Shown: positions 1 to 63,174 of the stretch, in pieces | Layout: each line of letters opens with the position of its first letter | Numbering within the stretch: position 1 is the first letter of the stretch | NCBI GenBank assembly: GCA_029233965.1 | Contig: JARGOP010000014.1 | Coordinates: forward strand, 25,950-89,123 | Source: Verrucomicrobiales bacterium | GTDB taxonomy: Bacteria; Verrucomicrobiota; Verrucomicrobiia; Verrucomicrobiales; DEV007 | Reading direction: 5' to 3' | DNA length: 63,174 nt | Made by a program: the position numbers and the translations under genes | Notes under the pieces: generated by a model | Databases searched by the model: none | What the model was told of the DNA's origin: nothing | Seen by the model: the letters and a program-made list of their open reading frames with translations, nothing else

Positions 1-66
1 GGGGATCGTGATCGCCTCACCCGAATAAAGGAGTGGATGGAAGATGTCCTCGACCTGAACCGCTAG
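1..66 (+). CDS. C-terminal end of a gene cut by the window start
   Basis: Frame 1 is open from the first base and ends at a TAG at 64-66, giving 21 residues that finish in KEWMEDVLDLNR. The charged, helical composition reads like a real C-terminus, and the end lies 15 bases from the convergent gene at 82-750. Nothing can be said about function. It could also be a chance open stretch, since only 66 bases are visible. Confidence 0.45.
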   Translation, partial: GDRDRLTRIKEWMEDVLDLNR

Positions 67-81
67 CAGAACATGCCGGGC

Positions 82-750
82 TCAGTCTTCGTCCTGCAAT
101 TCAATGGACTCCTCATCAGCACGAACGGACGAAGTAATTGCCAGACGATAGGAGCGATTCTTCTCTTTGTTCAACTCGTCGATTTCATGAACAGTGATTT
201 CTTCAGGTAGCGGGACCCGAGCTCCTGCAGGCAGAGATTTCAGTGTCCTGAGGTCGATCCGGTCGAGCCATTCCTTAAGAAACCGCCGCGGCTGATTCTC
301 GCAAAATATTCGAATGAGAAACCGCTCTCCGACCAGAATCTGGGCCTCAAACTCCTTTTCTTCATATTCGATAATGAGGGCGGGGTATCCGGCAATGAGC
401 CGCTTCTCAAATCCATCACCCGTTTGCGGCTCAAAATCTGAGAAGAGGGAGAAAGCCGGTGGGTAGCCGCCGGTATCCTCTATAGAGATGGATACCTTCC
501 GGAGAATCATTTTTTCGCCCTCAACCGCTTCCATTTCAAACTCCCGTTTTGCGACCGTATTGAGCCATTCCTCAAATCCTGAAGAGGCCTTCGACACGGA
601 CAACCTCCACCCTTCGACACGTTCGGGAAGACAGGCAAGCATTTCCGCCGGAGCCGCCGGGAGCATCGCAATGATCGGATTTTCACCCTGCGACGAAGCC
701 GTACCAGGAAAGGTCAGCAACCATAGAAGAGGAACGGGGATTTTTTTCAT
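82..750 (-). CDS. Exported protein of unknown function, last gene of the Verru_Chthon operon
   Basis: Encodes 222 residues beginning with a short basic start and hydrophobic stretch (MKKIPVPLLWLLTF) followed by a likely cleavage site near SSQ, so it is probably secreted. The rest is mixed alpha/beta without a motif I recognise; the C-terminus is very acidic. The start overlaps the stop of the large cassette protein A by 4 bases, so the two are probably translationally coupled. From its place it may be an accessory subunit of the pilin-like apparatus, but this is inferred from position only. Confidence 0.7.
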   Translation of the reverse strand: MKKIPVPLLWLLTFPGTASSQGENPIIAMLPAAPAEMLACLPERVEGWRLSVSKASSGFEEWLNTVAKREFEMEAVEGEKMILRKVSISIEDTGGYPPAFSLFSDFEPQTGDGFEKRLIAGYPALIIEYEEKEFEAQILVGERFLIRIFCENQPRRFLKEWLDRIDLRTLKSLPAGARVPLPEEITVHEIDELNKEKNRSYRLAITSSVRADEESIELQDED

Positions 751-3700
751 TCGTCGAGAAATTTAAAATAGATGACACGATACTTGATCGCCGGTTGCGG
801 AGGGTTGTAGGCCTCCTCGAGACTGCTCGAAGTCCACCTGACACTGCCAAGGGCTCTCGATGCGTATTCGTCCATCTCCACTTCCTGAGGTCCGTCAAAC
901 CAGGGATACATACCGTTCGGATCGAGTGTCAGCCGGTTCCCTCCTCCCTTTCTCAGGGGGGGCGAGCCGGGGAGCTGAAAAAGGGTGTCTGTTGTGGTGC
1001 CGTCCCACCCACTGGTGGACTGATTCTGACGCGCGAGCCGATCCCATCGCCCCATCGAATCGGCATGGGCATTTCCGGGCCGCCCATCCCGCCCAGGCCA
1101 GATGTATCGTTCGATGAGGGCGTAGAAACGCTTCTCTGCCAAAACCTGATCACCATCCTCAAATTCCCCCCACTCCGTGTGCCCGGGAATTTTCCGGACC
1201 ACTTGCGCCGCGCCCCAGAGTCCGAAGGTATTGGACTGCGTCGTGAGGCAGCCTGCCATGTTGCGGAGAAACTCCTCGTTCTCAAATTCGGTCGCGCCCG
1301 GAGTGCTGCGTTGATATCCCTCCACTTTCGAAAGCTCCCCGATGTAGCGGAAAAAATCATACTCCTGGTATGCCTTGATCCCTGAAACGAACTGATCGAT
1401 TTCCGCATCCGGCCGAAGATGGGCAAAGACCGCTTCGAGCGGCTTCGTTCGCGGAGGCGGGCGGAACCATTCGTTACTTTCTGGATAGATCCGCGAATTC
1501 AGATTGATCTGACCGGCCGTACTGTTCATGAACGAAACCGTGGAAAACTCATCCGGGAGGGTCGAATTGATCTTCCATTGATCGTGCTGCATGGGATAGG
1601 TTGCCCCGAGAAGATTCAAAAGGAGAGAATCCGGTGGATCTCCGGATTCAAGTCGCCCTCCGAGGTTGAGGGTTCGCCAGGGCTCCCGACTCTGGATCCC
1701 GGTGTGAAGGACACTCCAGTATCCTTTTGAGGAAACGCGACTCCGTGAGTTGTATTCATCGGGCCGGTTAAGTCCAAAGGTTTTCCCGGCGGATTTTTCC
1801 GGGTCGCGCGCGCTCCCGGGGCCTCTTTGAAAATATCGGAACTTGCTCCGCTCTGAGGCCGTTCTTTCCGGCTCGAGGAGCGTTCCCCCGATCGCATTCG
1901 GAGAACCGGGAGTGCCTCCACCCTCCGTATCGATGATCCACTCCTCTTTATGTGAGCTGAGGCGGGGATCATTGATCTGCCAGGATACCGTTTCCCGGTC
2001 GCCGGTTCGAAGATCAAGGGAGAAGGTGGCCTGAAGCGTGTCCTCCTCATCTTCCCCCAAAGGAATCATCTGACGGGGTCGCCTACTGTCCGAACTCACC
2101 GTCATTCCAAGCCGCCAATTCACCTTAAAGCTGATCCGGGGATTCTTCCTGATATCTATCTCGGCCGCTTCATCGCTGATATCGGGCTGGTTGTCCTCAG
2201 GATTAGCGAGGAAACGGGACCGTTTTCCAAGGTATCGCCACGGGCTTGAGACGAGAACCCGGTTCTGGACGACTTTATTCGGGTGAAAATCGGAGGCGAT
2301 CCTTACTTTGTTTCCTGCCACCGCGCTGAGAGAGCCGAGACTGCGGCGATCGACAAGTCTCTTGGGTTTTCCATTACGGTTAAAGAGGACCTCACCGGTC
2401 TCATCATCAACCCGGTTCTTCGAGGGGTTGTAGTTCCAGTTTCGATCCGGACGACCCTCCCCCGCTTCTCGATTTGGCGGTCCCAACTCATAGATCGCCG
2501 GCACCCCGGGGATTCCGCCACCCATTTCTACTTTGAAATAATCGACGCGCATCGGGAGCGCGTTCAGATACGCAACCGGGCCGAGTCCATGCATGAAATA
2601 TTCCACTTCATATCGCACCCCTATCTGTCGCTTCGTGGGACTCCCTCCGGGAGCTGGGAATGATTTAAAGTGAAGACGAACTTCCGTGATGTGCGGTCCC
2701 GGGGTCTGGGGAAGCATTGGGATCGTCTCTGCCGGACCTGCCCCGGGCGGCTCTAAGTCCACCTCCCAGTAGTGCCGCTCCGGGTTCGCCTTCGGCCGCT
2801 CGGTCGCATGCGGCGAATAGAGAACCGAAGTCGATCGAAGGCCAAGGTCCCGGGTCGAATTGATTTCCATCTTCGCTCTCATCGTTGTCGTCGCCATCCG
2901 GGCCATGGTGAGCATGTTCAGAGCGATCTGGTAACATTCCGCCTCGCCGTATTTCCCGATAAAACTTTTTCCATAGCCGGGCCACTCCCGGGAAAAATAG
3001 CGCATCAGCATTTCCAACTGGGCACGATTCACCACATTGGCGGCGTGAACTTTCCCTTTCTCTTCATCTTCGAACTCATGCGTAAACCCGAGACTTCCGA
3101 GTAGAGAATTGAGGTGAAGAACTCCGCTGATCTCGTAGTCGGGATCTTTTACTTCAGGACCGTTGTAAACGAAAGGAAGCTGATAAAGCGGACCGGCTTC
3201 CAGCGAAAGCGGATAGTTCGTCGTAAAAAAACGGGAGCGCCCAAAAGCATTGAATTCCGGAGCACGACTATAAAACGTGAGATGAAATTTATTTCGATGA
3301 TACCATTCCTGCCGGTCCCTCTCCGGCATATCGACGAATTCGAGAATCGATTCGGGGTACCGGCTGAATCCGCGAAGCCACGCATGCGCTAGAAGCTTCT
3401 CCTCGAGAAGATCCTTCCGATCGTCAAAGAGAACGTCGAGGTTGATAGAGCGCGGCTGTCCGAGGCCCCATTCGCGATCCTGACTCTTGGCGTTAAACTC
3501 CACATCTCCGGCTCCACCGGTAAAAAGCGGTGGCATCATTCCGAGAGCATATTGCTCGTAGAAACGCTCCGTGTCGACCTTCCCCCGCGACGGCTTTCCC
3601 AGCGCGACATTGAAATTGATCCGTGCGCTCTCGTCATCGATCCAGAACGCATACCGTGAGGAAATTGGATTATCTGAATCAGCAGGTTCCCCGGGGTTCC

Positions 3701-4250
3701 GGAGGACTGGTACCCACTTCACTCTCATCGGGGGGATCTCAGCGTTACTCCCGGCGCGATCTCCTTCCGACATGACAATGGGGGGAAATTCTCTTCCGGG
3801 AATTGGTTCGTTCAAGTCGACTGAGGAGACATCGGGGTCAATGGTGTCGTTCGGATCGCTCTCCGCGACTCCGGTGTGGAGAGGGACATAAACGATGCTC
3901 CCGCTGTCATCAAACAGAGTGATCCGGCCCGGATTGACCGCCCAGTTGCGCGCCGGGGTTCCCGCCGCCGATTCATGAATCATGGAGGGCTCCGGGATCG
4001 CTGTCCTCAGGATATCGATACCATGACTGACGGTTCCCTGCGCCACCATCTTCACTTCCTGAGTGTGAGCAAATGCATGAGCAGCCCTCTGCTCGATCTG
4101 CATCGTGCTGAAGTAGGCCAATGTCAGGATCGCGAGCATGGAGACTACCAGCAGGACCATGACCAACGCCCCCCCCCGACGGGAGAACCTTCTTCCATCC
4201 GATCGATCCGGAAGGAAGACTGAATGGCGCGGAGGTTCGATCATTCTCAC
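747..4250 (-). CDS. Verru_Chthon cassette protein A (large pilin-associated protein)
   Basis: Encodes 1167 residues. After about 25 basic residues comes one hydrophobic segment (residues about 27-48, GGALVMVLLVVSMLAILTLAY) and then a long extracytoplasmic region, the layout of PilX/GspK-like minor pseudopilins. Length, position and partners match the Verru_Chthon cassette protein A family, known from Verrucomicrobium and Chthoniobacter as one of four genes found together. It overlaps gene C upstream and the 222-residue gene downstream by 4 bases each. The role is unproven; by analogy with type II secretion and type IV pili it may sit at the tip of, or be carried by, a short pseudopilus. Confidence 0.85.
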   Translation of the reverse strand: MRMIEPPRHSVFLPDRSDGRRFSRRGGALVMVLLVVSMLAILTLAYFSTMQIEQRAAHAFAHTQEVKMVAQGTVSHGIDILRTAIPEPSMIHESAAGTPARNWAVNPGRITLFDDSGSIVYVPLHTGVAESDPNDTIDPDVSSVDLNEPIPGREFPPIVMSEGDRAGSNAEIPPMRVKWVPVLRNPGEPADSDNPISSRYAFWIDDESARINFNVALGKPSRGKVDTERFYEQYALGMMPPLFTGGAGDVEFNAKSQDREWGLGQPRSINLDVLFDDRKDLLEEKLLAHAWLRGFSRYPESILEFVDMPERDRQEWYHRNKFHLTFYSRAPEFNAFGRSRFFTTNYPLSLEAGPLYQLPFVYNGPEVKDPDYEISGVLHLNSLLGSLGFTHEFEDEEKGKVHAANVVNRAQLEMLMRYFSREWPGYGKSFIGKYGEAECYQIALNMLTMARMATTTMRAKMEINSTRDLGLRSTSVLYSPHATERPKANPERHYWEVDLEPPGAGPAETIPMLPQTPGPHITEVRLHFKSFPAPGGSPTKRQIGVRYEVEYFMHGLGPVAYLNALPMRVDYFKVEMGGGIPGVPAIYELGPPNREAGEGRPDRNWNYNPSKNRVDDETGEVLFNRNGKPKRLVDRRSLGSLSAVAGNKVRIASDFHPNKVVQNRVLVSSPWRYLGKRSRFLANPEDNQPDISDEAAEIDIRKNPRISFKVNWRLGMTVSSDSRRPRQMIPLGEDEEDTLQATFSLDLRTGDRETVSWQINDPRLSSHKEEWIIDTEGGGTPGSPNAIGGTLLEPERTASERSKFRYFQRGPGSARDPEKSAGKTFGLNRPDEYNSRSRVSSKGYWSVLHTGIQSREPWRTLNLGGRLESGDPPDSLLLNLLGATYPMQHDQWKINSTLPDEFSTVSFMNSTAGQINLNSRIYPESNEWFRPPPRTKPLEAVFAHLRPDAEIDQFVSGIKAYQEYDFFRYIGELSKVEGYQRSTPGATEFENEEFLRNMAGCLTTQSNTFGLWGAAQVVRKIPGHTEWGEFEDGDQVLAEKRFYALIERYIWPGRDGRPGNAHADSMGRWDRLARQNQSTSGWDGTTTDTLFQLPGSPPLRKGGGNRLTLDPNGMYPWFDGPQEVEMDEYASRALGSVRWTSSSLEEAYNPPQPAIKYRVIYFKFLDE

Positions 4251-5269
4251 GTTCCGTTCACCAACTTAACTCTCGTCGTAAAAACCTCCGCCTCATCGAT
4301 TCCTAATTCCCTGAGTCTCTGCAAATAGAGCTGCACTGAGGCATCCATATCGAGTACTCTGCCGACGAAAACAGATTCCATTTCGGGGATTTCCCGATCC
4401 TTTGAAAGCAGACTCTCATCGACCGTGACAAGACTGATTTCGATATCGGCAGGCAGACGATTAGCTTTCATCACCTGTGGTGTTTCCCTCAGAAACTCGG
4501 TCGATTCCCCGGAATCGAACGGGACAGTCGTCGCCATCTGAAAATAGGCGGCGGAGTTGTAGATCAGCTCACTCTTCGGGTGATTCTTGGTTTTCGAAAG
4601 CCAGGGAACGGGATTACCAAGAAGATCTTGGCACTGCACCCAGAATGCGACGACACCATCGGCAGCCGTAGACACCACCACTCCTTTATTTTGCGGATCT
4701 TCTTCATCAAAAGTCTTCATGTCCCAGTGATCGGTGAACCAGCGCGCCGAGACGGGATCCGTTCTCATCGAGAGATCGCGGGCATCCTCTCTGTTAACCA
4801 TGCGAGGAAAGTTGCCCTCGGGATCATCGGAACGGATATAGATTCGTTTGAGTCGATAGAATCCACGCTCTCCATCACGGAATAGATAGTAGCCCACGCA
4901 CCTCAGGGCACCGGATTCTCCCAGGGGCGCCATCCAGAGAAGAGCCGGTGAAAGTGGTGCGACGTTTTCGGCTCCCGCGTCGGCAAGTTCCTCACCGGGC
5001 AGCACGATAAACTGCATCCGGGTATCCACGACGGCCGGAGTCAGCTCCCTCGTTATCATCTCAAGCGCTCCCCTGGCCCGCTGATAAGTCTCAATGCGGC
5101 GCCCGCTTTCAATCCACGTCGATGTCACCGGAGGCACCGCGGCGAGAAGAATGGACATGAGAACCGCCATGACCGAGAAAGCGACTATCATTTCAACAAT
5201 ACTGAACGCTTCATTCATGGATGAAGCACTTTTATCAGAGCGCCCGGTTTGAAAACCTCTCTTTTCCAT
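4247..5269 (-). CDS. Verru_Chthon cassette protein C (prepilin-like)
   Basis: Encodes 340 residues. A prepilin-type methylation motif (NEAFSIVEM, with Glu at position +5 after the processing site) near residue 20 is followed by a hydrophobic helix (MIVAFSVMAVLMSILLAAVP). This predicts cleavage and N-methylation by a prepilin peptidase and assembly through the hydrophobic helix. Length and gene order fit Verru_Chthon cassette protein C. It follows gene B after 7 bases and overlaps gene A by 4, so it lies in one transcription unit. The globular part has no recognisable enzyme motif. Confidence 0.85.
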   Translation of the reverse strand: MEKRGFQTGRSDKSASSMNEAFSIVEMIVAFSVMAVLMSILLAAVPPVTSTWIESGRRIETYQRARGALEMITRELTPAVVDTRMQFIVLPGEELADAGAENVAPLSPALLWMAPLGESGALRCVGYYLFRDGERGFYRLKRIYIRSDDPEGNFPRMVNREDARDLSMRTDPVSARWFTDHWDMKTFDEEDPQNKGVVVSTAADGVVAFWVQCQDLLGNPVPWLSKTKNHPKSELIYNSAAYFQMATTVPFDSGESTEFLRETPQVMKANRLPADIEISLVTVDESLLSKDREIPEMESVFVGRVLDMDASVQLYLQRLRELGIDEAEVFTTRVKLVNGT

Positions 5270-5276
5270 TTTTCCG

Positions 5277-5819
5277 TCAGTATTCTATTTTCGGTTGATA
5301 CATTGGATCGATGGCTTCCCAGTCCGGCCCCGTCAAGGTCGTCAGGAAATAGCTCAGGCTGGATTTCGGTTCGTCGCCACCGAGAGGATTACCATTCTTG
5401 TCGATCGGCCAGAAAATGGAAACCACGGCGGCATGAAGGTCGCGGGTGTGCCTGTAGGGAGCTGTTGCCGGAGCCTTTCTAAGCTCAATCTCGACTCGGA
5501 AAAAGCGATCAGTCCCTACCTCACCGGAGACTCGGCCACCGATCCCTTCCGCCCAGAAACGACCCTGCTGATCATAAAAAAAAGGGGATTCATCCACCTC
5601 TCCCGGGGTGAGTATTTTCCCCTTGATACGATCATGCACATCCTCCAAAACCGTCCCAATCGCCGTCTGGTCGGCACCGTCCCGACTCGACTCCATCGCG
5701 TAGGGGAGCATACCGAGAAGAGAGACGAGAGCGATCGCGGCAATCCCGACGGAAAGAACGACCTCGACGAGAGAGAAGGCTCCCTCGTTTAAAGAAACGC
5801 TGCGGATTCGGTTTTTCAT
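5277..5819 (-). CDS. Verru_Chthon cassette protein B (prepilin-like)
   Basis: Encodes 180 residues with an N-terminal prepilin motif (EGAFSLVEV) at about residues 12-20 and the usual hydrophobic helix behind it (VVLSVGIAAIALVSLLGML). The processing site would be before the Phe. It matches the position and size of Verru_Chthon cassette protein B. Start and the stop of gene D share one base (5819), so the pair is probably coupled. It resembles minor pseudopilins of type II secretion (GspI-like), but the C-terminal domain is not one I can place. Confidence 0.85.
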   Translation of the reverse strand: MKNRIRSVSLNEGAFSLVEVVLSVGIAAIALVSLLGMLPYAMESSRDGADQTAIGTVLEDVHDRIKGKILTPGEVDESPFFYDQQGRFWAEGIGGRVSGEVGTDRFFRVEIELRKAPATAPYRHTRDLHAAVVSIFWPIDKNGNPLGGDEPKSSLSYFLTTLTGPDWEAIDPMYQPKIEY

Positions 5820-6535
5820 CAGGGGCGATAAACGCGAGTTCTCCCCGTAAGGGTATCGATCGAAAACTGAGCCCAGTTGGCGACGTCGCGATCAGCTGAA
5901 GTTTCATTTCCGGGGCGCATCACGAGGACAAGATTGCGCAGAGAGGCGGAAGGAGCCGAGGCTCTCCCCGCAGGCGAAAACTCAACATATCGAAACCGGT
6001 TTACTCCACTTCCGTTTCGATCCTCTTTTTCAAACACATTTTCGGGGAGGCTCATGAGATAATCTCCCCGGACAGAGGATGGATCTTCGCGGTAGTATTC
6101 CGACTCTTTCACGTAGCGGGGAAATTCCACTTCGAAAACAACATCATCGGAGAGATGCTCCCAACTCTTATACTGCTCAAAACGACGCGAGCGTCTGTCC
6201 CACGCGAAGGCTGTGTAGGCACGGAAGTTTCTCTCTTTTTCTGTGCCTGACTCTTCGACGATCACCACGCGGACCACGGTGCGACGGGCAATAGCTTCAC
6301 TTCGGCAGAGAGTGATGAAATCTGCAAACTCTCTCGCAGAAACAGAGAGGCTCGTGGAACGGAGCGTGGTCAGGGATCCGATCACAGCCCCTGACACCGC
6401 TGACATGATCGCCAGCACGACGATCATTTCCGTTAGAGAGAAGCCCGCACGCGCTCGTTTCGAAACCGATGGATATGGATAACTGCTTAAATATGGATGT
6501 CTCCGCATCAAATTCGAGAGTAGCGGAGTCTCCAA
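5819..6535 (-). CDS. Verru_Chthon cassette protein D (prepilin-like)
   Basis: Encodes 238 residues. The prepilin motif RAGFSLTEM lies near residues 29-37 and is followed by a hydrophobic helix (IVVLAIMSAVSGAVIGSL), which resembles GspH/FimT-type pseudopilins. Size and order fit Verru_Chthon cassette protein D. It is the first gene of the minus-strand operon D-B-C-A-orphan. The start at 6535 gives a leader of 30 residues; a start at 6508 (MRRHPYLS) gives a shorter leader and is equally possible. No ATPase or prepilin peptidase is encoded nearby, so the assembly machinery must be elsewhere. Confidence 0.85.
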   Translation of the reverse strand: METPLLSNLMRRHPYLSSYPYPSVSKRARAGFSLTEMIVVLAIMSAVSGAVIGSLTTLRSTSLSVSAREFADFITLCRSEAIARRTVVRVVIVEESGTEKERNFRAYTAFAWDRRSRRFEQYKSWEHLSDDVVFEVEFPRYVKESEYYREDPSSVRGDYLMSLPENVFEKEDRNGSGVNRFRYVEFSPAGRASAPSASLRNLVLVMRPGNETSADRDVANWAQFSIDTLTGRTRVYRP

Positions 6536-6649
6536 GACATTTACAATGTAAAACAGTCATCTTTTTGGCCGCTCGCCACTATTTTCAGGAGAACTTTATT
6601 TCTGTCATGTGTTTGCCGCGATGGGTTATTCTTTGACGGTATTGATTCC

Positions 6650-7254
6650 ATGAGATCTCCCCTCCCATTTTGTTTCACCACCCTTGTTTTCATTTCGCCG
6701 GTCCTCGCGATCGAGTTCGAAGCGGATATTCTTCCGATCTTCGCGAGCAAATGCACCAATTGCCACCTGGAGGGAATTTAAAAGGAGGAGTCGGGCTTGA
6801 TCTCGATGAAATCGCCAAAGAAATCGGAGACGGCAAGACAATCGTTCCCTGCGCCCCTGACAAGAGCGACCTTTTCGAACTCGTCTCCCTACCAGAGGAA
6901 GGCGGCGATAGAATGCCCCCCGGAGGGCAAAGGACGACCGCTTTCCGTCAATGAACTCGCCAGGCTGAAAGAATGGATCGAAACAGGAGCCATCATCGGC
7001 GCCGGGGAGCCGGCCATGACCGGAGCTGACACCACAGAGGCCGACCATCCCAAACGGCCTGAACCAATTGCGGGTGCCTGGACCAACACGAGCGGAGAGA
7101 TAATTCAGGCAACTCTCATCCGCGTCGGGGGAGCAACGCCATTCTCCGCATGGACACGAAGGATAACCCCTGTTCGATTGATAATCTCGATTCTACCGCC
7201 AAGGCCGCGATCAAAAAATACGCCGACCCGTGGACCAAGTCAAAAGGGCACTAA
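6650..7254 (+). pseudogene. Broken planctomycete-type cytochrome c (PSCyt1-like) gene with an SHD1-like tail
   Basis: Reading from an ATG at 6650 gives a signal peptide and a haem-binding CTNCH (FEADILPIFASKCTNCH), then a stop. The family pattern continues in the -1 frame (KGGVGLDLDEIAKEIGDGKT ... DRMPPGG), returns to the first frame near 6925 (LSVNELARLKEWIETGA) and then, after a stretch resembling SLA1-homology repeats (AWTNTSGEIIQATLIRV), shifts again near 7128 to end at TAA 7254 (KKYADPWTKSKGH). Together the pieces form one plausible protein: signal, cytochrome c domain of the type fused to DUF1549 proteins, SHD1-like domain. All three shifts sit in or next to base runs, so sequencing error cannot be excluded, but genuine decay is likely. 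Confidence 0.75.
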
Positions 7255-7355
7255 TAACGCCTACTCTGCCGGAGCAAGCCTGTTGCGGGGATATTTCTGT
7301 CCTCAGCACCGGCGTGGACGAGGAGCGGAATGTCCTCGTCCCACCAGACACCATG

Positions 7356-8135
7356 CTACTCAACCTTGAGAGGTCCCACGCCCCGTAGCTTCGCATGAAC
7401 CTTCGCGGTCTTCCCCATGTAGTGCTCCATGGGATATTCAAAGGCGGCGAGACGAATGTGTTCCTTCATCTTTTCCTCTTCGCCAATCGCTTCGAAATAA
7501 AGTCCCAGGTAGAGGTGGGCGTAGCAAAGGTGGTTCCGCTCTTCATCTGAAAGGATGTTGTCAGTGTTCGGAGCAGCCGCGCTCAGGACCTCTTCGACCG
7601 AACCGCGTCCGGCAAAGAGATCGTGGACCTCCTTCATCGGAATCCGCGAATCCCGCTCGATCGGAATGAGCTCTTTCTGTGCCGCCTCTACCTTTCCCCC
7701 GGGCGCTCTCACCGCGCAGAGAAAGTGCCAGACAGCATTTTCGACATCCTGAGTGTTCACCGTCTGGTGGCGTTCGAACTGGGCCTTCCCCTCCTCGTAT
7801 TTCTCTGCGTAGTAGTAGGAGAGTCCGCGCTGCCAATGATGCGGATCCTGATCCGGAATGTAGGCGAGAAAGGCATCGAAGTCGGCAATCGACTCATCGA
7901 TTCTGGCATGGAAAAAGTGGTCTTCTCCACGCCGTTGCAGGGAGGCCGCACGAACCCGAACCCAGGAGCTGTCGTCCGGAATTTCGGCGGTGAGGCTGAT
8001 TACGGTATCAAAGTCCCCGCTCTGATAGGCTTCCATCACTTCGGCCCCGACCTCTTCGGAGAGGGAGTCATCCCGGGCCATGCCGCAGGCGGTCAGTGAA
8101 AGGGCCATACTGAAGGCGAAAAGAGTTCGAATCAT
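7356..8135 (-). CDS. TPR-repeat lipoprotein
   Basis: Encodes 259 residues from the ATG at 8135, chosen because it begins a lipoprotein signal (MIRTLFAFSMALSLTAC, lipobox LTAC, Cys17). A longer upstream frame has no signal. The mature part is all-helical with tetratricopeptide-like pairs (QSGDFDTVISLTAEI; DHFFHARIDESIADFDAFLAYI; HHWQRGLSYYYAEKYEEGKAQFERH), in the style of NlpI-type proteins. It should be anchored to a membrane and act as a protein-binding scaffold; partners are unknown. It stands alone, with a terminator just upstream that separates it from the oxidoreductase gene. Confidence 0.75.
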   Translation of the reverse strand: MIRTLFAFSMALSLTACGMARDDSLSEEVGAEVMEAYQSGDFDTVISLTAEIPDDSSWVRVRAASLQRRGEDHFFHARIDESIADFDAFLAYIPDQDPHHWQRGLSYYYAEKYEEGKAQFERHQTVNTQDVENAVWHFLCAVRAPGGKVEAAQKELIPIERDSRIPMKEVHDLFAGRGSVEEVLSAAAPNTDNILSDEERNHLCYAHLYLGLYFEAIGEEEKMKEHIRLAAFEYPMEHYMGKTAKVHAKLRGVGPLKVE

Positions 8136-8150
8136 CCCGCAGTGTTCACG

Positions 8151-8180
8151 AAAAACGGGAGCCCGTAAAGAGCTCCCGTT
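8151..8180 (-). terminator. Rho-independent terminator of the oxidoreductase gene
   Basis: A perfect 9-bp stem (AACGGGAGC, 8154-8162, with GCTCCCGTT, 8172-8180) and 9-base loop; read on the minus strand it runs straight into five T residues. It lies 33 bases beyond the stop of the gene at 8213-9655 and just before the start of the lipoprotein gene. Confidence 0.85.
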
Positions 8181-8212
8181 CGGCGTAAAAACGTTTCGCT
8201 TGATGCGTCCGC

Positions 8213-9655
8213 TTAGACGTCGAGCGCCCATCCTTCGCGATATTCGCGCTTGATGAGTTCGGCTGCTTCCGGCGTGTTCGGAGAGCTGAGCGTCCCGGAA
8301 TCCCACTCGATCTTCTTGTTGAGACGAACGGCGAGGTTTCCGAGAAGCACCATTTCAGTGAAGGGACCACTCTGGGAGAACTTCGACTGGGGAAGCTCAG
8401 GGTCACCGGCCACGATCGCATCGTAGAATTCCTTGTGAGGATCTTCGTCCCGGGCACGCGGAATCGATGGCTCAGGAAAATCAAATCCGTCCATGAGTTT
8501 GCCGGGTTTCACGATCCAGTTATCGTTCGAACGGTTGAAGAAGACTTTCCCCTCGGTTCCGATAATGACACTGCCATATCCCTGATTGCTGATCCCATCC
8601 ATGCCTTCGAGAACTTCCTCGGGTGGCAGATTGCGCTCACGGATTTTGCCCCCGTCGATTGAACTCTCAAGGGCCCACTTCTCAGGGTTGAAGACCGCGT
8701 CCTTATAGCCGTCGTACCAGTGATATTTCACCGGTGACTTGCCGTTCGGGGACGGAAACTCGTATTCGATCGTTGCCCAGGTTGGTGGAGAAATCTCACT
8801 TTGTGCTCCACGACCATCCGCACTGACAGCGGAAACGCTCGTTGGAGCTCCGATGTTAGCGGCCCAGAAAGAACAGTCCATGATGTGGCAGGCCATGTCA
8901 CCGAGGGCCCCGGTGCCGAAGTCCCAATAGCCGCGCCATTTGAACGGTGCAATTTTGGAGCTGTACTCATGGAACGGTGCCGGACCAATCCAGAGATCCC
9001 AGTTGATGTGCTTGGGAACTTCCTCCGCCTCGGGCCATTCAGGGATTCCCTGTGGCCAGATCGGACGGTTCGTCCAGGCATGAACTTCGGTCACCTCGCC
9101 GATCAATCCGGCGCGGATCAATTCGACCATGCGGCGCATGTGATTCTCGGCGTGCGCCTGATTGCCCATCTGCGTCACGACCCCGGTTTTCGCCGCGAGC
9201 TCAGTCAGGTAGCGGGCTTCCCAGATCCCGTGAGTGAGGGGCTTCTGCGTGTAAACCGCACAGTCCTTGCGCATCGCCGCAGCGGTCGCGTGCGCGTGAA
9301 CATGGTCGGGGGTCGAAACGGTGACCGCATCGATCTTGTCCCCTTCGGACTCGATCATTTCGCGCCAGTCATCGAAGAACTTGGCATCCGGGTAATTCTC
9401 ACGGGATTTCACCCAGTTCCCCCCCACATTGGGATACTTGCTGGAATCAACGATATCACAGAGGTGAGTAACCTGAAATCCGGCATCCGCAGAGTTGCTG
9501 ATATCGCTGGCCCCTTTGCCGGAAATACCGATGCCCGCGAGCGTGATTTTGTCGTTGGCTCCAAAGACGCGGCTCGGGACGACTTGAAAATTAAAGGCGG
9601 CCGCAGTGGCAGCAGCTCCTTTGACGAAGTTTCGGCGGGAAGTATTTTTTTCCAT
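8213..9655 (-). CDS. Tat-exported Gfo/Idh/MocA-family oxidoreductase
   Basis: Encodes 480 residues from the ATG at 9655. The N-terminus has a twin-arginine signal (SRRNFVKGAAATAAAF), so the folded, cofactor-loaded protein is probably exported. Then follow a nucleotide-binding fold (KITLAGIGISGKG), the family signature region (STPDHVHAHATAAAMRKDCAVYTQKPL, with Lys of QKPL) and a C-terminal alpha/beta domain with the metal/sugar-site-like HIMDCSFW and WRGYWDFGTG. Such enzymes oxidise or epimerise sugars with NAD(P). They are numerous in Verrucomicrobiota and Planctomycetota that degrade polysaccharides. The substrate cannot be read from the sequence. Confidence 0.88.
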   Translation of the reverse strand: MEKNTSRRNFVKGAAATAAAFNFQVVPSRVFGANDKITLAGIGISGKGASDISNSADAGFQVTHLCDIVDSSKYPNVGGNWVKSRENYPDAKFFDDWREMIESEGDKIDAVTVSTPDHVHAHATAAAMRKDCAVYTQKPLTHGIWEARYLTELAAKTGVVTQMGNQAHAENHMRRMVELIRAGLIGEVTEVHAWTNRPIWPQGIPEWPEAEEVPKHINWDLWIGPAPFHEYSSKIAPFKWRGYWDFGTGALGDMACHIMDCSFWAANIGAPTSVSAVSADGRGAQSEISPPTWATIEYEFPSPNGKSPVKYHWYDGYKDAVFNPEKWALESSIDGGKIRERNLPPEEVLEGMDGISNQGYGSVIIGTEGKVFFNRSNDNWIVKPGKLMDGFDFPEPSIPRARDEDPHKEFYDAIVAGDPELPQSKFSQSGPFTEMVLLGNLAVRLNKKIEWDSGTLSSPNTPEAAELIKREYREGWALDV

Positions 9656-9801
9656 GTATTCTAATTCGGACAATCACTTGGCGTGAGCGGGTATTAAACG
9701 GTAAAAGCAAGGTCCCTTCAATGCCGTAATGAGGGCAAAAAAGGGAGGCCATTTGATCTCATGCGTGAGCCGTATTCGAATGAGCAACCGAGTCAGCAGG
9801 T

Positions 9802-11133
9802 TCAAGCCTCCACCGTATCACTGGAAAGCACAACCTCCCCTTCCGAGGTTGCCACGACGACGGCCCCGCAGGAGTCGCTGAAAACGTTCACTGCGGTTCG
9901 CAGCATGTCGAGCGGACGGTCCACCGCGAGAATCAATCCGATGACCGCTTCCGGGTTCGGAATGCCGACGTTGTAGACGATGATCGTGATCGCAACGAGA
10001 CTGGCGGAAGGCACCCCGGCCACTCCGATGCTGGTCAAGAGCGCGAGCATCACAACAGTGAACTGAGTCGAGAGCGCCATCTCAAAGCCGAGAACCTGAG
10101 CGACGAACATCACCGCGACACACTCATAGAGAGCCGTGCCGTCCATGTTCACGGTCGCTCCGAGTGGCAGCACGAAGCTCGTGACCCGGTCGGAAACCCC
10201 GGCGTTCCGGTGAAGGGATTTCATCGTAACCGGCAGGGTCGCGGAACTGGACGCAGTCGAAAAGGCCGTGAGAAGCGCATTCCGCATCGCGTAAATGTGT
10301 CGGCGCGGGCTGACCCCGGCGACAAACCTGAGGACAAGAGGCATCACGATGAAGGCATGAGCAAGGAGCGCCGCGACGACGACAAAGAAATATTTCGCGA
10401 GCAGCTTCACGATGTCGAACCCTGTCTGCGCACTGGTCTCCGCAACGAGAGCAAAGACACCGACAGGAGCGAGCCACATGACCCAGTTCGTGATGAGCAG
10501 AGTGAGTTCATTGAGGCCCTCAAAAAATTTGAGAACAGATCCCCGTCCGTCCGAACTGATGAAAATAAGCCCCACCCCGGTGAGAAGACTCACAAAGATG
10601 AGCGCGAGCATCTTGTCGTTGGCGCCGAAGGCTTCGAAGACATTTTGGGGGACCATCCGGAGAAAGAGCTCCGTGACGGCATTCATGCCGCCCTCCTGCC
10701 CGACCAGTTTGCCCTCGACCATGCCCGCATACTTCTCCTGATTTGCCTCAAACTGGCTTCTGATCGCCTCATTCGGCTGACCGTTTTCCAGGCCCGGCTT
10801 GAAGGTGTTGACCAAGATGAGGCCAATGATAATCGCGACAAAACTGGAGAGCGTGTAGTAGAGCAGCGTCTTTCCTCCAAGCCTCGCAAAGCCATCCGTT
10901 TTCCCGAGACCTGCAATGCCGACAACTATGGAGGTAAAGACCAGAGGCACGATGACCATCTTCAGCAAATTCATGAAGAGCGTCCCGATATAATCGAACA
11001 CTCCGATAAGCTTTTCCCCGAGGGAATTGAATACCAGGTCCGGTTCCGTCGCGACGACGCAGGTTGCATTGATGACCGCGCCGACAATGAGCGCGGCGAT
11101 CATGGAGACGAGGATCCACTGCCAGGGTTTCAT
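9802..11133 (-). CDS. Dicarboxylate/amino acid:cation symporter (DAACS, GltP/DctA type)
   Basis: Encodes 443 residues with about eight membrane segments. The family hallmarks are visible: the serine-rich reentrant stretch (AFSTASSSATLPVT) and the substrate/cation-binding segment SFVLPLGATVNMDGTALYE, followed by the second hairpin near GVAGVPSASLVAI. These proteins bring in C4-dicarboxylates, glutamate or aspartate with H+ or Na+. An unusual hydrophilic insertion (FKPGLENGQPNEAIRSQFE) lies after the third membrane segment. The N-terminus begins with a hydrophobic segment from the ATG at 11133. It lies downstream of dnaB but is separated by a probable terminator. Confidence 0.92.
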   Translation of the reverse strand: MKPWQWILVSMIAALIVGAVINATCVVATEPDLVFNSLGEKLIGVFDYIGTLFMNLLKMVIVPLVFTSIVVGIAGLGKTDGFARLGGKTLLYYTLSSFVAIIIGLILVNTFKPGLENGQPNEAIRSQFEANQEKYAGMVEGKLVGQEGGMNAVTELFLRMVPQNVFEAFGANDKMLALIFVSLLTGVGLIFISSDGRGSVLKFFEGLNELTLLITNWVMWLAPVGVFALVAETSAQTGFDIVKLLAKYFFVVVAALLAHAFIVMPLVLRFVAGVSPRRHIYAMRNALLTAFSTASSSATLPVTMKSLHRNAGVSDRVTSFVLPLGATVNMDGTALYECVAVMFVAQVLGFEMALSTQFTVVMLALLTSIGVAGVPSASLVAITIIVYNVGIPNPEAVIGLILAVDRPLDMLRTAVNVFSDSCGAVVVATSEGEVVLSSDTVEA

Positions 11134-11161
11134 GGGGTATCCGGGAAAAAGCTAAGAAAGA

Positions 11162-11178
11162 GTTGGGTTTATCCCAAC
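11162..11178 (-). terminator. Probable weak terminator after dnaB
   Basis: A 6-bp perfect stem (GTTGGG/CCCAAC) with a 5-base loop, followed on the minus strand by a T-rich stretch (TCTTTCTTAGCTTTTT). A second short dyad (AATCGC/GCGATT, 11196-11215) lies just upstream. Both are in the 153-base gap between dnaB and the symporter gene. Confidence 0.5.
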
Positions 11179-11286
11179 GCAGAGACCATGCCCGAAATCG
11201 CTTTTCGTGGCGATTCTTTCTTATTTTTTTCCACGAGAGCGGGTGATCTGATCACTCGTGAGCGCAAAGCCCGCACCCGATCGTGA

Positions 11287-12777
11287 TCAATGTTCAGAAC
11301 TCTTCGCCCGGTTTTCGAAGCGCATGAACTCCTTGTGGAAGGTCAGCGGAACTTCCCCGGTAGGACCGTTTCGCTGCTTTGCAATGATGAACTCAGCTTC
11401 CCCTGCTTTCTCCTCCCGATCATCCTCATCGTCCGCATAGACCTCAGGACGCATCAGCAGCCCGACGAGGTCGGCGTCCTGCTCGATTGAGCCGGACTCA
11501 CGAAGGTCACTCATTTTCGGTTTTCCACCACGGCCGTCCGGGTTCCGGTTCAGCTGGGCAAGAACGATCACGGGAATGTTCAGTTCCTTGGCAATCCCTT
11601 TGATGCCGCCTGAAATCTGGGCAACCTCTTTTTCACGACCGTCACGACCGGCCACATCGGGGGCGCGGAGAAGCTGGAGATAGTCAATCGCGATGAGCTG
11701 AATGTCGTGATCAGCCTTGAGGCGACGGGCTTTCGCCTGCAACTCATTGATCGTGATACCCGGCGTATCATCAATCCAGATCGGTGCCTCGGCGAGCTGG
11801 CCCGCCGTGTTCATGAGCTTGGGCAAATCCTGCTTGGAAAGGAAACCTCCCCGCAGTTTCTGCATTTGCACCTTGGCCCGCGAACAAAGGACACGCTGAA
11901 CCAGTGATTCGCAGCTCATCTCGAGACTGAACACCGCGACCGGAATCGGGTTGTCTTTCCGGATCGAAATGTTTTCGACGATATTCATGACAAACGAAGT
12001 CTTTCCCATCGAAGGACGGGCCGCGACGACGATCATTTCCCCTCCATGGAGCCCGTTGGTCATTTCATCGAGATCGTGAAACCCGGTCATGAGCCCACCG
12101 GCATTTCCCTCTCCACTGTACATGTCCTGAATCGTCTGGATAACGTTGAGGACGTGAGTCTTCATTTCTTCGATCCCCTTCTCCTGCTCAGTCTCGTTGC
12201 GGATCTTGAGGATCCGCTTCTCAACCGTGTCGAGAAAGTCCGCCACTTTTTCAGGACCGTCATAGGCGTGAGTGACGCACTCGGTGCAATCCTGAATGAC
12301 ACGGCGGAGGACGAATTTTTCCTTAAGGAAGCCGATGTAGGTATCGAAGAGAGCCGTCGTCGGCACATCATCGAGCAGGTCCGCAAGAGCCTTGGGGCCG
12401 CCCACGGAGTCGAGCTGCCCCCGCTGGTCAAGCTCGGTGGAGAGAACAATGAGATCGAGAGCCCCGCCCGGTCTCGTTTTGTAGAGGTGAAGGAGGCAGT
12501 CGTAGAGGATGCGATGGGCCGGGATATAGAAGAAGCCCGGCGACATCTTCTCAATTGCGACGGGGATCATATTGCTCGGGTCCATGAGCATACAGCTCAA
12601 AGCGGCCCGCTCCGCATCGGCGTTGAGCGGCATGGAACGCAGAGGGTCATCGGACGAACCGGGCTTGATCTCCCGGTCGTTTCGATTCCCTCCCCTCGGG
12701 CCGGACTTGAGGGAGTCCGATCCTTTGCCCTTCCCTTTCGGAAAAGCATCGGACGGGGAAAAGGCGGAATCTGGCAT
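11287..12777 (-). CDS. dnaB: Replicative DNA helicase DnaB
   Basis: Encodes 496 residues. The N-terminal helical domain (ADAERAALSCMLMDPSNM, about residues 53-150) is followed by a linker and a RecA-like motor with Walker A ARPSMGKT at 253-260, Walker B LIAIDYLQLL near 355 and the arginine-finger region. The hexamer unwinds DNA ahead of the replisome. The first 50 residues are a basic, glycine-rich, low-complexity extension not found in most DnaB proteins, so the true start may be later (for example Met49). The gene follows rplI, the arrangement seen in many bacteria, though a strong terminator separates them here. Confidence 0.96.
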   Translation of the reverse strand: MPDSAFSPSDAFPKGKGKGSDSLKSGPRGGNRNDREIKPGSSDDPLRSMPLNADAERAALSCMLMDPSNMIPVAIEKMSPGFFYIPAHRILYDCLLHLYKTRPGGALDLIVLSTELDQRGQLDSVGGPKALADLLDDVPTTALFDTYIGFLKEKFVLRRVIQDCTECVTHAYDGPEKVADFLDTVEKRILKIRNETEQEKGIEEMKTHVLNVIQTIQDMYSGEGNAGGLMTGFHDLDEMTNGLHGGEMIVVAARPSMGKTSFVMNIVENISIRKDNPIPVAVFSLEMSCESLVQRVLCSRAKVQMQKLRGGFLSKQDLPKLMNTAGQLAEAPIWIDDTPGITINELQAKARRLKADHDIQLIAIDYLQLLRAPDVAGRDGREKEVAQISGGIKGIAKELNIPVIVLAQLNRNPDGRGGKPKMSDLRESGSIEQDADLVGLLMRPEVYADDEDDREEKAGEAEFIIAKQRNGPTGEVPLTFHKEFMRFENRAKSSEH

Positions 12778-12845
12778 GATGGAACAGGGTTTGTGTTGAA
12801 GGGACGGGGTCCGTCTTTGTGATTCCGATCTCGCGAGGCGGACAT

Positions 12846-12879
12846 AAAAAAGGCGGGTTGCCAGTAAAGCAACCCGCCT
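12846..12879 (-). terminator. Strong rho-independent terminator after rplI
   Basis: A perfect 11-bp stem (AGGCGGGTTGC, 12851-12861, with GCAACCCGCCT, 12869-12879), 7-base loop, then six T residues on the minus strand. It lies 49 bases after the rplI stop. Confidence 0.93.
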
Positions 12880-12927
12880 GAAATTCGCAAAGCGATTCGG
12901 TCAAAATCGCTATTTTTGATCTCAGCC

Positions 12928-13419
12928 TCAGCTATCCGAGCCTTCAGTCGATTCTGAATTCTCGTCCGCAGCGAGGACACGAACCGTGATGGAGGCCTCG
13001 ACATCAGGGTGAAGCTTGATTGGAATGTCGTAGCTGCCGGTTGTCTTGATCGGCTTCTCAAGGTCGATCTGGTGACGATCGATCTCGAGCTTGCTCTTCT
13101 CGTTGATCAGTGCAGCGATGTCAGCCGTAGTGACAGAACCGAACGCCTTGCCACCCTGGCCCATCGCCAGGACTGTGGAAAGACGAAGCTTCTTCAGCTT
13201 GGTTGCAGCGTTCTCCGCATCGGCACGCTCTTCGGCTTCGCGCCGGGCGCGGGCCTCTTTGAGCTGCGCGACGTGACGAAGATTTCCCTTCGTCGCCTCG
13301 AATGCACGTCCTTGAGGAACGAGGAAGTTCCGCGCATATCCACGCTTCACCTTGACCACGTCCGCCTCTGCGCCGAGTCCCTCGATCTTCTCCTTTAAAA
13401 TCACATCTACAGTTGCCAT
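12928..13419 (-). CDS. rplI: 50S ribosomal protein L9
   Basis: Encodes 163 residues from the ATG at 13419, chosen because L9 proteins begin with a beta strand like ATVDVILKEKIEGLG and because the 13 extra upstream residues do not fit the family. The N-terminal rRNA-binding domain contains the signature GLGAEADVVKVKRGYARNFLVPQGRA. A long connecting helix rich in Lys, Ala and Glu and a C-terminal domain (FGSVTTADIAALIN) follow, with a short acidic tail beyond the usual end. L9 binds 23S rRNA at the base of the L1 stalk. Confidence 0.96.
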   Translation of the reverse strand: MATVDVILKEKIEGLGAEADVVKVKRGYARNFLVPQGRAFEATKGNLRHVAQLKEARARREAEERADAENAATKLKKLRLSTVLAMGQGGKAFGSVTTADIAALINEKSKLEIDRHQIDLEKPIKTTGSYDIPIKLHPDVEASITVRVLAADENSESTEGSDS

Positions 13420-13542
13420 GGTCGGGTGAATTTGCCTTCTAAAAAATGAGCGGGACATGTAGGCGATAAGATCGCATCTGTCAACTTCCGCTGCCGAAGA
13501 TTTATCTTTCCAAACAAAATCTCTGATTCATCTTACCCCACT

Positions 13543-14127
13543 ATGGCAGAAGTTCCTTCGACATTTCAGCTCAAAGCAGGTCAATCAGTCCCCGATTTCA
13601 GTCTTCAGGACGGAAAGGGAGAATCCCATACCCTCGCGAACCTTCGCGACGGCAAAAACGGGCTCCTCGTCGCATTCGTCTGCAACCACTGCCCCTTTGT
13701 CGTCCATCTCGCCGGATCATTCGGCCAGTTCGCGAGAGAGATTGGCGAAAAGGGCATTCAAACCGTGGCGATCAGCGCGAATGATGTCGACAACTACCCG
13801 GCTGACGCCCCCCCAAAGATGGTGGAGTTTGCCGCCGCAAACGGCTGGGAGTTCCCCTACCTCTACGACGAATCTCAGGACGTCGCGAAATCCTACGCCG
13901 CTGCGTGCACCCCTGATTTCTACCTTTTCGATGCTGAAGGAAAGCTGACCTACGCCGGCCAGTATGATGAAACCCGTCCCGGGCGCGGCGGTGAGGCTCA
14001 CGGGGGCGATCTCCGGCGCGCCGTTGAAGACCTACTCTCCGGTCAGCCCACTGCGGAGCCCTGGTATCCGAGTACTGGATGCAACATCAAGTGGAAGCCG
14101 GGCGGGGCTCCTGACTACTTCGGCTGA
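13543..14127 (+). CDS. Thioredoxin-fold redoxin (PRX-like)
   Basis: Encodes 194 residues without a signal peptide, so cytoplasmic. It matches the peroxiredoxin-like group with active-site CNHCP (Cys47 and Cys50), a second conserved Cys122 in ACTPDF before the cis-proline loop, and a conserved C-terminal STGCNIKWK (Cys180). Members are thought to be thiol peroxidases or reductases, but no substrate is established. The CxxC and the extra cysteines suggest internal disulfide relay. It is followed after 82 bases by a sulfatase gene on the same strand. Confidence 0.85.
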   Translation: MAEVPSTFQLKAGQSVPDFSLQDGKGESHTLANLRDGKNGLLVAFVCNHCPFVVHLAGSFGQFAREIGEKGIQTVAISANDVDNYPADAPPKMVEFAAANGWEFPYLYDESQDVAKSYAAACTPDFYLFDAEGKLTYAGQYDETRPGRGGEAHGGDLRRAVEDLLSGQPTAEPWYPSTGCNIKWKPGGAPDYFG

Positions 14128-14209
14128 CGAGAATGCATTAGTTTGGCGCAATTGCGATCAATCTACGCTCGTTAGTTCTCTTCGAATTATGGATCATCCG
14201 GAAAGTCCC

Positions 14210-15559
14210 ATGCGCGTTCTCATCTCCTTTATCGCACTCCTCTTTTCCGCTGGTGTCTCCCATGCCAACCCGAACATCGTCTTCATCATCACCGATGACA
14301 TGGGTTATGCCGACATCTCCTCTTTCGGTGCCCCCGATCTGAAAACGCCCCGGATCGATGAACTGGCAAGGGATGGCGTGAAGTTTACGAATGCCTATGC
14401 CATGGGGCCGGAATGCACCCCTTCCCGCGTTTCGTACCTGACCGGCAGATATCCGCAGCGTGTCGGCGGCCTCGAATGCGCGATCGGAACGGGCAATGTG
14501 GGTCGCTATGATGACGCAATTCGTCTCGCCGCGGAAAAAGACCTCGGCCTTCCCGCCGAGTATGCTGTTTTAGCCCCCGCCCTGAAGAAGGCCGGCTATA
14601 CGAACGCGATTTTCGGAAAGTGGCACCTCGGCTATGAGCCGAAGTTCTCCCCTCGCGAGCAGGGCTTCGACGAGTTTGTGGGATTTCTCGGCGGCAATGT
14701 GGATTACTTCCGCCACAAAGAACTCTCCGATATTGAAGTCTACCTCTCAGGGACCGAGCCGATCACCCGCGAAGGCTACACCACCGACCTGATCAGAGAC
14801 GATGCCCTCGCTTTCATCAGGAAACAGGCCGCCACACCGGAAAAACCATTTTTCCTCTACCTGCCTCACGCAGCTCCGCATTTCCCCTTTCAAGGGCCGG
14901 ACGATGATGATGGCGGACTTCCCTCCGAGGAGGAATGGACTCTTGGGACCCGCGAAACCTACATCGAAATGATGAAGAACCTCGACGAATCAGTGGGTGC
15001 GGTCGTCGATGCCCTTGAGGAGCACGGGTTGAGCGAAAATACCCTCATCGTCTTCACGAGCGACCACGGCGCCATGAAGCCCGGTCTGAATACCCCGTGG
15101 CGGGACTACAAGGGCACCCTTTTCGACGGAGGCATCCGCGTTCCTCTGATCGCGAAATGGCCCGGCGTTCTCAAAGCGGGGATCGTGAGTGAACAGGTCG
15201 GCACACTCATGGACCTTACCGGAAGCTTCCTCAACGCAGCCGGAGCGAAGCTGCCTCAGGGCCTTGCCCTCGACGGCGATGACCTCATTGAACATGTCAG
15301 AACCGGTGGCGAGGACTACCCTCGAACCCTCTTCTGGAGAGCCCGGCGCGGTGACCGGACCTGGAAAGCGGTGCGGCACGGCGATTGGAAATACCTCTAC
15401 AAGATCGAAGGCGGAGAAACGGAGGAATGGCTGTTCCATCTCAAATCAGATCCCGGCGAGGAAAAGAGCCTTTGGGCTGAAGAAAAACACGCCAAGACCC
15501 TCGCCAACTTGAAGTCCAGGCTCTCTGACTGGGAAAAGAAAGTCGCTCACAAACGCTGA
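14210..15559 (+). CDS. Exported type I sulfatase
   Basis: Encodes 449 residues from the ATG at 14210, chosen because it begins a signal peptide (MRVLISFIALLFSAGVSHA) and has GGAAAG-like purines just upstream (GGAAAG at 14200-14205). Metal-binding Asp29 and Asp30 (IITDDMGYAD) and the formylglycine motif CTPSR (Cys69) followed by LTGR mark an alkaline-phosphatase-fold sulfatase of the S1 family. The cysteine must be oxidised by a maturase, which is not encoded here. It hydrolyses sulfate esters, probably from algal or host polysaccharides. The C-terminal part (GDWKYLYKIEGGETEEWLF) has the usual sulfatase end. Confidence 0.92.
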   Translation: MRVLISFIALLFSAGVSHANPNIVFIITDDMGYADISSFGAPDLKTPRIDELARDGVKFTNAYAMGPECTPSRVSYLTGRYPQRVGGLECAIGTGNVGRYDDAIRLAAEKDLGLPAEYAVLAPALKKAGYTNAIFGKWHLGYEPKFSPREQGFDEFVGFLGGNVDYFRHKELSDIEVYLSGTEPITREGYTTDLIRDDALAFIRKQAATPEKPFFLYLPHAAPHFPFQGPDDDDGGLPSEEEWTLGTRETYIEMMKNLDESVGAVVDALEEHGLSENTLIVFTSDHGAMKPGLNTPWRDYKGTLFDGGIRVPLIAKWPGVLKAGIVSEQVGTLMDLTGSFLNAAGAKLPQGLALDGDDLIEHVRTGGEDYPRTLFWRARRGDRTWKAVRHGDWKYLYKIEGGETEEWLFHLKSDPGEEKSLWAEEKHAKTLANLKSRLSDWEKKVAHKR

Positions 15560-15631
15560 TCCGGAAACTCAAGAGGATTGGCTCATCGATCCAACCCTGT
15601 TGAGTCTAAACCGGCGAGGCTTGTATCAGCC

Positions 15632-17395
15632 ATGGCGATCGGAGAAGATTTCGGTCGAAAGTCGCCTATTCTGATCGAAAATAGGTGGGTGAGTGAGAAA
15701 ACTGAGAACGGCGCCGTGACTGAGAGACCTACCTGGGTAATGGGGCACAGGAATCCCGATACCGATGCAATTTGTTCGGCGATTGCCTATGCAGAACTGC
15801 TGAAGCAGACCCGCATCCCGTCCGCGCAGGCTGCCTGCTGCGGTCCGCCGAACAGCAGAACAGAATGGGTTCTCGCTCAGGCCGGCATTCAACGTCCCAG
15901 GTTGATGAGCGACGTTTATCTCCGGGCCGAGGATATCTGCCGGTCAGCGGTCACCATGGCGAAAGCCACGGATACCGTGATCGAGGCCTACCGCCAGATG
16001 ACGGAGCATGGGTTTCGAAGTCTTCCTGTCGCCGACGAGAATGGTAAGCTCATGGGAATGCTCGCCCTTCAGGATCTCCTCGCTCTCCTGATTCCCTCGA
16101 CTGAGAAAGGAGACGAAGCCCGCCAGGTCACCACTTCGACTGAAAACATTGCCCGGATTCTCGACGCAGAGATAATTCACCTCACCGAACACTGTCACGA
16201 CGAACAGAACTTCCTCATGATGGTGGCCGGGTCTTCGGAACCGGTGATGCAGGAACGAATTGCACGCCTTCCCAAGGACGAGCTTCTCATTATCACCGGA
16301 GATCGCATCGGGGTGCAACTGCAGGCTGTCGAGGCCGGCGTCCGCTGCCTTGTCATCACCAGCGGATTCGCTCCGCCCAGCGCGATCATTGCCGCAGCTA
16401 AGGATTCGAAGACGGCGATCCTCGTGACGAAACGCGACACCGCTTCCACGACCCAGCTCATTCGCGGAGCGCGCTCGATTCACAATGCGATCTCGGAGGA
16501 ATTCATCTCTTTCTCTCCCGATGCGAAGCTTCAGGTCATCAAAGACAAGATTAAGAACAACCGCCGCCAGGCCCTCTTTCCGGTCTGTGATCCTGAAACA
16601 AAAGAACTGATCGGGGTCTTCTCCCGAACTGATCTCGTGAACCCCGAGAAGCCCAAACTGGTTCTCGTCGATCACAACGAGTTTTCGCAAGCCGTCAGCG
16701 GAGCGGATGAAGCGCACATCATTGAGGTGATCGATCACCACCGGCTCAGCGGTAACCTCGTCACGAAAGAACCGATTCAATTCATCAACAAAACGGTCGG
16801 CTCGACCTGCACGATTGTCGGAAATTCATTCCGAACCTATCAGATTACCCCCGACAAAAGCATCGCCCTTTGCATTTGTGCCGGGATCATTTCCGACACG
16901 CTGAACCTCACCTCTCCCACGACGACGGATGAGGACCGCGAAATTCTGGAATGGGCAAGCCGGATTGCGAATATCGACGTCGATAAATTCAAAGAGTTTT
17001 TCTTCTCGGCCGGATCAGTTCTCCGGAGCGCTGACGTTACCGACGCGGTAAATTCCGATCGGAAAGAGTTCGAAGAAAGTGGCTACCGCCTCAGCATTTC
17101 GCAGGTCGAGGAAATCGGTTTCGACTATTTCTGGCCGGCCCGTGAGGCACTTCAGGAAACCCTCAGGACAACAATTCAGGCAAACAATCTGGATTTTGCG
17201 TGCCTCATGATCACGGACATCACGTTGAATGACAGCCTCCTTCTCATTGAAGCTTCACAGGAAATTCGACAGCTGATCTCCTACCCGAAGAAGGATTCCC
17301 ACCTCTTTATCCTCAAAGGTGTCGTGAGCCGGAAGAAGCAGCTGTTTCCCTACCTCAGCTCCGTCCTCGCCGAAATCCCCAAGGAGGGAGACTGA
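15632..17395 (+). CDS. Manganese-dependent inorganic pyrophosphatase-like DHH protein with CBS and DRTGG domains
   Basis: Encodes 587 residues from the ATG at 15632; the open frame starts earlier at a TTG (15578), and a later GTG near 15689 is possible too. Order: first part of the DHH phosphoesterase domain (VMGHRNPDTDAICSAIAYAEL), a CBS domain (ICRSAVTMAKATDTVIEAYRQM), a DRTGG domain (ITGDRIGVQLQAVEAGVRCLVITSG), a second CBS domain, then the rest of the catalytic domain (LVDHNEF, VIDHHR, STCTIV) and a DHHA2 domain. This is the layout of nucleotide-regulated family II pyrophosphatases, in which AMP/ADP bound at CBS control pyrophosphate hydrolysis in the cytoplasm. Confidence 0.9.
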   Translation: MAIGEDFGRKSPILIENRWVSEKTENGAVTERPTWVMGHRNPDTDAICSAIAYAELLKQTRIPSAQAACCGPPNSRTEWVLAQAGIQRPRLMSDVYLRAEDICRSAVTMAKATDTVIEAYRQMTEHGFRSLPVADENGKLMGMLALQDLLALLIPSTEKGDEARQVTTSTENIARILDAEIIHLTEHCHDEQNFLMMVAGSSEPVMQERIARLPKDELLIITGDRIGVQLQAVEAGVRCLVITSGFAPPSAIIAAAKDSKTAILVTKRDTASTTQLIRGARSIHNAISEEFISFSPDAKLQVIKDKIKNNRRQALFPVCDPETKELIGVFSRTDLVNPEKPKLVLVDHNEFSQAVSGADEAHIIEVIDHHRLSGNLVTKEPIQFINKTVGSTCTIVGNSFRTYQITPDKSIALCICAGIISDTLNLTSPTTTDEDREILEWASRIANIDVDKFKEFFFSAGSVLRSADVTDAVNSDRKEFEESGYRLSISQVEEIGFDYFWPAREALQETLRTTIQANNLDFACLMITDITLNDSLLLIEASQEIRQLISYPKKDSHLFILKGVVSRKKQLFPYLSSVLAEIPKEGD

Positions 17396-17397
17396 AC

Positions 17398-17841
17398 TCA
17401 ACGCATTGCGTCGCGACGGGCGACACACGCGAGTTCAAAGGCAGCTTCGTCCCCATGCTTCAAAACGGAGAAGCGAACCATTTTGCGATCCCCGTCTGAT
17501 GAGGTCCAGCTCGCCTGCCAGAAGTGATACTCGGTGCCGTTGGCGCTCTTCTGGACAATCCGGGTGACTCCAACCACGCCGGAACGATTGCGTGAAGCGG
17601 GGACGGTGTGCGAACGGGAAGAGGCAGCGCTCAGTCGCTCAGCGCGCTCCGCTCTTGCGAGCAGTCGATCACGAAACTGCCTTGCCCGATTGAGAGATCC
17701 GGTTTGTCCGCCCCAGGCGGAATCAGAAAAAAAGCGCCCGTAGCGGACGCCTTTTCGCTGAAATCTGACCTGCCAGCCGCGAGTGCCGACTGACTTCTGG
17801 TCACGTCGGCTGATTCCGAAATTGGGATCAGAATCGCTCAC
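17398..17841 (-). CDS. Bacterial AP2/ERF-domain protein
   Basis: Encodes 147 residues with two AP2-like beta-sheet repeats: residues about 5-60 (GWQVRFQRKGVRYGRFFSD ... RARQFRDRLL) and about 87-145 (SGVVGVTRI ... YHFWQASWTS ... FSVLKHGDEAAFELA). The second has the typical GVxGV and WQA elements of the AP2 fold. In plants AP2 proteins bind DNA; in bacteria AP2 domains are also found in homing endonucleases, but no nuclease domain is present here. It may be a small DNA-binding protein. Its stop lies 2 bases from the convergent pyrophosphatase stop, and it lies 26 bases downstream of the HtrA gene, so read-through is likely. Confidence 0.75.
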   Translation of the reverse strand: MSDSDPNFGISRRDQKSVGTRGWQVRFQRKGVRYGRFFSDSAWGGQTGSLNRARQFRDRLLARAERAERLSAASSRSHTVPASRNRSGVVGVTRIVQKSANGTEYHFWQASWTSSDGDRKMVRFSVLKHGDEAAFELACVARRDAMR

Positions 17842-17867
17842 AGCCTTGCGGTGTCTTGGAGAGAATC

Positions 17868-19376
17868 CTATTCGGTCAGAGGCACCGCGAGAATATCACG
17901 GCGACCGGCGACATAGACTTGCAGAAGGAGCACATCAGACTCAAAGCCCTCCACAATATCGAAAGCCTCTTTGACGCTGCTGATATCGTTCTGGTCGATT
18001 TGAGTGATCACGGTTCCGGGACGAAGACCAGCCTCGGCAGCAGGCACGTTGTCCTGAACGCTCTCAACCACAACCCCCTTGATATCCTCACCCAGCTGGA
18101 GCGCAGCGCGGGTCTCCTCATCCAGGTCCTTGATGCGAACTCCTTCGACAAACTCCTGAGGCTTCGTGGTCCCGCCCGTTCCGGGTGCGCCGGCGAGGCT
18201 CTTCGTACCGTCTTCAAGATCCCCGAGAACGACTTCGATATTCTTGTCCTTTCCGTTGCGGATAATATCGAATTTCACCTTTGCTCCGGGAGGCGTGTTG
18301 CTGATGTCGAGACGGAGGCGCTGCATATCACTGACCTCAGCACCATTGTAGGAAACGATGAGATCACCGGGCTTCATGCCAGCTTCAGCCGCCGGCGTGT
18401 CACTGCCGACTTCTGTGACGAGAACACCGTTCTGTTCATCCCGTCCCAGCGCCTTGGCAAAGTTCTCGTCGAGCTCGCGGAGAAAGACTCCGAGGAAGCC
18501 CCGCTTCACAACGCCGTCACCCTGAATGAGCCGCTCCACGATGTTGAGTGCCATGTTCGCCGGAATCGCAAATCCAATCCCGATATTTCCGCCGGAAAAA
18601 TTCGACTGAATCGCTGTGTTAATCCCGATAAGACGACCGCTCGCATCCACGAGCGCTCCGCCGGAGTTACCGCGGTTAATCGCCGCATCCGTCTGGATGA
18701 AGTTCTCATAGCCGCCATTGGTGATGTTCAGCTCGTTCCGGCCCAGGGCACTCACAATGCCTATCGAGGCACTCTGCTCAAGCGTAAGCGGGTTTCCGAC
18801 GGCAAGAACGACGTCACCGATTCGCAGCTTCGAGCTGTCACCGATCGTGATCTGCTTTAGCCCCTTGGCGTCGATCTTGAGAAGGGCGACATCGGTGCGG
18901 GGATCCGCGCCGATGAGTTCCGCTGAATATTCTTTCTGATTCTCAGGAAGGGTCACTTTGATCTCATCCGCATCGGCAACGACGTGATTGTTGGTCAAAA
19001 TGTAGCCGTCCGGAGAGATCACGACCCCGGAACCGAGGCCCTGTTCCTGACGCTCGGGAGCTTCGTTGCGATACTGCTCAAGGAGTTCGTCCGGAATGTC
19101 GAAAAAGCGCTTCAGCATTTCCTCCTGCTGGGTGTTTCGGGTTTGATCGACTTTCACGGACTTTGTTGCAAAAATTGTGACCACGGCCGGCATCACTTTT
19201 TCCAGTGCCGGTGCGTAGCTGGTCATCCCGGGAGCGTCGGTCTCTCCCTTATCGATGAGAAGCTTCTTCTGGAGATCTTGATATTTCTGGGTATCGGCTT
19301 GAGCTGCGAGAGTAAATCCAAGCGTGACCGCTCCGACGAACGCAGCGAGGGCCTGGAGGAGGAATTTTCGTTTCAT
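17868..19376 (-). CDS. degP: Periplasmic serine protease of the Do/DegP/HtrA family
   Basis: Encodes 502 residues with a signal peptide (MKRKFLLQALAAFVGAVTLG, cleavage near AAQA). The trypsin-like domain carries the triad His131 (TNNHVV), Asp162 (RTDVALL) and Ser238 (RGNSGG), followed by two PDZ domains (from about 290 and about 410; GMKPGDLIVSYNG and GLRPGTVITQIDQ). HtrA proteases degrade or refold misfolded envelope proteins as cage-like oligomers. The long charged stretch before the catalytic domain (QQEEMLKRFFDIPDELLEQY) is the usual LA-loop region. The upstream 143-base gap to moeB is divergent and must hold both promoters. Confidence 0.95.
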   Translation of the reverse strand: MKRKFLLQALAAFVGAVTLGFTLAAQADTQKYQDLQKKLLIDKGETDAPGMTSYAPALEKVMPAVVTIFATKSVKVDQTRNTQQEEMLKRFFDIPDELLEQYRNEAPERQEQGLGSGVVISPDGYILTNNHVVADADEIKVTLPENQKEYSAELIGADPRTDVALLKIDAKGLKQITIGDSSKLRIGDVVLAVGNPLTLEQSASIGIVSALGRNELNITNGGYENFIQTDAAINRGNSGGALVDASGRLIGINTAIQSNFSGGNIGIGFAIPANMALNIVERLIQGDGVVKRGFLGVFLRELDENFAKALGRDEQNGVLVTEVGSDTPAAEAGMKPGDLIVSYNGAEVSDMQRLRLDISNTPPGAKVKFDIIRNGKDKNIEVVLGDLEDGTKSLAGAPGTGGTTKPQEFVEGVRIKDLDEETRAALQLGEDIKGVVVESVQDNVPAAEAGLRPGTVITQIDQNDISSVKEAFDIVEGFESDVLLLQVYVAGRRDILAVPLTE

Positions 19377-19519
19377 ATAGATTTTCGTTTGGTTGAAAAG
19401 ATGAGGAGGGTGAAGGTCAAACTGCCCTGGCAGGGGCGGCTCGACACCAAAGTCGCATTTGCCTTGTAGAGCGAACCCCTGTTGTTTTTCCGTCTATTTT
19501 TTCTTTTCCCCATCGCCCT

Positions 19520-20686
19520 ATGGAATCCCTTATTCCCCCCGAGCGTCTCGAAGTCATCGAGCTTTCCACCCCGGAGAAGCAGCGATACGCGCGACATCTC
19601 ACAATTCCTGACGTCGGTATCGAAGGTCAAAAGAAGCTCAAGGCCGCCAAAGTCCTCTGCATCGGTGCCGGCGGGCTCGGCTCACCGGTTGCGATGTACC
19701 TGGCCGCAGCGGGGATCGGGGAAATTGGGATCGTCGATTTCGACCTCGTCGACTTTTCGAATCTCCAGCGCCAGTTGCTCCACGGAACCGGCGATATCGG
19801 CAAAAAGAAAATCGTGTCGGCAACGGAACGCCTCTCTGAGATCAACCCGGAAGTGGGCGTGAAAACTTACGACACCCGGCTCGACGCCGGCAACGCGGGA
19901 GAAATCGCTGAGCCCTACGACCTCATCATCGATGGAACCGACAATTTCGAGACCCGCTATCTGAGCAATGATCTCGCCGTTCTGACCGGGAAACCGAATG
20001 TCTACGGCTCGATCTTCCGCTTTGAAGGGCAGGTTTCCGTCTTTGACCCCTCTCGCGGCGGGCCATGCTATCGCTGCCTATTCCCGACTCCTCCTGAACC
20101 CGGGCAGGTACCGAGTTGCGCGGAAGGCGGTGTCCTCGGGGTGCTTCCGGGAATTGTTGGATGCCTGCAAACCAATGAGGCCATCAAATTGATCCTCGGC
20201 ATCGGGGAACCTCTCGTGGGTAGACTGGTCCATTTTGACGCCCTTGCCTTTCGCTTTCGTGAGATCAAATTGAGAAAAGACCCTGAGTGTGTCATCTGTG
20301 GAGAGTCGCCTACCCTGACTGAACTGAAAAATATAGAATTCGCCTGTGACATGAGTAATCGCCCCGGCCTGAAAGAAATCGACGTCCACGAGCTGAAGTC
20401 CCGCATGGAGAACCCGGAACCCTTCGTCCTCCTCGATGTTCGCGAGCACACTGAGATTGAGGTCGCCAGGCTCCCCGGTTCTGTCGTCATTCCGCTGGGA
20501 GAATTACCGGAGCGACTCGACGAACTGGATCCTGCAGCGGAACTGATCATTCACTGCAAAGCCGGAGGCCGCAGCGCCAGAGCACTCGCGATTCTAACGG
20601 AAGCGGGCTTTGAAAATGCCTGCCATGTCCAGGGCGGAATCAATGCCTGGTCGACCGAGATCGACGCGACGGTTCCGCTTTATTAG
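19520..20686 (+). CDS. moeB: MoeB/ThiF-type adenylyltransferase fused to a rhodanese domain
   Basis: Encodes 388 residues. The E1-like domain has the ATP loop GAGGLG (49-54), the zinc ligands Cys183/Cys186 and Cys257/Cys260, and the conserved Cys200 in PSCAEGG. A C-terminal rhodanese domain (about 285-388) has its sulfur-carrying Cys346 in HCKAGGRS. Such MoeZ/MoeBR proteins adenylate the C-terminal glycine of MoaD-, ThiS- or CysO-like proteins and hand them sulfur for molybdopterin, thiamine or cysteine synthesis. None of those partners is encoded in the window, so the exact pathway is open. Divergent from htrA. Confidence 0.93.
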   Translation: MESLIPPERLEVIELSTPEKQRYARHLTIPDVGIEGQKKLKAAKVLCIGAGGLGSPVAMYLAAAGIGEIGIVDFDLVDFSNLQRQLLHGTGDIGKKKIVSATERLSEINPEVGVKTYDTRLDAGNAGEIAEPYDLIIDGTDNFETRYLSNDLAVLTGKPNVYGSIFRFEGQVSVFDPSRGGPCYRCLFPTPPEPGQVPSCAEGGVLGVLPGIVGCLQTNEAIKLILGIGEPLVGRLVHFDALAFRFREIKLRKDPECVICGESPTLTELKNIEFACDMSNRPGLKEIDVHELKSRMENPEPFVLLDVREHTEIEVARLPGSVVIPLGELPERLDELDPAAELIIHCKAGGRSARALAILTEAGFENACHVQGGINAWSTEIDATVPLY

Positions 20687-20817
20687 AACAGCTGAATTTT
20701 TCGAATACGAAGGCTCTTCACTTCGACTCATTTGAATGATTCGGCGCAACGGGTAGTCTCCCGGATTCCTGCTCATTCGTTTCCATTCTCTCTCATTCGT
20801 GTCTGAAATCCAAGACG

Positions 20818-21042
20818 ATGAACCAAACGCTCTCCCCTGAGGTCCAAGCGCTCCTCCGCTGCCCCCTCTCTCAGCAGAATCTTCACCTCGCGACAGCAGA
20901 GGAACTCTCCGCATTTTCGGCCGATTTTCCCGAAGGAGCCTGGATCACGGAAGACCGTTCCCGCGCTTATCCAATCCGGGACGACTTTCCCATTCTCGTT
21001 CCGGACGAGTCACTGCAAGTCAGGAGCGGGACGTCAGATTGA
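20818..21042 (+). CDS. Trm112-like small protein
   Basis: Encodes 74 residues that match the Trm112/UPF0434 family: CPLSQQNLHLATAEEL near the start and AYPIRDDFPILVPDE at the end. In several bacteria these proteins support methyltransferases. Only one cysteine (Cys16, in RCP) is left, so a zinc site is unlikely, as is common in bacterial members. The stop overlaps the convergent nadK stop by 9 bases. It follows moeB after 131 bases on the same strand. Confidence 0.8.
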   Translation: MNQTLSPEVQALLRCPLSQQNLHLATAEELSAFSADFPEGAWITEDRSRAYPIRDDFPILVPDESLQVRSGTSD

Positions 21043-21903
21043 GGTACCGGTCCAGCCGAGCTTTTGATTCAGGATCCGATAGAAATCCTGTCCCGGCAGC
21101 GAGATGAGCGGGAGATCAAACGACGCGCGGCGCATACGAACCTTGGCGGGGTTTGAAATCGAGGCGACCAGCTTACCGTCGACCATCAAGGCGAGATCGT
21201 CTCTCTGCTCCGGCGCGTTGAAAACAAGCTGACTCTGTCCATCGACCACAAGCGGGCGGTTCGCGAGCGCATGCGGACAAATCGGCGTGATGATAAACAC
21301 ATCCGCGTCGGGATCGACGAGTGGTCCCCCCGCCGACAGCGAGTAGGCGGTTGAACCGGTCGGCGTGGAAAGAATCAACCCGTCGCCCGAATACCGGTTC
21401 GCAAATTTCTCGTTGATATGCGCTTCGACATGAATGCCTCGTGCGTCGACACCGCGGCAGAGGAGGATTTCATTCAGCGCGAAAAAAGTCTCTTTCACCT
21501 CCCCTTCAACCTCGAACTCGCCTTCGATGAGAACACGATGACTCGACTCGTATTTCCCGGTCGCAATCGCCTCAACCAACCTGCCGCTTTCCTGCGTTGT
21601 CGCACAGGTCATGAAGCCCAGAGTCCCCGTGTTGATCGCCGCAATTGGCTTCACCTTGTCCTGCAACTGTCGAAGCACCCAGAGAATCGTCCCGTCGCCA
21701 CCGAGCACGACGAGGAGATCGACCCGATCACTCAGTTCCTCGAAGGACATCCCATCAACCGTCCCAACGAGTTCCGCCGTCGTCTCCTCGAAAAGGACCG
21801 GCACCCCGCGCTCACCAAACTGCTCGATGAGATCAAGGAGCAGCTCCTTAGCCCCTTCTTTTGAAGGGTTGGCGATGATTCCTACTCGGGGTGCTTCAGC
21901 CAT
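21034..21903 (-). CDS. nadK: NAD kinase
   Basis: Encodes 289 residues. GGDGT at 68-72 (ATP/phosphate binding) and the later NAD-binding stretch GDGLILSTPTGSTAYSLSAGGP are the two signatures of NAD kinase, which phosphorylates NAD to NADP in the cytoplasm. Length is normal. It overlaps the end of tlyA by 22 bases and is expected to be translated from the same mRNA; tlyA-nadK adjacency is common in bacteria. Confidence 0.95.
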   Translation of the reverse strand: MAEAPRVGIIANPSKEGAKELLLDLIEQFGERGVPVLFEETTAELVGTVDGMSFEELSDRVDLLVVLGGDGTILWVLRQLQDKVKPIAAINTGTLGFMTCATTQESGRLVEAIATGKYESSHRVLIEGEFEVEGEVKETFFALNEILLCRGVDARGIHVEAHINEKFANRYSGDGLILSTPTGSTAYSLSAGGPLVDPDADVFIITPICPHALANRPLVVDGQSQLVFNAPEQRDDLALMVDGKLVASISNPAKVRMRRASFDLPLISLPGQDFYRILNQKLGWTGTSI

Positions 21904-22622
21904 GCCAGAAATTCAATATTACCGTCGGTTCCACTGATAGGCGACTGCGTCAGGCCATGCCAGCTTTTTCCCAAATCGCTGAGCACGAAATCCCGAATCT
22001 TTTCAACCGCTTCCTCGTGGAGTTCAGGTTCGCGGACGATCCCCCCTTTGCCGATCTGATCCCGCCTCAACTCGAACTGCGGTTTGATCAGACAAACGAC
22101 CGAGCCGCCGGGCTTCAATACCGCAAAAACCGGTCCGAGGATCAGTGTGAGCGAGATGAAAGAAACATCAATGACGACGAGATCGACCTGTTCCGGCAAA
22201 TCCTCTGCGGTCATGTGCCGAATGTTGATGCCCTCCCGGGAGACGACTCTCTCATCACTTCGAATTTTCCAGGCGAGCTGATTCTTTCCCACATCGTAGG
22301 CATAAACGCGGGCCGCTCCGCGCTGCAGAGCACAATCGGTAAAGCCACCGGTGGAGGCCCCCGCATCGAGAATGACGAGGCCTTCAACATCGATCTCAAA
22401 CTCATCGAGGGCTTTCTCGAGCTTCAGCCCTCCGCGACTGACATACTTCGGTTTGCTCTTCAGAATGATTTCCGCCTCCCCGTCGATCTTGAGACCCGGC
22501 TTCAGATTCCCCTCGATGCCCTCAACGCAGACCTCACCGGCGAGAATGAGCCGTTTTGCCATCTCACGGGAATCGCAAAATCCCCGACGGTGCAGCACCA
22601 AATCCAATCTTTCTTTTCCCAT
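21882..22622 (-). CDS. tlyA: TlyA family rRNA 2'-O-methyltransferase (hemolysin A-like)
   Basis: Encodes 246 residues from the ATG at 22622 (MGKERLDLVL), chosen because the S4 RNA-binding domain begins there; 25 further residues upstream do not fit. The S4 domain (1-62) is followed by an FtsJ-like methyltransferase with SAM motif LDAGASTGGFTD (85-96) and VDLVVIDVSFISL. TlyA proteins methylate 16S and 23S rRNA ribose, which in mycobacteria affects capreomycin sensitivity. The divergent neighbour starts 172 bases away, so the promoter lies in that gap. Confidence 0.93.
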   Translation of the reverse strand: MGKERLDLVLHRRGFCDSREMAKRLILAGEVCVEGIEGNLKPGLKIDGEAEIILKSKPKYVSRGGLKLEKALDEFEIDVEGLVILDAGASTGGFTDCALQRGAARVYAYDVGKNQLAWKIRSDERVVSREGINIRHMTAEDLPEQVDLVVIDVSFISLTLILGPVFAVLKPGGSVVCLIKPQFELRRDQIGKGGIVREPELHEEAVEKIRDFVLSDLGKSWHGLTQSPISGTDGNIEFLAWLKHPE

Positions 22623-22794
22623 ACGAGTCCGTTCAGTCAGGCCCCAAAATCCGGCGGCGCTGAATCGAAACAGAGCCCCGTTTGGCTCGAAGTTCAAGCC
22701 GCAGGATGGTTGACTTCACAGACAGAAGTTCGTCAAAATCGTCAGTTGGTTCGTATCGACAGAGCCTCACGAATGGGTAGTATCCCCACTTCAA

Positions 22795-23421
22795 ATGTCT
22801 CGTTCCCCCTTCCCCGTTTTTTCCCTGATCACTCTCGTTTTTCTTTCGGCAGCCATGTCGGATGAAACCTCGAAACCTGATCACTGGATCAAAACACCGG
22901 CGCAATGGGCGCTGCTTGAGGCTGGAGACGTAATTATTCTCGAGTCGACCGGAGAATCTGAAACCAAGGGTTCCAACCATGCCGCGACGGCTGCCATTCT
23001 CATCGACTCGCCGGTGATCCCGGTTTGGGATGTGGTCAATGATCAGGAAAAGGCTCCCAATTACATGAAGACACTCCGGAGTTCAAAACTACTGGAGGAG
23101 CACGAAGGGTATTCCCTTATTCAGCAACAAGTTAAGATAGGTTTTCACAAAGTTAACTACGTAGTGAAACACGTGCCGACTCCGCCGTCCGTGATTCATT
23201 TTTCGAGAGAGCGTGGCGACATGAAGGAGATGAACGGTTTCTGGCGCTTCATCGAAGTGGGCGGAGGAGAGGAATCGAAGACCCTCCTGATTTACCGGCT
23301 CAGCTTGAAGCCGGACTTCCCGGTTCCGGCTTTCCTGATTCGAAAGTCACTCTCGGATAACCTTCCCGACACCTTGACCTCCGTTCGGGACGAAGTGCTC
23401 AGGATTCGAAAGGATTCCTGA
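22795..23421 (+). CDS. Exported SRPBCC (START-like) lipid-binding domain protein
   Basis: Encodes 208 residues with a signal peptide (SPFPVFSLITLVFLSAAM). The mature protein has the helix-grip pattern of polyketide cyclase/SRPBCC proteins: AATAAILIDSPVIPVWDVVNDQEKAPNYM, then VKIGFHKVNYVVKH, and a long C-terminal helix (RKSLSDNLPDTLTSVRDEVLRI). Such domains hold hydrophobic ligands in a cavity. Related exported Verrucomicrobial proteins are of unknown function. The gene stands alone, divergent from tlyA. Confidence 0.7.
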   Translation: MSRSPFPVFSLITLVFLSAAMSDETSKPDHWIKTPAQWALLEAGDVIILESTGESETKGSNHAATAAILIDSPVIPVWDVVNDQEKAPNYMKTLRSSKLLEEHEGYSLIQQQVKIGFHKVNYVVKHVPTPPSVIHFSRERGDMKEMNGFWRFIEVGGGEESKTLLIYRLSLKPDFPVPAFLIRKSLSDNLPDTLTSVRDEVLRIRKDS

Positions 23422-23549
23422 GCGGTCGGCGCACCCTGCTCTACCCGTCCGGGGCTGCCGGACTGGCTCCGCGACCGGACCCAAACGCTTGGGCCCACGA
23501 ATTTTGTAACCGCTTTCTGCACCGTTGCGTCTCCCCTTTCTGAACGACT

Positions 23550-25190
23550 ATGCAGTTCCGACGACTCAGGCTCCCCGGTGCCCTCCTGCTCTTTCCCGTG
23601 CTGGTGATCCTTCTCACGGTGGTGGTGGCGCATCTCCTGAAAACCGAACCGGTCGCTCCGCTGGAAGGCAGCGTCATTCCGGAGGAAGCAGAAGAGCGCA
23701 TTCATACAGTCGATGCCGCTTTTCTGAGGGAGTGGGCCGCGAGAGACATCCTTCCCGCCCCTGAGGCCGATGTTCTCACCCTCATCCGCCGCCTCTCTCT
23801 GGCCCTCACCGGCGCGACGCCATCCCTCGAAGAACTTCGCCGTCTCGACACCCTTCCCACTGAGGCAGATCCCGTGCAGTCGTGGCTGGATCATCTCTTC
23901 GCCGATCCACGCTATCATCATTACTTTGCGGAGCGACTCACCCGGGCTTTCGTCGGAGTCGAGACAGGACCGTTTCTGGTCTACCGCAGGCGACGACTGG
24001 TGAACTGGCTTACAGAAGAACTCGCTACGAATCGGCCCTACGATGCCATGATCCGCGACCTGATCGCTTCGGAAGGCGTCTGGACCACCAATCCGGAGAC
24101 CAACTTCATCACCGCAACCGTGATTCAGAATGGGGACAACAAAGGCCCTGACGAGGTTAAGCTGGCCGCGAGAACTTCCCGTGCCTTTCTCGGAATCAGT
24201 CTCGATTGCATGCAGTGTCACGACGATAAGTTCGGCGACTACTGGAAGCAAAGTCACTTTCACGAACTGGCCGCCTTCTACGCTCAGGCCGAGATGAGCC
24301 TCACCGGCGTTCGCGAAGCGCGATCAAAGGACTACGAGGTCGCTTATCTCGGAGAAGTCGATCCCGGGATCGTCGATGCCTCCGTTCCCTTCCAGCCGGA
24401 TCTCCTCCCCGAATCCGGCAATCGTCGCGCACGCCTCGCCCGGTGGATCACGCACGATGAGAACCGCACCTTTGCCCGCGCCGCCGTAAACCGGACCTGG
24501 GCACTGCTCACCGGCCGCCCTCTCCACAGTCCCGTCGATGAAATCCCGCTCGAAGGCCCCTTCCCTGTCGGGATGGAGGAACTCACCGATTTCTTCATCG
24601 CGGAAAAGCACGACTACCAGGCTCTGATCCGCATCATTGCCGCGAGCGAGCCGTTCCGGCGCGACAGTCGCTCTGCCGATCCCACCACCCCGGTGACCCG
24701 GGCGCAGGAGGTAGCGTGGGCCGCTTTTCCGATTACACCGCTCCGATCCGAGCAGGTCGCCGGCAGCGTCATTCAGGCAGCTTCCCTGCAGGCTCTCGAT
24801 CAGGATGTCCATGTCATCACGAAGTTCAGGCGCTTCGGGGAAACGCGGGACTTTGTGAAACGCTATGGTGACCAGGGGGAAAACGAATTCGCCGAAGAAG
24901 CCGGAACGATTCCGCAACGGCTCCTTCTCATGAACGGAAAACTCGTCGCCGAACGGACCGGACCGAATCCGATCATGAACAGCGCGACCCGAATCGCCAA
25001 CTACTCCCCCTCCAACGAAGAGGCCCTGAACGTGGCCTTCCTTGCGACCCTGACACGTCTCCCCAATGAACGGGAACGTGAGCATTTCATCCCTCAGCTT
25101 TCGGAGTTTAAGAAAAAGGGGAAGGACCGTGCCATGGCCGATGTCTTCTGGGCCCTGATCAACTCAACCGAATTCTCATGGAATCGATGA
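23550..25190 (+). CDS. DUF1549/DUF1553 protein (PSCyt2-PSD1) with N-terminal membrane anchor
   Basis: Encodes 546 residues: a membrane segment near residues 9-30 (LPGALLLFPVLVILLTVVVA), a DUF1549 domain (about 65-235) with its cytochrome-like CMQCH motif, and a DUF1553 domain (about 285-540, NRTWALLTGRPLHSPVD and NGKLVAERTG). These proteins are abundant in Planctomycetes and Verrucomicrobia and always appear next to DUF1501 proteins, but their biochemical role is unknown. It is shorter than most because the leading PSCyt1 cytochrome domain is absent. It overlaps the DUF1501 gene by 13 bases. Confidence 0.9.
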   Translation: MQFRRLRLPGALLLFPVLVILLTVVVAHLLKTEPVAPLEGSVIPEEAEERIHTVDAAFLREWAARDILPAPEADVLTLIRRLSLALTGATPSLEELRRLDTLPTEADPVQSWLDHLFADPRYHHYFAERLTRAFVGVETGPFLVYRRRRLVNWLTEELATNRPYDAMIRDLIASEGVWTTNPETNFITATVIQNGDNKGPDEVKLAARTSRAFLGISLDCMQCHDDKFGDYWKQSHFHELAAFYAQAEMSLTGVREARSKDYEVAYLGEVDPGIVDASVPFQPDLLPESGNRRARLARWITHDENRTFARAAVNRTWALLTGRPLHSPVDEIPLEGPFPVGMEELTDFFIAEKHDYQALIRIIAASEPFRRDSRSADPTTPVTRAQEVAWAAFPITPLRSEQVAGSVIQAASLQALDQDVHVITKFRRFGETRDFVKRYGDQGENEFAEEAGTIPQRLLLMNGKLVAERTGPNPIMNSATRIANYSPSNEEALNVAFLATLTRLPNEREREHFIPQLSEFKKKGKDRAMADVFWALINSTEFSWNR

Positions 25191-26497
25191 CCCCCTCCTT
25201 CCTCTCACCCGGCAGTTGCGGTAAGCCGGAACACCTTTCCAGAAGGACCCTGCTTCGTGGAGCCGGACTTGTCGGCCTGAGCTGGCTCACGCCTCTCTCG
25301 CAGCAGTTGGCGATCGGGGCGGAAAAATCACGGAGTCGTCCCAAGTCCGTGATCGTTCTCTGGCTGCAGGGTGGAGCGAGTCAGCTCGAGACCTTCGATC
25401 CCCATCCGGACAGCGCGATTTCCTACGGCAGCACTTCGATCAAAACCGCCGTGAAAGGGATCGAATTCGGAGGTGGTCTGGAAAGAACCGCCGGGCTGGC
25501 GAATGAGTTCTCGGTCCTGCGTTCCGTCACCGGAGACGAAGGAGACCACGCTCGCGCCATGTATCATACCAAGACAGGGTTTCGTCCTTTTCCCGGCGTG
25601 ATCCACCCTTCGATTGGAGCGGTCATGTGTCACGAGCTTCCCGTTCCCGTCACCGGCGGCAAGCCGCTCGACATCCCGACGCACATCTCCATCCTGCCTT
25701 CCGCCTTTCCCGCCCGTGGCGGCTATCTCGGGGCACGTTTCGACGCCTTTCAAGTCGGCAACCCCGTGCGTCCTGTCGCCGACCTGAGCTCCCGGGTCGA
25801 TTCCAAACGCGATGAAAAACGATTCAAGTCTCTGAGCGTTCTCGAGGAATCCTTCGCCGCCGGACGGATTCCTGATCTTGAAGGAAAACGGACCCTGCAC
25901 CGAACCTCCATCGAAAGTGCCAAAGCGATGATGAACTCGGAGCAACTCGCCGCGTTTGACGTCAGCAAGCGTCCCGCTTCCGAACGCAATGCCTACGGCG
26001 ACACCCCGTTTGGACGAAGCTGCCTTGCGGCACTGGAACTCGTCCAGGCCGGAGTCCGCTGCGTCGAAGTCACCCTCAAGGGATGGGACACCCACATCAA
26101 CAATCACGAGTTGCACTTGAAGCAGAACGAAATCCTCGACCCGGCGCTGGCGTCGCTCATTTCAGGGCTCAAAGAGCGCGATCTCTACGAGGATACCATC
26201 CTGCTCGTAGGGACAGAATTCGGACGGACCCCGAAGCTGAATGTCACCGAGGGCCGGGATCACTGGCCGCATGGATTCAGCGTCCTCCTGGGCGGCGGCG
26301 GATTGCGGGGTGGACTGGCGATCGGCGAGACCGATCCGTCCGGCGAGAAGACGGAGCCCGCCCGGAAAGTGAAAGTGGACGACGTCCACGCTACGATCCT
26401 TAGCGCCCTCGGAATCGATTATGAATCCGAGCTGACTACTCCGATTGGACGCCCCCTGCCGCTCAGCGAAGGGCGTCTCATTCGTGAGTTACTCTAA
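25178..26497 (+). CDS. Tat-exported DUF1501 protein (sulfatase-fold relative)
   Basis: Encodes 439 residues with a twin-arginine signal (LSRRTLLRGAGLVGLSWL). The DUF1501 domain belongs to the alkaline-phosphatase superfamily fold (VIVLWLQGGASQLETFDPHPD; GDEGDHARAMYHTKTGF; LLVGTEFGRTP; GRDHWPHGFSVLLGGGG), but lacks the sulfatase Cys-x-Pro-x-Arg. The pairing with the DUF1549/DUF1553 gene just upstream is typical of this phylum and suggests a common, probably extracytoplasmic, process in breakdown of complex carbohydrates. Translation is probably coupled through the 13-base overlap. Confidence 0.9.
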   Translation: MESMTPSFLSPGSCGKPEHLSRRTLLRGAGLVGLSWLTPLSQQLAIGAEKSRSRPKSVIVLWLQGGASQLETFDPHPDSAISYGSTSIKTAVKGIEFGGGLERTAGLANEFSVLRSVTGDEGDHARAMYHTKTGFRPFPGVIHPSIGAVMCHELPVPVTGGKPLDIPTHISILPSAFPARGGYLGARFDAFQVGNPVRPVADLSSRVDSKRDEKRFKSLSVLEESFAAGRIPDLEGKRTLHRTSIESAKAMMNSEQLAAFDVSKRPASERNAYGDTPFGRSCLAALELVQAGVRCVEVTLKGWDTHINNHELHLKQNEILDPALASLISGLKERDLYEDTILLVGTEFGRTPKLNVTEGRDHWPHGFSVLLGGGGLRGGLAIGETDPSGEKTEPARKVKVDDVHATILSALGIDYESELTTPIGRPLPLSEGRLIRELL

Positions 26498-26505
26498 CAA
26501 AGCGG

Positions 26506-27210
26506 TCAGTCCAGGGACTTGATCCTGATATTGCGGAAGGAAACCACATTCCCGTGGTCCTGAAGGTTGATGTGTCCCTTCGTCGGCTTGCCGAAATGCG
26601 GGAACTTCGAAAACTTGCTCGCAGCGACTTTCGCGTCCCAGTCTTCGGAACCCTTCACATATTCGACATACTTCGCCCCGTTCATGTAGTGCTCGCACTT
26701 TTCAGGGGTAATGACGACACGCACCGTGTTCCACTCGCCGGGAGGGTTCGTCGTGTCGACTTCCGCCGGATAGAGCTGGTAGAGCCAGCCGGCCTTCTGA
26801 GGATCTTTGCCGGCCGCGTTGTCCTGGATCTGCATTTCAGGGCCGGTCTGCCAGGGCTTGTCCTCGGTCTCGAGAACGTGATACATGAGACCGCTGTTGC
26901 CGCCCTCAGAGATATTGTAGTCGAACTCCATCTCGAACGCCCCGTATTGCTCTTTGGTGATGATGTCCCCGCCACCCTTTTCGGTGAGCGTGATGACGCC
27001 GTCTTTCTCCACCCACTTTTCGTTCACGCCTTCGGCCTTGTAGTTGCGGAAATTCGCGAGGCTGAGCTCAGTCCAATCCGCGTCAGCGGCGGGAGCCTCC
27101 GCGCTCGCGGGGCTCTCAGTTTCTGTCTCCGCCGGCGCCTCCGGCTTCTCACAGGAGGTGAAAGAAAAGAGGGCCACCATTGCGCTTGAAAAAAGAATCG
27201 ATCGTTTCAT
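26506..27210 (-). CDS. DUF1080 lipoprotein (3-keto-disaccharide hydrolase-like)
   Basis: Encodes 234 residues. A lipoprotein signal ends in FTSC (Cys20), followed by an acidic, Pro/Ala/Glu-rich spacer and a DUF1080 jelly-roll domain from about residue 45 (WTELSLANFRNYKAEG ... EGGNSGLMYHV ... WNTVRVVITPEKCEHYMNG). Some members of this fold split 3-keto-glycosides made by Gfo/Idh/MocA oxidoreductases; one of those is encoded at 8213-9655. The protein is expected to sit in a membrane facing outward. Its start is only 40 bases from the divergent sulfatase start. Confidence 0.88.
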   Translation of the reverse strand: MKRSILFSSAMVALFSFTSCEKPEAPAETETESPASAEAPAADADWTELSLANFRNYKAEGVNEKWVEKDGVITLTEKGGGDIITKEQYGAFEMEFDYNISEGGNSGLMYHVLETEDKPWQTGPEMQIQDNAAGKDPQKAGWLYQLYPAEVDTTNPPGEWNTVRVVITPEKCEHYMNGAKYVEYVKGSEDWDAKVAASKFSKFPHFGKPTKGHINLQDHGNVVSFRNIRIKSLD

Positions 27211-27250
27211 TCCCGCGATGTATCACTTCCCACCTCCGATGACAAGACCC

Positions 27251-28681
27251 ATGAAAGCGCTTTTTCCCGCCCTCGCTCTCTTCACTGCGATCGCCTCCTC
27301 CGCGGAAAAGCCCCATATCGTTCTCGTCATGGCCGACGATCAGGGCTGGGGGCAGATGGGCTACTACGGGCATCCTGACATCAAGACTCCTAACCTGGAT
27401 GAGATGGCAGCGAAGAGTCTGCGCTTTGATCGCTTCTACGCCGGCGCCTCGACGTGCTCCCCCACCCGCGCCACCGTCCTCACCGGAAGATCGAACGACC
27501 GCACAGGCGTCTACCAGCACGGCTATCCTCTTCGCCTGCAGGAAAAGACAATCGCTCAGGCGCTGCAGGAAGCCGGCTATGCGACCGGCCACTTTGGAAA
27601 ATGGCATCTCAACGGCCTCCGCGGTCCCGGCGTCCCTGTGCTCAAAGATGACACGCATTCTCCCGGAGCCTTTGGGTTTGAGCACTGGCTCACCGCGAGC
27701 AACTTTTTCGATCTCAATCCCCTCCTCGGTCGCATGGGAGAATTCGAAGATTTTACAGGTGACTCTTCCGAGATCGCTGTCGCCGAAGCCCTGAAGTTCA
27801 TCGGTGGGAAATCGAAAGAGCAGCCCACCTTTACCGTGATCTGGTATGGCACGCCGCACGATCCCATGATCGCTTCGGACGAAGACCGCGCCCCTTTTGC
27901 CCATCTTGATGAAAGAGCACAGCATCAGTATGGCGAAATCCTCGCGATGGATCGGAGTATCGGAAATCTCCGCTCCACCCTGCGCGAGCTCGGCATCGCC
28001 GGGAACACCCTGATCTGGTATTGCAGTGACAATGGAGGCCTCGCCAACGTCGGCGAAGGAACCATGGGCGGCCTTCGTGGTTCCAAAAGCACGATGTATG
28101 AAGGTGGCCTCCGCGTTCCCGGCATCATTGAATGGCCCGCCCGCATCCGGGAGGGACGCATCACCGACTTCCCCGCCGGTACCGTCGATATTTTCCCCAC
28201 TGTCGCCGAAATCGTCGGACTGCCCGATGAAGCGCGCCTCCTACCGCAGGACGGCATGAGCCTCCTGCCGCTCCTCAGGGGCGAAACGATGCAGCGCGAC
28301 CGGCCCCTGCCCTTCCGCCACGATGGACGCGGCGTTCTCATTGGCGAGCGCTACAAACTCATGACGGCCAAAGGGAAATTCGAACTCTACGACCTCATCG
28401 AGGACAGTGCCGAAACCACCGACCTGATCGAAATGCAGCCGGAAATCGCCGCAAGCATGAAGGCCCAATGGAGCGAATGGAATGCCTCCGTCGAAGCCTC
28501 TGATGCCGGCAAAGACTACCCCGAAGGCACTGTCGCCCCGAACCAGCCCGGGCGCCGCTTCTGGGACGAGGACTCCGCCTACGAACCCTATCTCGACGAA
28601 TTCAAAACCCGCCCCGAATACGGGGACTGGATGAAAAGAAAGTCGCGCGCGAAGGCGAAAACGAAGGGCAAACAGGGTTAG
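27251..28681 (+). CDS. Second exported type I sulfatase
   Basis: Encodes 476 residues from the ATG at 27251 (signal peptide MKALFPALALFTAIASSA); an ATG at 27239 adds four residues. Metal ligands in MADDQGWGQMGYYG and the formylglycine motif CSPTR (Cys69) with LTGR are intact. The late conserved stretch KWHLNGLRGPG and the GGLRGSKSTMYEGGLRVP loop support a family S1 sulfatase. The C-terminus is lysine-rich (KRKSRAKAKTKGKQG). The divergent DUF1080 gene shares the 40-base promoter gap, which suggests joint use on a sulfated glycan. Confidence 0.92.
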   Translation: MKALFPALALFTAIASSAEKPHIVLVMADDQGWGQMGYYGHPDIKTPNLDEMAAKSLRFDRFYAGASTCSPTRATVLTGRSNDRTGVYQHGYPLRLQEKTIAQALQEAGYATGHFGKWHLNGLRGPGVPVLKDDTHSPGAFGFEHWLTASNFFDLNPLLGRMGEFEDFTGDSSEIAVAEALKFIGGKSKEQPTFTVIWYGTPHDPMIASDEDRAPFAHLDERAQHQYGEILAMDRSIGNLRSTLRELGIAGNTLIWYCSDNGGLANVGEGTMGGLRGSKSTMYEGGLRVPGIIEWPARIREGRITDFPAGTVDIFPTVAEIVGLPDEARLLPQDGMSLLPLLRGETMQRDRPLPFRHDGRGVLIGERYKLMTAKGKFELYDLIEDSAETTDLIEMQPEIAASMKAQWSEWNASVEASDAGKDYPEGTVAPNQPGRRFWDEDSAYEPYLDEFKTRPEYGDWMKRKSRAKAKTKGKQG

Positions 28682-28874
28682 GTCGATCAGTGCACAGGGT
28701 TGAATCCTGGAGGCTTCTTCGCCGTGAGCGCTTCCCATGTAACGGGCGCACTTTTCGGAAGATTGGCATCTTCCGCTACGGAGCGCAGCTCCCCTCCCCT
28801 CAAGGCTTCTCCCATTCCCCCACTTCCGGACCAACGAGCACTTGATCCTCCGCCCTTTCGGTCAATCGTAGCCC

Positions 28875-29975
28875 ATGCCGACGACTCTCACGCTTCCGAA
28901 ATGGGTTGACCTTCACACGCACTTCCGTCAGGGGGAAAATGTGAGGCATTACATCGCTGATCATCTCGCGATGGGATGCTCGGGAGCCCTCGCGATGCCG
29001 AACACAAAGCCGCCCGTTTCCAGAGTGAAAGGCCCGAAAACAGAGACCGCCTGGTCGATCGAAGCCTATCGGGATGACCTCCTCTCGGCAGGAGCGGATG
29101 CCTTTGAGCAACTCATCACCCCGCTCTACCTGACCCGCGAGACCACACCGACGATGATCGTCGAAGGGGCGACCTCAGGCCTTCTTCAGGCCGCAAAATA
29201 CTATCCTCCTCACGGCACGACGAACTCGGAACACGGCGTCCCCATGGAGGAGTGGATTGGCAGCGATGTCCTCCGTGCGATGGAGGATAACAACGTCACT
29301 CTCTGTATTCACGGCGAACAGCACGCGCTCACGGGACCCGACTATTTTGACCTCTCCCAAACCGCAGAGTCCTACTTTTACTTCAACCGCATGCCGAAGG
29401 TCCTCGCGGCGCATCCGAATCTCCGGATTGTCTGCGAACACATCACGACGGAAGCAGCGGCACGCTTTGTTTCCGAATCCCCTCCTCACGTCGGAGCAAC
29501 GATCACCCCACAGCATCTGCTCTATACCGTCGGGCATCTCGTTCAGGGTCTCAGGTATCACCTTTACTGCCTTCCCCTCGTGAAGTTTCAGCGGGACCGC
29601 GCCGCCCTCCGTGCTGCCGTAACCGAACCGGGCCAGGAGAAATTTTTCGCCGGCACCGACAGCGCGCCGCACACCGACAAGATGACCGAATGCGGATGCG
29701 CGGCCGGTTGTTACACCGGAGGATGCGCCCCGCAGCTCTACGCGATGGCCTTTGAAGAAGCGGGAGCCAATCTCGAATCAGACGGGGGCAGCGCCGCCTT
29801 CACCCGCTTCCTGAGCACAAACGGACCGACCTTCTATGGATTTGATCCTTCTGAGGAGACGTTCACCCTCGTGAAGGAGCCTTCCCAAACGGAGATTCGC
29901 GAAACCGCGGAAGGTCCCGTGACTCCCCTTCCTTCAGGTTTGGGGATCGATCTGACCTGGAGTCTGCAATCCTGA
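28875..29975 (+). CDS. pyrC: Dihydroorotase
   Basis: Encodes 366 residues. Zinc ligands His14 and His16 (DLHTHFRQG), the carboxylated Lys108 (KYYPPHGTTNSEHG), His146, His189 and the catalytic Asp262 (GTDSAPH) are all present, which is the class II PyrC pattern. It closes carbamoyl-aspartate to dihydroorotate in pyrimidine synthesis. A cysteine-rich insert (TECGCAAGCYTGGCAPQ) follows the catalytic Asp, as in many PyrC proteins. The 193 bases before it hold no visible gene. Confidence 0.95.
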   Translation: MPTTLTLPKWVDLHTHFRQGENVRHYIADHLAMGCSGALAMPNTKPPVSRVKGPKTETAWSIEAYRDDLLSAGADAFEQLITPLYLTRETTPTMIVEGATSGLLQAAKYYPPHGTTNSEHGVPMEEWIGSDVLRAMEDNNVTLCIHGEQHALTGPDYFDLSQTAESYFYFNRMPKVLAAHPNLRIVCEHITTEAAARFVSESPPHVGATITPQHLLYTVGHLVQGLRYHLYCLPLVKFQRDRAALRAAVTEPGQEKFFAGTDSAPHTDKMTECGCAAGCYTGGCAPQLYAMAFEEAGANLESDGGSAAFTRFLSTNGPTFYGFDPSEETFTLVKEPSQTEIRETAEGPVTPLPSGLGIDLTWSLQS

Positions 29976-30044
29976 AGAATTTCCGGTTGCCCCGCGGCCA
30001 AACTCAAATTAAGATCGGGCCCTGTCATTTCGACCTTCGAAAAC

Positions 30045-30117
30045 GGGGCATTAGCTCAGTTGGTAGAGCACCTGCATGGCATGCAGGGGGTCAGCGGTTC
30101 AAATCCGCTATGCTCCA
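30045..30117 (+). tRNA. tRNA-Ala (anticodon GGC)
   Basis: A complete cloverleaf of 73 bases: acceptor GGGGCAT with ATGCTCC, D arm GCTC-AGTTGGTA-GAGC, anticodon arm CCTGC-ATGGCAT-GCAGG with anticodon GGC, T arm AGCGG-TTCAAAT-CCGCT, discriminator A. CCA is not encoded. It lies between pyrC and the end of the dcw cluster; no integrase or repeat suggests use as an integration site. Confidence 0.97.
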
Positions 30118-30227
30118 CGTTTTCGAGAGGAAAGCGAACACCTTTGTCTTCGCAGTGGTGAGGAGTCTCCACCGATGAGAGCCCGACAAGACAAACGTTC
30201 CTCTCACGAGTTCGTGTTCCAAACAGA

Positions 30228-31373
30228 CTACACTCGCGGCGTAATCCTCTGCCGCCTCACGAGTGCACCGTTCCCGGCCTCTTCTGCATTTCCCTGCCGG
30301 TAAATGTTGATGAGGATTCCCACGGCGAGGAGTCCGATCACAAGGGAAGATCCTCCGTAGCTGACGAAAGGCAGGGTCAGACCGGTGTTTGGCAGCATCG
30401 AAGTCGCGACCCCGATATTGAGGAAAGCCTGCACGCCGATGAAGCTCACGAGACCAACAGCGACGAGAGAACCAAAGCGATCCGGGGCATGAAAAGCGAT
30501 CACAAATCCCGCCACCACGAGGGTGATGAAAGCAAGCACGACCAGCAGCGTGACGACGAGTCCCATTTCCTCTCCAATCATCGGAAAGATAAAGTCGGTA
30601 TGCGCAAAGGGCATGTAGAGCATCTTGAGACGCCCCTCCCCGACACCACGACCGGTAACGCCTCCGGAACCAAGCGCCATGAGGGAAATCCACTGCTGAA
30701 AGCCGGCACCATGACGGTGAGCCTCCAGGTCGAGGAAGGCCATGATTCTTTGCATCCGGTCGGGAGCGTAGCTCATCATACCGATGAAACCGGCGACCCC
30801 GGTCACGGCAAGACCGGTCAGGTATTTCCAGTGAGTGCCGGCGATAAAGAGAACCAGAAAAGTAGTCCCGGACAACACCGCAGTCGTGCCGATATCCACC
30901 TCAAAAAGGATGAGCAGAAGAGGCAGTCCGACAATGGCGAGAGGGTAGACGAAGCCACGAAGAAAATGATTGCCCCCGTCCGGATAACGCGAGAACCAGT
31001 AGGCAAGGCTGACCACCACCGCAATCTTACCCAGTTCCGAAGGCTGAATCTGAAACGGACGGATCCCGATCCAGCGGCGCTCCCCGTTGATCTCCATGCC
31101 GATATACGGGACGAAACACAGGACGAGGAGGAAACAAACACCACCGAAGATGAGCCAGTGATTCCGCTTCCAGAATCGATAGTCCGTCGTCGCCGCCCAC
31201 CAGCAAACAACCAGTCCCACGAGCAACCACACCGCCTGACGTTTCGCTTCCTTGTAGCCATCCGCAGCATCAGCATGAGCACTGAACAAACAGGTGCTGA
31301 ACAGCATCACGAAACCGATGATGATGAGAAAGGTCACAGAACCGAGGAGAAGGGGCAGGCTTTTGCGGTGCAT
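30228..31373 (-). CDS. ftsW: Lipid II polymerase FtsW (SEDS family)
   Basis: Encodes 381 residues with about ten membrane segments. Family signatures are ERRWIGIRPFQIQPSELGKI, DIGTTAVLSG and the C-terminal PNTGLTLPFVSYGGSSL. SEDS proteins polymerise lipid II; FtsW works with the division PBP (FtsI, encoded at 37537-39426) at the septum. RodA is the other possibility, but position in the dcw cluster favours FtsW. It is the last gene of the cluster here; beyond it come tRNA-Ala and pyrC on the opposite strand. Confidence 0.93.
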   Translation of the reverse strand: MHRKSLPLLLGSVTFLIIIGFVMLFSTCLFSAHADAADGYKEAKRQAVWLLVGLVVCWWAATTDYRFWKRNHWLIFGGVCFLLVLCFVPYIGMEINGERRWIGIRPFQIQPSELGKIAVVVSLAYWFSRYPDGGNHFLRGFVYPLAIVGLPLLLILFEVDIGTTAVLSGTTFLVLFIAGTHWKYLTGLAVTGVAGFIGMMSYAPDRMQRIMAFLDLEAHRHGAGFQQWISLMALGSGGVTGRGVGEGRLKMLYMPFAHTDFIFPMIGEEMGLVVTLLVVLAFITLVVAGFVIAFHAPDRFGSLVAVGLVSFIGVQAFLNIGVATSMLPNTGLTLPFVSYGGSSLVIGLLAVGILINIYRQGNAEEAGNGALVRRQRITPRV

Positions 31374-31422
31374 GAGTGGGGAACGGAAAGGGTGTTGGCA
31401 ATGAGACGGTCTCGAACTTCGC

Positions 31423-32199
31423 TTACGGAACGCGAAGCTTCTGACCGATCTGGAGGGTCTCCGGCTTATCCACGCCGTTCACCTTCATGAGATCGTGATA
31501 GGAGACACCCAGCTTCTGAGCGATGCCCCACGCGGTGTCTCCTGAACGCACCTCGTAAACAGACGGCTGCGATGGAGCCGCAGTCGCCGCTGGAGTGGCG
31601 ACTGCAGGCTTCGACTGCGCAGCAACATCCGTGGCTGCCGGTGCAGCCTGAGCAGCAATCTCTGCCGCTGTCGGAATCTTCAACCAACGCCCCGGGTAAA
31701 GCTCATTATCCGAAATGATGGAGTTTGCTTTCCGGAGGGCTCCTGGATCGATATTCAAAGAAGCGGCAATTTCCGGCAGAGTGTCGCCAGCCTGAACCTT
31801 GTACTGATTCTCGTTGGACTGATCACGACGAAGCGGTGCCGGAGGTCGCACGCGGGCCTTGTCCTCAACCGGAGCATCCGCTGCAGGTGCCGCCGCTGCT
31901 GCAAGTTCCTTCTTGTCCTGAACGGCCGACTCGTAGCTCGGGCGCGCCGAAGAGATTGTGATCGCAGTATTCGCTGAAGCCTTGTCGACCATCTTGAAAG
32001 CGAGAATCCCACCGAAAGCCACAGCGTGAAGCAGAAGCACGATGGTGAAAATACGGGTGAGGCGAATGTCGGGCGTATCAAGATACCACTCGTGCTCTTC
32101 GGTGACATTCGCGGCAAGGCGGGTGCGAGCCCTGGCTTTGCCCATCGCGGTATAGCGGGGACCCTTCGTCGTTCTTCGATTTCTTCTTTGGTTGCTCAT
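31423..32199 (-). CDS. Membrane-anchored protein with two LysM domains
   Basis: Encodes 258 residues: a basic cytoplasmic tail (1-30), one membrane segment (about 47-67, IFTIVLLLHAVAFGGILAF), an Ala/Pro-rich spacer, LysM 1 (about 133-176, YKVQAGDTLPEIAASLNI), a second Ala/Pro-rich spacer and LysM 2 (about 215-258, YEVRSGDTAWGIAQKLGV). LysM binds N-acetylglucosamine in peptidoglycan, so the protein should tether the inner membrane to the wall. In Chlamydia a LysM-containing nlpD gene occupies the same place between murD and ftsW; this protein lacks the peptidase domain of NlpD. Spacing of 26 bases to murD indicates one operon. Confidence 0.87.
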   Translation of the reverse strand: MSNQRRNRRTTKGPRYTAMGKARARTRLAANVTEEHEWYLDTPDIRLTRIFTIVLLLHAVAFGGILAFKMVDKASANTAITISSARPSYESAVQDKKELAAAAAPAADAPVEDKARVRPPAPLRRDQSNENQYKVQAGDTLPEIAASLNIDPGALRKANSIISDNELYPGRWLKIPTAAEIAAQAAPAATDVAAQSKPAVATPAATAAPSQPSVYEVRSGDTAWGIAQKLGVSYHDLMKVNGVDKPETLQIGQKLRVP

Positions 32200-32225
32200 C
32201 CTTGTTGTTGTTGGTTGTTGATCCG

Positions 32226-33548
32226 TCAGGCGTTCATCCGGTCGGCGACCGCTTTACGAAAGACATTTCCCCGCTCTTCGTAGCCACGAAACATATCGAA
32301 ACTTGAAGTGCCGGGTGAAAAGAGAACGACCTCGCCCGACTCAGCGAGAGCGAGGGCTTTGCCCACCGCCTCATCGACATCGGAAACCGTTGTGCAGGTG
32401 GTGACTGCCGACCAGTCGTTTGAAATCTTGTCCGCAATCTCACCGATGCAGACCGCCTCCCTGACACGTGCCGAAACGAGTTCGGTCAGGGATGAGAAAT
32501 CGAGACCCTTCTCTTTGCCTCCGACGATTAGAATGACGGGCTTTTCCTCGCCGGCCAAGGCACTTTCGAGAGAATGAAGATTCGTCGACTTTGAGTCGTT
32601 GATGAAGGTCACTCCGTCAATCATACCGACCTTTTCACAGCGATGCGAAGGCGCTTTGAACTCTTGGATACTTTCCGTGACGAGATCCCATGAGAGCCCC
32701 AGATGATCCGCCACGGCCAGCGCCACCATCACGTTCTCGGCGTTGTGCTTTCCGTGGAGGTTGCCGGAGTGAAAATCAAAGGTCCTCCCGGAAGCTCGAT
32801 CCACAATTTTTCCATCTTCGAAACCAAGATCAGCCCCGGTCGCGAACGCACTGAAGGTGGACTGCAGCGGGAATTCGAATCCCTCCTCAAACTTCGAAAC
32901 CACCAGCGTCGTATCATTGACCCGCTCGAAGAGACGAAGCTTCGCCGCACGATAGTCTCCGAGCGTCTTGTAACGGTCCATATGATCCGGCGCGAAATTC
33001 ATCCAGACTGCGACCCGGGGAGCGAAGTTCACGACTGTTTCCAACTGGAAAGAACTGACTTCGAGAACCACCCAGTCGAGAGGTGCCGCTTCAAGGACAA
33101 TCTCGCTGTAAGCCTTCCCGATGTTCCCCGCCGCGACACTCTTCAGGCCTGCGCCACGAAGCATGTGATCAATCAGGGAAGTCGTCGTCGTTTTCCCGTT
33201 GGTTCCGGTAATCGCAACAACAGGAACATCGCTGAGGCGATTCGCGAATTCGATCTCGCCAATCAGTTCGTTCGCAGCCGCAGCGAAGGCCTTTCCGATG
33301 GGCGTTCCGGCATCGATCCCCGGGCTGATGACGGCGAAATCAAAAGCCTCCCCGGGAGCCAGGGCAGCCTCGCCACAGATCAAGGTCACGCCTTTGGCGC
33401 CAAATTTCTCAACCGCCGGAAGAAGCTTCTCCGGATCGCCGCTATCGAATGCAGCCACGGAAGCACCACAGTGGAGCGCAAGCGAAGCAGCGGCAAGACC
33501 GCTCCCCCCTGCACCTAACACGGCAATACTCTTTCCGGAGAGATCCAT
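32226..33548 (-). CDS. murD: UDP-N-acetylmuramoyl-L-alanine:D-glutamate ligase
   Basis: Encodes 440 residues. N-terminal Rossmann-like UDP-binding domain (SIAVLGAGGSGLAAASLAL), central ATPase with P-loop ITGTNGKTTTT and the Mur-ligase stretch FAPDHMDRYKTLGDY, and a C-terminal domain with NDSKSTN (residues that hold the growing peptide). MurD adds D-glutamate to UDP-MurNAc-L-Ala in the cytoplasm. The gene follows mraY after 2 bases, and the LysM gene follows after 26. Confidence 0.95.
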   Translation of the reverse strand: MDLSGKSIAVLGAGGSGLAAASLALHCGASVAAFDSGDPEKLLPAVEKFGAKGVTLICGEAALAPGEAFDFAVISPGIDAGTPIGKAFAAAANELIGEIEFANRLSDVPVVAITGTNGKTTTTSLIDHMLRGAGLKSVAAGNIGKAYSEIVLEAAPLDWVVLEVSSFQLETVVNFAPRVAVWMNFAPDHMDRYKTLGDYRAAKLRLFERVNDTTLVVSKFEEGFEFPLQSTFSAFATGADLGFEDGKIVDRASGRTFDFHSGNLHGKHNAENVMVALAVADHLGLSWDLVTESIQEFKAPSHRCEKVGMIDGVTFINDSKSTNLHSLESALAGEEKPVILIVGGKEKGLDFSSLTELVSARVREAVCIGEIADKISNDWSAVTTCTTVSDVDEAVGKALALAESGEVVLFSPGTSSFDMFRGYEERGNVFRKAVADRMNA

Positions 33549-33550
33549 AT

Positions 33551-34663
33551 TTATCGAAGTTTGAGTGTCATCAATCCGATCATTGCGGCGACGATAGAGA
33601 TGATCCAGAAACGGTTAATCACTTTACTTTCCTCCCAGCCCATCAGCTCAAAGTGATGGTGAATCGGAGACATCTTGAAGATTCGCTTCCCGGTCAGCTT
33701 GAAGCTGGCGACCTGCAGAATCACGGACATCGCTTCAATCACGAAGACGAATCCAACGATGATGAGGAGGAGTTCCTGCTTGCAGCAGATTGCCACCATC
33801 CCGAGCATTCCGCCGATCGCGAGCGATCCGGTGTCGCCCATGAAAACCTTCGCCGGATAGCAGTTAAACCAGAGAAAACCGAGTCCGGCCCCAACCAGGG
33901 AAGCACAGAAGATGGCGACCTCACCGGCGTATTTATTGTAGGGAACAAAGAGATACTCCTCAGCGACAATCTGATGACCCGCGACATAGGTGAAGATGGC
34001 ATACGCCAGCGCGGTCGTGACCGTGCAGCCTGTCGCGAGTCCGTCGAGACCATCCGTGAGATTCACCGCATTCGAACAACCGACGATCACGAGAGGCAGG
34101 AGAATGAAGGTCAAAATCCCCATATCCTGGATAATCGGATACTTCAGGGAAGGCAGGTAGAGTTGCCGAATATACTCACCTGTCTCGGGATGCTGATACA
34201 GGTATCCCACGGCTAGGAAAGAAACCGCGAACTGAACAAGGAGCTTCACTTTCCCCCTGACACCGACAGAATTTTTCTTCGCTACTTTCAGATAGTCATC
34301 CACAAACCCGAGCGCTCCGGTCGTCAGGGTCACGAAAACCAGCGTCTGAATGAATGGGTTGGAAATACGGGCCCACAGCAGTGTCGCGATCAGCACCGCC
34401 CCTACGATGAGAATTCCCCCCATCGTCGGAGTCCCTGTTTTCCCTCCATGGAGCTCGGCAAGTTGATGAACCTCTTCCTTGGTGCGGATCGGCTGACCGA
34501 GTTTCAGCGAAGTCAGTTTTAAGATGACCTTGTTTCCCAGGAGAACACAAAGCAGAAAGGCCGTGAGACAGGCTCCTGCGGCTCGAAAGGTCTGATACTG
34601 AAACACGTTCAGAATCTCCAGCGCCCCCGCCGAATCCTTGAGTTGGTGTAGAAAGTATAACAT
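33551..34663 (-). CDS. mraY: Phospho-N-acetylmuramoyl-pentapeptide transferase
   Basis: Encodes 370 residues with about ten membrane segments. The three catalytic regions are GFVDDYLKVAKKNSVG, NLTDGLDGLATG and the loop FMGDTGSLAIGG ... MSPIHHHFELMGWEE (histidines of the HHH motif). MraY moves the pentapeptide from UDP to undecaprenyl phosphate and so makes lipid I at the inner membrane. The segment GGKTGTPTMGGIL is also typical. Position between murF and murD is the standard dcw order. Confidence 0.96.
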   Translation of the reverse strand: MLYFLHQLKDSAGALEILNVFQYQTFRAAGACLTAFLLCVLLGNKVILKLTSLKLGQPIRTKEEVHQLAELHGGKTGTPTMGGILIVGAVLIATLLWARISNPFIQTLVFVTLTTGALGFVDDYLKVAKKNSVGVRGKVKLLVQFAVSFLAVGYLYQHPETGEYIRQLYLPSLKYPIIQDMGILTFILLPLVIVGCSNAVNLTDGLDGLATGCTVTTALAYAIFTYVAGHQIVAEEYLFVPYNKYAGEVAIFCASLVGAGLGFLWFNCYPAKVFMGDTGSLAIGGMLGMVAICCKQELLLIIVGFVFVIEAMSVILQVASFKLTGKRIFKMSPIHHHFELMGWEESKVINRFWIISIVAAMIGLMTLKLR

Positions 34664-34675
34664 AACGAAAAAATC

Positions 34676-36043
34676 TTATTGGAGTCCCTCGATCACCTTT
34701 TCCATAGTCGCGCCCCGACTGCCTTTCACGAGAATGAGATCATCGGCAGTCAGCTCGCTCCGAAGATATATCGACACCTCCTCGTGAGACGGGAAGTTCA
34801 GATTCACAGCGATGCTGTCGGCGCGGGTGTTGATGCGCGAGGCCTTTTCACCGACCGTCACGAGAATGTCGACGCCAAGTGCCGCAGCCTGTTCACCGAG
34901 AGCGAGATGTGCCTCTTCTTCGATGTGCCCGAGTTCACCCATGTAACCTAAGACAGCAACCCGGCGCCCCTTCACCATCGCTTCCTGTAGAGTCATGAGC
35001 GCAGCCTTCATCGAGTCAGGGTTGGCGTTGTAGGAATCATCGAGGATGGAAAATACTCCAACGGTTTTCTCTTCAAGACGTCCACCGGTAAGGGTCACGG
35101 AAGCCAATCCAGAGGCAATTTGTGAAGAAGTGAGCCCCTCCTTGAAACCGACCGCGGCGGCGAGAAGCGCATTCGAAACCATGTGCTGCCCCCTCACGGG
35201 AAGACTGACCGGAACAGACTCCGCGAATTCGGAAACGAGATTGAAATGAACCCGGCCGGAATCATCGACACGCATCGACTCGGCACGGACATCCCCACTC
35301 TCAAATCCCACGGAGATCATTCCGCCCCGGACGCGCTCTGACACATACTCAAAAAAGTCATCCCCCCGGGGCATGACGCAATAGCCTCCCGCATCAAGCG
35401 CGAGAGGCAACTGGGATTTCTCTGCTGCGATCGCTTCACGGGTCCCCAGGTTCTCGATGTGAGCCGTCCCGATGTTCGTGACTACGGCGACGTCGGGCCG
35501 CGCCATCTCGGCGAGCACTTCGATTTCGCCGGAATGATTCATTCCCATTTCCCAAACCCCATACTGATGGCTGCTGTCAGTGGAGAGGATCGTGAGCGGA
35601 ACGCCAATGTGATTGTTCAGGTTTCCCTTCGTCTTGCAGACCGAAAAGCCAGAGGAAAGCACTCCGCTGAGAAAGTCTTTCGTCGAAGTCTTGCCATTGC
35701 TCCCCGTCAAACCGACAACGCGAATCCCTGACAGCGAATTGCGATACCCCCGCGCGAGCATCTGCAACCCTGCGAGGGTGTCTTTGACATGAACAACACC
35801 TCCGGAAAACGACTCCGTCGCTTTGGTCAGGGAACTCACCAAAATGGCCGCTGCACCCTCCTCGCCTACTTGCCCGAGGAAGTCGTGAGCATCAAAGCGG
35901 TCGCCTTTCAGAGCGACAAACAGGTCATTCCCTCCGACAGACCGGCTGTCCGTGGAGACTGAGGTAACGACGGAACCGGGAACCCCCTGAATGAGCGCTC
36001 CACCGGACCAGTCTGCAACCTGCTTCAGCGTGACCGCGTTCAT
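34676..36043 (-). CDS. murF: UDP-N-acetylmuramoyl-tripeptide:D-alanyl-D-alanine ligase
   Basis: Encodes 455 residues. The P-loop is GLTGSNGKTSTK; GMNHSGEIEVLAEMARPDVAVVTNIGTAHIENLGT is the family's central block, and DDSYNANPDSMKAAL lies in the C-terminal domain. MurF adds D-Ala-D-Ala, the last step before MraY. The start overlaps the murE stop by 4 bases (36040-36043), so the two are coupled. Length is normal. Confidence 0.95.
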   Translation of the reverse strand: MNAVTLKQVADWSGGALIQGVPGSVVTSVSTDSRSVGGNDLFVALKGDRFDAHDFLGQVGEEGAAAILVSSLTKATESFSGGVVHVKDTLAGLQMLARGYRNSLSGIRVVGLTGSNGKTSTKDFLSGVLSSGFSVCKTKGNLNNHIGVPLTILSTDSSHQYGVWEMGMNHSGEIEVLAEMARPDVAVVTNIGTAHIENLGTREAIAAEKSQLPLALDAGGYCVMPRGDDFFEYVSERVRGGMISVGFESGDVRAESMRVDDSGRVHFNLVSEFAESVPVSLPVRGQHMVSNALLAAAVGFKEGLTSSQIASGLASVTLTGGRLEEKTVGVFSILDDSYNANPDSMKAALMTLQEAMVKGRRVAVLGYMGELGHIEEEAHLALGEQAAALGVDILVTVGEKASRINTRADSIAVNLNFPSHEEVSIYLRSELTADDLILVKGSRGATMEKVIEGLQ

Positions 36044-37527
36044 TGCCCACCCCTTTCTGCTTTCCGGTTGATGCGACTTGCCGCAACACGGCGATCATCG
36101 AAGTCATACCGAACTCCGTTGATCTCCTGATAGGTCTCATGCCCCTTTCCGGCGATCAAAACGATATCGCGCTCACCGGCTAGATCGATGGCCCGGGTAA
36201 TTGCCTCGGCTCGATCAGGAACGACCTCGTGATTCCGGTCGCGGAATCCTTTCTTCGCATCCTCGATAATAACGGCGGGATCTTCAGTCCGCGGATTATC
36301 GGAAGTCAAAATACAGTAGTCCCCGCCCTGTTCTGCTGCCCGGGCCATAAGAGGACGCTTGAGTACGTCCCGATCACCACCGCACCCGAACACCGTGATA
36401 ATCCTGTTAGGCTGCAGCCCCTGAAGAGTTTCGAGAACACTCACGAGGGCATCGGGGGTGTGCGCATAATCAACGAAGACACGGTAGTTGATCTGCCGGT
36501 TTCCAATCGCTTCGAGACGACCCGGCACCTGCGGACAATCCGCCATTTTGGCAACGCTCTCACGGAGATTGAGTCCAATCGCATAACCGGAAGCGATCGC
36601 AGCGAGGGCATTGTAGACATTGAACGAGCCGATCAGAGGAATCCGAACGAGGAAACTGCGCTCGCGAAAGGAAAGCTTGAACCGGGTTCCGTCGAAGTCG
36701 GAGCGAATATCCGAAGCCTGAAAATCAACCCCGGCGCCACGACCAAAAGTGTATTTTTTGAGACGCCCCAGCGGCTCCTTGTTGAGCCGGTCCCCATACG
36801 GATCATCCGTATTAATCAGAGCAACCCCCTTTTTCGCCGACTCTGCATCCATCTGCTCAAAAAGACGGCGCTTGGCGGCGTAGTAGTTGTCCATCGTCCC
36901 GTGATAATCGAGATGATCCTGAGTCAGGTTGGTGAAGACACCGACATCAAAGGCGACCCCCTTGACACGCCCCTGGGAAAGACCGTGCGAGGAAACCTCC
37001 ATGGCAACACCGCGGCAATCATTCGCCACCATCTCTCCAAGGAGACGCTGCAGATCAGGCGATTCGGGCGTCGTATGAGGAGAGTCCTTGAGCTCTCCAC
37101 CCGTCGAATAGTGGATCGTCCCGATCAATCCGGCGCGGCGCAGAATTGTTTCGAAAAGATGATGGATAAGAAAGGTCGTCGTCGTTTTGCCATTCGTCCC
37201 TGTAACGCCGACAACAGGAAAGCGCAGACTCGGATTCCCCTCGAGCTGTGCCGCGGCCAGCCCCATCGCATCCCGTGCATTCCCGACGTGCAGCCAGGTC
37301 GCAGAAAACTCAGCCGGATTCGGTCGCTCGGAAATCACCGCGACCGCTCCGTTCTCGATTGCCTGCTCAAGGTAGTCATGGCCATCGGCCCCGACTCCTT
37401 CAAGAGCACAGAATACGCCACCGGGCACCACCTTGCGCGAGTCGTAAAATACGCCACTCACGTCAACCGTGATCGGCCCTGACACCGACTTCACGTATAT
37501 CCCGTTGATAATTTCTTCCAGCTTCAT
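36040..37527 (-). CDS. murE: UDP-MurNAc-tripeptide synthetase, predicted meso-diaminopimelate-adding
   Basis: Encodes 495 residues. P-loop GTNGKT (110-115), substrate block YSTGGELKDSPHTTPESPDLQ, TQDHLDYHGTM, and C-terminal DNPR (410-413) followed by TEDP. In MurE the DNPR box marks enzymes that add meso-diaminopimelate and not lysine, so the wall is predicted to be the DAP type. Directly downstream of ftsI (10 bases) and overlapping murF. Confidence 0.95.
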   Translation of the reverse strand: MKLEEIINGIYVKSVSGPITVDVSGVFYDSRKVVPGGVFCALEGVGADGHDYLEQAIENGAVAVISERPNPAEFSATWLHVGNARDAMGLAAAQLEGNPSLRFPVVGVTGTNGKTTTTFLIHHLFETILRRAGLIGTIHYSTGGELKDSPHTTPESPDLQRLLGEMVANDCRGVAMEVSSHGLSQGRVKGVAFDVGVFTNLTQDHLDYHGTMDNYYAAKRRLFEQMDAESAKKGVALINTDDPYGDRLNKEPLGRLKKYTFGRGAGVDFQASDIRSDFDGTRFKLSFRERSFLVRIPLIGSFNVYNALAAIASGYAIGLNLRESVAKMADCPQVPGRLEAIGNRQINYRVFVDYAHTPDALVSVLETLQGLQPNRIITVFGCGGDRDVLKRPLMARAAEQGGDYCILTSDNPRTEDPAVIIEDAKKGFRDRNHEVVPDRAEAITRAIDLAGERDIVLIAGKGHETYQEINGVRYDFDDRRVAASRINRKAERGGQ

Positions 37528-37536
37528 TCGCCTGCT

Positions 37537-39426
37537 TTACTCCCCACCCTCCGAGTGTTCAACTGCGACAATACCTTCCTCGACCGCAGGGATCAGTTCC
37601 TCAGGACGATCCGGCTCGATTCCCAGAATCTTGACCGCATCCTCGGCGACCCTCTTAAAAAAAGGAGCGGCAACCGATCCGCCATATACCTCACGCCCCT
37701 CAAGACGAGGATCATCGATCACAATCAATCCCAATAACTCAGGATTCTCAGCCGGCAGAAAGCCCATGAAAGAGGCGATGTATCGCCCTGACACATACCC
37801 CACATTCTCGACATGTTTCCGGGCCGTCCCTGTCTTTCCGGCAACGGTGTAGCCGGGCATAGCTGCGTTCGTTCCGGTTCCTTTCTCCCCGATCGCCGCG
37901 ACCATACACCTCCGGACTTGCATCGCCGCTTTTTCACTGATGATGCGCCGTGCCGGAGCTGAAAGACCGCCGACCAGTTCGGCGTCACGACGATTCTCCT
38001 TGAGTCCCTTGAGAATCGTTGGCGGCTTCAGAACCCCTCCATTGGCAATGACACTGCAAGCCGTCGCCATCTGCAGCGGAGTCACGGCCACCTCATACCC
38101 CATGACCTGACTTGAGAAGGAGGTCGCCGTCCACCTGGAGACAGGAAAAATCCGGCCGTCACTTTCGGCGTTCAGCTCGATGCCAGTCTTTTTCCCGAAT
38201 CCGAACTCTTGCATATAATGATGAAAGACATGCTTATTGAGCGGACGGGTAACCAGATAGGCGCCGATATTCGAAGACTTTGCGAACGCCATCTCAGCGG
38301 TAAGCCGACCGTATTCATGATGATCCTTCAGAACAAAGCCTTCGAGATCGTAATTCCCCATGTGACAATCCACCTCCATGGAAGGATCGGCGAGCCCCCG
38401 ATCAAAGGCACCGCTGAAACCAACAATTTTGAAAGTGGAACCGGGCTGATAAAGATCAGTAATCGCGATGTTCCGACGAATCGGATCCATCCCGCGAATT
38501 CCCTCCCGAGTCGCAAGATCAAAGTGAGGCCGGCTCGCCATCGCAAGAACCTCACCGTTCCGGGGATCCATCCAGATTGCGGTCACTTTCTCAGGACGAT
38601 ACTCATCGATGACGGCGTCGAGTTCGCGCTCAAGCACTGACTGGAGTGCCATGTCGATCGTAAGATACACATCCCGCCCTGCCCGCGGATCGACCTGAAG
38701 CCCCCGATAGGCATGAATTTCACGTCGGCGGCTGTCACGCTCACAATACCGGTAACCGGGAGTACCGGTCATCTCTGCGTCAAAAGTTTTTTCCACCCCG
38801 GAGGCACCTACTCCATCCGAATCAACAAATCCGATCACTTGAGTGAGTGAAAGCGGGCTCGGATAGTAACGCCGCTGCCCCCGCTGGAGATAAATTCCAG
38901 CAAGAGCTCTCTCATCGATCCACTCCTCCAACTGTTCGGCAAAATCATCCTCAATCCCTTTGGCGAGAACAAGAGGCCCAACCTCTTTTTCACGCAACCG
39001 CCGGGCGAGGTCCTGCTTCGGCTCACGCAGAACCGCAGAGAGACTCTCCGCCACATACTCACGATAACGACTCTGAATTTCCTGCGGCAAATACTTCTTC
39101 CGAATCTCGTGTGAACTGACTTTCTCCGCCCGGGCGAGCCCGATCGAAGCAAGTCCCTGGTCCCGCAGGTGCTGACTGTCAACCACGAGCGAAAAAACCG
39201 TCTGATTCCTTGCCAGCAACTCACCGGAACGATCAAAGATGCGACCGCGCTCTGCAGGAAGCTCCTCTTTGTATTCGTAATGAGCACGAGCCTTAGCGGA
39301 GAGATCCCCACCCTGAAACGCTTCGATAAAAAAGAGACGGCCACTGAGCAGCGAAAGGGTCAACACAAGCATGCCACACCCCACCACCAACCGGGTCTTC
39401 AATCTGGAATTCAACACCACCATCAA
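37537..39426 (-). CDS. ftsI: Division-specific penicillin-binding protein (FtsI/PBP3 class B)
   Basis: Encodes 629 residues: a membrane segment near 12-35, a dimerisation/pedestal domain (RGRIFDRSGELLARN from 60) and a transpeptidase domain with Ser330-x-x-Lys333 (GSTFKIV), Ser384-x-Asn386 (SSN) and KTGT (531-534). It cross-links septal peptidoglycan together with FtsW. No PASTA domain is present, and the C-terminus is acidic. Start overlaps the ftsL-like gene by 4 bases. Confidence 0.94.
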   Translation of the reverse strand: MMVVLNSRLKTRLVVGCGMLVLTLSLLSGRLFFIEAFQGGDLSAKARAHYEYKEELPAERGRIFDRSGELLARNQTVFSLVVDSQHLRDQGLASIGLARAEKVSSHEIRKKYLPQEIQSRYREYVAESLSAVLREPKQDLARRLREKEVGPLVLAKGIEDDFAEQLEEWIDERALAGIYLQRGQRRYYPSPLSLTQVIGFVDSDGVGASGVEKTFDAEMTGTPGYRYCERDSRRREIHAYRGLQVDPRAGRDVYLTIDMALQSVLERELDAVIDEYRPEKVTAIWMDPRNGEVLAMASRPHFDLATREGIRGMDPIRRNIAITDLYQPGSTFKIVGFSGAFDRGLADPSMEVDCHMGNYDLEGFVLKDHHEYGRLTAEMAFAKSSNIGAYLVTRPLNKHVFHHYMQEFGFGKKTGIELNAESDGRIFPVSRWTATSFSSQVMGYEVAVTPLQMATACSVIANGGVLKPPTILKGLKENRRDAELVGGLSAPARRIISEKAAMQVRRCMVAAIGEKGTGTNAAMPGYTVAGKTGTARKHVENVGYVSGRYIASFMGFLPAENPELLGLIVIDDPRLEGREVYGGSVAAPFFKRVAEDAVKILGIEPDRPEELIPAVEEGIVAVEHSEGGE

Positions 39427-39749
39427 TCCAGGCCGTCAATTGTTTCCGGAACCACTTCAATCACCCTTGAGACATCAATCGCCGCCAAATCACTTTGAAC
39501 CCAGCGCAAACGTCGCGAGAGCTCCTGACGATCACGAACTCCGGCGATCCGGAGTTCCCACATTTCGATCTCCTGGCTCAACTCGACAATGCTATCTTCG
39601 AGATTCCGGATCTCATGCCCGCGCATCACATGTTCGTTGCGAACCATGACGAATCCGACTCCCGTAGCAAGGAGGAGAACCCCACCCAGAAAGAAGCGAC
39701 AGAGAGTCAGCCTCCCGATGCGATTGCGATATCGATTTCTCTTTTCCAT
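39423..39749 (-). CDS. ftsL: FtsL-like bitopic division protein
   Basis: Encodes 108 residues: a basic cytoplasmic tail (MEKRNRYRNRIGRLT), one membrane segment (about 17-36, LCRFFLGGVLLLATGVGFVM) and a heptad-type helix (RGHEIRNLEDSIVELSQEIEMWELRIAGV). Sequence identity among FtsL proteins is low, so the call rests on topology, coiled coil and position between rsmH and ftsI, the classical place of ftsL. It would link FtsB/FtsQ to the FtsW-FtsI synthase. Confidence 0.75.
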   Translation of the reverse strand: MEKRNRYRNRIGRLTLCRFFLGGVLLLATGVGFVMVRNEHVMRGHEIRNLEDSIVELSQEIEMWELRIAGVRDRQELSRRLRWVQSDLAAIDVSRVIEVVPETIDGLD

Positions 39750-39756
39750 GGATTAA

Positions 39757-40686
39757 CTAGACTCTGACAGCTACCCTCAGCTTTGCGCTTCGGGCCCTTG
39801 GATTGGAAGCCACTTCCTCTTCAGAGGGAGAAATGGCACGACGAGACGGCTGCGTAAAGGCGTAGTCAGGATTCTCACGCGGCTCAGGCCACTCGGGGCG
39901 GTCAAGAAACGGGTTGCTTCGTCGATGCATGAACTGCTTCACCATCCGGTCTTCGAGCGAATGGAAGGTAATCACCGCAAGCACACCACCCGGGGAAAGG
40001 ACTTTAAGCGATTCCTCCAGAGCGGTCTGAAGCGCCTCCAACTCACGATTCACCGCGATACGAACCGCCTGAAAAACCCTCGTCGCCGGATTCTTCGGAC
40101 CGACCCTGGGAATAGCACGACCAACCACTTCAACAAGATCTGTCGTGGTCTCGATCGGCTTCACCTTGCGTGCCGCCACGATCTCTCTGGCGGCCCTGAC
40201 CGCACGACGCTCCTCGCCATAGTCCCGAAAAATTCGAATCAACTCCTCTTCGGACCACTCATTCACCAACTCCTTAGCGGTGAAAGCTGCGCGATCATCC
40301 ATCCGCATATCCAATTCAGCCTCTCCGCGAAAGGAAAACCCGCGGGAGATGTCATCCAACTGCCTTGACGAAACACCGAGATCGAGAAGAACCCCGTCCA
40401 CAGCATCAACCCCAACCCCGGCGAGCAGAGAATTCATTTCGGAGAAATTGCCGCGAACCGGCAGAAACCGATCTTCATAGGCAGCGAGTCGCCGGGTTGC
40501 GTGCTCAATAGCACCCCCATCTTGATCACAACCGATCACGTGTGCGCCTTCACGAAGAAACAGTTCGGTATGGCCGCCCCCTCCAAGAGTTCCGTCAAAA
40601 ATTTGCTTTCCCTCAATTGGTTGCAGATAGCTGAGAATCTCAGCCCCCATGATGGGCTCATGATAAAATTCCATACGATCACTCAT
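39757..40686 (-). CDS. rsmH: 16S rRNA (cytosine-1402-N4) methyltransferase RsmH (MraW)
   Basis: Encodes 309 residues from the ATG at 40686, which gives the usual family length; an ATG at 40674 (MEFYHEP) is also possible, and the frame stays open up to an ATG at 40860, whose extra 58 residues do not fit the family. Signatures: YHEPIMGAEIL at the start, SAM loop DGTLGGGGHTELFL, DGVLLDLGVSSRQLDD and the end block VITFHSLEDRMVKQFM. It methylates 16S rRNA at C1402. It is the first gene of the dcw operon here; mraZ, which normally precedes it, is absent. Confidence 0.93.
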   Translation of the reverse strand: MSDRMEFYHEPIMGAEILSYLQPIEGKQIFDGTLGGGGHTELFLREGAHVIGCDQDGGAIEHATRRLAAYEDRFLPVRGNFSEMNSLLAGVGVDAVDGVLLDLGVSSRQLDDISRGFSFRGEAELDMRMDDRAAFTAKELVNEWSEEELIRIFRDYGEERRAVRAAREIVAARKVKPIETTTDLVEVVGRAIPRVGPKNPATRVFQAVRIAVNRELEALQTALEESLKVLSPGGVLAVITFHSLEDRMVKQFMHRRSNPFLDRPEWPEPRENPDYAFTQPSRRAISPSEEEVASNPRARSAKLRVAVRV

Positions 40687-40921
40687 TCCCAGTTCAGTGT
40701 TCATTCCCCACGAGATCGACCCATCCCGAATCATGCTTTCCCTCTCTGCATCGGCAGCAAGACAAAGCCCCGACGCAACCATACCGCGATCAAATGAAGA
40801 GCCTTTCACTCCGCCGGAAGAATCAGCTAGTTCCAACCAAGGCTTAATCGGGATTATCATGTCGAGCGGAGAGGCCTCAATCGGAGGCTGAATTTGAGTG
40901 GAAACGGCCGGTTCGCCTTTT

Positions 40922-40949
40922 CATAATTTTCATAAAAAAGAAAATTATG
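40922..40949. repeat. Perfect AT-rich dyad just downstream of the dcw promoter candidate
   Basis: CATAATTTTC (40922-40931) and GAAAATTATG (40940-40949) form a perfect 10-bp inverted repeat around an 8-base A-rich centre. The start of transcription predicted from the promoter candidate would be within a few bases of its edge, so it could be an operator or an early mRNA hairpin. It is too AT-rich to be a good terminator. Confidence 0.55.
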
Positions 40950-40957
40950 ACAGAGTT

Positions 40958-40987
40958 ACTATATCTTCCGGAACTATTTTAAGGCAA
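40958..40987 (-). promoter_or_regulatory. Candidate sigma-70-type promoter of the dcw operon
   Basis: On the minus strand TTGCCT (40982-40987) and TATAGT (40958-40963) are spaced by 18 bases in the AT-rich block upstream of rsmH. This leaves a leader of about 260 bases before the rsmH start used here. Match by eye only. Confidence 0.4.
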
Positions 40988-41170
40988 GCCGAAATTCTAA
41001 GTTTTCCGAAATAAATCGGATTTCCAAGACATAATGCTCTTTTGAGAACCACCACGTACAAGCAGAGGTCATCATGGAAGGGCCGGAACGCTGTCGGCAC
41101 GAGCGAGACGGATTGCTGATCCGAAGAGATCAGAACGCGTCAATTCAATCTTTCGATCACCGAAGAGGAA

Positions 41171-41878
41171 TCACTCTTCCTTTTCACCGTGCTCTTCGGC
41201 TTGCTTCTTTCCGCCTGGACGCCCCTTGGTCTTCCCTCCCGGAGTGAATCCCAGCCGCGACTGAAGGCTTTTGAGCTCAGGGTCCTCTGCAAACATGGCC
41301 TCCAAAACGGCCCGTCGCATCTTCAAATGGGCTTCCATACGACGGCGACGTATCTGCTCATCTTGAAGCCGCAGACTTTCCATCTCTTTTCGGGCCGCTT
41401 GAACGCTCTCCGCACTTTGGGCCTTCTCCTCTGCTGCTTTGAACTTTTCCCGCTCCTCGGGAGTCAGCTTTTCCAGAAATGCAGGGGGCCCCACCGGAGA
41501 CTCGAAACCCCGCGGTGGACCAAAACGCCCCGGAGTTTCTCCTTTCACGCGGGAATTCCCGCTCCCTTCGTTAAGCTGCTGAATTTCTTTGAGCAGTCCT
41601 GCCACGGAGGGATCGGCATTTCCCACCGCTTTGCGAATAGCCTCCTGGTAAGCCTCCGAGGCCAGTTTCACTTCCTCGCGGGCACTCAGAACGGCAGGAT
41701 CCGTCCATACATCGCGCAATGCCTTGCGAAGCTTCTCCCGCTCTTCCTCTGATAGGGAATCCCATTTTTCGCGATCAGGCTTCATCCCCTCGGGCCGCTT
41801 TTCGTCGGCTGCGGCCTGAAACGCGGACAGGGTGAGGAAAAGAGTGATCAGAAAGGGGAAAATCCGGAACATGGTCAT
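41171..41878 (-). CDS. Exported charged helical protein of unknown function
   Basis: Encodes 235 residues with a signal peptide (MFRIFPFLITLFLTLSAFQAAA; start at 41878 or two codons later). The mature protein is almost all helix and highly charged: LSEEEREKLRKALRDVW, LTPEEREKFKAAEEKAQ, DEQIRRRRMEAHLKMRRAVLEAMFAEDPELK, ending in a Gly/Lys/Glu-rich tail. This resembles Spy/CpxP-type periplasmic proteins and small Verrucomicrobial proteins of unknown role, but no LTxxQ motif is seen, so I leave the function open. Divergent from the broken gene at 41958. Confidence 0.65.
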   Translation of the reverse strand: MTMFRIFPFLITLFLTLSAFQAAADEKRPEGMKPDREKWDSLSEEEREKLRKALRDVWTDPAVLSAREEVKLASEAYQEAIRKAVGNADPSVAGLLKEIQQLNEGSGNSRVKGETPGRFGPPRGFESPVGPPAFLEKLTPEEREKFKAAEEKAQSAESVQAARKEMESLRLQDEQIRRRRMEAHLKMRRAVLEAMFAEDPELKSLQSRLGFTPGGKTKGRPGGKKQAEEHGEKEE

Positions 41879-41957
41879 CAGGTCATTGGGATAGCGGATA
41901 TAACCGACTACCTCAAGAAAAGTTGCACTGATTCTGTAAAACTGCCAGCCTCTCCCA

Positions 41958-42661
41958 TTGATAAGTTACTCCATCATCTATCGTCTGCTTTTTGTTTTCA
42001 TCGCGCCGCTCCTCATGGCAGAAGCAGCGGCCTTCGCGAGCGATGATCAGAGCTACAACCGCATCGTCACCAGGGACGGCCGTGAATTCCATGACTGCCG
42101 GGTCAAGCGTGCCTATGAGGAAGGCCTTGTCATTGAGCATACCGGGGGGGGATGGCACGAATCTCATTTTTCGATCTGAGCCGCGAGATGCAGGAAAAGT
42201 ATGACTTTGATCCGGTCGTGGCGATGCAGGCCTACCGGGAAAATCAGGAGAAAGAACGTGAACTCGGAAAGAAACGGAATCTCGAAGCGGCGAGACTTAA
42301 GGCGGAGGCTGAGAGAAAATCTGCTGCTGCGGAATTGCAGATCAGAGCCGAAAAAGAATGGATTCCTGTCGAGGCCCGCATTGTTTCCGTTCGGGAGAAT
42401 GGTGCGTACGCGATCGTTGAGAAAATTCGATTCGAACCCACGACAGTCATTTCAAAACTGGGCTTCGAAAATCCCGGGCCACCCAAACGCATTAGCGAAC
42501 CCATTGGCAGCGGACTTCTCTGCCTTTGAAGCATCGTCCACCAATTCAAGGCCGACGAGCTCTGGCGGGGCTACATGGAGCCTTTTCCTACAGCCATGCC
42601 CCCCCATCCTGATACCGGGGAAAAATCTGTGCCGGTTCACCTTGCCGTGCCCCCTCCCTGA
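41958..42661 (+). pseudogene. Broken exported protein gene, frameshift in a run of eight G
   Basis: From a TTG at 41958 the frame gives a signal peptide (FVFIAPLLMAEAAAFA) and an SHD1-like start (NRIVTRDGREFHDCRVKRAYEEGLVIEH), then enters eight G residues (42144-42151) and stops at 42179. The expected continuation (ARISFFDLSREMQEKYDFDPV, a block common in Verrucomicrobial proteins of this type) is in the next frame, followed by a coiled-coil stretch. That frame has a TGA at 42527-42529, after which clearly protein-like sequence goes on (DELWRGYMEPFPT, PHPDTGEKSVPVHLAVPPP) to TGA 42661. So there is one frameshift and one stop or second lesion. The G run could also be a sequencing error or a slippage site. 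Confidence 0.75.
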
Positions 42662-42705
42662 ATTACAGTCCCCGTCCTGTGCGCCAATGCCGGACATGCC
42701 ATCTT

Positions 42706-43839
42706 ATGCGGCCCCGACTGAAACACTTTCCAATCCTCTCGACAGCGATTCTGATTGCCCTGATCGCCCGCCTTATCATGAGCGGCCTTACCTGGGTCGG
42801 AGTCGCCGCTCTTGTCATCTCTGTGATCTGGACTGGATTCGAAATCGTTCGATGGCTTCAGCCCTACCCTGAGAAAGCCGGAATCAGCAGGAAAAAGCCG
42901 GAGAAGGCCGGGACCAACGCTGATGAAGAACCCGGGGAGAATCTGGTCTCTCTCGTTTATTTCCTATCCGAGCCGAGAGAAGCCGATGAATCCGCAATCC
43001 GTCGATGTGTTGCCGGAGCTCTCGAGATGTCCTTCGATGTCTCGAATCCTGACTCCGAGTATTTTGTGATGCAGTTCAGTCCTCCCGATTCGGCGAAGGC
43101 GGGGGATGATAACATTCTTCATTTCATGATCAGGATTCCGCAGGGACTTTTTGCGGTCCTTGTTTCGGACAAACCCTACATCGACGGGCCGGAAGACTTC
43201 GCAAAGCACTCCATCCGGGACAAGCGCCTCAGACAAGCAGTCGAGTCTCATGAGGCATGGATGTCTGTTGACCTCATGGATGAAGCGCGGAACCAGACAG
43301 ACCGGGAGGAAGCCTACGCCATCATTGGCAGGATTCTCTCCTATCTTGCCGGGCCTGACTGCCTCGCGGTCTACTGTCCGGAGCTCCAACGCTGCAATGA
43401 GTTTGACCTCACCTTGATCGAGACCCTCGCGAGCGATGCCCCTCTCGATCTCTTCGACGAGCCCACCTTCGAACCGATCATTGAGATCTCCGACAACAAT
43501 CCCAAAATGGCTGCCGCCGTTGCGGAAGCAAAGCGCCGTTGGCCCGAGTTTGTGAGAGCCTTCGGGAAACGTGATCCCGGAGAGAGCGATCGATACATTG
43601 TCAAAGCCGAGTTCCGCGAAGACTCCAACTGTGAATACATGTGGGTCCAGGTCGAGGAGATCGGAAGCGACAAGATTGAAGGCATCCTCATGAACGATCC
43701 CCACGAGCTCCTCGACATCCATCGGGGTGCCCGGGTGACTCTTTCCATGGATCGTCTCAACGACTGGATTTTCCCGACTTCGAACGGATCCCACGTCGGA
43801 GGATTCACCCTTGATGTCCTTGCCGAGGGCGACGATTGA
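42706..43839 (+). CDS. Membrane-anchored protein with C-terminal DUF2314 domain
   Basis: Encodes 377 residues from the ATG at 42706 (MRPRLKHFP); a GTG at 42679 would add nine. Two hydrophobic segments lie near residues 9-25 and 27-48, followed by a Lys/Glu-rich linker, a middle domain of unknown type (LVYFLSEPREADESAIRRCVAGAL ... CLAVYCPELQRCNEFD) and DUF2314 at the end (YIVKAEFREDSNCEYMWVQVEEI ... EGILMNDPHELLDIHRGARVTLSMDRLNDWIF). The middle part looks like the barrel-like domain often joined to DUF2314. No function is known for either. Confidence 0.75.
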   Translation: MRPRLKHFPILSTAILIALIARLIMSGLTWVGVAALVISVIWTGFEIVRWLQPYPEKAGISRKKPEKAGTNADEEPGENLVSLVYFLSEPREADESAIRRCVAGALEMSFDVSNPDSEYFVMQFSPPDSAKAGDDNILHFMIRIPQGLFAVLVSDKPYIDGPEDFAKHSIRDKRLRQAVESHEAWMSVDLMDEARNQTDREEAYAIIGRILSYLAGPDCLAVYCPELQRCNEFDLTLIETLASDAPLDLFDEPTFEPIIEISDNNPKMAAAVAEAKRRWPEFVRAFGKRDPGESDRYIVKAEFREDSNCEYMWVQVEEIGSDKIEGILMNDPHELLDIHRGARVTLSMDRLNDWIFPTSNGSHVGGFTLDVLAEGDD

Positions 43840-43964
43840 AAGCCCGGGTTCACACGCGCTCAAGCAGCGATCCGATCCTTCCGCTGCTCCTGAAAATCAT
43901 CGGTTGCACTTCGCGTTTTTCGGCCTAAAGTCCCGACTCACTCAATTTGATCCCTTTTCCAGTC

Positions 43965-44120
43965 ATGTCACAGCACGCCAGCCTCAAAAAATCCAGCAAT
44001 GTCGGAGCCAAGCGCAGCGTTTTGAAGCGTTACGAGCGCGTGAAACTTCTCCAGAAGCGTGGCAAGTGGGAAGAAGGAAGAAGCCCTGTCGGCCTTCCTA
44101 AGACGACCCCTGATGTCTGA
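43965..44120 (+). CDS. Small basic protein of Chlamydiae and Verrucomicrobia
   Basis: Encodes only 51 residues: it starts MSQHASLKKSSNVGAKRSVL, continues KRYERVKLLQKRGKWEEG and ends VGLPKTTPDV. Length, the SQH..L start, GAKRxVLKRxERV and the RGKWxEG block match the small basic protein family found only in Chlamydiae and Verrucomicrobia, which looks like a ribosome-associated protein and may bind rRNA. Function is not proven. It lies 50 bases upstream of a pseudouridine synthase gene on the same strand, which fits a link to ribosome assembly. Confidence 0.88.
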   Translation: MSQHASLKKSSNVGAKRSVLKRYERVKLLQKRGKWEEGRSPVGLPKTTPDV

Positions 44121-44170
44121 TAGCGGTATCGCTTGGACATCCTTATCCCTTTGATTCGGCTTCCACACGG

Positions 44171-44893
44171 ATGGATTCTGACCCGGAAAAGGGAATCCGC
44201 CTGAACAAGTTCCTGGCCTCTTGCGGGGTCGGCTCCCGGAGAGGTGTCGAAAAACTGATTCAGGAAGGTCGCGTTGAGATCAACGGGAAAATGGTCCTCG
44301 ATCTCAGTACCCGCGTCGTCCCTGATGATCACGTCAAATGCGACGGAAAGCTCCTCCAGGAGAAATCGCCGCTGACACTCGTTCTGAATAAACCGATCGG
44401 CTTCCTCTGCACCCGGGATGACCCTGAGCGGCGCAAGACGATCTATGAGCTGATCCCCCGCAAGTTTGAGTTTCTCACCTATGTCGGCCGACTTGACTAC
44501 AACAGCTCAGGTCTGATTATCATGACCAACTCAGGTGAGTTAACCGAGCATCTCACTCATCCCCGATTTCATGTTGAGAAAGAGTATGAGGTGACCCTGG
44601 AGCATCCTTTCGACGAAGAGCAGACCTTTAAACTGCTCGAAGGAATTCACATGACTGAAGGACTCGCCAAAGCCGAGTCGGTGAAGTTTGAAACGAGGCG
44701 CCGACTTCGCATGGTCCTGACCCAGGGATACAATCGTCAAATTCGACGCATGTTTTCAAAGCTGGGATACAAGGTGAAACGACTGGAGCGCATCCGAATC
44801 GGCAATCTGACCCTTCCCGCCCTCTCGACAGGAGAGTATCAGATTTTGAACCACCGTGAAATTGAACTCGCGGCAGCAAGGCGAAAACCCTAG
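44171..44893 (+). CDS. rluB: Pseudouridine synthase of the RsuA/RluB/RluF family
   Basis: Encodes 240 residues: an S4 RNA-binding domain (about 9-70, IRLNKFLASCGVGSRRGVEKLI) and a catalytic domain with the nucleophilic Asp in GRLDYNSSGLIIMTN, plus LTQGYNRQIRRMFSKLGYKVKRLERIRIG near the end. It isomerises uridines in rRNA; the exact site (RluB for 23S 2605, or RsuA for 16S 516) cannot be told from the sequence. Its stop overlaps the convergent SGNH-like gene by 4 bases. Confidence 0.9.
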   Translation: MDSDPEKGIRLNKFLASCGVGSRRGVEKLIQEGRVEINGKMVLDLSTRVVPDDHVKCDGKLLQEKSPLTLVLNKPIGFLCTRDDPERRKTIYELIPRKFEFLTYVGRLDYNSSGLIIMTNSGELTEHLTHPRFHVEKEYEVTLEHPFDEEQTFKLLEGIHMTEGLAKAESVKFETRRRLRMVLTQGYNRQIRRMFSKLGYKVKRLERIRIGNLTLPALSTGEYQILNHREIELAAARRKP

Positions 44894-47103
44894 TATATCC
44901 GGACCGACCAGCTCGGCACGGGCTGGCGGGAGAGTCGGAGAGTAGAGAGCGAGCGGGCGTCCTCTTCCGGGAACCCGTGAATCGTCTGATTCTCAAATGC
45001 GTAGGTGGGGCTGTGGGTCACAAAACGTTTCAGTGCCGGAAAAGGATCGGAAGCATTCGGATTCTCATCCGCCACTGTAATCTCAAGCCGCACTCCCAAC
45101 ATCGATTCCAGGGAATCCAGCGCCCATTCGTGCTGGTGCAGATACGTTCTCGGCACTCGAATTTCGAGCTGCCTCACTCCTTCCGGAGTCGTTTCAAGAA
45201 CGGAAGTGATCCCACGCGGATCGAGGATCATATTGTAGCCGTTTCCGAATGAACCCAACTCGATCGCAGGGGCAAAGCCCGGGCCATCCGTTCCTTTCGT
45301 GAATATCTCAACCGGCCGGATTGCCCCGAAGGTCCCCACTTCGTTCAGGCTCCTTGCGTCGAGAAAGAGCCGCGCCTGCAACGCAGCGCGATCACCGAGA
45401 TCCGGGATGCTCACCCTATCCAGGGAGGCAATGACGTAGAGCGCATTCTCATCCGCATCAAATCGCGCGCTCACACTTGAAGCAGGGCGACGGCGTGCTG
45501 TATCTACCAGCGTGGGAGGAGCGTTGACATAATCTTCCCAACCTCGCATCTCCATCTCCTCTCCCAGAACCAAATCCCTTGTCGCCTCCAGTTCCCTGGC
45601 GAATCGCGTCACATTTCCATCCACTTCAATCTGTATCCAGACGCTCTCCTGGAAGGCGTGCGAATCCTCCGGAGAAAATTGGAACAGGGAGAAGACAGTC
45701 TTGGTTCCCAACGGGGAAACCGAGAAACTGGTGGGCTCCCCGACCCGATCACCCAGCGCTACCTGAAAGGTTCCTGAAACCGGTTTGTCGGAACCGTTAA
45801 CGAGATCCCACTCGACCCGCATCCGGTCCGTGACGTTCACAAACTGCCTCGACTTCCAGACGGCCGTGATCGGTCCGATTCTGACCGGAAGATCCACGAT
45901 CTCGGAACCGTAGGTATCCTCGAGGAAAAAGCTGAATCTTCCGAACTCATCGGAAGGTTCCAACGGAAAAAGAATGTCGGAACCATCTTTCATTTTTCCG
46001 ATAATGGGACGGCGGTAGGTAAACTCAACCTGAGTCATCGCGTTCGCCGGAACGGAAAACCTTTCCGCTGTTTTTTCAGGAATCAATCCATTCCCTGCGG
46101 CGAGAGCACTGACGGTGCCACCCTTCGCCTCAGAGGTCTGATTCTGGATCGCCATCGCGAGTGTCACCGTTCCATTGTCGTTAAACCTCGCCACTCCGGC
46201 ATAAGTGAAATCGGAAAGGCGGGGACCGTCCAGCAGCTCGTCATACATCGAAGCTCCCAGAAAATCGTTCACCTTAAGGGCGGGATGCACTTTCTCACGA
46301 ACATCCAGTTCGGGCCCGTAGTTGAAGATTCTCGATAAGCGGTCCTGTACGATATCGGCGGCGGCCGCAGCTTCCGTATTGGGATCAACACCACCTCCGA
46401 ATTTCGATAAATGCCGCCCCGCATCGATAAAAAGCGTCCCGTTTGCACGGGCCACTTCTTTTGCCGCCATTGCATAAGGACGCGTAATGCCCCACTCGAC
46501 TTCCCCTGCTCCGAAATTCACCAGAGTTGGAGCGAAGACGATCATATCGACCTTCTCACGCCGTCCAATATCGATAATTTCCTGCAACGCCAGCTTGTAG
46601 GTGTCGATTGGAATGCGCCCTAGAGAATCATAGATCCCGAACTGAACGAGAAACAGATCCGGGTTATGAAGGTAGGCATCGGTCCCTGAAGTTCGAAGTC
46701 CAGTGAGGATAGTTCCATCGATGCGGGTCAGATTCTCAAGAGTGATCTCATCGCCAAGGTACCCCGAGCGTTTTGCGGTTCCATTTGGAGGAGGGTTCAA
46801 CAGTCGAACCCCTGCAGGATAGAAAAACTCGCGAGCCAATTGGTCGAGGAAGACTCCGGTATAGGAAAAAAGTGGATTGTTTACCTCCCATGCAGACGGC
46901 AGCGGGGTGTAGCCTCCCATGACACTGTCTCCGATCGCCACGACATGAACGGGATCGCGAGCTTCCAATTTGGGAAACGTTCGCGGCATGTATTGCTTGA
47001 AGCGCTGTCGCTGCTCAAGCGTCAGGGGGTAGTCCGCCCGGACCGGTATCAGGAACACCGTCCCAAACAGGAAAATGGCTGAAAGTGCCACGAAAAATCT
47101 CAT
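44890..47103 (-). CDS. Large exported protein with an SGNH-hydrolase-like domain
   Basis: Encodes 737 residues from the ATG at 47103 (signal peptide MRFFVALSAIFLFGTVFLIPVRA). Residues about 35-270 resemble SGNH/GDSL esterases: VHVVAIGDSVMGGY (block I, Ser of GDS), FLVQFGIYDS (block III-like) and REKVHPALKVNDFLG (block V-like Asp/His, V-HPALK). The remaining 460 residues are beta-rich modules, the last resembling a carbohydrate-binding domain (FDADENALYVIASLDR ... RLFLDARSLNEVGTFG). It may remove acyl groups from a polysaccharide outside the cytoplasm. The block III Asn is replaced (FGIYD), so activity is not certain. Confidence 0.7.
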   Translation of the reverse strand: MRFFVALSAIFLFGTVFLIPVRADYPLTLEQRQRFKQYMPRTFPKLEARDPVHVVAIGDSVMGGYTPLPSAWEVNNPLFSYTGVFLDQLAREFFYPAGVRLLNPPPNGTAKRSGYLGDEITLENLTRIDGTILTGLRTSGTDAYLHNPDLFLVQFGIYDSLGRIPIDTYKLALQEIIDIGRREKVDMIVFAPTLVNFGAGEVEWGITRPYAMAAKEVARANGTLFIDAGRHLSKFGGGVDPNTEAAAAADIVQDRLSRIFNYGPELDVREKVHPALKVNDFLGASMYDELLDGPRLSDFTYAGVARFNDNGTVTLAMAIQNQTSEAKGGTVSALAAGNGLIPEKTAERFSVPANAMTQVEFTYRRPIIGKMKDGSDILFPLEPSDEFGRFSFFLEDTYGSEIVDLPVRIGPITAVWKSRQFVNVTDRMRVEWDLVNGSDKPVSGTFQVALGDRVGEPTSFSVSPLGTKTVFSLFQFSPEDSHAFQESVWIQIEVDGNVTRFARELEATRDLVLGEEMEMRGWEDYVNAPPTLVDTARRRPASSVSARFDADENALYVIASLDRVSIPDLGDRAALQARLFLDARSLNEVGTFGAIRPVEIFTKGTDGPGFAPAIELGSFGNGYNMILDPRGITSVLETTPEGVRQLEIRVPRTYLHQHEWALDSLESMLGVRLEITVADENPNASDPFPALKRFVTHSPTYAFENQTIHGFPEEDARSLSTLRLSRQPVPSWSVRIY

Positions 47104-47149
47104 ATCGTTCAACTGCGGAACCATAAACGACGGGTCCCCCTGATTCCTT

Positions 47150-47184
47150 AGTCAAAGAGTGCTGATTTTCAGCACTCTTTGACT
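47150..47184. terminator. 16-bp perfect hairpin at the end of the megasynthase gene
   Basis: AGTCAAAGAGTGCTGA (47150-47165) and TCAGCACTCTTTGACT (47169-47184) form a perfect stem around a 3-base loop. It lies 12 bases past the stop of the megasynthase gene and before the start of the SGNH-like gene. Neither side has a proper T run, so it may act as an mRNA-stabilising hairpin or factor-dependent terminator. Confidence 0.7.
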
Positions 47185-47195
47185 GATGGAAAAAA

Positions 47196-50100
47196 TCAGG
47201 AAGGTTTCGACGAACCCAAATGCTTCTCCCGGAAGGCGGCAATCCCGTCCTCCGGCAGGAAGAATCCTGCCATCTGCAACTTCGCCGGGGTCACTCCCAG
47301 TTCTTCGAGAAACTCAAAGTGGGCGAGCGCATCTGCATTTTCGAGCGGTCCAACCGTAGGCGCCACGTCCTCACTCAATCCGGTGAGCAGGCTGACGAGA
47401 ACACATCCCGTGATCTCATTCTTATCCCGGCTACTGAGGAACTTCACAAACCTGAACTGGACCGCGTCGTCCATTTCTTCGACTCCTTCGGGAAGATAGA
47501 TGGTTTCCGCAACCACGTCAGTCATCTTGAGTTCACCGCCCGTGGTGAAAAGGATGTCACGCTCCGTCGTGAAACGCCGGATCGCTTCGTCGACGCGGAA
47601 TACGGGTGGGAAACTGTAGTCGACCACCAGAGTGCCCGGCTTCAGTGACTTCACGTTGAGCACGCCGGGAAGGTTCGTCGAAGCAACGACAAGGGATCCT
47701 TCGTATACCTCAGGAGGGAGAGCGCCACCGTTCTTCACAATATCTACCTGTCCTATGAACCCGGCATCACGAACCTGATCGCGGATGCGACTCATCTGAT
47801 CGTCGGTCTGGTAAGGATCGCAAAGGATGAGATGCTTGGGATGATCCATAACATCAAGCATCAATCGAAGCGTTCCAAATCCGATCGATCCAAGTCCTAC
47901 AACGGAAACCGTCTCACCTGCGAGCTCACGTTTCGCCTCAGCGAGGATTCCCTCGACAGATTTCACGATTGTCGCCGAGCGGGTCGCGTCACCGGTGGTG
48001 ATCGCCGGAAGCCCCACAGTTCCCTCCATCCACTTCTCGATGTCGCGACCATGATCCGTTGTCGCCGGAATCACTCCGGTGAGCGAAACATTCTTCGCTC
48101 CCGCTTTGCCTGCCATTTCGAGAGCAGCCAGCGTTGCCGACTTAACCGATGCGGGATCTTTGTAGAGATCAGCCTCAAAGCAAGGAAGCATGATCACACC
48201 GATCCTGCCCTGGTTAAGCGTGTAGGTATTGCTGAGGAGTGGCTTCCCGCTGAAAAGACGCTCGGAGATTTCATCCCGCTTCATGCCGGAAATGCCGGCA
48301 AGCACGTCGGGAATGTAAGTGAGAGCAACCGCATCCAGATCAGGCAGTTCATCAACCGCATCTTCCACGTCAATGTGAGCGAGGTCTTCGATATCGATGT
48401 CACCAAGACTCTCCGCAGCTTCCGCCTCGGCGGGAATCCCGGCAGCCGGAGTCTCTCCTTCGAGATAACCCGCCAACTGCTCAATGGTTGGATGAGTCAG
48501 GAAAGCATCCACGGCAAGATCACGCTTAAACGCCTCGGAAACGTCAACGACGATTCGGAGCGCCATGAGCGAATCCCCACCCATCTCGAAGAACTGATCG
48601 GTCACACCGATGTCCTCGGAGTCGAAGTTCCGGCAGAAAATATCCCAGATCTTCTCCTCGGTCTCAGTGCGGGGCTGAACTCTCTCACCGACACTGGCGG
48701 AACCAACCTTCGGCATCGGCAACTGCTTGCGATCAATCTTTTTGTTCGGCGTCAGCGGAAATTCCGAAAGCGCGGCAAAGTAGGCCGGGATATAACTCGC
48801 GGGCAAATTTCCGGAGAGCTGGCCGCGGATCTGAGCAGCGTCGAGAGCGGGACCTTCGCTGATGTAGTATCCAACAAGACCTTCGCCCGTCGGGAGATCC
48901 TCGCGCTTCGTCACGACCGCCTGCTTGATGCCGTCGATCGCCTCCATCTGTGTTTCGATATCTCCGAGTTCCATACGGACTCCGCGAACCTTCACCTGAA
49001 AATCGACGCGGCCGAGGCACTCCAGCTTACCGTCACGATTCCAGCGAGCAAGGTCGCCGGTGCGGTAGATGCGCTGCTTTCCAAGCTCAGGAAGCTCGAT
49101 CTCCCGGAACGCGGCGGCAGTCAACTCGGGCTGATTCCGGTAGCCCCGGGCGAGGCCGTCACCACCGATCCAGAGTTCCCCGGTGAATCCCTGCGGCACG
49201 GGATGATGTTTCGCATCGAGAATGTAGACCTGCGTGTTCGCAATCGGCTTACCGATCGAAATCGCGGCATCCCCTTCTTCGATTTTCTCAACCGCAGACC
49301 AGACGGTTGTCTCAGTCGGACCATAGAGGTTCCAAAGCTCGGCTGCGGAATTCACGAGGGTATTCGCAAGTGTTCGATTCAGAGCCTCGCCACCACAGAA
49401 AATACGCAAATCGCTATTCCCCTCCCAGCCGCTGTCGAGCAGCATCTGCCAGGTTGCAGGCGTCGCCTGCATCACGGTGATGTCCTCCTCATTGAGAAGG
49501 TTCGCGAGGCGTCGCCCATCTTTCACATCCTCAGCCCCTGCCACAACCACGGTCGCACCGGCAAGGAGCGGCAGGAACATTTCGAGAAGCGAGATATCAA
49601 AGGAAAGCGTCGTCACCGCGAGAAGACGATCTTTGCTCGTGAGCCCCGGCGTCTTCTCCATGGAGCGGAGGAAGTTAACCGCAGCACGATGTGGAATCTC
49701 AACCCCCTTCGGTGTTCCTGTCGAACCGGAGGTGTAAATAATGTAGGCAAGCGAGTCGGCACTGAGACCGGTCGACGGAGGCGCTTTCGAAGTGCCTTCG
49801 ATGGCATCGAGGTCGAGAACTCTCCAGTCACCCGACGGCAATGAATCGACAAGGCGTGAGGAAGCCACGAGCGCTTTCGGTGCCGCGTCCACCAGCATCA
49901 TTTCGAGACGCTGCTGCGGGAATTCAGGGTCGAGCGGGATGTAGGTGGCTCCCGCCTTCAGGGCCCCGAGGAGAGCGGTGATCATCTTCGGAGAACGATC
50001 TGCGAGAACACCGACAGTATCACCGGGCTTTACCCCGGCTGCGATGAGATCACGCGCCACACCGTTTGCCTGACGATTCAGAGAACCGTAGGTCATGTGA

Positions 50101-53100
50101 GTTTCGCCGAAGATCACGGCCGTGTCTTCGTCACGGTCCGCGACGACAGTTTCAATCAACTCATGGAGGAGAGCGCTGTCCTCGTAATCCGACTTCGTGT
50201 CGTTAAAGTCCACGAGGACAGTCTTCTCTTCGTCACGGCCAAGCAGGTTGAGTTCCGAGAGACGGACCTCAGGATTTGCAGTGATCTCATTGAGCACCTG
50301 CTCGTAGAGCCCACTGAGTTCCAGAATCGTTGCTTCGTCGAAAAGGTCAGTATTATACTGCCAGCAACCGAAAAGCTGACCGCCCGCTTCTTCGAGCGTG
50401 AGCGTGATCTCAAACTGCGATTGACGCGTCGTGAGGTCGATCGTCTCCATCGAGAGATCACCGACGTGGAAAGTGTGACCGCCCTGACCGATCAGGAATA
50501 CGGCGATGCCGGCTTCGTCGATACCGGGCACCTTCTCCATGGAGAAACTGACCTGGAAAAGCGGAGAGCGCCCCGGATCGCGCGGGACCTTAAGACGGTC
50601 GACCATGCGGGCCAGCGGATACTGCTGGTTTTCCAGCGCTCCGTTGACACGGCGACTGTTGCTCGAAAGGAATTCAGCTACTGTTGGATCGTCCTCGACC
50701 GTGCTTCGAACCGGAACCGGATTGATGTAGTAACCCACCGTGCTCCGAAGCTCAGGCTGCGTCCGTCCCGCAAGAGGAACACCGATCACGATGTCATCCT
50801 GCTGGCAGTAGCGGTGCATGAGAATATCATAGGCCGACAAGAGAGTCGTAAAGAGCGTCACATTGTTCGCTTTCGCCAACTGATCGACCGACTCGGTCAA
50901 CTCTTCGCCAAACTGGAAGCCCAGAGTGCCGCCGTTAAAGGTCTGAATCGCCGGACGCGGGCGGTCCGTAGGAAGATCAAGAACACTCGGCGCCCCGGCA
51001 AGATGCTCCTGCCAGAACTCGTACATCTTCTCTCCCGCCTCGCTTTCGAGGTGTGCTTTCTCCCAAGTGACGAAATCAGCATAGGTTGCTTCGACAGGCT
51101 CAACCTGTGGAGTCCGGCCGGCCTTCGCGGAGAAATAGTACTCGATGAGATCCTGAATCACGACCGCCACCGACCAGGCGTCGGAGACAATATGATGCAT
51201 TGTCAGGAGAGCCACATGCGCTTCGTCCGCAGTGCGGAAAAGCTCGAGTCGCACCACGGGACCACGCTCCAGGTTGAAGGGACGACTCGCGTGCTCGCTG
51301 ATCGTCTTCTTCAACTGCTCGTCATCGAGAGAGGTGCAATCGTGCTCACGGAAATCAACGGTACGACCTTTGTGAACGACTTGCATCGGCTCTCCGTCCT
51401 TCGTCGTGAACGTCACGTCGATAAGGGGATGACGCTCGAAGAGAAGCGAGAACGCCGTCTTCATTGCATCAATGTCAAGCAACGGGCGGAACTTACCTGA
51501 GAAGTTCAAATTGTAGGCCGATGAGTTCGGCGCGAGGCGGTTCAGGAACCAGAGTGCTTTCTGACCTTCCGAAAGCGGGAAGACGTCAGGCATCACTCCG
51601 GTGGCCTCGAATTCGACAAGGCTTGCGGCATCAATACCGGCTCCAGGACCGGCAGCTCCGCCACCGGATTCGAGCAGTTTCTCAAGCACCGGCTCGGAAA
51701 GATCGCGAATGTTCGGGCCGTTAAGAACGGATCCCATCGGCATCGTCATGCCCAGTTTTTCCTCGATCCGGTTCACGAGCTCAATCGCCATGAGTGAGTC
51801 GAGTCCGAGGTTGGTCAACGGCGTATCTTTGTCGAGACGCGCGGCATCGGTGCCCAGAACCGCGCCGACCTGAGCCGCAATGAGATCTTCGACCATGCCC
51901 ATGCGCTTGTCGGCGGGCGCTTCGAGAATCCGGGCAGCCATGGAATCACCGCCACCCGAGCTTGAGCGAGGGACCACAGGGAGGAACATATTCGACCCCC
52001 CGACGGAAGGACTGAAACGGCTCAGAGCCTGCCAGTCGCATCGTGCCGCACCAAGTTGATAGATATCGGACGGCACACCGAGACTGAAGAGATAAAGCGT
52101 CTCTTCGATATTCGTCGCACCAAGTCCAACGAGTTCGAGATACTGCTGGGTCTTCTCGTTCCGTGCGACAAATCCGGCTCCTTCGATCGCACCCCAGTTG
52201 AAGGTCAGCGAAGGAAGACCCATCGAACGACGATGATGCGAAAGCTGATCGAGGAAAACGTTTCCGGCGTTGTAGTTCGACTGCTTCACTGCGCCGATGA
52301 ACGCGGAGAAGGAGGAGAAGTTGATGAAGTGCTCAAGCGGAATGTCGAGGGTCGCTTCATGCAGGTTCCACGCACCGAGCATTTTCGGAAGGAGCACACT
52401 GTCGAAGCGCTCCGTATCGAGTTCCTTGAGAAACTCGTCGTCCAGGACCATGGCCCCGTGAATAACGCCAATGAGCGGGAAATCAGACTTCTGAACCTCG
52501 GCAACGATGCGGTCGATATCGGCACGACTCGTGACGTCGCCGCGAGCATCCATGATGTTCGCGCCGGCTGCGGTAAGCTTGGCGATCTTCTCCTGAGCGT
52601 CTTCCTTCGGTCCGGAGCGACTCATGAGGGCGAAGCTGCGCGCTCCGTTGGCCATCATCCACCCGGCCAGCTCAAGGCCGAAACCACCGGCACCACCGGT
52701 AATGAGATAGGTTCCGTCACTGCGGAAGCGATGCCCCTCTTCGGTCGGCTGACCGATTTCAATCACGGGGACGTCAAAGTCGAGCACGTTCTTACCGATG
52801 TGCTTACCGGCCGCCATGAAACGGAAAGCTTCGACCACTTCAGTGATCGGAAAGACTTCGTTCGGAAGCGGCACGTAGGACTGGTCGTAGAAGAGCGCTT
52901 CAAGATCGGAGAACATCTTCGCAACGTAAGCCGGCTTGCTCTGCAGGTGCTGCGCGAGGTCAATCACGAAGAAGCTGATATTATTGCGAAGCGGTTCCAG
53001 GCCAATTTTCGAGTTACCATAGACATCCACTTTACCGATCTCCATGTAGCGCCCGAAGGTCTTGAGAACACTGAAATTCTTCGGAATGAAATCACCGGCG

Positions 53101-56100
53101 AGCGAGTTCAGGACCGCGTCGACCCCCTCCCCGTTCGTGATTCGCATGATCTCATCAGCGAACTCAAGCGTCCGTGAATCAAGGACATGATCAACGCCCA
53201 TGTCGACGAGAAGCTGGCGCTTCTCAGGAGTGCCTGCGGTCGAGAACGTGACGAGACCAAGGTGCTTCGCGATCTGGATTGCAGCCTGGCCAACCCCACC
53301 GGTTCCCGCATGAATGAGGATACTCTCCCCTTTTTCCATCCGGGCGAGCTCATTGATTGCGTAATGAGTCGTGAGGAAGACAGTCGGAAGCGTTGCCGCC
53401 TCGACGTGAGTCATCGTGTCAGGCTTCCGGAAAACCATGTCGCGATGAACCGTGACATAGCTGCGGAAACAGTAGGGAGCCATGCCGACAACATTGTCAC
53501 CGACCTTGAGGTCCTTCACATTCGCGCCGACCTTGACGACCGTTCCGGAGAAGTCATCCCCGAACCATTTGAGGTCGACGGGATTACCCGGGTAAATCCC
53601 GAGAGCCTTCATCACATCGCGGAAGTTGATTCCGCCGGCCTTGATCTGAATTTCGATCTCGTCCCCTTCCGGATCGCGACGGGTCGTCTCGTTCAACGAG
53701 AGGTTGGTGAGAATACCGGGCTTGTCGATCTGAAGTCGATAAGGAAGCACCGACCCGTCCTCCTGGACCGCGTTGCGGGTGCGGGGAGGAAAGTCCTCGG
53801 ACTTGATGCGATGCACCCGTCTTGCGTAACGACCGTTTCCGCGAAATGCGAGTTCGTGCTCTCCATCGGAGTGGAGCAACTCAGCGGCGAGATCCTCGAG
53901 TTCGAAAGCGTTCTCGTTCGGATCGAGATCGATCTGCCCCCAGCAGTATTCCGCCTGCTCATTGTTTGCGACACGGAGCAGGCCCGTGATCGGAGAGGAA
54001 GCGAGACCCGGAAGAGCCTCCCCGCGAATCACCGGCATCGTGCCCCGGGTCAGAAATGTAAAGTTCGGCTTCTGAGACCATTCACGGCTCGTGGCCAATT
54101 TGAAGAACTCGTGGGCAAAACGCACCCCCGTGTCCTGGGCTGCATTCAAGACATCGAGAGTCAACTCATCCGCTCTCGGATGATCGAGTGCCAGGGTCGA
54201 AACGAAACGCTTGAGCATGAGTCCCTCTTCATCGATGGCATCGAAAGCCGCTTCAATCTCAGCAATCGTCCCGCCGACAAGGCGCGGCTCCACTTCATCG
54301 GTTTCGAGCTTTCCGAGAAGTTTCTCCCCGAGACCGGAGGCATCCTTAGTGATGAGGATGATAGACTTCGCCGCAGCTTTCTCTTCCACCACTTCCGCAT
54401 CAATGACCTCGCCGTCATCCAACTCCTCAGGAGCCGGCTCGACCGGATCGGGTGCGCGGGCTATCAAGCAGGCCTGCTGGTTCTGCTTCGGATCCTCCGA
54501 ACTGATAAAACTATCGACACCGCGATAGCCGAGACCCGTGAGGAAGGAAATCCACTCCTCGCGGGAAAGAAGCGCAGAATCTTTCCGAAGATCAGTGTCT
54601 TTGAAACGCCACCAACCGGGAAGGAGACCGAAGACGTTATCGAGTGCGGCCCGGCGCCAGGTCACCTCGAGGAACATAAGGATTCCGTTCGGTGCGAGAG
54701 CACGCTGGAGATTCCGGAAAGTGACTCTTAAATCCTCCGTCGCGTGGATCACGTTGGACGCAAGAATGATATCAAAATGATGAGGATCAAACCCCTGAAG
54801 CTCAGGGTCCTTCTCACAATCGAACATCTTGTATTCAACGAAAGGATAGTCCTCGCCGAAGCGGTCTTCGGCGGCCTGAAGAAAGAGCGGACCATTGTCT
54901 GTGAAAACATATTCAGTCCGATCCGAGGGGAAAAGAGAAAGCAAATTACTCGTCAGAGAGCCGGTTCCCGCACCCACCTCAAGCACGCGAATAGCACGCC
55001 GCTCAGGAAGATTGGCCACCGCCGCAACGAGGGCATCACGAATCTGATCGTTAATGACCGGAAAGTCAGCTCCTTCCCGATAGAAGCGCTCCATGATGCG
55101 GGACGAACCACCGGGGAAAAGCACCTCAAGAGGATCCGTTTCTCCACTGAGAACTTCGGCGAGGTTCGGCCCGGAGAGACGCTGAAGCTCCGCTTCCGAA
55201 GCAAACTCCGGCATGTCCTCGGCCAGCTTGTCAAGATACGGCAGGGCATCTTCGTCGCCCGGAACTTCGATGACCTCCCACTCCTGATCACTCGATTGCT
55301 TGAGGAAACCGCCCTCTTCCAGAGCCGTGAACTGCCCGCGCACCAGCTTTGCATGCTGATCCGCAATCGCGAGATCCGCCATGAGGCCTTCAACCGTTAC
55401 CTTGTCGCCTTCCTTCGGATCCCATCCGAGTTGGAAGTAGGCATTGATGATGAACTGACGGGAAATCTCGTCGAGAGCGGGAAGGAAGGTGGCGTAGTGA
55501 TTCGCGAGGCCGCGTTCCCGGTAATACTTCGGAAGCTCACGATTCGCCGCAGCCACGAGTTCTTTCGGATCCGGAATATTGGCATCGCCATCCTCACGGG
55601 TCCCCTTGAGACGGGCAAGCTCCCAGCGGGCCTGATAAAGACACTTCTCGAGATCGTCCGTATTGCTTTGCTCAACCCGATCCGCCCGGAAGCCATAAAT
55701 CTCTGCGACGAGATCGCCGGCGTCGTTGTAGACATCGATATCTGCGATGATGTATTCGCGATCGTTGTCGGAATTCACTTTCGCATGCCCCCAGAGACGA
55801 AGCGGAGGGCGCTCCACATGAAGGCGGATACTGCGGATCGCGGCAGGAAGATAGAAATAATCCCGGGCGTTGGCCCCGTCGGGAATGACCTGCCCACCCT
55901 TCACGGTGTGGAAACAGGCATCAAGAACGGCCGGATGAAAGTGATGATCCGGAATGGTGTCATAGAGACCCTCCGGCGCAACGATTTCAGCAAGACACTC
56001 ACCGTCTTTTCTCCAGACATTTCGAAGGTGCTGAAAGAGAGGGCGGAACTGGTAGCCGGCCTCTTCGTAATCCTCATAGTATTCCTCGTGATCGAAGTGA

Positions 56101-59100
56101 CGCGGCAGGTCCTTTTTCACTTTCTCGAAATCAAGCTGCGGCTTCATCGGCGCGGGCTGCTTCCTGAGGACCCCCTGAGAGTTCAAATCCCACTCTCCCT
56201 TTTCACCGGTCGATGAGAACACCTGAAAGACGCGGGTAGTCGGATCAAAGACCACTTCAACCGTCGGCACTTTCTCTTCGGAAACGAAGAGCGCCTTTTT
56301 CATTTCGAGGTCCTCGACAACGTAATTCTCTTCCGGGAAAAGCTTGCGGGCAATCGCGATACCGATTTCACCATAGCCGGCGGCGGGGAAAACAACACTG
56401 TCCCAGAAACGGTGATCATCGAGCCACGTGAAGTAGCGGGGATCCAGTTCGAAACGCCAGGTCGGACGCGGCGCAGTCTGCTTCAGTCCGAGCAGCGGGT
56501 GCTCAAGCGGCGCACAGCGGAGATACTCTCCTTCTTTCGACTCAAGCCAGAACACCTCTTTCTGCCAGGCGTAGGTGGGGAGTCTCACGCCTTTCGGAGA
56601 AGCCTGGTTTACGGACTCCCAGTCGATTTCGTAGCCGTGGTTGTGAAGACGGGCGAGATTGGAAAGCAATTCGACTGATTCGTCCGTCTTGCGCTTCAGG
56701 CTGGAGAAGTAGAAGCCCTTCCGCCCCTGATCGGAAAGACACTCCATGATCGGATTCTGCAGCGCAGGGTGAGGCCCGAGTTCAAGGAAGGAATCTTCGC
56801 CGGAACGAATCAGGTTCTGGATCGCAGGCGCAAAAAGCACGGCTTCGCGAACATTGTTCCACCAATACTCGCCGTCGATCCTGGTGCCTTCATACACACC
56901 ACCGGTGACCGTCGAGATGTAGGGAATCGTCGTCGCACGCGGTTTGATGTCTTTGAGAACTTCAAGGAGTTCCTCCTTGATCGGCTCCATCTGATGCGTG
57001 TGGAAGGCATAATCAATCCGCAGCCAGCGAACAAATTTGCCCTGCTCTTCAAGTTCAGCGACCACCTCTTCCAATGGACCGGTATCCCCTGCCAGAGTGA
57101 GAAGTCCGGGGCTGTTCACCACCGCGATTTCGACCTGCTCCTCTTTCCCGACAATGGCCTTCTTGGCTTCGGCCTGAGAAAGACCGACCGCAACCATGCG
57201 GCCGTTTCCTCCCGTCTCATCCTGGAGTCGTGAACGATGATAGATAACCGTCACCGCATCTTCCATTGTGTAGGCACCGGCCACATAGGCCGCGGCAACT
57301 TCACCCACAGAGTGACCGACAACTTTCGAGGGCACAATACCCCATGACTTCCAAAGCTCGGCGAGAGCTACCTGGAGACCGAAAATCGCGGGCTGCGCGA
57401 TGTTTGTTCTGTTGATCTGCGAAGTCTCTTCATCGCGGGTCATCTCTTCAATCAGCGACCATCCTGCAAGAGGCTTGAGATGCGTGTCGATTTCCTCAAG
57501 CACTGCGCGGAAAACAGGCTCACGCTCAAGCAGTTCCTGTCCCATCGCCCACCACTGGGCGCCCTGACCGGTGAAGACGAAAACCAGCGGATGCGCCTCC
57601 CCGGAAGGTTTGCCGGGAATCGCTTTACCGCTCGCGCCGGTGGCAAGCCACTCGGTCATTTCATGGACAAAATCCTTTTTCGTCTGCGCCACAAACGCAA
57701 GACGATTGTCGTGGTGCTCCCGCTTCAATCCCGCTGCGGAACCGATCGCATTGATGTCGTCATTTGTAGCACGAAGATAACGCCGCCAGCGCTTCACGGT
57801 GTCGCGAAGAGCATCATCGCCACGGGCGGAAAGCGGCATGAGGACAGGTCGTTCCGCTTTCTTCGCAGTTCCGCCACTCAGAGTCACGGAATCCCGTTGC
57901 TCCGCTTTCGTCGGCACCTCTGCCGGAGCCGCCTCCAGCACAATGTGAGAGTTCGTCCCGCCAAAACCGAAGCTGTTCACGCCCACAACCGGAAGCCGGC
58001 CTTCAAGATGGGGAAGGGGCTGCAACTCAGTCACAACCTTGAACTTAAATTCGTCGAACGGGATATTCGGGTTCGGGTTCTTGAAATTCAGGTTTGCAGG
58101 AACCTGGTCATGATGCAGCACGAGCGCCGCTTTCGCGAGACCGGCAACACCTGACCCGGACTCAAGGTGACCGACATTTGTCTTCACTGAACCAATGAGA
58201 CAATAGTCATCCTTGTCCCGCCCCTGGGAAAGGACCTGGCCAAGGGCTCGGGTTTCAATCGGATCACCAACCGGAGTTCCGGTGCCGTGAGCTTCCATGT
58301 AGCGAACCGCTTTCGGCTCAAGACCGGCCTGCGCGTAGGCAATACGAAGCATCTCCGCCTGGGTCTCGACACCCGGCACCGTCATCGAGGAGGTATTACC
58401 GTCCTGATTGATGACTGCTGCCTTGATCGTGCAATAGATACGATCTCCATCCGCCCGGGCCTTGCTCAATGGTTTGATCACAAACATCCCGGCACCTTCA
58501 CCGCGGACGTAGCCGTTGGCACGATCATCAAAAGCAAAACACTGACCGGTCGGGGACAGCATCGTCGCTTTCGAGAAACCGATCGACGCATCCGGGGTGA
58601 TGAGAGCGTTACAACCTCCCGCCAGCGCCATGTCTGCCATTCCTGACCAGACTGATTCACAGGCCAGATTTATCGCGACGAGCGCGGACGAACATGCCGT
58701 ATCAACGGACACTGCCGGACCTTTGAAGTCGAGGAGATACGAGATGCGGTTTGAGGCAATTGAAAGTGTCGAACCGGAGTTTGTGTGCACGTCTACATTG
58801 CGCGGATCGCTCTGGGCGACGTTCGCATAATCGTTCGAAGCGATCCCGACGTAGACGGCCGTATTTGAACCACGGAGTTTGTCCGGAGCCATGCCGGCAT
58901 CTTCAAGTGACTCCCATGCTGTTTCGAGCATCCAGCGCTGCTGAGGATCCATGCGCAAAGCCTCGCGTGGGGAAATACCGAAAAATTGAGCGTCAAACTT
59001 ATCGTGGTCATGGATAAATCCACCCCACTTCGTGATCATCTTGCTCGGAATCTCAACATTCTCGTGATGCCAGCGCTCACGATTCCAGCGGTTTGAAGGA

Positions 59101-59234
59101 ACCGGAATAATCCCGGAGCGCTCTTCGACCATCATTTGCCAGAAGGATTCAGGGCCAGTCACGCCACCCGGAAGGCGGCAACCGATTCCTACGATAGCCA
59201 ACGGCTCGCGAGTCACTGATTTATTGTCAGACAT
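47196..59234 (-). CDS. Hybrid iterative-type PKS-NRPS megasynthase with AAR-like terminal domain
   Basis: One 4012-residue protein. Domains: KS 10-434 (Cys181, His316, His356); AT 550-870 (Ser642 in GHSVGE, His745 in YAFH: malonyl-CoA likely); DH 910-1190 (His941, Asp1105, but HxxxDxxxxP in place of HxxxGxxxxP); C-methyltransferase 1230-1600 (EVGAGTG 1419-1425, His1497, Glu1523); pseudo-KR 1620-1820; ER 1830-2155 (HAGTGGVGQ 1975-1983); KR 2170-2400 (TGGAGGFG 2179-2186, Lys2284, Ser2308, Tyr2321, Asn2325, LDD 2264-2266: B-type); ACP 2440-2520 (Ser2480); C 2545-2990 (HHIVSDAW 2680-2687); A 3020-3515 (core 3162-3182, glycine-like code); PCP 3520-3590 (Ser3555); acidic linker; C-terminal Rossmann domain 3636-4008 (LPCF 3683-3686, TTGDATR 3746-3752, GLGSIG 3780-3785). 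No thioesterase. It is predicted to make a reduced, methyl-branched acyl-amino product released by reduction. No partner genes are seen. Confidence 0.95.
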   Translation of the reverse strand: MSDNKSVTREPLAIVGIGCRLPGGVTGPESFWQMMVEERSGIIPVPSNRWNRERWHHENVEIPSKMITKWGGFIHDHDKFDAQFFGISPREALRMDPQQRWMLETAWESLEDAGMAPDKLRGSNTAVYVGIASNDYANVAQSDPRNVDVHTNSGSTLSIASNRISYLLDFKGPAVSVDTACSSALVAINLACESVWSGMADMALAGGCNALITPDASIGFSKATMLSPTGQCFAFDDRANGYVRGEGAGMFVIKPLSKARADGDRIYCTIKAAVINQDGNTSSMTVPGVETQAEMLRIAYAQAGLEPKAVRYMEAHGTGTPVGDPIETRALGQVLSQGRDKDDYCLIGSVKTNVGHLESGSGVAGLAKAALVLHHDQVPANLNFKNPNPNIPFDEFKFKVVTELQPLPHLEGRLPVVGVNSFGFGGTNSHIVLEAAPAEVPTKAEQRDSVTLSGGTAKKAERPVLMPLSARGDDALRDTVKRWRRYLRATNDDINAIGSAAGLKREHHDNRLAFVAQTKKDFVHEMTEWLATGASGKAIPGKPSGEAHPLVFVFTGQGAQWWAMGQELLEREPVFRAVLEEIDTHLKPLAGWSLIEEMTRDEETSQINRTNIAQPAIFGLQVALAELWKSWGIVPSKVVGHSVGEVAAAYVAGAYTMEDAVTVIYHRSRLQDETGGNGRMVAVGLSQAEAKKAIVGKEEQVEIAVVNSPGLLTLAGDTGPLEEVVAELEEQGKFVRWLRIDYAFHTHQMEPIKEELLEVLKDIKPRATTIPYISTVTGGVYEGTRIDGEYWWNNVREAVLFAPAIQNLIRSGEDSFLELGPHPALQNPIMECLSDQGRKGFYFSSLKRKTDESVELLSNLARLHNHGYEIDWESVNQASPKGVRLPTYAWQKEVFWLESKEGEYLRCAPLEHPLLGLKQTAPRPTWRFELDPRYFTWLDDHRFWDSVVFPAAGYGEIGIAIARKLFPEENYVVEDLEMKKALFVSEEKVPTVEVVFDPTTRVFQVFSSTGEKGEWDLNSQGVLRKQPAPMKPQLDFEKVKKDLPRHFDHEEYYEDYEEAGYQFRPLFQHLRNVWRKDGECLAEIVAPEGLYDTIPDHHFHPAVLDACFHTVKGGQVIPDGANARDYFYLPAAIRSIRLHVERPPLRLWGHAKVNSDNDREYIIADIDVYNDAGDLVAEIYGFRADRVEQSNTDDLEKCLYQARWELARLKGTREDGDANIPDPKELVAAANRELPKYYRERGLANHYATFLPALDEISRQFIINAYFQLGWDPKEGDKVTVEGLMADLAIADQHAKLVRGQFTALEEGGFLKQSSDQEWEVIEVPGDEDALPYLDKLAEDMPEFASEAELQRLSGPNLAEVLSGETDPLEVLFPGGSSRIMERFYREGADFPVINDQIRDALVAAVANLPERRAIRVLEVGAGTGSLTSNLLSLFPSDRTEYVFTDNGPLFLQAAEDRFGEDYPFVEYKMFDCEKDPELQGFDPHHFDIILASNVIHATEDLRVTFRNLQRALAPNGILMFLEVTWRRAALDNVFGLLPGWWRFKDTDLRKDSALLSREEWISFLTGLGYRGVDSFISSEDPKQNQQACLIARAPDPVEPAPEELDDGEVIDAEVVEEKAAAKSIILITKDASGLGEKLLGKLETDEVEPRLVGGTIAEIEAAFDAIDEEGLMLKRFVSTLALDHPRADELTLDVLNAAQDTGVRFAHEFFKLATSREWSQKPNFTFLTRGTMPVIRGEALPGLASSPITGLLRVANNEQAEYCWGQIDLDPNENAFELEDLAAELLHSDGEHELAFRGNGRYARRVHRIKSEDFPPRTRNAVQEDGSVLPYRLQIDKPGILTNLSLNETTRRDPEGDEIEIQIKAGGINFRDVMKALGIYPGNPVDLKWFGDDFSGTVVKVGANVKDLKVGDNVVGMAPYCFRSYVTVHRDMVFRKPDTMTHVEAATLPTVFLTTHYAINELARMEKGESILIHAGTGGVGQAAIQIAKHLGLVTFSTAGTPEKRQLLVDMGVDHVLDSRTLEFADEIMRITNGEGVDAVLNSLAGDFIPKNFSVLKTFGRYMEIGKVDVYGNSKIGLEPLRNNISFFVIDLAQHLQSKPAYVAKMFSDLEALFYDQSYVPLPNEVFPITEVVEAFRFMAAGKHIGKNVLDFDVPVIEIGQPTEEGHRFRSDGTYLITGGAGGFGLELAGWMMANGARSFALMSRSGPKEDAQEKIAKLTAAGANIMDARGDVTSRADIDRIVAEVQKSDFPLIGVIHGAMVLDDEFLKELDTERFDSVLLPKMLGAWNLHEATLDIPLEHFINFSSFSAFIGAVKQSNYNAGNVFLDQLSHHRRSMGLPSLTFNWGAIEGAGFVARNEKTQQYLELVGLGATNIEETLYLFSLGVPSDIYQLGAARCDWQALSRFSPSVGGSNMFLPVVPRSSSGGGDSMAARILEAPADKRMGMVEDLIAAQVGAVLGTDAARLDKDTPLTNLGLDSLMAIELVNRIEEKLGMTMPMGSVLNGPNIRDLSEPVLEKLLESGGGAAGPGAGIDAASLVEFEATGVMPDVFPLSEGQKALWFLNRLAPNSSAYNLNFSGKFRPLLDIDAMKTAFSLLFERHPLIDVTFTTKDGEPMQVVHKGRTVDFREHDCTSLDDEQLKKTISEHASRPFNLERGPVVRLELFRTADEAHVALLTMHHIVSDAWSVAVVIQDLIEYYFSAKAGRTPQVEPVEATYADFVTWEKAHLESEAGEKMYEFWQEHLAGAPSVLDLPTDRPRPAIQTFNGGTLGFQFGEELTESVDQLAKANNVTLFTTLLSAYDILMHRYCQQDDIVIGVPLAGRTQPELRSTVGYYINPVPVRSTVEDDPTVAEFLSSNSRRVNGALENQQYPLARMVDRLKVPRDPGRSPLFQVSFSMEKVPGIDEAGIAVFLIGQGGHTFHVGDLSMETIDLTTRQSQFEITLTLEEAGGQLFGCWQYNTDLFDEATILELSGLYEQVLNEITANPEVRLSELNLLGRDEEKTVLVDFNDTKSDYEDSALLHELIETVVADRDEDTAVIFGETHMTYGSLNRQANGVARDLIAAGVKPGDTVGVLADRSPKMITALLGALKAGATYIPLDPEFPQQRLEMMLVDAAPKALVASSRLVDSLPSGDWRVLDLDAIEGTSKAPPSTGLSADSLAYIIYTSGSTGTPKGVEIPHRAAVNFLRSMEKTPGLTSKDRLLAVTTLSFDISLLEMFLPLLAGATVVVAGAEDVKDGRRLANLLNEEDITVMQATPATWQMLLDSGWEGNSDLRIFCGGEALNRTLANTLVNSAAELWNLYGPTETTVWSAVEKIEEGDAAISIGKPIANTQVYILDAKHHPVPQGFTGELWIGGDGLARGYRNQPELTAAAFREIELPELGKQRIYRTGDLARWNRDGKLECLGRVDFQVKVRGVRMELGDIETQMEAIDGIKQAVVTKREDLPTGEGLVGYYISEGPALDAAQIRGQLSGNLPASYIPAYFAALSEFPLTPNKKIDRKQLPMPKVGSASVGERVQPRTETEEKIWDIFCRNFDSEDIGVTDQFFEMGGDSLMALRIVVDVSEAFKRDLAVDAFLTHPTIEQLAGYLEGETPAAGIPAEAEAAESLGDIDIEDLAHIDVEDAVDELPDLDAVALTYIPDVLAGISGMKRDEISERLFSGKPLLSNTYTLNQGRIGVIMLPCFEADLYKDPASVKSATLAALEMAGKAGAKNVSLTGVIPATTDHGRDIEKWMEGTVGLPAITTGDATRSATIVKSVEGILAEAKRELAGETVSVVGLGSIGFGTLRLMLDVMDHPKHLILCDPYQTDDQMSRIRDQVRDAGFIGQVDIVKNGGALPPEVYEGSLVVASTNLPGVLNVKSLKPGTLVVDYSFPPVFRVDEAIRRFTTERDILFTTGGELKMTDVVAETIYLPEGVEEMDDAVQFRFVKFLSSRDKNEITGCVLVSLLTGLSEDVAPTVGPLENADALAHFEFLEELGVTPAKLQMAGFFLPEDGIAAFREKHLGSSKPS

Positions 59235-59403
59235 GTGAAGTAGCGGTCAAAAAGTAGAAACGAAAAAACAGGAAGGTCCGAATGGCCCTTCTCGTAGTTT
59301 CAAAAAATGAGTCGTGCGGAAGCGATGGTTCCAATCAAAAAAAACTGCGATTTCGGGGCTCATCCTTGCCCCGCCACGCTGAATTAATCCCGAAGGACAC
59401 CAG

Positions 59404-59437
59404 AGTCAACAGGGTACGATAAAAGGTTTAACAGGGT
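59404..59437 (-). promoter_or_regulatory. Repeat-containing upstream region of the megasynthase gene
   Basis: The 236-base gap before the megasynthase start holds two copies of AACAGGGT (59408-59415 and 59430-59437) set 22 bases apart, two turns of the helix on the same face. On the minus strand a -35-like TTGACT (59404-59409) abuts the first copy. No convincing -10 box is seen. The repeats could be a regulator site, but two short copies may be chance. Confidence 0.35.
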
Positions 59438-59470
59438 TTAATGGTAATTATTTCCAAAATTTCAACAGTA

Positions 59471-60454
59471 TCAGGAGAGCATTGCTGCGACAGCCTCTTT
59501 TTCTTCACGCAATTCCTGTACCGAAGCCTCAATTTTCTCGCGGCTGAATTCGTCAACCGGCACATCCTGAACGATTTCCCAGTTCTCGCCGTCGGTGCGG
59601 ATCGGGAAGGAGGAGATCAATCCTTCGTCCACGCCATACGAACCATCCGAGCAAACACAAACGCTGTTCCAATCACCTTCCGGAGTCGGCGTCGTAAGGC
59701 TCTTCACAGTATCGACGACGGCGTTCGCAGCTGAAGCAGCAGAGGAAAGACCGCGGGCTTCAATGATCGCGGCACCGCGCTTCTGAACCGTCTCGATGAA
59801 GGCCCCTTTCAGCCAGGCTTCGTCAGCGATTTTTTCGGCCGCAGGAATTCCACCGATGAGGGCATTGGTGAAATCGGGGTATTGAGTCGCGGAGTGGTTC
59901 CCCCAGATCGTGGTGTTCGTCACTTCGCTGACGTGAACGCCTGCTTTCGCGGCGAGCTGGCTCTTGGCACGGTTCTCGTCGAGACGAGTCATCGCGAACC
60001 AGCGCTCTGAAGGGATTTCTTTGCCACTGTTCATCGCAATGAGGCAGTTCGTGTTGCAGGGGTTTCCCACCACGAGGGTCTTCACATCCGAAGCCCCGTT
60101 GGCGGCGATCGCCTGTCCCTGCCCGGTAAAAATCTTGCCGTTGATCCCGAGAAGGTCGGCACGCTCCATCCCGGCTTTCCTCGGAACACTGCCGACGAGG
60201 AGAGACCAGTTCGCATCCTTGAAACCGACGTTCAGGTCCGAGGAATACTGAATATCCTCAAGCAGAGGGAAGGCACAGTCATCGAGTTCCATGATAACTC
60301 CCTCGAGAGCCTTCATCGCCGGTTCGATCTCAATGAGGTTCAAAGCCACCTTTTGGTCCGGGCCGAACATCGCCCCGCTGGCGATGCGAAAAAGAAGGGA
60401 ATACCCGATTTGACCGGCAGCACCGGTGACAGCGACTCGAATTGGCTTGCTCAT
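59471..60454 (-). CDS. mdh: Malate dehydrogenase
   Basis: Encodes 327 residues. NAD-binding start [21 protein letters not shown], substrate arginines in [13 protein letters not shown] and [11 protein letters not shown], and catalytic His in [12 protein letters not shown] identify the cytosolic-type (group with long N-terminal loop) malate dehydrogenase of the citric acid cycle. Length is normal. It lies between malQ and the megasynthase, all on the minus strand, separated by 85 and 236 bases; it is not expected to be functionally tied to either. Confidence 0.96.
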
Positions 60455-60539
60455 GATGTGAAGAAAAGGAGAACTTTGATGGATTTACGAGACCTCGCCG
60501 CAAGACGACGCCCGGCGTTCAGAAATCTGAGAGGAACGC

Positions 60540-62294
60540 TTAAAAAGTGCCAACCCTTCGCGAGCGACCGGCTTCATTCAAGACCTTTTTTAGCATCTCT
60601 CTCAGCTCCCAGAAATTTTCGCCTACGGCTAATTCGTGTGAGGAGACCGGAACACGATAACTCCAGTTCGTTCCGTCCATGACTCCCGGCACATTAATGC
60701 GTTCTGTCTCCCCCAGTAGATCGGTGATCATGATGGCGACCCGATCCGAATTTGAAAAGCAAATTTCCCGAAACAAACGTTCCCAAACTGCCGGGGCAAA
60801 CTCCGGGATTAAGCCGTCATTACGCTCGATACCGGCGAAGGTGCACAGGCTCGAGAGAAACTCGAAGGGCTCACGCCACTCATCACTCTCGGGCTCAGCG
60901 GCAGACATTTGAGCATGTGCCTCCTCCCACTGCCCTTTCACCGGCGCATGATCATGGGTGGCGTAGGCCGCGAAGGAGAGGTTGGGGTATTTCAATCCCG
61001 ACATGACTCTTCCCTCCTCGAATTCCCACTGGGGCACTTTCATTCCGGCGATGCCCAGGCTCTCCAGCGACGGCCTTACGTAGTCCGGCACCGTTCCGAG
61101 ATCTTCCGCAATCACTTCGGCCCCTCCTGCGGCCTCCACAATCATGCGAAAATACTTTTCACCGTCGGCGCGGTTCGCCTTCTTCGAGTCCTCGTTGTGA
61201 TCAGCACGAGGCCGGAAGCCGGGCAATCGGCCTCCACAACGCGCTGCCGCCTCGTCTTGTGAGAGCGGGAGAAACTCCGCGTTGTGAACCGGATTCCAGG
61301 GGAAGGAATAGATTCGGTAAAACCCGAGGGCGTGATCGACGCGGAACATGCCGAAAATCTCCGTGGTTTTCTGAATCCGCCGACGCCACCAGTCAAAATC
61401 CCGCTCCTTGAGGACGTCCCAGCGATACAGCGGGATGCCCCAGTTCTGCCCCCATTTTTGAACAAACTCGTCGTCCTTGAAAAGCGTCTCGGGAGGAGCA
61501 CCGCCATACCAGTCGAGATCGAAAAGATCGAGATTTGCCCAGACATCACAACTGTAGAGACTGACGCCAAAGGGAATGTCACCCATGAGACTCACATCCC
61601 TGGACCCGGCATATTCCGCGAGTTCTTTCCACTGATCGAAGGCGAGCCACTGCACGTAGGCGTAGTAATTCAGATCCCGGTCGATCTGATCACCGCCCCC
61701 CTTCGCCTCTTCGGTGAGCTGGACAAGAGCAGCCTCCTTTGTGCGGTGGGTCTCCGCCCAGTTCTGCCAGACCTGGCTGCCCCCTTCCCGATCCATGAAA
61801 AGACGGAAAACGCAGTAGTCATTGAGCCACGACGACTCGTTAAGGCAAAAGGCCTCGAAGGCTTCCGCGCGAATATCAACCTTTCCGAGGACGTTGGCGA
61901 CAAAGCCCTCGTAGGCTTTGCGCAGGAGCTTGTGCTTCAATTCACGCACCGGATCGTAATTTACACCGTCCGCGTTCAGGGAGGCGAGATCATAGTCGGC
62001 GACAATTGCCTCGAAATCCACTTGTGACAGGTCCCGCAGGCCGTTCGGCGTGCAGTCGAGCGTCATCGGCTCGATCGCCACCGAGCTGATCGCATTGTAG
62101 GGGCTGTTGTCCGGCCCGGTTTCGTTGATCGGCAGGACCTGGACGAAGCCAAAGCCCGCTTCGGAGGAGAAACGAACGAACTCCCTCAGGCTGGAAACGT
62201 CGCCGATGCCGATGTCGTTCTCCCCCCGAACAGAAAAAACCGGAACAAGGATTCCGGCGAGTCGGCGATTCGTGCTGTGGCGTGTTTCGGGCAT
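60540..62294 (-). CDS. malQ: 4-alpha-glucanotransferase (GH77, amylomaltase)
   Basis: Encodes 584 residues. GH77 hallmarks: LAGILVPVFSVRGENDIGIGD at the start, substrate loop NSPYNAISSVAIEP, nucleophile Asp320 in RVDHALGFYRIY, acid/base Glu397 in VIAEDLGTVPDYV and the third acidic residue in YATHDHAPV. It moves maltosyl or longer glucan units between alpha-1,4-glucans and acts in the cytoplasm in glycogen and maltodextrin use. No other glycogen gene lies in the window. Confidence 0.94.
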   Translation of the reverse strand: MPETRHSTNRRLAGILVPVFSVRGENDIGIGDVSSLREFVRFSSEAGFGFVQVLPINETGPDNSPYNAISSVAIEPMTLDCTPNGLRDLSQVDFEAIVADYDLASLNADGVNYDPVRELKHKLLRKAYEGFVANVLGKVDIRAEAFEAFCLNESSWLNDYCVFRLFMDREGGSQVWQNWAETHRTKEAALVQLTEEAKGGGDQIDRDLNYYAYVQWLAFDQWKELAEYAGSRDVSLMGDIPFGVSLYSCDVWANLDLFDLDWYGGAPPETLFKDDEFVQKWGQNWGIPLYRWDVLKERDFDWWRRRIQKTTEIFGMFRVDHALGFYRIYSFPWNPVHNAEFLPLSQDEAAARCGGRLPGFRPRADHNEDSKKANRADGEKYFRMIVEAAGGAEVIAEDLGTVPDYVRPSLESLGIAGMKVPQWEFEEGRVMSGLKYPNLSFAAYATHDHAPVKGQWEEAHAQMSAAEPESDEWREPFEFLSSLCTFAGIERNDGLIPEFAPAVWERLFREICFSNSDRVAIMITDLLGETERINVPGVMDGTNWSYRVPVSSHELAVGENFWELREMLKKVLNEAGRSRRVGTF

Positions 62295-62501
62295 GGCGAG
62301 TCGTTTCGCACGTTACTCAGGAGTATTCGGAACTCTAGAGGAAATTATCAGGATCGCCGTTTCGCTATTTGCTCGAGATCGGCTGGATTGTAGCGGAAAA
62401 TTCCTTTGCCCTGGTAGGGGAGTTGCTCTTCTATTCATGAGACCGGTCAAATCTGAGTCCCTGAAATGAAATTTGTAAATCTATAGTAGTGCTTCTAGAG
62501 C

Positions 62502-63174
62502 GTGTTCGAAAACCTCGAAAAGATGGAAAATCCCCTTGTACTTTTGTTAGTTTCAAGTAGGTCCCGGCATGGAAGAAATTCGCATCCATCCGAAGGACGC
62601 CGCCAACGCAAAGCGGCTCAAAAAATTAACGAAGACCGAGCGAGTACCTGCACGAACGCAAAGAGCTCGAAGGGAGGAAGACCGCCTGCCGATACCGAGC
62701 GCATTCTGCAAGGGATTCTTTCCGGCTGCGGGAAGGTTGTTCTTGGCGTGCTTTGAGCACCTTCGCTCCTTCCACCACGATCTACACCCGTTGGAAGAGT
62801 TGGTGTGAAACGGGAGTGTGGGACCGCATTCTCGATGCGCTCGCGGAAACGGCGAGTGGGAAGCTCCGGGCGATCGATTCCAGCTGCGCGAAAGTCCACA
62901 AACACGCGTTCGGAGGCATGCAAGGTCCTGAATTCCAATGCATCGGAAAGACCAAGGGCAGTGCAAACACGAAGATCCATGCGCTGGTCGACAACCAGGG
63001 TCGCTCCGTTCGAATCCTCCCCGGAGCTGGAAACCGTCACGACAGCATTGCCGCACCAGAACTCGTCGAAGGGCAAACATCCAGGACGATCCCTGCGGAC
63101 AAAGCCTACGGGAGCGCGATCTTTCGCGCTCTTCTGGAATCGCTCGGGCTGAAGGCCTGCATCCCTCCGAAAGC
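62502..63174 (+). pseudogene. Frameshifted IS5-family transposase, cut by the window end
   Basis: The N-terminal half (GRPPADTERILQGIL) is in one frame up to about 62720, and the rest continues in the -1 frame (FRLREGCSWRALSTFAPSTTIYTRWKSW ...). This second part has the DDE-type pattern of IS5 elements: AIDSSCAKVHKHAFGG with the first Asp, NTKIHALVDNQGRSVRI, and IPADKAYGSAIF with the second Asp; the third acidic residue lies beyond the window. A one-base deletion near CTTTCC explains the shift; some IS5 relatives use frameshifting, but no classical slippery site is seen. The sequence before GRPP does not match any transposase start I know. A left end may lie near 62498 (GAGCGTGTTCGAAAA), next to a CTAG. 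Confidence 0.75.

Follow-up and report, generated by a model that had tools for sequence, protein, structure and literature searches.

A monomodular reducing PKS-NRPS with an AAR/TAD-type release domain and a co-occurring sulfotransferase in a family of Verrucomicrobiales, pointing to a probable sulfated lipid

The window (the whole 63,174-nucleotide stretch analyzed here, from contig JARGOP010000014.1 of a Verrucomicrobiales bacterium) carries a 12-kb gene for a single-module reducing PKS-NRPS, and across the family this gene occurs together with a sulfotransferase gene, the pair pointing to a sulfated lipid. Our preferred reading, to which we give a probability of slightly under 60%, is that of an iterative reducing PKS-NRPS making an N-acyl-glycine chain, with NADH-dependent release by an AAR/TAD-type domain and sulfation by the partner enzyme. 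The KS-AT-DH-cMT-ER-KR-ACP module would be used repeatedly to give an acyl chain, probably methyl-branched and largely reduced, which the C domain would join to glycine loaded on the PCP by the A domain. The terminal domain would then move the chain onto Cys3944 for NADH-dependent release, in all likelihood to an aldehyde and onward to an alcohol, and the sulfotransferase would sulfate the product to an anionic lipoamide, e.g., an N-acyl-aminoethyl sulfate.

The gene is one open frame from ATG to stop, and Pfam and NCBIfam searches of the 4012-aa protein placed KS-AT-DH-cMT-ER-KR-ACP-C-A-PCP and a C-terminal oxidoreductase on a single chain (Table 1), which confirms the single-gene, single-module reducing PKS-NRPS proposed by the initial annotation. 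The AT has a YAFH-type specificity motif, which we take to be probably that of a malonyl enzyme. Five KS matches were found in the genome (151 contigs, 96% complete), one in a type I PKS and the other four in frames of 428 to 532 aa; since the type I KS is single, the genome has no further PKS modules. Iterative use of the module is suggested by three features taken together: the one reducing module includes a methyltransferase, the genome has no second type I PKS, and the chain lacks a loading domain. Alternatively, the module would be non-iterative, taking a fatty acyl starter supplied by primary metabolism, extending it once or a few times, methylating and reducing it, and handing it to the NRPS part. 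A single extension of this kind is conceivable and weighs against the preferred reading, given that a lone KS cannot by itself demonstrate iteration, that a loading domain is missing, and that FabF-like KSs are encoded separately in the genome. We nevertheless consider it unlikely, as known iterative enzymes likewise combine a complete reducing loop and a cMT in a single module, and as MAS, which scores highest among solved proteins over the full chain (1055 bits), is iterative. For the swf cluster, discussed below, the authors left both iterative and non-iterative use of the PKS open in the available part of their paper (PMC3908369). Elsewhere in the window genome, a contig end (G000:C74, L074:2531-9314) has a type II-like cluster with SDRs, an ACP, a dehydratase-like gene, tandem KS genes, and an AcpS-like domain, and a second NRPS-like protein of 1066 aa (A-PCP-C) is encoded at G000:C87 (L073:7227-10427, -).

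TABLE 1 Coordinates of the PKS-NRPS gene and its domains in the window
Feature	Position	Strand	Basis or remark
Whole gene, PKS-NRPS-reductase	47196..59234	-	4012-aa frame
KS, residues 10-511	57702..59207	-	Pfam PF00109/PF02801/PF16197; DTACSSA, EAHGTGT, K(T/S)N(V/I)GH in 30/30 orthologs
AT, residues 551-868	56631..57584	-	Pfam/NCBIfam; YAFH-type specificity motif
DH, residues 912-1190	55665..56501	-	Pfam/NCBIfam; H941, D945 (Gly replaced), P950
C-methyltransferase with HTH_51, residues 1236-1528	54651..55529	-	Nearest solved protein CurJ
ER, residues 1858-2152	52779..53663	-	Pfam/NCBIfam; nearest solved protein MAS
KR, residues 2174-2351	52182..52715	-	LDD motif, Tyr retained
ACP, residues 2451-2514	51693..51884	-	Ser 2480
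Condensation domain, residues 2550-3004	50223..51587	-	HHxxxDA
Adenylation domain, residues 3029-3441	48912..50150	-	Code DILQFGLVWK, glycine-like
PCP, residues ~3520-3590	48465..48677	-	Second PP-binding stretch, GGDSL
AAR/TAD-type NAD-binding release domain (predicted), residues ~3630-4012	47199..48347	-	Structure search, predicted model
Codon of Cys3944	47403..47405	-	Aligned with Cys2238 of carmabin TAD

The window protein was aligned with 29 full-length family members, picked from the 49 other matching family genomes because the whole frame was within reach and to spread them over genera, and with a non-ortholog from genome G097 (L071), giving 31 rows. The latter, an NRPS that has four A and four C domains and ends in a TAD-type domain, was left out of all ortholog counts. 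Since the 12-kb frame is open in all 29 relatives and the KS Cys/His/His, AT GHSVGE, cMT, ER, KR, C (HHxxxDA), A, and reductase motifs and the ACP and PCP serines are intact in 30/30 orthologs, the frame is not a product of chance. At the DH glycine position, 29 of the 31 rows, including the window, have Asp (HxxxDxxxxP), and one ortholog has Asn; as all other orthologs share it, the Asp is a lineage trait rather than a sign of decay. The catalytic residues that could be checked had been described as intact except for one DH glycine; the main catalytic motifs are indeed intact, with a conserved Asp in place of the "missing" residue.

At the C-terminal end of the chain, Pfam returned no family above its cut-off over the last ~380 residues and no SDR-type R/R* match at an E value of ≤10 in the terminal 423 aa, and NCBIfam gave a weak match to PigE (31 bits). 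Among solved structures, the domain matched the "TAD" entries of the carmabin pathway (E value of 2e-69, ~35% identity over ~380 residues). An AlphaFold2 model built on a 24-row alignment (mean pLDDT of 82.6) found the same entries as its best structural matches, 9e50 (Z of 50.6), 9e4s, 9e4u, 9e56, and 9e4x, all with a Z of ~50, followed by acyl-ACP reductase 6jzu (Z of 27.3) and 6jzz, 6jzy, and 6jzq (Z of ~27), with ordinary NAD dehydrogenases in a third tier (Z of ~14). Cys3944 (C355 of P0002) and Asp217 are invariant in 24/24 rows, as are G191, S194, I195, and G196 of the Rossmann glycine motif, G193 being almost so. With a numbering offset of 1904 inferred from the aligned ranges, Cys3944 aligns with Cys2238 of the carmabin TAD, the residue in disulfide linkage with dephospho-CoA according to the title of PDB 9e56. 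As the NAD-bound TAD does, the domain has an Asp after its second strand, from which we infer that it uses NADH. On the predicted model, the terminal domain is of the AAR/TAD fold and keeps the acyl-accepting cysteine.

The product released by such a domain could be of two kinds. In the cyanobacterial AAR, Cys294 accepts the acyl chain before hydride attack, and kin of AAR yield aldehydes, the PtTamH reductase being interpreted as aldehyde-forming (PMC9594044, in its available sections). Alternatively, the NADH-binding TAD-type domain would form a terminal amide, giving an N-acyl-glycinamide, and the sulfotransferase would act on a hydroxyl retained in the polyketide. The carmabin TAD structures are by far the closest relatives, and their class is thought to be amide-forming, which weighs against the preferred reading; C-terminal amides have also been proposed for the related vatiamide and hectoramide domains, although the amide chemistry is itself presented as a hypothesis in the portion of PMC10949194 at hand. 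Thioester reduction is, however, what an AAR fold with an NAD(H) cofactor and this cysteine would suit, in line with the aldehyde-forming interpretation of PtTamH, and we regard the amide as possible but somewhat unlikely.

A scan of genome contigs with the terminal domain alone gave 23 loci, all Verrucomicrobial or Akkermansiaceae by title. Three plasmid records have relatives of the domain: two are from Streptomyces, one a PKS-NRPS and the other a hypothetical protein, and the third is a stand-alone gene of Pantoea. On Streptomyces fungicidicus plasmid p1 (L081:9360-21137), a lone PKS-NRPS with a different domain order ends in an AAR/TAD-type domain (31% identity across 369 residues), and on Pantoea stewartii plasmid pCN101 (L082:14833-16122), the stand-alone relative lies within an NRPS/PKS cluster that also encodes a luciferase-like monooxygenase. 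The NRPS of G097, from another family of the order (L071:3789-18044, 4751 aa), has an end 35% identical to that of the window enzyme.

With the usual position scheme, counted from the conserved motifs and assumed to hold here, the code of the A domain is DILQFGLVWK in 23/30 orthologs, DILQLGLVWK in 5/30, and DILQLGMVWK and DIMQFGLVWK in 1/30 each, so that DILQ(F/L)GLVWK is common to 28/30. The available text of PMC12283262 gives DILQLGMIWK as a glycine code and Leu/Met299, Leu/Met322, Ile/Val330, Trp331, and Lys517 as glycine-derived positions. Because the window code matches these positions, with Phe at position 299 as a small deviation, the predicted substrate is likely glycine.

By a search with the terminal domain, the PKS-NRPS is present in 50 of the 74 genomes of the window's family and in 11 of its 18 genera. 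Among the 41 good genomes (≥90% complete and ≤5% contaminated) it is found in 34, so that the gene is conserved in the family, where the initial annotation had expected a conserved small product from its setting in a core region; the synthase match of G032 carries one flagged internal stop (TGA, TAG, or TAA). At the order level, the terminal domain occurs in 51/288 genomes, the NRPS of G097 being its sole occurrence outside the family, and in a phylum sample 4/387 genomes matched, one being that of the window and the other three giving weak, partial hits. The gene neighborhood is less constant. Both flanking genes named at the outset were recovered: mdh adjoins the PKS-NRPS in 16/16 same-genus loci, and the SGNH-like gene, whose GDSL/SGNH-like protein scores 31.5 bits against a Pfam cut-off of 32.9, lies beside it in 11/16, two of the 16 stretches ending too early to tell. 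A third neighbor, malQ, adjoins in 15/16. All three are absent from the 13 loci of other genera; as they are confined to same-genus loci, the synthase has been kept while its neighbors changed.

Several candidates for a pathway partner were considered. The SGNH gene and the PKS differ in presence in 20/74 genomes, and a Sfp-type PPTase (profile match at a looser cut-off of 1e-10) and the PKS in 25/74; both candidates were rejected. An SDR lies near the PKS in L064, L067, L068, and L069 and a different one in L059; no SDR partner can be named because the window genome has many SDRs, the best at 39%. No conserved adjacent aldehyde-to-alcohol reductase was found near the PKS, which weighs against the preferred reading.

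The sulfotransferase tracks the PKS far more closely than the SGNH and PPTase genes, which serve as controls. A Sulfotransfer_3-like gene adjoins the synthase in 6 of the 13 loci of other genera (Pfam was run on four), and contig positions add three further genomes with an adjoining gene, for a total of nine genomes from 5 of the 11 PKS-bearing genera. In five loci it follows the PKS on the same strand with a gap of 0 to 18 bp. The window genome has a relative of this gene at G000:C137:30618-31778 (L099:8619-9785, +; 44% identity), unlinked to the PKS. At a cut-off of 1e-40, fixed before the result was seen, 50 of the 74 family genomes have the sulfotransferase; 48 have both genes, 22 neither, two only the PKS (G018, 52% complete, and G071, 81%), and two only the sulfotransferase (G016, 77%, and G065, 90%), an agreement of 70/74. 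In the good genomes, agreement is complete (41/41, both genes being present in 34 and both absent in 7). Fisher's P of the co-occurrence is 3.8e-4 over genera and 1.9e-14 over genomes, the latter being inflated because the genomes are related and non-independent. The enzyme had been called a lone one, which stands in that it is the single type I PKS of the genome and fails in that an unlinked sulfotransferase partner exists.

All 6/6 sulfotransferase sequences read have the motif GHWRSGTTHLHNL, which we take to be of the PAPS type, and the enzyme probably adds sulfate to the PKS-NRPS product. Further observations weigh against the preferred reading: sulfotransferase and PKS are not neighbors in the window's own genus, and genome G148, without a PKS, has a sulfotransferase at an ortholog-like score (325 bits). 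The latter is among the 12/214 order genomes outside the family that pass 1e-40, the other eleven scoring 152 to 226 bits. If the preferred reading holds, an unclustered megasynthase, found in most good genomes of the family, would gain a specific enzyme as its partner and be assigned a definite class of product. Going further, the two genes, for a 12-kb enzyme and an often unlinked sulfotransferase, might define a near-core, family-wide pathway in mostly uncultured Verrucomicrobiales to N-(polyketide acyl)-aminoethyl sulfates, sulfated lipids of a class not seen before, an extension that we think doubtful. The gene directly after the window genome's sulfotransferase resembles lpxB by eye; a presumably lpxB-like neighbor would fit an envelope lipid and proves nothing. 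The sulfotransferase matches of G034, G044, G046, and G067 each have one internal stop flagged (TGA, TAG, or TAA).

The order of domains recalls fungal enzymes, and a fungal-type HR-PKS-NRPS, horizontally acquired or convergent and making a tetramic acid or an aldehyde, was therefore weighed. Fungal HR-PKS-NRPSs have the order KS-AT-DH-cMT-ER-KR-ACP-C-A-PCP and a C-terminal SDR-type R/R* domain; the window enzyme is like those of the psoA type through the PCP, and its release domain has another fold and its sequence is closer to bacterial enzymes. For KS-AT, the solved proteins CurL (674 bits), PikA (647), EryAII (631), and MAS (613) score above the fungal psoA (498) and LovB (464); 7zma heads the list at 703 bits because two KS matches of a two-KS chain are summed. 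Over the whole chain, MAS leads, followed by psoA (935), LgrA (808), and LovB (712), the high rank of psoA reflecting that it too has an NRPS half. The cMT scored 224 bits with CurJ, 145 with DisA, 143 with the fungal citrinin PKS, and 98 with LovB, and C-A scored 481 bits with LgrA versus 299 with psoA.

In a KS tree, nine Verrucomicrobial rows formed one clade (100/100) and the two fungal rows a separate one (100/100). In a second tree, from which L081 and L109 were left out as long branches, CurL, EryAII, MAS, and three plasmid KSs formed a six-row modular clade (99/96) with the Verrucomicrobial KS outside it, and PTM KS rows (one with annotated neighbors) joined Paenibacillus (98/91) without Verrucomicrobial rows; PikAI and the remaining rows sat on the KS backbone without resolution. 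The motif used retrieved no KS from L091. The window KS, the single type I KS of its genome, thus lies outside this modular clade rather than inside modular cis-AT groups with other modules encoded elsewhere. AU tests gave p values of 0.30 (first tree) and 0.235 (second) for Verrucomicrobial and fungal KSs as one clade and 0.385 (second tree) for a clade with the lone reducing PKSs of Deinococcus, Persicobacter, Aureibacter, Paraburkholderia, and Pseudomonas, so that neither grouping is rejected. The best named plasmid KS-AT matches are lone synthases, 43 to 46% identical, and because the two tested share the KS-AT-DH-MT-ER-KR-ACP order, this order is not exclusively fungal. The window protein has matches to HTH_51 (22.7 bits, below the cut-off of 50) and to ACP_SdgA_C (38.6 bits), the latter model also matching PKSs of Deinococcus and Paraburkholderia below its own cut-off. 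With an identical domain order, these model matches, and the AU values on one side and, on the other, higher scores with bacterial proteins for the tested domains and the missing R/R* domain, we find the fungal-type reading very improbable. Fungal descent was rejected as unsupported, not disproved, the tested domains being closer to bacterial proteins and the KS backbone poorly resolved. The likeness put forward in the initial annotation therefore holds for domain order, lacks support for kinship, and falls for the terminal domain, which is AAR/TAD rather than R/R*; the window enzyme would illustrate the extent to which a fungal-looking order can arise on a bacterial background.

Some bacterial systems share parts of this layout. 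PTM synthases are also single-chain, single-module PKS-NRPSs, with the order KS-AT-DH-KR-ACP-C-A-PCP-TE, to which the window enzyme adds cMT and ER, with an AAR/TAD-type end replacing the TE; it also differs in its glycine-like code and in having no desaturase or FAD oxidoreductase neighbors. The available part of PMC10308959 describes a PTM-like monomodular KS clade with Verrucomicrobia members, which may contain relatives of the window enzyme. With PTMs and this clade already described, the existence of a lone Verrucomicrobial PKS-NRPS is not in itself novel, and the rule that bacterial PKS-NRPSs are usually multi-module or split has described exceptions. The Deinococcus sp. QL22 plasmid PKS (WP_249395503.1) and the lone PKS of Paraburkholderia dioscoreae are single KS-AT-DH-MT-ER-KR-ACP chains with KS-AT 44 to 46% identical to that of the window enzyme. 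The NRPS part of the former is separate, with a nitroreductase domain, and thioester reductase is annotated as its own gene, whereas the window enzyme is fused; the latter has no NRPS gene in the capsule-like stretch shown. The Deinococcus plasmid (L084) thus has a split analogue, with genes for a PPTase, the reducing PKS, the C-A-nitroreductase protein, and the annotated thioester reductase in a row.

The swf cluster of sponge symbionts is a precedent that, like the system described here, combines a reducing type I PKS of one module with reductase and sulfotransferase functions, there interpreted as possibly giving a terminal primary sulfate; as far as the excerpted PMC3908369 goes, its PKS is KS-AT-DH-ER-KR-ACP alone, without cMT or NRPS, and its R-ST is fused on a separate protein. 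The release domain is like the carmabin TAD (9e4s, 9e4u, 9e4x, 9e50, and 9e56) in predicted fold, NAD binding, and acyl-accepting Cys and, by the accessible part of PMC10949194, follows a PCP as do those of vatiamide and hectoramide. These three are cyanobacterial peptide pathways, whereas the window domain ends a monomodular reducing PKS-NRPS in Verrucomicrobiales, which would extend a release domain with solved structures, among those found here, from the carmabin pathway and cyanobacterial AAR only to reducing PKS-NRPSs. In the open-licence literature, we found no account of a lone Verrucomicrobial PKS-NRPS that combines cMT and ER with an AAR/TAD-type end, and none that links such an enzyme to a sulfotransferase; the putative sulfotransferase partner is new here. 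At the end of the window, a frame at 62753-63172 (+) that runs off the sequence resembles an IS-type transposase by eye.

Follow-up and report, generated by a model that had tools for sequence, protein, structure and literature searches.

What ends a PKS-NRPS assembly line when the ~375 residues after its T domain match no Pfam family above threshold? We addressed this question for a synthase encoded in the window, a 63,174-nucleotide stretch of a Verrucomicrobiales genome. The synthase is a single protein of 4012 amino acids (positions 47196-59234, minus strand, as are all of its parts given below). Its open reading frame and translation, Pfam matches and motifs give the domain order KS-AT-DH-MT-ER-KR-ACP-C-A-T-R. 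The highly reducing PKS part (KS, AT, DH, MT, ER, KR and ACP) spans residues 10-2514 (positions 51693-59207). It is followed by a condensation domain with an HHIVSDA motif (residues 2550-3004, positions 50223-51587; Pfam E 6.6e-107), an adenylation domain supported by Pfam and TIGR01733 (approximately residues 3029-3505, positions 48720-50150), and a T (PCP) domain with a GGDSL phosphopantetheine site (approximately residues 3525-3600, positions 48435-48662). Pfam reports PP-binding for two stretches of the synthase.

Nearly all active-site motifs of the synthase are common to seven other full-length copies from the same genus. Both the window synthase and these seven copies carry the PKS motifs, except that L112 lacks one KS-motif match. 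The DH motif is atypical, reading HRFWD rather than HxxxG.

The C-terminal segment, residues 3636-4008, is a real domain. The original prediction had described it as a release domain that resembles cyanobacterial acyl-ACP reductase (AAR) and sits behind a carrier protein. Its placement is right once positions are taken on the minus strand, where 48329 to 47211 encode residues 3636-4008, and the T domain indeed precedes it. The order of motifs that had been claimed, LPCF (with Cys3685), VSLTGVIPATTD, ITTGDATRSATI and GLGSIG, is also borne out.

A phmmer search of PDB sequences with the release domain gave one strong match, to 9e4x/9e4s and sister entries (E 2e-69 over 376 residues; 35% identity across the whole domain). 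The titles of the 9e4s group, recovered with Foldseek, read 'TAD from Carmabin Biosynthetic Pathway' and include NADH and NAD complexes, released in February 2025. We read TAD as terminal amidation domain; a literature search for TAD structures or TAD enzymology found no paper. More distant relatives emerged when a profile of ten family sequences was compared with 177,635 PDB sequences, which retrieved PigE (4ppm, E 4.4e-11) and AAR (6jzq, E 3.8e-5). An hhalign comparison of the release-domain family with three bona fide AARs from cyanobacterial genomes gave E 1.8e-7 and a probability of 93.8%.

Fold comparisons gave the same ranking. An AlphaFold model of the release domain (pLDDT 90.3, pTM 0.90) aligned by VIA-align with carmabin TAD at Z 51.6-52.4 (369-383 residues, rmsd 1.9-2.5), with AAR at Z 28.5-29.1 (311-317 residues), and with the next folds, unrelated dehydrogenases, at Z ~13. 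The release domain is thus a distant AAR homologue and resembles AAR far more closely than chance would allow. The profile, hhalign and model comparisons make the AAR assignment right for fold and homology, yet a nearer relative exists. By homology, fold, cysteine and dinucleotide site, the release domain belongs to the carmabin-TAD family in the wide sense.

Other assignments fared less well. Plain membership of the AAR family is ruled out, as the curated AAR model TIGR04058 is absent from the domain's NCBIfam matches up to E 1. No profile for an SDR-type thioester reductase or a thioesterase matches at E up to 10, as the original prediction had anticipated, and the only Pfam family reported is 2-Hacid_dh_C, below threshold. 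The shikimate/quinate dehydrogenase fold, proposed for comparison, is a much weaker match (Foldseek E ~1e-5, TM 0.28-0.40), far below TAD and AAR. SDR-type NRPS terminal reductases (TD/R) and fungal PKS-NRPS release domains occupy the same terminal place and often have a reductive outcome. Their catalytic design is unrelated to that of the window release domain.

AAR carries its acyl group on Cys294 (PMC9594044), and PigE Cys296 and TamH Cys887 are the counterparts of this residue (PMC8341465, PMC9594044). In our alignments, AAR Cys294 (FACFAE) pairs with Cys3944 of the synthase (ITGCVL; codon at positions 47403-47405), which is a cysteine in 79 of the 79 homologues that have a residue there. 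Cys3944 also aligns with the cysteine of an 'MGC' motif in the 9e4x chain, which is Cys2238 by counting. PDB entry 9e56 is titled as a disulfide between carmabin TAD Cys2238 and dephospho-CoA. These correspondences suggest that Cys3944 is likely the catalytic cysteine and the acyl-enzyme nucleophile of the release domain.

The covalent-cysteine logic of the original prediction is therefore supported, with a different residue. It had nominated Cys3685 (codon at positions 48180-48182) and paired it with the cysteine of AAR's CFLPE motif, which is not AAR's catalytic residue. Of 80 aligned domains, 34 have Cys at position 3685, 23 have Arg, 8 have Ile and 6 have Leu, and the rest carry other residues. 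The position is variable even inside the genus, being Tyr in a same-genus relative, and is Arg in carmabin TAD. Absence from close homologues had been named as grounds for abandoning Cys3685, and it is missing from many homologues; we rule it out as the nucleophile.

A GLGSIG Rossmann loop (residues 3780-3785, positions 47880-47897) marks the dinucleotide-binding site, with Gly3780 and Gly3785 present in 80 of 80 domains. Residue 3806, with which the second Rossmann strand ends (codon at positions 47817-47819), is likewise Asp in 80 of 80. Because this aspartate is invariant and carmabin TAD was crystallised with NADH and with NAD, the sequence suggests that the cofactor is NAD(H) and not NADP(H). 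The NADPH dependence proposed at the outset is thus unsupported and probably wrong. A TTGD motif (residues 3746-3749, positions 47988-47999) corresponds to TTGH in most NRPS relatives and to TTGN in AAR.

Two further positions divide the family. Position 3877 (codon at 47604-47606) is Pro in 98% of Verrucomicrobial rows and His in 97% of NRPS-clade rows; position 3898 (codon at 47541-47543) is Thr in 100% of the former and Glu in 100% of the latter. In the model, these residues lie at or just past the ends of strands 3869-3872 and 3895-3898. Two Planctomycete PKS-fed domains have Pro at 3877 and Asn at 3898. AAR has Lys followed by Asn or Lys at these positions, and PigE has Arg/Asp as read off the alignment. 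The trio at 3749, 3877 and 3898 is thus Asp/Pro/Thr in Verrucomicrobial domains, like neither AAR/PigE nor TAD, and the Pro/Thr pair puts the window domain outside the His/Glu subclass of carmabin TAD.

The tree groups the Verrucomicrobial and Planctomycete PKS-fed domains together (support 99). Carmabin TAD falls within a separate, mostly NRPS-fed group (support 83), and AARs fall outside. The association between PKS feeding and Pro/Thr is drawn from no more than two independent lineages and does not amount to a statistical test; the split might stem from the type of substrate, from the chemistry or from ancestry.

Which chain reaches the release domain is indicated by the adenylation code, DILQFGLVWK. 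The code positions were located with a GrsA reference sequence. Every Verrucomicrobial row whose code could be read has DILQ(F/L)GL(V/I)WK. We take DILQFGLVWK to be a glycine-type code; a literature search for this exact code as a glycine code found no paper. A related code, DILQLGMIWK, has been reported to activate glycine. The carrier-bound chain is, on this reading of the code, likely an N-acyl-glycine thioester.

We propose that this domain frees the finished chain from a highly reducing PKS-NRPS built as one protein and does so reductively, as N-acyl-glycinal, a reading to which we give about an even chance. From its motifs, the PKS part would make a reduced, C-methylated acyl chain, which the C, A and T domains would condense with glycine to give N-acyl-glycyl-S-T. 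The phosphopantetheine arm would then enter the release domain and pass the acyl group to Cys3944, as the Cys2238-dephospho-CoA disulfide of TAD suggests. By analogy with the chemistry of AAR, PigE and TamH, NADH bound at GLGSIG and Asp3806 would reduce the acyl-Cys thioester to N-acyl-glycinal. In keeping with this product, the His/Glu pair that marks the TAD clade is missing from PKS-fed members, as it is from AAR and PigE. Against it count the Asp/Pro/Thr trio, which resembles neither AAR/PigE nor TAD, the atypical DH motif, and the finding of no dedicated aldehyde-consuming enzyme among the immediate neighbours of the window gene.

The aldehyde foreseen by the original prediction is plausible; it cannot be assumed, because the pathway of the nearest solved relative ends in a primary amide. 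Terminal amidation is the main alternative for the same reason: carmabin A, vatiamides E and F, dragonamides and hectoramide B all have primary-amide ends (PMC10949194). Ammonia would here attack acyl-Cys3944 to give N-acyl-glycinamide, with NAD(H) in a structural or hydrogen-borrowing role. The domain at the same place in HcaD and VatR is annotated as amidating, by a mechanism called unstudied in 2024 (PMC10949194). A 1962-residue Moorena protein at locus L074 is organised as described for HcaD, and its terminal domain is 90% identical to the solved one. Its code is of the Val type and its A domain is interrupted, consistent with an N-MT insert. Against amidation in the window clade stand the replacement of His3877 and Glu3898 by Pro and Thr, and a sulfotransferase adjoining the domain in relatives, which an amide end would leave without a C-terminal hydroxyl. 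We regard amidation as possible, though not the probable outcome.

In six diverged Verrucomicrobial loci (L054, L056, L057, L058, L059 and L060), the gene for this sulfotransferase (PF13469-type) starts 28-107 bp downstream of the release domain and shares its strand. The window genome carries a homologue that is 45% identical (G000:C137:30669-31766), and nearly every genus member has one, elsewhere than the synthase locus. Where its context was examined, the genus gene either has lpxB as its neighbour, as in the window genome and three further genomes, or lies beside other genes, never beside the synthase. The arrangement in the diverged relatives suggests that N-acyl-glycinal may later be reduced to N-acyl-ethanolamine and O-sulfated, although the sulfotransferase may act on a polyketide hydroxyl instead.

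A four-electron release, in which the domain itself or a partner reduces the aldehyde further, to a primary alcohol that is then sulfated, would fit both the adjoining gene and the near-ubiquity of its homologues in the genus. We nonetheless think it quite unlikely, given that the literature has AAR, PigE and TamH forming aldehydes and that the sulfated hydroxyl could sit on the acyl chain. Least likely of all is a non-redox release by hydrolysis or cyclisation with a vestigial NAD site, for although positions 3749, 3877 and 3898 differ from those of all characterised relatives, GxGxxG, Asp3806, Asp3872, Ser3874 and Cys3944 vary little or not at all from phylum to phylum, which fits a cofactor site in use.

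The release domain is not confined to this synthase. We scanned 84,980 species genomes and identified 211 related stretches, from which 79 loci were kept. Members of the family end PKS-NRPS, NRPS and PKS proteins or stand alone, and occur in about a dozen phyla, including Verrucomicrobiota, Cyanobacteriota, Planctomycetota, Chloroflexota and Pseudomonadota. Of six cyanobacterial genomes searched, four have true AARs as well as members of the family. Two cyanobacterial loci (L062 and L071) have broken-looking release-domain frames, through either assembly error or decay. Stand-alone versions were identified in Pantoea, Hahella, Erwinia and Robbsia (L016, L082, L084, L086 and L089), and the Pantoea version lies within an NRPS cluster that encodes a MupA/Atu3671-type luciferase-like monooxygenase. 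Two Planctomycetes and one Alphaproteobacterium (L079, L083 and L087) have a gene of the fatty-acid-desaturase family near their PKS-fed release domain.

Within the genus of the window genome, the domain is present in 26 of 26 other members that are at least 79% complete. No other genus among the 57 compared genomes has it. The synthase gene is flanked by a malate dehydrogenase gene and an SGNH-like gene, and this housekeeping setting is conserved. The SGNH-like gene, downstream of the synthase (positions 44890-47124, minus strand), encodes a 744-residue SGNH/GDSL-hydrolase-like protein, for which Lipase_GDSL_2 falls just under the Pfam cut-off; it adjoins the synthase in most genus members.

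Among the compared genus members, conservation of the KS (positions 58083-59207) exceeds that of the malate dehydrogenase next to it (positions 59471-60454), for example at 98.1% versus 96.9% in G012. In another genus member (G020), an in-frame TGA reflects either an assembly error or decay.

How much of this release system is new? The original prediction had called it a new chain-release type, a description that TAD structures (February 2025), the amidating annotation of HcaD and VatR by 2024 (PMC10949194) and, earlier, PigE and TamH do not allow. Carmabin TAD (9e4s, 9e4u, 9e4x, 9e50 and 9e56), from Moorena-type cyanobacteria, shares the fold and the catalytic-type cysteine, and its near-identical relatives are also C-terminal to a carrier protein. 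It differs in being NRPS-fed and in having His/His/Glu where the window domain has Asp/Pro/Thr. AAR (6jzq and 6jzy) shares the overall fold, the TTG motif, the cysteine and a thioester-to-aldehyde logic. In contrast to the window domain, AAR stands alone, uses NADPH, lacks an Asp at 3806 and is only 16-18% identical. The N-terminal domain of PigE and the C-terminal domain of TamH are likewise AAR-like covalent-cysteine thioester reductases that act on carrier-bound acyl groups; they differ from the window synthase in being fused to PLP aminotransferases rather than to an NRPS and in using fatty acyl substrates. New here are a PKS-fed subclass that Pro3877 and Thr3898 set apart from the TAD-type His/Glu subclass, the breadth of its occurrence and its nearly core status in one genus, together with the glycine-type adenylation code and the sulfotransferase that adjoins the domain in diverged relatives.

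These observations show that NRPS and PKS lines are widely ended by a release domain that is related to AAR, is of the NAD(H) type and has no Pfam model. The two subclasses differ in active-site residues and thus pose a testable question: do they produce different C-termini? Both protease inhibition and biocatalysis are areas in which aldehyde and amide ends are important. We can envisage, as a speculative and rather doubtful extension, one fold with two chemistries, in which NRPS-fed His/Glu domains amidate and PKS-fed Pro/Thr domains reduce. The product of the genus would then be a sulfated N-acyl-aminoethanol lipid, a look-alike of taurine lipids, made as a core trait rather than as an accessory antibiotic. 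That nearly every member of the genus carries the synthase, amid housekeeping genes, also suggests a lipid with a structural or physiological role.
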